A stretch of 12,344 nt of DNA from Deltaproteobacteria bacterium (GTDB lineage Bacteria > Bdellovibrionota_F > JAHFAK01). The notes beneath the pieces are model-generated. The model saw only the letters and a program-made list of their open reading frames with translations. It did not search any database and was not told where the DNA came from. The position numbers and the translations under genes are program-made. This document shows, piece after piece, positions 1 through 12,344 of this stretch; position 1 is the first letter of the stretch, and every line of letters begins with the position of its first letter. The stretch lies in the NCBI GenBank assembly GCA_023250585.1, contig JAHFAK010000022.1, positions 1-12,344 on the forward strand. The letters run 5' to 3'.

Positions 1-106
1 AACGCTAAAACTCCTAAGGCAATCGAGTACAGCCTGGTTTCATGCGAATCTGCACGGCTTGTAGTAATGAGTGGGACTTGTGCGCCTACGACAATGCCTG
101 CACTTT
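1..106 (-). pseudogene. displaced 3'-end fragment of a phosphate butyryltransferase gene
   Basis: Read on the minus strand, this stretch encodes the last ~34 residues of Ptb (AGIVVGAQVPLITTSRAD and onward to GVLA), identical in protein to the C-terminus of the intact ptb at 1165-2052. Bases 4-106 align to 1175-1277 with about 8 mismatches in 103; every mismatch I can read is synonymous, and bases 55-106 are identical. Homology stops abruptly at 106/107, so the fragment has no 5' part or start. Its 3' part runs off the window, and the last codon or two already differ from the intact gene. It is either the original ptb 3' end displaced by the inserted segment carrying vapBC, or the stump of a second ptb copy. 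The fragment alone cannot make an active enzyme. Confidence 0.85.
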
Positions 107-131
107 AGCAGAAAGCAGAAGGTGGGGACCG

Positions 132-229
132 ACATATGAACAACATATGAATTGTACATATGCCTACACCCCAACGGACGGGAAGTAGCGTCACACCTAT
201 TTCACACCTATTTCAATTTCACCTATTTC
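132..229. repeat. short iterated motifs upstream of vapBC
   Basis: The gap between the ptb fragment and the vapBC promoter holds two sets of short repeats. ACATATG occurs at 132-138, 143-149 and 156-162. CACCTATTTC occurs at 194-203, 205-214 and 220-229, the first two as an 11-bp tandem. The approximately helical spacing (11, 13, 11 and 15 bp) would suit protein binding, but the stretch could equally be low-complexity sequence left by the rearrangement. No gene is visible between 107 and 257. Confidence 0.4.
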
Positions 230-257
230 TATTGGGAAAATCTGAATATTTTTTGCC

Positions 258-286
258 TTGACAAATACGATTAAGTATCGTATGCT
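258..286 (+). promoter_or_regulatory. vapBC promoter, TTGACA-N17-TATGCT
   Basis: A perfect -35 box TTGACA (258-263), a 17-bp spacer and a -10 box TATGCT (281-286). Transcription should start about 7 nt later, at ~293-294, which coincides with the ATG at 294. The vapB message is therefore predicted to be leaderless. The TTG of the -35 box happens to be in frame with vapB, so a gene caller could wrongly choose it as the start. Confidence 0.75.
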
Positions 287-295
287 TTATCGTAT
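265..295. promoter_or_regulatory. candidate VapB operator: three ATCGTAT half-sites at 12-bp steps
   Basis: ATACGAT at 265-271 faces ATCGTAT at 277-283, forming a 7-bp-arm palindrome with a 5-bp centre, and ATCGTAT recurs directly at 289-295. The three sites begin at 265, 277 and 289. They cover the spacer, the -10 box and the predicted transcription start. Ribbon-helix-helix antitoxins normally bind such short repeats as dimers, so autorepression by VapB or VapBC is the likely role. That role is inferred; the repeats are directly visible. Confidence 0.65.
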
Positions 296-506
296 GAAAG
301 TAACTGCCTTACTACCCGATCAATTGATTGATGAGATACGTCGTTTCACCAAAGGGAAAACACTAACAGAATCGCTCATGCTGGCGCTAAAAGAATGGCT
401 GACATTCAAAAAATTGGCTCAGCTCAATGAAAAGATTAAGAAAAATCCTTTACAATTCAAAAAGGGATTTACCGCGGAAAAGATACGCACACTCAATCGA
501 AAATAA
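294..506 (+). CDS. vapB: VapB-type ribbon-helix-helix antitoxin
   Basis: Predicted 70-residue antitoxin that would neutralise the PIN toxin encoded next and bind its own promoter. The N-terminus (MKVTALLPDQLIDEIRRF) has the beta-strand plus first helix of an RHH/MetJ-Arc DNA-binding fold. A second helix (LTESLMLALKEWL) follows, then a basic, probably flexible toxin-binding tail. I chose ATG 294 because the fold begins there and because 258-286 is the promoter; upstream in-frame TTG 258 and ATG 282 lie inside the -35 box and the -10 region. No Shine-Dalgarno is present, in line with a leaderless transcript. Its stop overlaps the vapC start by one base (TAATG), so translation is probably coupled. 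Confidence 0.85.
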   Translation: MKVTALLPDQLIDEIRRFTKGKTLTESLMLALKEWLTFKKLAQLNEKIKKNPLQFKKGFTAEKIRTLNRK

Positions 507-898
507 TGATTATTGTAGATACGTCAATTTGGATTGAATTTTTTAGAGGAAATGAGAATATTTTTTCTCCACTTAAAGGTGAACTTGAAAATCAAAATAT
601 AATCGGGCTCGAATGTGTTTTTGGAGAATTATTGCAGGGCGCACGGAACAAAAAGGAAAATAGTCTTATTATTGAGTATTGGAATACATTGACTAAACAT
701 GATGAAAAAGGCCTTTGGCTTGAAGCAGGAATGATATCAGCTGAGGAAAAATACTATTCAAAAGGAATCGGTCTTATCGATGCTTTTCTTATCGCTGCAC
801 GAAAGCGCTTCAATGCAACGCTCTGGTCGCTCGATAAAAAATTACTTTTGGTATTATCAAAACATGAAAAATACGATTCGTCATTTATGCTCAATTAA
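506..898 (+). CDS. vapC: VapC-type PIN-domain ribonuclease toxin
   Basis: 130-residue PIN-domain protein of typical VapC length. VapC toxins are Mg2+-dependent endoribonucleases that cut tRNA or rRNA and stop translation unless bound by VapB. The acidic metal-binding set is visible: D5 in IIVDTSIWIEFF, E41 in FGELLQGAR, D92 in GLIDAFLIAAR and D110 in LWSLDKKL. The gene starts one base inside the vapB stop codon, the usual antitoxin-first arrangement. A hairpin terminator follows 18 nt after its stop. All catalytic positions are intact, so I expect a functional toxin; the exact RNA target cannot be read from the sequence. Confidence 0.92.
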   Translation: MIIVDTSIWIEFFRGNENIFSPLKGELENQNIIGLECVFGELLQGARNKKENSLIIEYWNTLTKHDEKGLWLEAGMISAEEKYYSKGIGLIDAFLIAARKRFNATLWSLDKKLLLVLSKHEKYDSSFMLN

Positions 899-916
899 CC
901 ATGTAATATAGAAAAG

Positions 917-948
917 CCAAGGGATCGAGTTCTTACCTGATCCCTTGG
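917..948. terminator. bidirectional hairpin terminator between vapC and the small ORF
   Basis: A perfect 10-bp stem (CCAAGGGATC at 917-926, GATCCCTTGG at 939-948) with a 12-nt loop. It lies between two convergent genes, vapC (ends 898) and the ORF ending at 968. It is followed by TAGAAATTTT on the plus strand and CTTTTC on the minus strand. The T-runs are short, so it may be a weak intrinsic terminator working in both directions. Confidence 0.65.
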
Positions 949-967
949 TAGAAATTTTAGGCAATTA

Positions 968-1153
968 TTATTTATCGGAGCTTTCTTTACTCAAACATTG
1001 TTGTACGGCGTAATCTGTTAAAGAACTAATCATTTTTTCTTTACTATACGATAGTTTTGATTTTGAGTAAGCATCATGTGCATCTCTTATAGCTTTTTCT
1101 GAACAGGTTAATTCTGCCTCAGACAAATCCTTGTGTGTAAATTGGGGAGCCAA
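968..1153 (-). CDS. small hydrophilic protein of unknown function
   Basis: 61 residues, highly charged, with no membrane segment or motif I recognise; probably mostly helical (CSEKAIRDAHDAYSKSKL). It starts at a TTG only 12 nt after the ptb stop and has no Shine-Dalgarno. A perfect TATAAT overlaps the ptb stop (1164-1169), 10 nt before this TTG, so a leaderless transcript like those of vapB and the hydroxyacyl-CoA dehydrogenase is plausible. The frame ends before the hairpin at 917-948, which would serve as its terminator. It lies inside the segment flanked by the duplicated ptb ends, so it may be cargo of that unit. It could also be a chance frame. Confidence 0.4.
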   Translation of the reverse strand: MAPQFTHKDLSEAELTCSEKAIRDAHDAYSKSKLSYSKEKMISSLTDYAVQQCLSKESSDK

Positions 1154-1163
1154 ATAGTAAAAA

Positions 1164-1193
1164 ATTATATTTGGGCTAAAACTCCCAAGGCAA
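1164..1193 (-). promoter_or_regulatory. candidate promoter inside the ptb 3' end, TTGCCT-N18-TATAAT
   Basis: On the minus strand, TTGCCT (1188-1193) and a perfect TATAAT (1164-1169) are separated by 18 bp. They lie across the last codons and stop of ptb and point at the small ORF starting at 1153. The weak -35 box and the position within coding sequence make this tentative. Confidence 0.35.
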
Positions 1194-2052
1194 TTGAATA
1201 CAATCGTGTTTCATGCGAATCTGCGCGGCTTGTAGTAATGAGTGGGACTTGTGCGCCTACGACAATGCCTGCACTTTTAGGCTGGGGATCTGCCAGATAC
1301 ATAAGCGCTTTGTAAACGGCGTTGCCCACTTCAATGTTAGGAACAATCAGTAAATCTGCATCGCCACCGACGGAACTGATATAGCCTTTCATTTTGCATG
1401 CTTTTTTACTCAATGCTAGATCAAGAGCCATTGGGCCTTCAATAATTGCATTGGGTATTTTCATGTGTGCAAGCGCATGTGCATCTACGGTTGATTGCAT
1501 TTTGGGATTTACTTTTTCAACTGCTGCAATACAGGCAATTTTGGGTTGTGTAATACCCAATTTTTCAAGTAACTCGAGTCCGTTCATCAGAATTGCTTTT
1601 TTTTGTTCGAGATTTGGATTGATATTGATCCCGCCATCAGTGAGCCCTAGAAGCTTTGGATACACGGGTGTCTCAATAAAACCTACGCTTGAAAATAATC
1701 GCCCAGTTCGTAACCCTTGTGTTTTATCAAGGCATGCGCGAATAAATGTTGCAGTTGAAACTTGTCCTTTCATGAGAAGATGAGCTGTGTTATTTCGCAC
1801 AAGTGAACAGCAGACAGAAGAAGTTCTCTCAGCATCTTCTTCATTGTAGAATTCAAACCCGTTTGTTTTAATTGTATGCTCATGACAAAGTTGCTGGAGC
1901 GATTCCTTATTACCTACAAGTATTGGAGTAATGATCTTAAGGTCCGTGGCTTCTCTCAGAGCAATAAGTATCTCAGCTTCGAAAGGATTAGCAACGGCAA
2001 CTCTCTTTTGTGCGCCTTGAGCTTTCTCAAGTATGTCTTTAAATGATGTCAT
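1165..2052 (-). CDS. ptb: phosphate butyryltransferase (phosphotransbutyrylase)
   Basis: 295 residues, full length for the PTA/PTB family. The enzyme exchanges the CoA of butyryl-CoA (often also isobutyryl- or valeryl-CoA) for phosphate in the cytosol. The acyl phosphate then feeds butyrate kinase for ATP, or the reaction runs in reverse to activate the acid. Family signatures are visible in order: LLMKGQVSTATFIRACLD, GLTDGGININP, AAVEKVNPKMQSTVDA, EGPMALDLALS, GGDADLLIVPNIEVGNAVYK and the C-terminal VPLITTSRADSHETRLYSIA. GPMALDLALS and DADLLIVPNIEVGN favour Ptb over acetate-type Pta. It lies 86 nt downstream of icmF on the same strand and is probably cotranscribed; the gap holds only a short palindrome. 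Its last ~34 codons are duplicated at 1-106. No butyrate kinase gene follows within the window. Confidence 0.93.
   Translation of the reverse strand: MTSFKDILEKAQGAQKRVAVANPFEAEILIALREATDLKIITPILVGNKESLQQLCHEHTIKTNGFEFYNEEDAERTSSVCCSLVRNNTAHLLMKGQVSTATFIRACLDKTQGLRTGRLFSSVGFIETPVYPKLLGLTDGGININPNLEQKKAILMNGLELLEKLGITQPKIACIAAVEKVNPKMQSTVDAHALAHMKIPNAIIEGPMALDLALSKKACKMKGYISSVGGDADLLIVPNIEVGNAVYKALMYLADPQPKSAGIVVGAQVPLITTSRADSHETRLYSIALGVLAQI
1175..1277. repeat. direct-repeat copy B within ptb (partner of 4-106)
   Basis: This 103-bp stretch of the ptb 3' end repeats bases 4-106 in the same orientation, offset by 1171 bp. The half nearer the gene interior (1226-1277) is identical in both copies. 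The half nearer the stop carries about eight scattered synonymous differences. The segment between the copies holds vapBC, the hairpin and the small ORF. Confidence 0.85.
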
Positions 2053-2098
2053 AAATAACTATTAGTCTTTTTAAGATTTTATAAGTAATCTCTAAGAT

Positions 2099-2125
2099 TG
2101 TCATCCCGCCTACGCAAGAATGACA
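2099..2125. repeat. small palindromic repeat between icmF and ptb
   Basis: TGTCAT (2099-2104) and ATGACA (2120-2125) form 6-bp arms around CCCGCCTACGC. The sequence has the look of the dispersed TGTCATCCC-type intergenic palindromes seen in many bacterial genomes. It could reduce read-through or stabilise the icmF message end within the icmF-ptb operon. There is no T-run, so it is not a clear terminator. Confidence 0.5.
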
Positions 2126-2138
2126 TCTAGTGAGTCAT

Positions 2139-5100
2139 CTACATATTCCTTCTATATTTCCCACCAACTTCATAGAGTGCCTGTGTAATCTGTCCAAGCG
2201 AACAACATTTCGTTGCTTCCAAAAGCTCCTCAAAAAGATTTCCGCCAGCAAGTGCTTTTTGCTGTAATTGCTGAAGTTGAATTTTTGCCTGCACGGGATA
2301 TGTTTTATGAAGGTTTGTAAGCATTTCAATCTGATATTTTTTTTCCGCTTCAGTCGAGCGAATCACTTCTTGGGGGATTATTGTTGGCGAACCTTCACTT
2401 GATAAAAAGGTGTTTACCCCAATGATTGGAAGTTTACCTGAATGTTTCAATGATTCATAATAGAGAGATTCATCTTGAATTTTTGCTCGTTGATACATGG
2501 ATTCCATAGCTCCAAGTACCCCGCCACGGGTAGTAATCCGGTCGAATTCAGAAAGCACTGCTTCCTCAACTAAATCGGTAAGCTCTTCAATGATGAATGA
2601 TCCTTGTAATGGATTTTCATTTTTTGCGAGCCCAAGTTCATGATTAATAACGAGCTGAATTGCCATTGCTCGTCGAACCGATTCTTCGGTGGGAGTTGTA
2701 ATTGCTTCGTCATACGCATTTGTGTGCAGTGAATTGCAATTGTCATAAATAGCGTAGAGTGCCTGCAGTGTTGTACGAATATCATTAAAAGCAATTTCTT
2801 GGGCATGAAGCGATCGGCCAGAAGTTTGAATATGATATTTTAATTTCTGTGAGCGTTCTTGTGCGTTGTATTTCAACTTCATGGCCTTTGCCCAAATAAG
2901 ACGAGCCACACGGCCAATGACCGAAAATTCAGGATCAATTCCATTTGAAAAAAAGAAAGAAAAGTTTGGAACAAATTCATCAATCTTCATTCCTCTCGAA
3001 CGATAGTATTCAACATAGGTGAAGCCATTTGCGAGCGTAAATGCAAGTTGGGTAATCGGATTTGCGCCTGCTTCGGCAATATGGTAACCCGAAATAGAGA
3101 CTGAATAAAAATTTCGTACATTATTTTTTGAAAAATATTCTTGAACATCACCCATTAATTTCAGTGAAAATTCTTTTGAGAAGATACACGTGTTTTGTGC
3201 TTGATCTTCTTTTAAAATATCAGCTTGCACCGTTCCTCGAACCTGCGCGAGTGTATCAAATTTTATTTTTTCATATATATCTTTTGAAAGAACTTGATCC
3301 CCGGTAGTTCCCAAAAGCATCAGCCCAAGGCCATCATTACCTTGAGGAATAGCTCCCTGGTAATGAGGCCGTGTTTTATTCTTATACAGTTCATTAATCT
3401 TTTTAATAACTGAATCGGTGAGCCCATTTTGTCGAATATATATTTCACATGCTTGATCAATCGCTACATTCATAAAAAAAGCGGTGATTGTTGGGGCAGG
3501 GCCGTTAATCGTCATTGAAACCGATGTATAGGGATCGGCAAGATTAAATCCTGAATAGAGTTTTTTTGCATCATCGAGACAGCATATTGAAACTCCTGCA
3601 TTCCCAATTTTTCCATAAATATCTGGGCGTATCGCCGGGTCTTCTCCATACAGAGTTACTGAATCAAAAGCTGTAGAAAGGCGTTTTGCTTTTAGACCTC
3701 GAGAAACATAATGAAAACGTTTGTTGGTTCGCTCAGGCCCGCCTTCACCAGCAAACATTCTCGTTGGATCTTCTTCTTCCCGTTTAAAATAAAATACGCC
3801 AGCAGCAAAGGGAAATTCGCCGGGCACATTTTCTTTCAAAGTCCATTTCAAAATATCTCCCCAATTTTTGTAGCGGGGAAGAGCAATTTTGGGAATGAGT
3901 AAATGTGAGAGGGATTCAGTATGGGTTGTAATTTTGATTTCTTTAGTGCGAACTTTATACGAAAAAAATTCATTTTTATATTTCTGAACTTTTTCATTCC
4001 AAGACTCGAGAACTTCAGAATTTGGTTCATCTAATTGAGATTTTAAAGCATCAAAAAGGTTTTCTAAGTCTTTGTTTTTTTCTTTAAGCAAAGAAATCGT
4101 TGTGTGAACACTGTATAATCGATTAGCAATTGATGATTGCTCTTCTACCCATTTGTTATAGTCTCGAACCGTTTCGGCAATTTCTGAAAGATAGCGAATG
4201 CGTTCATTGGGAATAATTGAAGTAATTCCTTGTACTTCTTTTCGCAATTCTTTCGGTATCGAAATATGCATGTTTGCTTTGGTATTAAGTAATTCAAGAA
4301 GCGAGACGTATAATTGATATACCCCGTGATTATTAAATTCTGAAGCAATAGTTGGAAAAACAGGAAGCTCATGTGGTTGTGTATCAAAACGATTATGAGT
4401 CCGCTTATATTGTTTTCTAATATCTCGAAGCGCGTCTTCGGCGCCACGTTTGTCAGCTTTATTGAGTACGATCATATCGGCATAGTCGATCATATCGATT
4501 TTTTCGAGTTGCGTTGGCGCGCCAAATTCAGGTGTCATAACATAGAGAGAAAGATCGCAAAGGCCGACTATTTCGGTATCACTCTGGCCAATTCCCGATG
4601 TTTCAAGGATGATAAGATCAAAGCCAGCATTTCGAAGAAGTGCTAGTACTTCACGAGCATGAGAAGAAAGTGCCATATTCGCCTGCCGTGTTGCTTGCGA
4701 ACGCATAAATACGCGAGGATTAAAAACTGAATTCATTCGGAGTCGATCACCCAGCAATGCTCCGCCTGATTTGCGTTTTGAAGGATCATACGAAAGAATT
4801 GCTATCTTTTTTTGCGGGAAATCAAAAAGAAAGCGTTGGACAATTTCGTCAATCAGTGACGATTTGCCTGAGCCTCCGGTTCCTGTGATACCAATTACCG
4901 GAACTTTGTATTTGGGATTTAGATTTAATAATTCCGATGTATTGATTCCAACTTCATTTTCAATGACTGAAATAAGTCGTGCTAAATAAGCAAAATTGTC
5001 TCTCGTAATTTTTTTCGGATCATACGTAACGTTATTTGTTATAGAAAAGTCAGTCTTTTGTACCATATCGCTAATCATGCCTTGAAGGCCTAATTTTCGC

Positions 5101-5477
5101 CCATCATCAGGTAAGTAAATATTTGCTATTCCATATTTTATAAGTTCATCTCTTTCTTGCGGAAGAATAACTCCGCCTCCGCCGCCGAAAATTTTGATGT
5201 GGCTATACTTCGCTTTTTGTAAAAGATCATGCATATATTTGAAGTATTCCATATGCCCACCTTGATAGGATGATATGGCAATACCTTGCACGTCTTCTTG
5301 GATAGCACACGAGACAATATCATCGACGCTGCGATTATGGCCTAGATGAATAACTTCCACTCCACTCGCCTGAAGCAATCGGCGAATAATGTTAATGGTG
5401 ACATCATGACCATCAAAAAGCGATGCCGCTGTCACAAAGCGGATTTTATGTTTAGGTGTGTAGTGTTCTGTATTCAA
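2139..5477 (-). CDS. icmF: fused isobutyryl-CoA mutase, adenosylcobalamin-dependent, with built-in G-protein chaperone
   Basis: 1112 residues, close to the usual IcmF length. It interconverts isobutyryl-CoA and n-butyryl-CoA with adenosylcobalamin. Domains: B12-binding (about 10-140; D22-G-H24 with His24 the expected cobalt ligand, SYQGGH near 70, GGGGGVI near 98); MeaI-type GTPase chaperone (about 190-400; Walker A GTGGSGKS 199-206, ETSGIGQSD 292-300, NKAD 339-342); linker; then a substrate-binding TIM barrel from about 530 to the end, closing with [10 protein letters not shown]. Against methylmalonyl-CoA mutase (aligned from memory), Phe575 in RMFAGEGG replaces the substrate Tyr and Gln761 in KEDQAQNT the carboxylate-binding Arg. 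This favours isobutyryl-CoA over methylmalonyl-CoA. The start is TTG without a Shine-Dalgarno, 12 nt after an MNT gene. A displaced copy of its first codons, preceded by ATG and a promoter, lies at 6821-6853, so the present start is probably secondary. Confidence 0.95.
5454..5475. repeat. 22-bp direct repeat, copy at the icmF 5' end
   Basis: These 22 bases encode NTEHYTP of IcmF (minus strand) and recur exactly, in the same orientation, at 6821-6842. The flanking bases differ on both sides. The two copies bound a block with a HEPN/MNT pair, a large inverted repeat and an ATPase relic. Confidence 0.9.
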
Positions 5478-5489
5478 GGTGTATTATTT

Positions 5490-5816
5490 TTAATGGGTGA
5501 GATTTATTTTTATACCTTCTTTTTTGGCAATTTCGAGTATAACTGATCCTGTCTTTTTTCGTATTTCATGAGTTCCTGCCGGAATTGGTTCTATTCGCGG
5601 TTCAACATGGACGGTCAATCTCCAGAGAAGCTTGTCATATTTATAAGGATTGTTATTAAAATCATCCGAAATAACAATGAGGTCAATATCGCTATACTCA
5701 TGTGCTTTCCCTTTTGCGTGTGATCCAAAAAGGATTGCTCGAGGTTTTGTAATTCCATTTTGTTCAAGACATTTAAGATATTCGATTATTTTTCTTCTAA
5801 TTTCTTTCTTAACCAT
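5490..5816 (-). CDS. minimal nucleotidyltransferase (MNT) of a HEPN/MNT toxin-antitoxin pair
   Basis: 108 residues, a stand-alone polymerase-beta-like nucleotidyltransferase. The active-site signature is intact: G31-S32 in LFGSHAKGKAHEYSDIDLIVIS, the acidic pair D43-x-D45, and a third acid, probably E76 in PRIEPIP. In studied HEPN/MNT pairs (HepT/MntA) the MNT protein is the antitoxin and adds AMP groups to the HEPN toxin; I infer the same here. The gene starts 31 nt inside the upstream HEPN gene, so translation is likely coupled. Its stop is only 12 nt before the icmF TTG start, so transcription of this pair should continue into icmF and ptb. A related but diverged copy lies at 8412-8732. 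Confidence 0.88.
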   Translation of the reverse strand: MVKKEIRRKIIEYLKCLEQNGITKPRAILFGSHAKGKAHEYSDIDLIVISDDFNNNPYKYDKLLWRLTVHVEPRIEPIPAGTHEIRKKTGSVILEIAKKEGIKINLTH

Positions 5817-6196
5817 AATTGTAAGTTCTCCACTCTTTTTAATATCATTTCTGATTCTCTTTTAGTAAGAGATTTATATAATTTATATCGAAAATCGGGA
5901 TATTGTCCTTCGATTTGAAATCGATTCATCTCAGCAAGGAATTCGAGATCATCTTTTTCTACCACTACATTAGACTTCTGTGCAAGAAGAACTAAGTTAT
6001 GTGTGAAAGGAGGAATTTCTCTGTGAAGTGCAACAAAATGAGCTTTTAAGATCTTTTCTAATGATAAATGAGCAAAAAAAAGACTCTCTAAGTATTTTCT
6101 ATTTTTATAGAGAATTTTTGCTGTTTCGATATCGTTGTTGGATACTTGTAGCCAGTATGTCAATTGCTCTTTAATATTGATAGACATATTCATCAT
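5786..6196 (-). CDS. HEPN-domain protein, probable ribonuclease toxin of a HEPN/MNT pair
   Basis: 136-residue all-helical HEPN protein (PF05168-like). Visible parts are an N-terminal helix with TYWLQVSNNDIETAKILY, the core helix LESLFFAHLSLEKILKAHFVAL and the turn H58-R-E-I-P-P-F-T-H66-N. HEPN toxins are metal-independent RNases using an R-x4-6-H pair. Here R59 and H66 fit that spacing, although I cannot be sure they are the catalytic pair. Three Met codons lie close together at the start (M1, M2, M4), so the start is uncertain by a few residues. A TATAGT about 12-18 nt before the ATG may be the -10 box. The next gene, MNT, overlaps by 31 nt. The pair lies within the block bounded by the 22-bp direct repeats. 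Confidence 0.82.
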   Translation of the reverse strand: MMNMSINIKEQLTYWLQVSNNDIETAKILYKNRKYLESLFFAHLSLEKILKAHFVALHREIPPFTHNLVLLAQKSNVVVEKDDLEFLAEMNRFQIEGQYPDFRYKLYKSLTKRESEMILKRVENLQLWLRKKLEEK

Positions 6197-6249
6197 GCTA
6201 CTTTATTTACTATAATTATGCAATTCTAAAGGAAAAGAGAAAGTAATCC

Positions 6250-6396
6250 CTCAGTTATTAGGGAGTAGGTAAGTTCTAAAAAAGATTTCTATCGACGTCG
6301 CTTTCCTGTTCTTAATAGTATTATGGAAGCGACGTCGATAGAAATCTTTTTTAGAACTTACCTACTCCCTAACTCACCCATTAACTCATAACTGAG
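6250..6396. repeat. large inverted repeat: perfect 46-bp arms with 23-nt loop
   Basis: Bases 6258-6303 and 6327-6372 are exact reverse complements over 46 bp. The arms start TTAGGGAGTAGGTAAG and end near the self-complementary CGACGTCG. Outer 9-bp arms CTCAGTTAT (6250-6258) and ATAACTGAG (6388-6396) extend the symmetry, with a 15-nt asymmetric insert on the right (6373-6387). No coding frame lies inside. It could be a foldback or MITE-like element, paired terminal repeats left after loss of an insertion sequence, or a very strong RNA hairpin upstream of the HEPN gene. The perfection of the arms points to recent origin or active maintenance. Confidence 0.9.
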
Positions 6397-6438
6397 CCAT
6401 TACAAGAGAAATCGACCAAACGCGAATTCAAATGATGC

Positions 6439-6718
6439 TCATATGTCTTCATCAAGTGTTTTGTGAGGATCTAAAGAAGACAAAAATTCTGTGCATGGTA
6501 AACACTGAATTTTATCTATCATGAGACGCTCTTTTCCACGGTACAAAAGAAATGCACGAGCTTCGGGATAATCGACAAGAAAAGTTTTGATCCCCCGAAG
6601 ATCTTCAGGTCGAATTTTATACGGGGAGTTTTTGAATTTCATCAATAACAATAATTCTTTTTCCTGGATTGCCTTGTATTAATTCTCGAAGTCTCTCTGG
6701 CCGAGCGCTATAGGTTCG
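6439..6718 (-). pseudogene. remnant of an AAA/DUF4143-type ATPase gene with internal deletion
   Basis: Two pieces of one protein family are joined out of frame. Codons near 6718-6622 encode RPERLRELIQGNPGKRIIVIDEIQKLP, the region before and including the Walker B segment (VIDEIQ) of AAA_14 ATPases. The following bases encode, in another frame, PYKIRPEDLRGIKTFLVDYPEARAFLLYRG and RLMIDKIQCLPCTEF, the C-terminal domain typical of the same proteins. Everything between, normally a few hundred residues, is missing, as is the Walker A region. The shared TCCCCG at the joint suggests deletion through microhomology. Each piece still has an open frame (6617-6853 and 6439-6651), but neither can be an active ATPase. 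Confidence 0.8.
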
Positions 6719-6740
6719 GACTGCAAGTCCTGAGGCGACA

Positions 6741-6800
6741 TCCGCCGAAGCTCCCGCGCATTCACCCACGGCATATGCCATGCTACTCTGCGAAGGCGGA
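6741..6800. repeat. imperfect palindromic repeat TCCGCCGAAGC ... GCGAAGGCGGA
   Basis: TCCGCCGAAGC (6741-6751) and GCGAAGGCGGA (6790-6800) form an inverted repeat with 6-bp perfect outer arms (TCCGCC/GGCGGA). This GC-rich patch stands out from its AT-rich surroundings. Such TCCGCC/GGCGGA palindromes occur as dispersed repeats in several bacterial groups. It separates the icmF 5'-end copy from the ATPase relic and stays in frame with both, producing a chimeric reading frame. Confidence 0.6.
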
Positions 6801-6820
6801 TAGATAAAAGCCTCCATATG

Positions 6821-6853
6821 AGGTGTGTAGTGTTCTGTATTCTTTTGTTCCAT
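6821..6853 (-). pseudogene. displaced 5' end of icmF
   Basis: Minus-strand codons from ATG 6853 read MEQKNTEHYTP. NTEHYTP and its 22 bases (6821-6842) match the first codons of icmF exactly. After Pro the frame runs into unrelated repeat sequence. A promoter at 6865-6893 ends 11 nt before the ATG. The simplest reading is that icmF once began here as [14 protein letters not shown], and that the block now between 5476 and 6820 separated the gene from its start and promoter. Confidence 0.65.
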
Positions 6854-6864
6854 ACGTGTTTTAG

Positions 6865-6893
6865 TGTATAGCGAGAAATAGATGAAATGTAAA
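6865..6893 (-). promoter_or_regulatory. probable original icmF promoter, TTTACA-N17-TATACA
   Basis: On the minus strand, TTTACA (6888-6893), a 17-bp spacer and TATACA (6865-6870) precede ATG 6853 by 11 nt, giving a leader of only a few bases. It now drives the chimeric frame. Any link to icmF would require read-through of about 1.4 kb, including the large hairpin at 6250-6396. Confidence 0.5.
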
Positions 6894-6999
6894 AAAGAAA
6901 ATAGTAATTATAATGTAACAGCTTGCAAAGGTGTGAAAGAATTAGACCAACGATACGAAAAAAAATCTGGTGGTATTCGTCATCTTTATAATCGCAAAG

Positions 7000-7785
7000 T
7001 TATTTCTTGATTTTTTTTTGATCAAAAATTGCTTGGGATAAAATTTTTGATTCATTTGTTTGTGGCTGACTCTTTTCATATTCACGTAAGCATGTGATTA
7101 ATTTTTTTCGAAGATTTATAATTTTTTTATAAGCAGCATCAATAGTAATCGGCGATGAAGGTACAAGGAAATGACAAGCATCCTTACGTAAGATGGATCC
7201 TTGTAAACTAATGAGGAGTGTTTCGATGCATAAGCCTCCATCGATGGATGAACCGCGTTCAATTATTTCAGCAATATCGAGTATGCCTCGTTTTATGAGA
7301 ATCCAATCAAGATCAAAAAGATCTTTTTCAGAACAGCGACTAACTAAACATGCAACTTTAGTAGCAAAAAGAGTTTCAAGATTTGCGACTACAATGCCAT
7401 GGAGAACTCGATGTGAGCTTCCGATAGAATGCAGATGTTCATCGAGAACACTATCAATCGTAAAGCTATGATTCATAAACTTTACATCAACATGGTAATA
7501 GTTTGGTGTGTGTCGCTCATCCGAGAGCTTTGCTCCCTTATTCATTAACGATCGTATAGCTCGAATACTTAACTCTTGTGTTATTGAGTCACACGCAAAA
7601 AGATCAAGATCATCGCTCTTTCTATGTTCGGCATAATATCCAGCGAGAGCAGTTCCTCCGACCAGCCAGAGTCCCTCAGAACAACTGCCGAAAATATGCT
7701 CAAGAACAACACCTAAAGCCTTTGGTGTGGCTTTCAATGAAAGTTTCGGGAAAGGTTTTATTGTGTTTAATTGTACAACGGCCAT
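7000..7785 (-). CDS. AbiEii/AbiGii-type nucleotidyltransferase toxin
   Basis: 261 residues, in the size range of AbiEii-type nucleotidyltransferase toxins (type IV toxin-antitoxin and abortive-infection systems). The active-site signature is clear: G43-G44-T45-A-L-A, then HRKSDDLDLF with D59-x-D61. A second family block, LETLFATKVACLVSRCSEKDLFDLDWIL, supplies the conserved Lys and Asp residues. Related enzymes transfer nucleotides to tRNA or other targets and block growth; the substrate here cannot be told. The start overlaps the end of the upstream XRE-type gene by 19 nt, marking a two-gene operon with the regulator first. The C-terminus is very Lys-rich. An alternative is a non-toxic nucleotidyltransferase, but the operon layout fits toxin-antitoxin. 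Confidence 0.85.
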   Translation of the reverse strand: MAVVQLNTIKPFPKLSLKATPKALGVVLEHIFGSCSEGLWLVGGTALAGYYAEHRKSDDLDLFACDSITQELSIRAIRSLMNKGAKLSDERHTPNYYHVDVKFMNHSFTIDSVLDEHLHSIGSSHRVLHGIVVANLETLFATKVACLVSRCSEKDLFDLDWILIKRGILDIAEIIERGSSIDGGLCIETLLISLQGSILRKDACHFLVPSSPITIDAAYKKIINLRKKLITCLREYEKSQPQTNESKILSQAIFDQKKIKK

Positions 7786-8219
7786 AGGGTTTCCAGTTCT
7801 TTTCTTCGAATAGGTTTAATAAATCGTTTGTACTCTTGAAATAGTGGCACAATACTTTTTCCGATAACATGCTCTGCTTCTTTAAACCCAAGAATTTGAA
7901 CGAGCCTCGCAAGCGCAGGAAGTTCGTGTTCGGAGAGTGCTTTAATAAATGATTCCATATCGGGATACAATCTATCCCACAAAAATCGATGAGAAAACCG
8001 ATCAAGATTAATACGTTTCTGTAAAAATATTTCTGGAGAAAGATGTAAATGTTCTGCAAGTCGAATAATCGTTTTTGTTTCAACATTTACCCAATCCATC
8101 TCTTTTTCTTTACTAAACCACTTTGTTACTGCTGCACGAGAAATCTCTGCAAGCTTTGCTATTTGGGCTTTATTCATTTTTCGTATTTTCATTATATGTT
8201 TCACTATTTGGATATACAT
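7767..8219 (-). CDS. XRE-type helix-turn-helix protein, probable antitoxin of the AbiEii-like toxin
   Basis: 150 residues. The N-terminal part (about 1-60) is a Cro/C1-type helix-turn-helix: MNKAQIAKLAEISRAAVTKWF gives the two recognition helices, followed by TKTIIRLAEHLHLSPEIFL. The C-terminal half (about 75-150) has no motif I recognise and probably contacts the toxin. It is the first gene of the pair and sits behind a strong promoter with a palindrome over the -10 box, so autoregulation is expected. Classical AbiEi antitoxins have a winged helix instead, so this is a variant pairing. ATG 8219 is used; ATG 8192 (MKIRKMNKAQ) is a possible shorter start. Confidence 0.82.
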   Translation of the reverse strand: MYIQIVKHIMKIRKMNKAQIAKLAEISRAAVTKWFSKEKEMDWVNVETKTIIRLAEHLHLSPEIFLQKRINLDRFSHRFLWDRLYPDMESFIKALSEHELPALARLVQILGFKEAEHVIGKSIVPLFQEYKRFIKPIRRKELETLWPLYN

Positions 8220-8234
8220 TCTCTTGCCTAGTAT

Positions 8235-8250
8235 GTTAACTATAGTAAAC
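8235..8250. promoter_or_regulatory. operator palindrome for the XRE regulator
   Basis: GTTTACTATAGTTAAC (minus-strand reading) is a 16-bp palindrome broken at a single symmetric position. It covers the -10 box TACTAT of the promoter just upstream of the antitoxin gene. Dimeric XRE regulators usually bind such sites. Binding is inferred. Confidence 0.6.
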
Positions 8251-8270
8251 TATTTGTAAAATTCTGTCAA
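8242..8270 (-). promoter_or_regulatory. promoter of the XRE/AbiEii operon, TTGACA-N17-TACTAT
   Basis: A perfect -35 TTGACA (8265-8270), a 17-bp spacer and -10 TACTAT (8242-8247). Transcription should begin near 8235, leaving a leader of roughly 15 nt with a purine-rich AGGCAAGAGA directly before ATG 8219. This is one of the few genes here with a usable ribosome-binding leader. Confidence 0.75.
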
Positions 8271-8411
8271 TAAAATTAAATGATTATCTATATAGGGTAT
8301 CCGATATATCGAACAGGAGAATAAGAGATACGAGGATACAAGAACCCAAGTCATGCCACACAAAGTGGTATTAGTTTCAGTCTGTATAGAGCATCACAGA
8401 CCCTTTAGATC

Positions 8412-8732
8412 CTAGAAAAGAGGTACTCCATATTTTACAATTTCATGAAGTATAGGAGAAATGGAATGAGGTGAGAGGTATTCCTTAAGGCCTATAGGTA
8501 ATGCTTCAACTCGGGAATCAATACGAGAAACAAGGTAATTTAACTGACTTCCTTCGACAAACCGATTTTTTCCATAATCGCGAGAAATTACCGCAAGGTC
8601 GATGTCGCTATCTTTTCGCGGATTTTTCTTTGCATAGGAACCAAAGAGAATAATCACATCAGGATGAATATTATGATTGAGTAATACGCGTCTAAGTTTA
8701 ATCGCTATTATTTTAATTTCTTTAATATCCAT
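8412..8732 (-). CDS. second minimal nucleotidyltransferase (MNT) of a HEPN/MNT pair
   Basis: 106-residue stand-alone nucleotidyltransferase with the active-site block FGSYAKKNPRKDSDIDLAVIS (Gly-Ser, then D-x-D) and the later strand VEALPIG carrying the third acid. It is alignable along its length with the MNT at 5490-5816 but strongly diverged, so the two pairs are not a recent duplication. It starts 25 nt inside the upstream HEPN gene, the same coupling as in the first pair. By analogy with MntA it should be the antitoxin that AMPylates its HEPN partner. The ~190 bases between its stop and the promoter of the XRE/AbiEii operon hold no gene I can support; a small hairpin CCAC/GTGG occurs near 8355-8370. 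Confidence 0.87.
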   Translation of the reverse strand: MDIKEIKIIAIKLRRVLLNHNIHPDVIILFGSYAKKNPRKDSDIDLAVISRDYGKNRFVEGSQLNYLVSRIDSRVEALPIGLKEYLSPHSISPILHEIVKYGVPLF

Positions 8733-9109
8733 ATACGAAATTGTTTTACTTTCTTTAAATATGTTTCAAAAAGTTCTTTTGTTGTTTTTTTGTAAATCAT
8801 ATATTTATCATCGGGATATCTACATTCGAGGTTATATTCATTTATTTCGCTCAATAATTTCTTTTCATTATCTTGTAAGGTTAATTCTGCTGATTGCGCT
8901 AAATATATTAGATTATGTGAATACGGCGCATGTTCTTTTTTCTGTTGCACAAAGTAGGCTTTTAATATTTTCTCACATGAAAGATGAAGAAAAAAAAGTG
9001 CTTCAACATATTTCTGTGATTTTTCTGCTATATCCTTTGCTGAATCGAAATTAAGGTTAGAACCCATTTTCCAATAGGCAACTAGACGTCCTATATCTCG
9101 TACTGTCAT
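8708..9109 (-). CDS. second HEPN-domain protein, probable toxin partner
   Basis: 134 residues from ATG 9109. It follows the first HEPN protein helix by helix: AYWKMGSNLNFDSAKDIAEK, then VEALFFLHLSCEKILKAYFV, then the turn and SHNLIYLAQSAEL, then ECRYPDDKYMIYK. I start it at ATG 9109 rather than the in-frame TTG 9145 because the homology begins there and the TTG is the -35 part of a weak promoter (TTGCTT, 17 bp, TAACAT) whose start point falls at the ATG. In the turn where the first protein has R59...H66, this one has K58...H65. The Arg of a possible R-x6-H pair is therefore missing, and its RNase activity is uncertain. Confidence 0.8.
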   Translation of the reverse strand: MTVRDIGRLVAYWKMGSNLNFDSAKDIAEKSQKYVEALFFLHLSCEKILKAYFVQQKKEHAPYSHNLIYLAQSAELTLQDNEKKLLSEINEYNLECRYPDDKYMIYKKTTKELFETYLKKVKQFRIWILKKLK

Positions 9110-9239
9110 ATAGAATATGTTACAGAAATAGATAAAAGAAAGCAACCTGAGAGTTCTTCTTCAAAACTAGGGGAAGGTGATACGTAATGCCTCATTTAAA
9201 CTAGACATCTCATTTAATTCTTTCTAAGGTATTTGATCT

Positions 9240-10187
9240 ATGCGCAATCGAGTTACTCAGCTTTTCAACATCGAATATCCCATCATTCAAGCGGGTATGA
9301 TTTGGTGCAGTGGCTGGAAGCTTGCAACGGCGGTGAGCAATGCCGGTGGATTGGGCCTTATTGGAAGTGGCTCAATGTATCCCGATGTGTTGCGCGAGCA
9401 TATTCAAAAAGCAAAAGCAGCAACGAAACGTCCGTTTGGAGTGAATGTTCCTCTTCTGTATCCTGATATTGATAAGCATATGAATATTATATTGGAAGAA
9501 GGGGTAAACGTTGTTTTTACTTCTGCGGGTAATCCAAAAACATGGACAAAATTATTAAAAGAAAAAGGGATTATCGTTGTCCATGTAATTTCCAGTGTAA
9601 AGTTTGCAGTGAAATCTCAAGAAGCTGGAGTTGATGCTGTTGTTGCTGAAGGCTTTGAAGCAGGTGGACATAATGGTGCCGAAGAAACGACAACAATGTG
9701 TTTAGTTCCCATGGTACGCGATGCTGTAACGATTCCTCTCCTTGCTGCTGGTGGAATTGGATCAGGTAGATCAATGCTTGCAGCTATGTCGCTCGGAGCT
9801 GACGGTGTTCAAGTTGGGACTCGCTTTGCCGCAAGTGTTGAGTCATCACTTCATGAAAATTTTAAACAAAAAATCAGAGAAGCAGGCGAAGGTGATACGA
9901 AACTTACACTTAAACAAATTGTTCCTGTCAGATTAATTAAGAATAAATTTTATGAACAAGTACAAGCTGCCGAAGAACGAGGAGCATCAGTTGAAGAGCT
10001 CAAAGAGCTTTTAGGACGAGGTCGTGCGAAACGCGGTATGTTTGAAGGTGATCTTGATGAAGGTGAATTAGAAATTGGCCAAATTGCCGCGAGCATTAAA
10101 GATATAAAACCAGCGAGTGAAATTCTAAAAGATATATGGAATGAATTTCTTAAAGTAAAATCGGATATATGCTCGAAGGATTTTTAA
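9240..10187 (+). CDS. FMN-dependent nitronate monooxygenase / FabK-like oxidoreductase
   Basis: 315-residue TIM-barrel flavoprotein of PF03060 (2-nitropropane dioxygenase/FabK). Visible parts are N-terminal YPIIQAGM for FMN contact, GGLGLIGSGS, the catalytic-type block EGFEAGGHNG with H144 (the position of the FabK histidine), and the FMN-phosphate loop AAGGIGSGRSMLAAMSLGADGVQVGTRF. Such proteins either oxidise alkyl nitronates or act as enoyl-thioester reductases. Sequence alone does not decide, but neighbouring acyl-CoA genes make an enoyl-CoA/ACP-related role worth considering. A TAAGGT 9-10 nt before ATG 9240 may serve as a weak Shine-Dalgarno or as part of a -10 box. Its stop overlaps the converging methyltransferase stop by 4 nt, with no terminator between them. 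Confidence 0.88.
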   Translation: MRNRVTQLFNIEYPIIQAGMIWCSGWKLATAVSNAGGLGLIGSGSMYPDVLREHIQKAKAATKRPFGVNVPLLYPDIDKHMNIILEEGVNVVFTSAGNPKTWTKLLKEKGIIVVHVISSVKFAVKSQEAGVDAVVAEGFEAGGHNGAEETTTMCLVPMVRDAVTIPLLAAGGIGSGRSMLAAMSLGADGVQVGTRFAASVESSLHENFKQKIREAGEGDTKLTLKQIVPVRLIKNKFYEQVQAAEERGASVEELKELLGRGRAKRGMFEGDLDEGELEIGQIAASIKDIKPASEILKDIWNEFLKVKSDICSKDF

Positions 10188-10741
10188 TCTTTGCATAAAT
10201 AGACAAAAGCAGGCGGAATATTGAGGGGTACAATCTTTCGTGAGACACTTTTAAAGTATTGTGTAAGCAATTCAGCCAAATCACGTGTATATTGAAAGAG
10301 AATAAAAATTCCATTTTTACTAAGAGATTTTGTAATTGCATTCAGTACTACTTTTCGCTGTCTATCAGAAAAATTGAGGAATGGAATTCCTGAAACAATA
10401 CAGTGAGCCTTCTTTATTTTATATTTATGTAAAATCTTTGAGAGATTTTTTGCTTCTTCATTAATAATGATGAGCCGTTTATCCGGAATTTCTTTCCGTA
10501 AAATAGAGCAAAATTCTTTATTAACTTCAATGCAATATATGTGAGCATCATGCCTTGCATTTTTTAAAATTGTTTTAGTAAATGCTCCTAATCCTGGCCC
10601 AAGTTCAACAATAATTTTTGCTGTATTAAAGTCTATATTTTTGATTATTTCGTTGGTAAGAAATGATGAACTGGGAACAATCGCCCCAACTTCTTTCGGA
10701 TTCTTCAAAAAATTCTTAAAGAGTAATAATGTATTTTTCAT
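10184..10741 (-). CDS. SAM-dependent methyltransferase, phospholipid N-methyltransferase/KsgA-like (COG3963 type)
   Basis: 185 residues from ATG 10741. Order of motifs: LLFKNFLKNPKEVGAIVPSSS, a signature of PmtA-type phospholipid methyltransferases; SAM motif I VELGPGLGAFTKTIL (about 45-59); acidic E72 after motif II; motif IV SGIPFLNF (117-124); and a C-terminal NIPPAFVYLCKD like the LNxPPAxVY end of the family. It could methylate phosphatidylethanolamine; rRNA adenine dimethylation is less likely because of the short length and the PSSS region. An in-frame GTG at 10765 would add 8 residues; I prefer the ATG because AGG lies 4 nt before it and homology starts there. A divergent promoter (10770-10798) lies just upstream. 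Confidence 0.82.
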   Translation of the reverse strand: MKNTLLLFKNFLKNPKEVGAIVPSSSFLTNEIIKNIDFNTAKIIVELGPGLGAFTKTILKNARHDAHIYCIEVNKEFCSILRKEIPDKRLIIINEEAKNLSKILHKYKIKKAHCIVSGIPFLNFSDRQRKVVLNAITKSLSKNGIFILFQYTRDLAELLTQYFKSVSRKIVPLNIPPAFVYLCKD

Positions 10742-10769
10742 ATGCCTAACCGAATACTCTAACACTATT

Positions 10770-10798
10770 ATTCTACACTTTTGTAGGCTTTTTGTCTA
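10770..10798 (-). promoter_or_regulatory. methyltransferase promoter, TAGACA-N17-TAGAAT
   Basis: On the minus strand, TAGACA (10793-10798) and TAGAAT (10770-10775), each one base from consensus, are 17 bp apart. The start point falls at ~10763, almost on the alternative GTG start and about 20 nt before ATG 10741. Confidence 0.6.
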
Positions 10799-10812
10799 TC
10801 CGCTTAAATCAA

Positions 10813-10840
10813 TTGACTTCCCGAGACATTAGAATAAACT
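10813..10840 (+). promoter_or_regulatory. hydroxyacyl-CoA dehydrogenase/thiolase promoter, TTGACT-N16-TAAACT
   Basis: TTGACT (10813-10818), a 16-bp spacer and TAAACT (10835-10840) end 9 nt before ATG 10850, predicting a start at ~10847. No Shine-Dalgarno is present in the remaining leader, so the transcript is probably near-leaderless. It is back-to-back with the methyltransferase promoter. Confidence 0.5.
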
Positions 10841-10849
10841 AAAAAACTC

Positions 10850-12196
10850 ATGAAGTTAGATGAAAGATTACAGAACGTTGCAATCATTGGTGCTGCGGGC
10901 AAAATGGGTAAGGGCATTTCATCGCTTATTCTTTCCGAAATGGCATTGACTGAAGTACGCTTGCATGCAAAAACTCATTCGGGTAATTTTCAATTACATC
11001 TCATTGATACAAACGAAGCGCTGCTTGCGAGTTTATCTCTGTATCTACGAAAAGAGCTCGGAAGTTATGCGGAAAAAAATATTCAGAAATTGAGAAAGTA
11101 TTATAGCTCCAATCCAAATCTCATCGATAATGGTGAGATGATCGAAGACTTTGTTGATGGAGGACTTTCTCTCGTTCGTTTGAGTACGCTTCTTGAATCA
11201 GCGAAAAATGCTTTCATGATCTTTGAAGCAATTGTTGAAGATGAGTCCATAAAGCAGAATCTTTTTAAAGAATTAAAAAAACTTTCGGTGAAAAAACCGT
11301 ATTTTTTTACGAACACATCGTCCATCCCCATTCATGTTTTAGATAAAGAGGCAAAACTTGAAGGGCATATACTTGGCTATCATTTTTACAATCCACCGGT
11401 TGTACAAAAACTCATTGAAATAATTCCAGGAAAAAGTACTCATAAAGAACTCGTTGATTTAGGAAATGAATTGGGAAAACGATTAGGTAAAATCATGATT
11501 CCTTCTTCTGATGCTCCCGGATTTATCGGCAATGGCCATTTTATGCGTGATATTTTATTCGGATGCGCGCTTGTCGATGAATTAAACAAAGAAGTAAAAC
11601 TCGAAGAAGCACTCTTGATGGTTAATACAATTTCGGAAAGTTTTATGATTCGCCCCATGGGTATTTTTCAATTGATTGATTACGTTGGCATTGATGTTGT
11701 TCATAAAATTTTTACCGTTATGAATACCTATACTACGGGAGAAACATTTGCCCATGATCTTATTACCAATTTTTTAACGGCAAAAATTTATGGCGGACAG
11801 GATATTCATGGAGCGCAGAAAGATGGAATTTTTAAATATGAAAAGGGAAAACCCATTGCGATCTTTTCTCTTGAGAAAAAGAGCTACGTATTTTTTGCAG
11901 AAGAAGATATCGTTCGCACATGCCAAGAAAAACTGGGGATTTTGCCTTCGGCTCATATTCCCTGGAAAGTATTTATTAATGATAAAAATAAACACGAAAA
12001 ATTAAAAAAATATTTTAGCGAATTATTTTCAATGAAAACGCTTGGAGCACTATGTGCTCAAAAATATTTATTGAAATCAAAAGCAATTGCAAAAAAACTA
12101 GTAGAAACGAACGTTGCGGATTCATTGGATGATGTTAATACTGTTTTAGAACATGGATTTTTTCATGCATATGGACCGTCTAATGACTATTATTAA
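10850..12196 (+). CDS. 3-hydroxyacyl-CoA dehydrogenase, NAD-dependent, extended form
   Basis: 448 residues, much longer than the usual ~285-residue single-domain 3-hydroxybutyryl-CoA dehydrogenase. It oxidises 3-hydroxyacyl-CoA to 3-ketoacyl-CoA, or the reverse during C4 acyl-CoA synthesis. The N-terminal Rossmann loop is VAIIGAAGKMGKG (G14...G17, G20), with D53 at the end of beta2 for the adenosine ribose. FEAIVED (E126), NTSS (N155) and the catalytic block GYHFYNPP (H178, N181) follow, then DAPGFIGN and a helical C-terminal domain (to ~300). The last ~130 residues lie beyond the usual fold and may be a second, degenerate C-terminal domain. About 15 extra residues sit between the Rossmann loop and D53. 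The thiolase gene starts 5 nt after its stop, so the two form an operon. Confidence 0.9.
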   Translation: MKLDERLQNVAIIGAAGKMGKGISSLILSEMALTEVRLHAKTHSGNFQLHLIDTNEALLASLSLYLRKELGSYAEKNIQKLRKYYSSNPNLIDNGEMIEDFVDGGLSLVRLSTLLESAKNAFMIFEAIVEDESIKQNLFKELKKLSVKKPYFFTNTSSIPIHVLDKEAKLEGHILGYHFYNPPVVQKLIEIIPGKSTHKELVDLGNELGKRLGKIMIPSSDAPGFIGNGHFMRDILFGCALVDELNKEVKLEEALLMVNTISESFMIRPMGIFQLIDYVGIDVVHKIFTVMNTYTTGETFAHDLITNFLTAKIYGGQDIHGAQKDGIFKYEKGKPIAIFSLEKKSYVFFAEEDIVRTCQEKLGILPSAHIPWKVFINDKNKHEKLKKYFSELFSMKTLGALCAQKYLLKSKAIAKKLVETNVADSLDDVNTVLEHGFFHAYGPSNDYY

Positions 12197-12201
12197 TTGA
12201 T

Positions 12202-12344
12202 ATGAAAGCATTACCTAAAAAAGTATTTATCACCGCAGGCTACAACACAACCTTCTTCGGCGCCGGCCGCAAGGAATTTAATCCCAAACAGCCAATGCCG
12301 ACTTTTGAAACATATCTCAAGGAAGCAGCTGAAGGGGTTATGAA
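12202..12344 (+). CDS. thiolase (acetyl-CoA acetyltransferase family), 5' part only
   Basis: The first 47 codons of a gene cut by the window end. The start MKALPKKVFITAGYNTTFFG and the following GRKEFNPKQPMPTFETYLKEAAEGVM resemble the N-termini of a thiolase subfamily found beside 3-hydroxyacyl-CoA dehydrogenase genes. The catalytic Cys and later motifs are outside the window, so the assignment rests on this N-terminus and the neighbour. ATG 12202 lies 5 nt after the dehydrogenase stop. A thiolase here would join or cleave acetyl-CoA and acyl-CoA, the step directly adjoining that of the dehydrogenase. Confidence 0.7.
   Translation, partial: MKALPKKVFITAGYNTTFFGAGRKEFNPKQPMPTFETYLKEAAEGVM

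Follow-up and report, generated by a model that had tools for sequence, protein, structure and literature searches.

Duplicated gene ends around toxin-antitoxin and defence modules in a single bacterial genome, and their possible accretion by recombination

The ptb locus and its duplicated 3' end

The DNA analysed here (the window, 12,344 bp of a Deltaproteobacteria bacterium genome, starting where contig C66 starts) opens with a displaced fragment of the 3' end of a ptb-like phosphotransacylase gene and continues through short repeats, a VapBC pair and a small ORF to the intact gene (Table 1). The best models for the intact gene are phosphate butyryltransferases, with scores below their cut-offs. 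The pair is called VapBC on the finding of a PIN-domain toxin after a small antitoxin ORF, with the two ORFs overlapping in one operon. An Rfam scan of the window gave no matches.

Table 1. Coordinates of the features discussed, in the window (plain numbers) and on other contigs (contig:positions)
Feature	Position	Strand	Remarks
Displaced ptb 3'-end fragment, 34 codons	4..106	-	last codon and stop in overlapping contig C80
AGCAGAAAGCAGAA, tandem 7-bp pair between ptb fragment and R1	107..120		C80 stops directly after
R1 terminus GGTGGGGACCGACATATG, REP-like dispersed repeat	121..141	+	R1-family sequence covers 112-141
R2 TACACCCCAACGGACGGGAAGTAGCGTCACACCT, second REP-like dispersed family	155..209	+	
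Putative VapB-type antitoxin, small ORF	294..506	+	stop overlaps vapC start; choice of start codon uncertain; no family recognised
VapC toxin, PIN domain	506..898	+	PF01850 E=8e-8; NCBIfam VapC model below its cut-off
Small ORF, 61 aa, between vapC and ptb	968..1153	-	no family assigned
Intact ptb-like phosphotransacylase gene	1165..2052	-	PF01515 E=3e-43; 3' end 1165-1277 is the retained copy
icmF start, 22 bp	5454..5475	-	repeated exactly at 6821-6842; icmF named by model search
MNT/HEPN toxin-antitoxin pair, flanked by the icmF start and its repeat	5490..6196	-	
AAA_14/DUF4143 ATPase-like remnants (by eye)	6439..6853	-	ending in displaced icmF start MEQKNTEHYTP
truA 3' end	C73:3659-3731 / 4678-4750		MNT/HEPN between copies
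thiG 3' end, three tandem copies	C54:12599-12856, 14000-14235, 15685-15820		
hppA 3' end	C27:593-730 / 1756-1893		HTH-MNT + HEPN between (PADLOC PDC-M05)
rpsG 3' end	C27:12325-12398 / 13824-13898		DUF4143 ATPase between (PADLOC PDC-S01)
lepA 3' end	C25:4811-4874 / 5633-5694		73-aa + nucleotidyltransferase-like pair between; DUF4143 ATPase beyond fragment
dapA 3' end	C106:5729-5783 / 7941-7995		Fic protein between; DUF4143 beyond fragment

A preliminary description of this DNA had reported that the end of ptb is repeated with about eight differences, apparently synonymous and confined to the half nearest the stop. A direct-repeat search recovered the repeat (4-106 and 1175-1277, 103 bp, 92% identity, 95 of 103 bp), and the differences proved to be eight bases in seven codons (copy/copy: CGC/CGT, ACA/ACC, CGA/AGG, TTG/CTG, TAT/TAC, TCA/TCG, TTG/TTA), all synonymous, with the 34 encoded residues identical. 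The gradient is likewise as described: every difference lies in the stop-side half and the inner 52 bp are identical. Because changed codons number 7 of 16 in the outer part and 0 of 17 in the inner part (Fisher p = 0.0027), this clustering is unlikely to reflect chance. The codons of the fragment fit the genome slightly worse than those of the intact end (one-sided p = 0.053), which weakly points to the fragment, rather than the intact end, as the foreign one. Besides the two copies, the window contains no further ptb-like sequence, and the sole other genomic copy of the fragment, at C80:19795-19914, is the same 120 bp as window positions 1-120.

Those first 120 bp are at the same time the last 120 bp of C80. 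Since C118 and C39 also overlap by 120 bp at their ends, and the N gap at C66:12345-12444 has 121-bp copies on either side, we take the shared sequence to be the assembler's contig overlap; a candidate duplication at C66:12295 was likewise assembly overlap. C80 ends exactly at the start of repeat R1 (base 120/121), so there must be a branch at that point or at base 1; the C80-C66 link is probable. When the locus is followed leftward into the linked contig, as the preliminary description had suggested, the fragment ends in a ptb stop codon of its own (...GVLAL-stop). The butyrate kinase gene that might have followed is absent; C80 shows instead a convergent DUF6922/AbiEii toxin pair, the end of which lies ~30 bp past the fragment stop, and a second full-length ptb was not found in linked C80. 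The locus thus reads (ptb - small ORF - VapBC - REP-like repeat)(ptb 3'-end fragment - DUF6922/AbiEii pair).

With the ptb case at a contig end, and with a C80-C66 link consisting of a 120-bp overlap that implies a branch there, one might suspect that the gene ends of two strains were misjoined in the metagenome assembly. We consider this very unlikely: fragment, repeat, vapBC and ptb are continuous in C66, and each of the truA, thiG, hppA, rpsG and lepA cases described below is contained in one contig, with no N in the stretches that were read.

Many copies of R1 and R2 are scattered over the genome; they often form inverted pairs with 35-80 bp between the copies. We refer to them as REP-like because one R1 pair bounds a RAYT-type transposase gene (C47:4378-5234) related to REP-associated tyrosine transposases; its match to the model of that family has E=2e-18, but its 66 bits fall under the 80-bit cut-off. 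A REP-like repeat adjoins the ptb fragment on its inner side but is absent next to most other gene-end fragments, and it may be a marker of the joint rather than its cause. Restriction of R1 and R2 to toxin-antitoxin (TA) modules was rejected, as copies also adjoin other genes. By-eye comparison of R2 with the attC consensus gave no fit to an integron cassette site, and the exact R2 end occurred in viral contigs as 64 single matches, in line with expectation for a 14-mer.

The same anatomy at other gene ends

Eight gene ends in this genome bracket a module in the common layout (gene end - module 1)(gene-end fragment - module 2), namely the 3' ends of ptb, thiG, truA, hppA, rpsG, lepA and dapA and, on weaker evidence, the 5' end of icmF. 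The last lies within the window itself and is possibly its second gene-end duplication, there at a gene start. The direct repeats around the modules vary in length from 22 to 258 bp, and each of the eight brackets contains a TA or defence-like gene, although the lepA pair, which found no match among family models, was recognised as nucleotidyltransferase-like by inspection only, as were the thiG antitoxin-like ORF and the names thiG and dapA. A second module lies beyond the fragment at ptb (AbiEii), lepA and dapA (DUF4143 in both) and thiG. The thiG array contains, in order, a REP repeat with HEPN/MNT, a DUF4143 ATPase and a small antitoxin-like ORF; its copies 2 and 3 have a 22-bp deletion in common.

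These cases came from TA loci located by Pfam models, the surrounding stretches of which were screened for direct repeats, and from further screens of two contig sets not chosen for TA genes and then of DUF4143 loci. The contigs not chosen for TA genes yielded three cases in 371 kb (hppA, rpsG and lepA), and in each the copies enclose a TA or defence-like unit. In a protein-level comparison, 806 ORFs of this genome yielded six true gene-end fragments, which belong to five genes, plus one dispersed repeat, whereas 802 ORFs taken from 80 loci in other genomes yielded none; the former set being enriched for TA loci, six versus none is to be read as a contrast and gives no rate. Apparent gene-end duplicates in C19, C30, C42 and other contigs were discarded as dispersed repeats, and a candidate in C114 as a 52% paralogue at a contig end.

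Searching with the ptb protein through 59 genomes, the GTDB contigs and the phylum, we found neither an empty nor an occupied ptb site; among the GTDB contigs, the closest ptb reaches 47% identity. The phylum comparison comprises two genomes, and the one besides ours shows no nucleotide match to the ptb-vapBC region. The sole match in a plasmid search was 79 bp, VapBC-like, in Leptospira.

Tandem ptb-like pairs do occur, in three of the genomes searched (G004, G014 and G002), and might suggest that the fragment is what remains of a tandem second ptb, partly homogenised by gene conversion. The genes of those pairs, however, are only ~40% identical to the query, against 34 identical residues here, the fragment stops at the REP-like repeat, and seven other gene ends share the layout. 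That every change is synonymous and that the layout recurs at unrelated single-copy genes make such an origin highly improbable, and the decaying second ptb that the preliminary description had offered as its alternative is disfavoured since all changes are synonymous.

Divergence of the copies and its possible origins

When the ptb, hppA and lepA copies and thiG copy 2 are aligned in frame, 29 codons are changed, 26 of them synonymously and 3 not. An unused fragment drifting neutrally would be expected to show a synonymous share of ~28% (p = 7e-12 for 26 of 29), and one copy drifting against a conserved gene ~44% (p = 4e-7). The truA and dapA pairs were omitted from this test; both fragments also carry amino-acid changes, in truA within the inner 20 bp, which may be an unaligned joint. 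From the almost purely synonymous divergence it follows that most of it arose while both copies ended working genes, in different lineages, and the copies would then have met by recombination.

The gradient seen at ptb, identical within and diverged outside, is not general. It is reversed in thiG copy 2, where the identical block is on the stop side, while the lepA and hppA copies differ throughout. Across the cases, the longest identical blocks range from 12 to 108 bp. In each of the ptb, truA and rpsG pairs, a block of 49-52 bp counted from the inner end of the fragment is identical, which looks more regular than random joints would be. Inner boundaries differ from case to case, and boundary k-mers across the eight genes are shared no more than in shuffles except for one AT-rich 5-mer, with no common core or motif.

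We propose, with a probability of roughly 0.55, that these gene-end duplications reflect a general accretion of DNA from a relative, through homologous recombination in the gene combined with an illegitimate joint. The incoming piece, from a related strain or species, would carry both the 3' end of a housekeeping gene and the small TA or defence module that follows this end. It would enter through homologous recombination within the resident gene at one side and an illegitimate joint at the opposite side. Its gene end would then complete the intact gene, and the former resident end would remain as a short fragment with its own older module still attached. In the ptb case, the newer unit would consist of one 3' end (X) with the small ORF, VapBC and the REP-like repeat, and the older unit of the other 3' end (Y, bases 4-106) with DUF6922/AbiEii on C80; repeated rounds would build arrays, as perhaps at thiG. 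The route might be homology-facilitated illegitimate recombination or the integration of a circle through the gene end, which would look alike. A crossover inside the span of the fragment would leave the ptb gradient and one upstream of it the lepA and hppA pattern, while thiG copy 2 would need one additional exchange. Once in place, the modules may persist by addiction, their loss being penalised. Whereas the duplications, their mostly synonymous divergence, the modules between them and the tandem array can be read off directly, with no recombinase nearby, we infer the direction of transfer, the pairing of crossover and joint, and the role of addiction. Counted against accretion are the stop-side block in thiG copy 2, the regular length of the blocks at ptb, truA and rpsG, the codon fit at ptb, the amino-acid changes in the truA and dapA fragments, and the lack of an empty site or a donor allele.

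The preliminary description had read the ptb locus in the manner of prophage e14, which supplies the 3' end of icd in Escherichia coli and displaces a 163-bp native end (PMC6379469). In the form considered here, a VapBC unit would have brought its own ptb 3' end and crossed over in the 52-bp core, with a recombinase acting in trans. The ptb locus resembles e14 in icd in its layout, in the block of identity on the inner side and in the synonymous differences further out, and blocks of similar length recur in truA and rpsG. However, the VapBC unit has no recombinase gene, and the genome has only three Phage_integrase matches, all elsewhere, on C19 and C44; the eight genes hold different modules and share no core or boundary motif beyond chance, and the lepA, dapA and icmF copies have merely 12-22 identical bp in common. 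That reading is supported in part: both ends diverged as parts of functioning genes, one of them was displaced, and the unit carries VapBC without a recombinase; integration of a site-specific element of this kind is the part that we find unlikely. Similarly doubtful is a dedicated, as yet unrecognised route, with no recombinase linked to it, by which TA and defence modules would enter the ends of housekeeping genes via ~50 identical bp, restore the gene at every insertion and build cassette-like tandem arrays.

Alternatively, a transposition-like insertion of an as yet unknown kind might copy 20-250 bp of its target on arrival of a TA or defence module. Variable direct repeats on a scale of ~100 bp around addiction modules exactly fit the description in PMC3874152 and PMC1643837, and the deletion common to thiG copies 2 and 3 looks as if a fragment had later been re-duplicated. 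Copies made in this way start out identical, however, and the fragment should then gain amino-acid changes, which sits poorly with 26 of 29 changed codons being synonymous. Such an insertion, followed by allele replacement in the intact gene, which would make the copies diverge, seems to us a rather weak possibility.

Known systems and the place of these modules

Accretion as proposed here has its closest described mechanism in the type VI effector-immunity arrays of Vibrio cholerae, for which Kirchberger et al., 2017 (PMC5361080) proposed homology-facilitated illegitimate recombination. There too, a new module arrives beside a conserved gene, and the old 3' end with the old module is shifted back without an integrase. 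In Vibrio, however, the gene is the effector itself and the loci are few, whereas the genes here are unrelated housekeeping genes and the modules TA and defence modules. Restriction-modification genes of Helicobacter pylori were described as inserting with long target duplication (Nobusato et al., 2000, as cited in PMC1643837 and PMC3874152); they resemble our cases in being addiction-type modules with long, variable direct target repeats and no transposase, and they differ in that we see TA and other modules, mostly 3' gene ends, synonymous divergence of allelic kind and tandem accretion. Prophage e14 has an integrase and one site, in contrast to a unit of ~1.2 kb without a recombinase and to many genes. 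Orphan C-terminal modules of Rhs and CdiA are reported to keep displaced 3' ends behind a newer end as well, but those genes are the polymorphic toxins themselves and ours are neighbouring metabolic genes.

Long variable target duplications around restriction-modification genes are already known, and the Vibrio arrays provide a mechanism. In the library of papers searched, we found none that pairs homology-facilitated illegitimate recombination with toxin-antitoxin systems. What seems to be new is the occurrence, in one genome, of VapBC, HEPN/MNT, Fic and PDC modules at the ends of housekeeping genes, with an allelic footprint and with tandem accretion at thiG.

TA systems are mobile, and how they become fixed in populations is not understood (Van Melderen and Saavedra De Bast, PMC2654758). 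Our observations bear on the open question of by what means small TA and defence modules move when no transposon or integrase is involved. Gene-end fragments with mostly synonymous differences form a footprint for which any genome can be screened, and it would mark the entry point of a module, the order of arrival and a relative as the donor. If accretion is the correct reading, the model suggested for type VI immunity arrays and restriction-modification genes would extend to ordinary TA and defence modules, with the 3' ends of essential genes, such as those for S7, LepA and DapA, serving as landing places.

Duplicated gene ends

In the pairs of ptb, truA and rpsG ends, each comprising the gene end and a displaced copy, here called the fragment, the identical blocks measure 52, 49 and 51 bp, respectively, and each block begins at the inner boundary of the fragment. 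The icmF start is likewise present twice, as an exact 22-bp repeat. Between the two starts lie an MNT/HEPN pair and the remnant of an ATPase; the start that was displaced is in frame and begins MEQKNTEHYTP. Immediately before the second thiG copy lies a remnant that, judged by eye only, resembles the end of an IS481-type transposase. Elsewhere in the genome, two near-identical tRNA-Asp genes spaced 2.4 kb apart bracket sensor-like and glycosyltransferase-like ORFs.

Repeats and their edges

At the outer edges of copies of R1 and R2, the two dispersed REP-like families, the flanking DNA is frequently repeated in tandem in units of ~7-17 bp (for example, AGCAGAAAGCAGAA and CACCTATTTC repeats), in inverted pairs often to either side. 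The window also holds an inverted repeat whose 46-bp arms match perfectly across a 23-bp loop, and contigs C159 and C19 carry sequence similar to it.

Coordinates of the features described (tandem-flanked copies are examples among many in this genome)
Feature	Contig	Position
Tandem-flanked R1/R2	C66 (window)	112-209
Tandem-flanked R1/R2	C66	19390-20960
Tandem-flanked R1/R2	C33	7451-7555
Tandem-flanked R1/R2	C22	4059-4166
icmF starts	C66 (window)	5454-5475; 6821-6842
Inverted repeat	C66 (window)	6258-6372
IS481-like remnant	C54 (stretch L286)	~5290-5420
tRNA-Asp genes	C34 (stretch L331)	3352-3427; 5719-5794
N run with flanking copies	C66	12224-12565

Window end and family counts

The window stops at 12,344 because of an assembly gap there: the run of 100 N, flanked by 121-bp exact copies, is a gap between overlapping contigs. 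Among toxin-antitoxin and defence families, the 2.24-Mb genome yielded 34 matches to DUF4143, 15 to HEPN, 14 to AbiEii and 5 to PIN; G001, the one other genome of the phylum in the comparison, yielded one match to HEPN.
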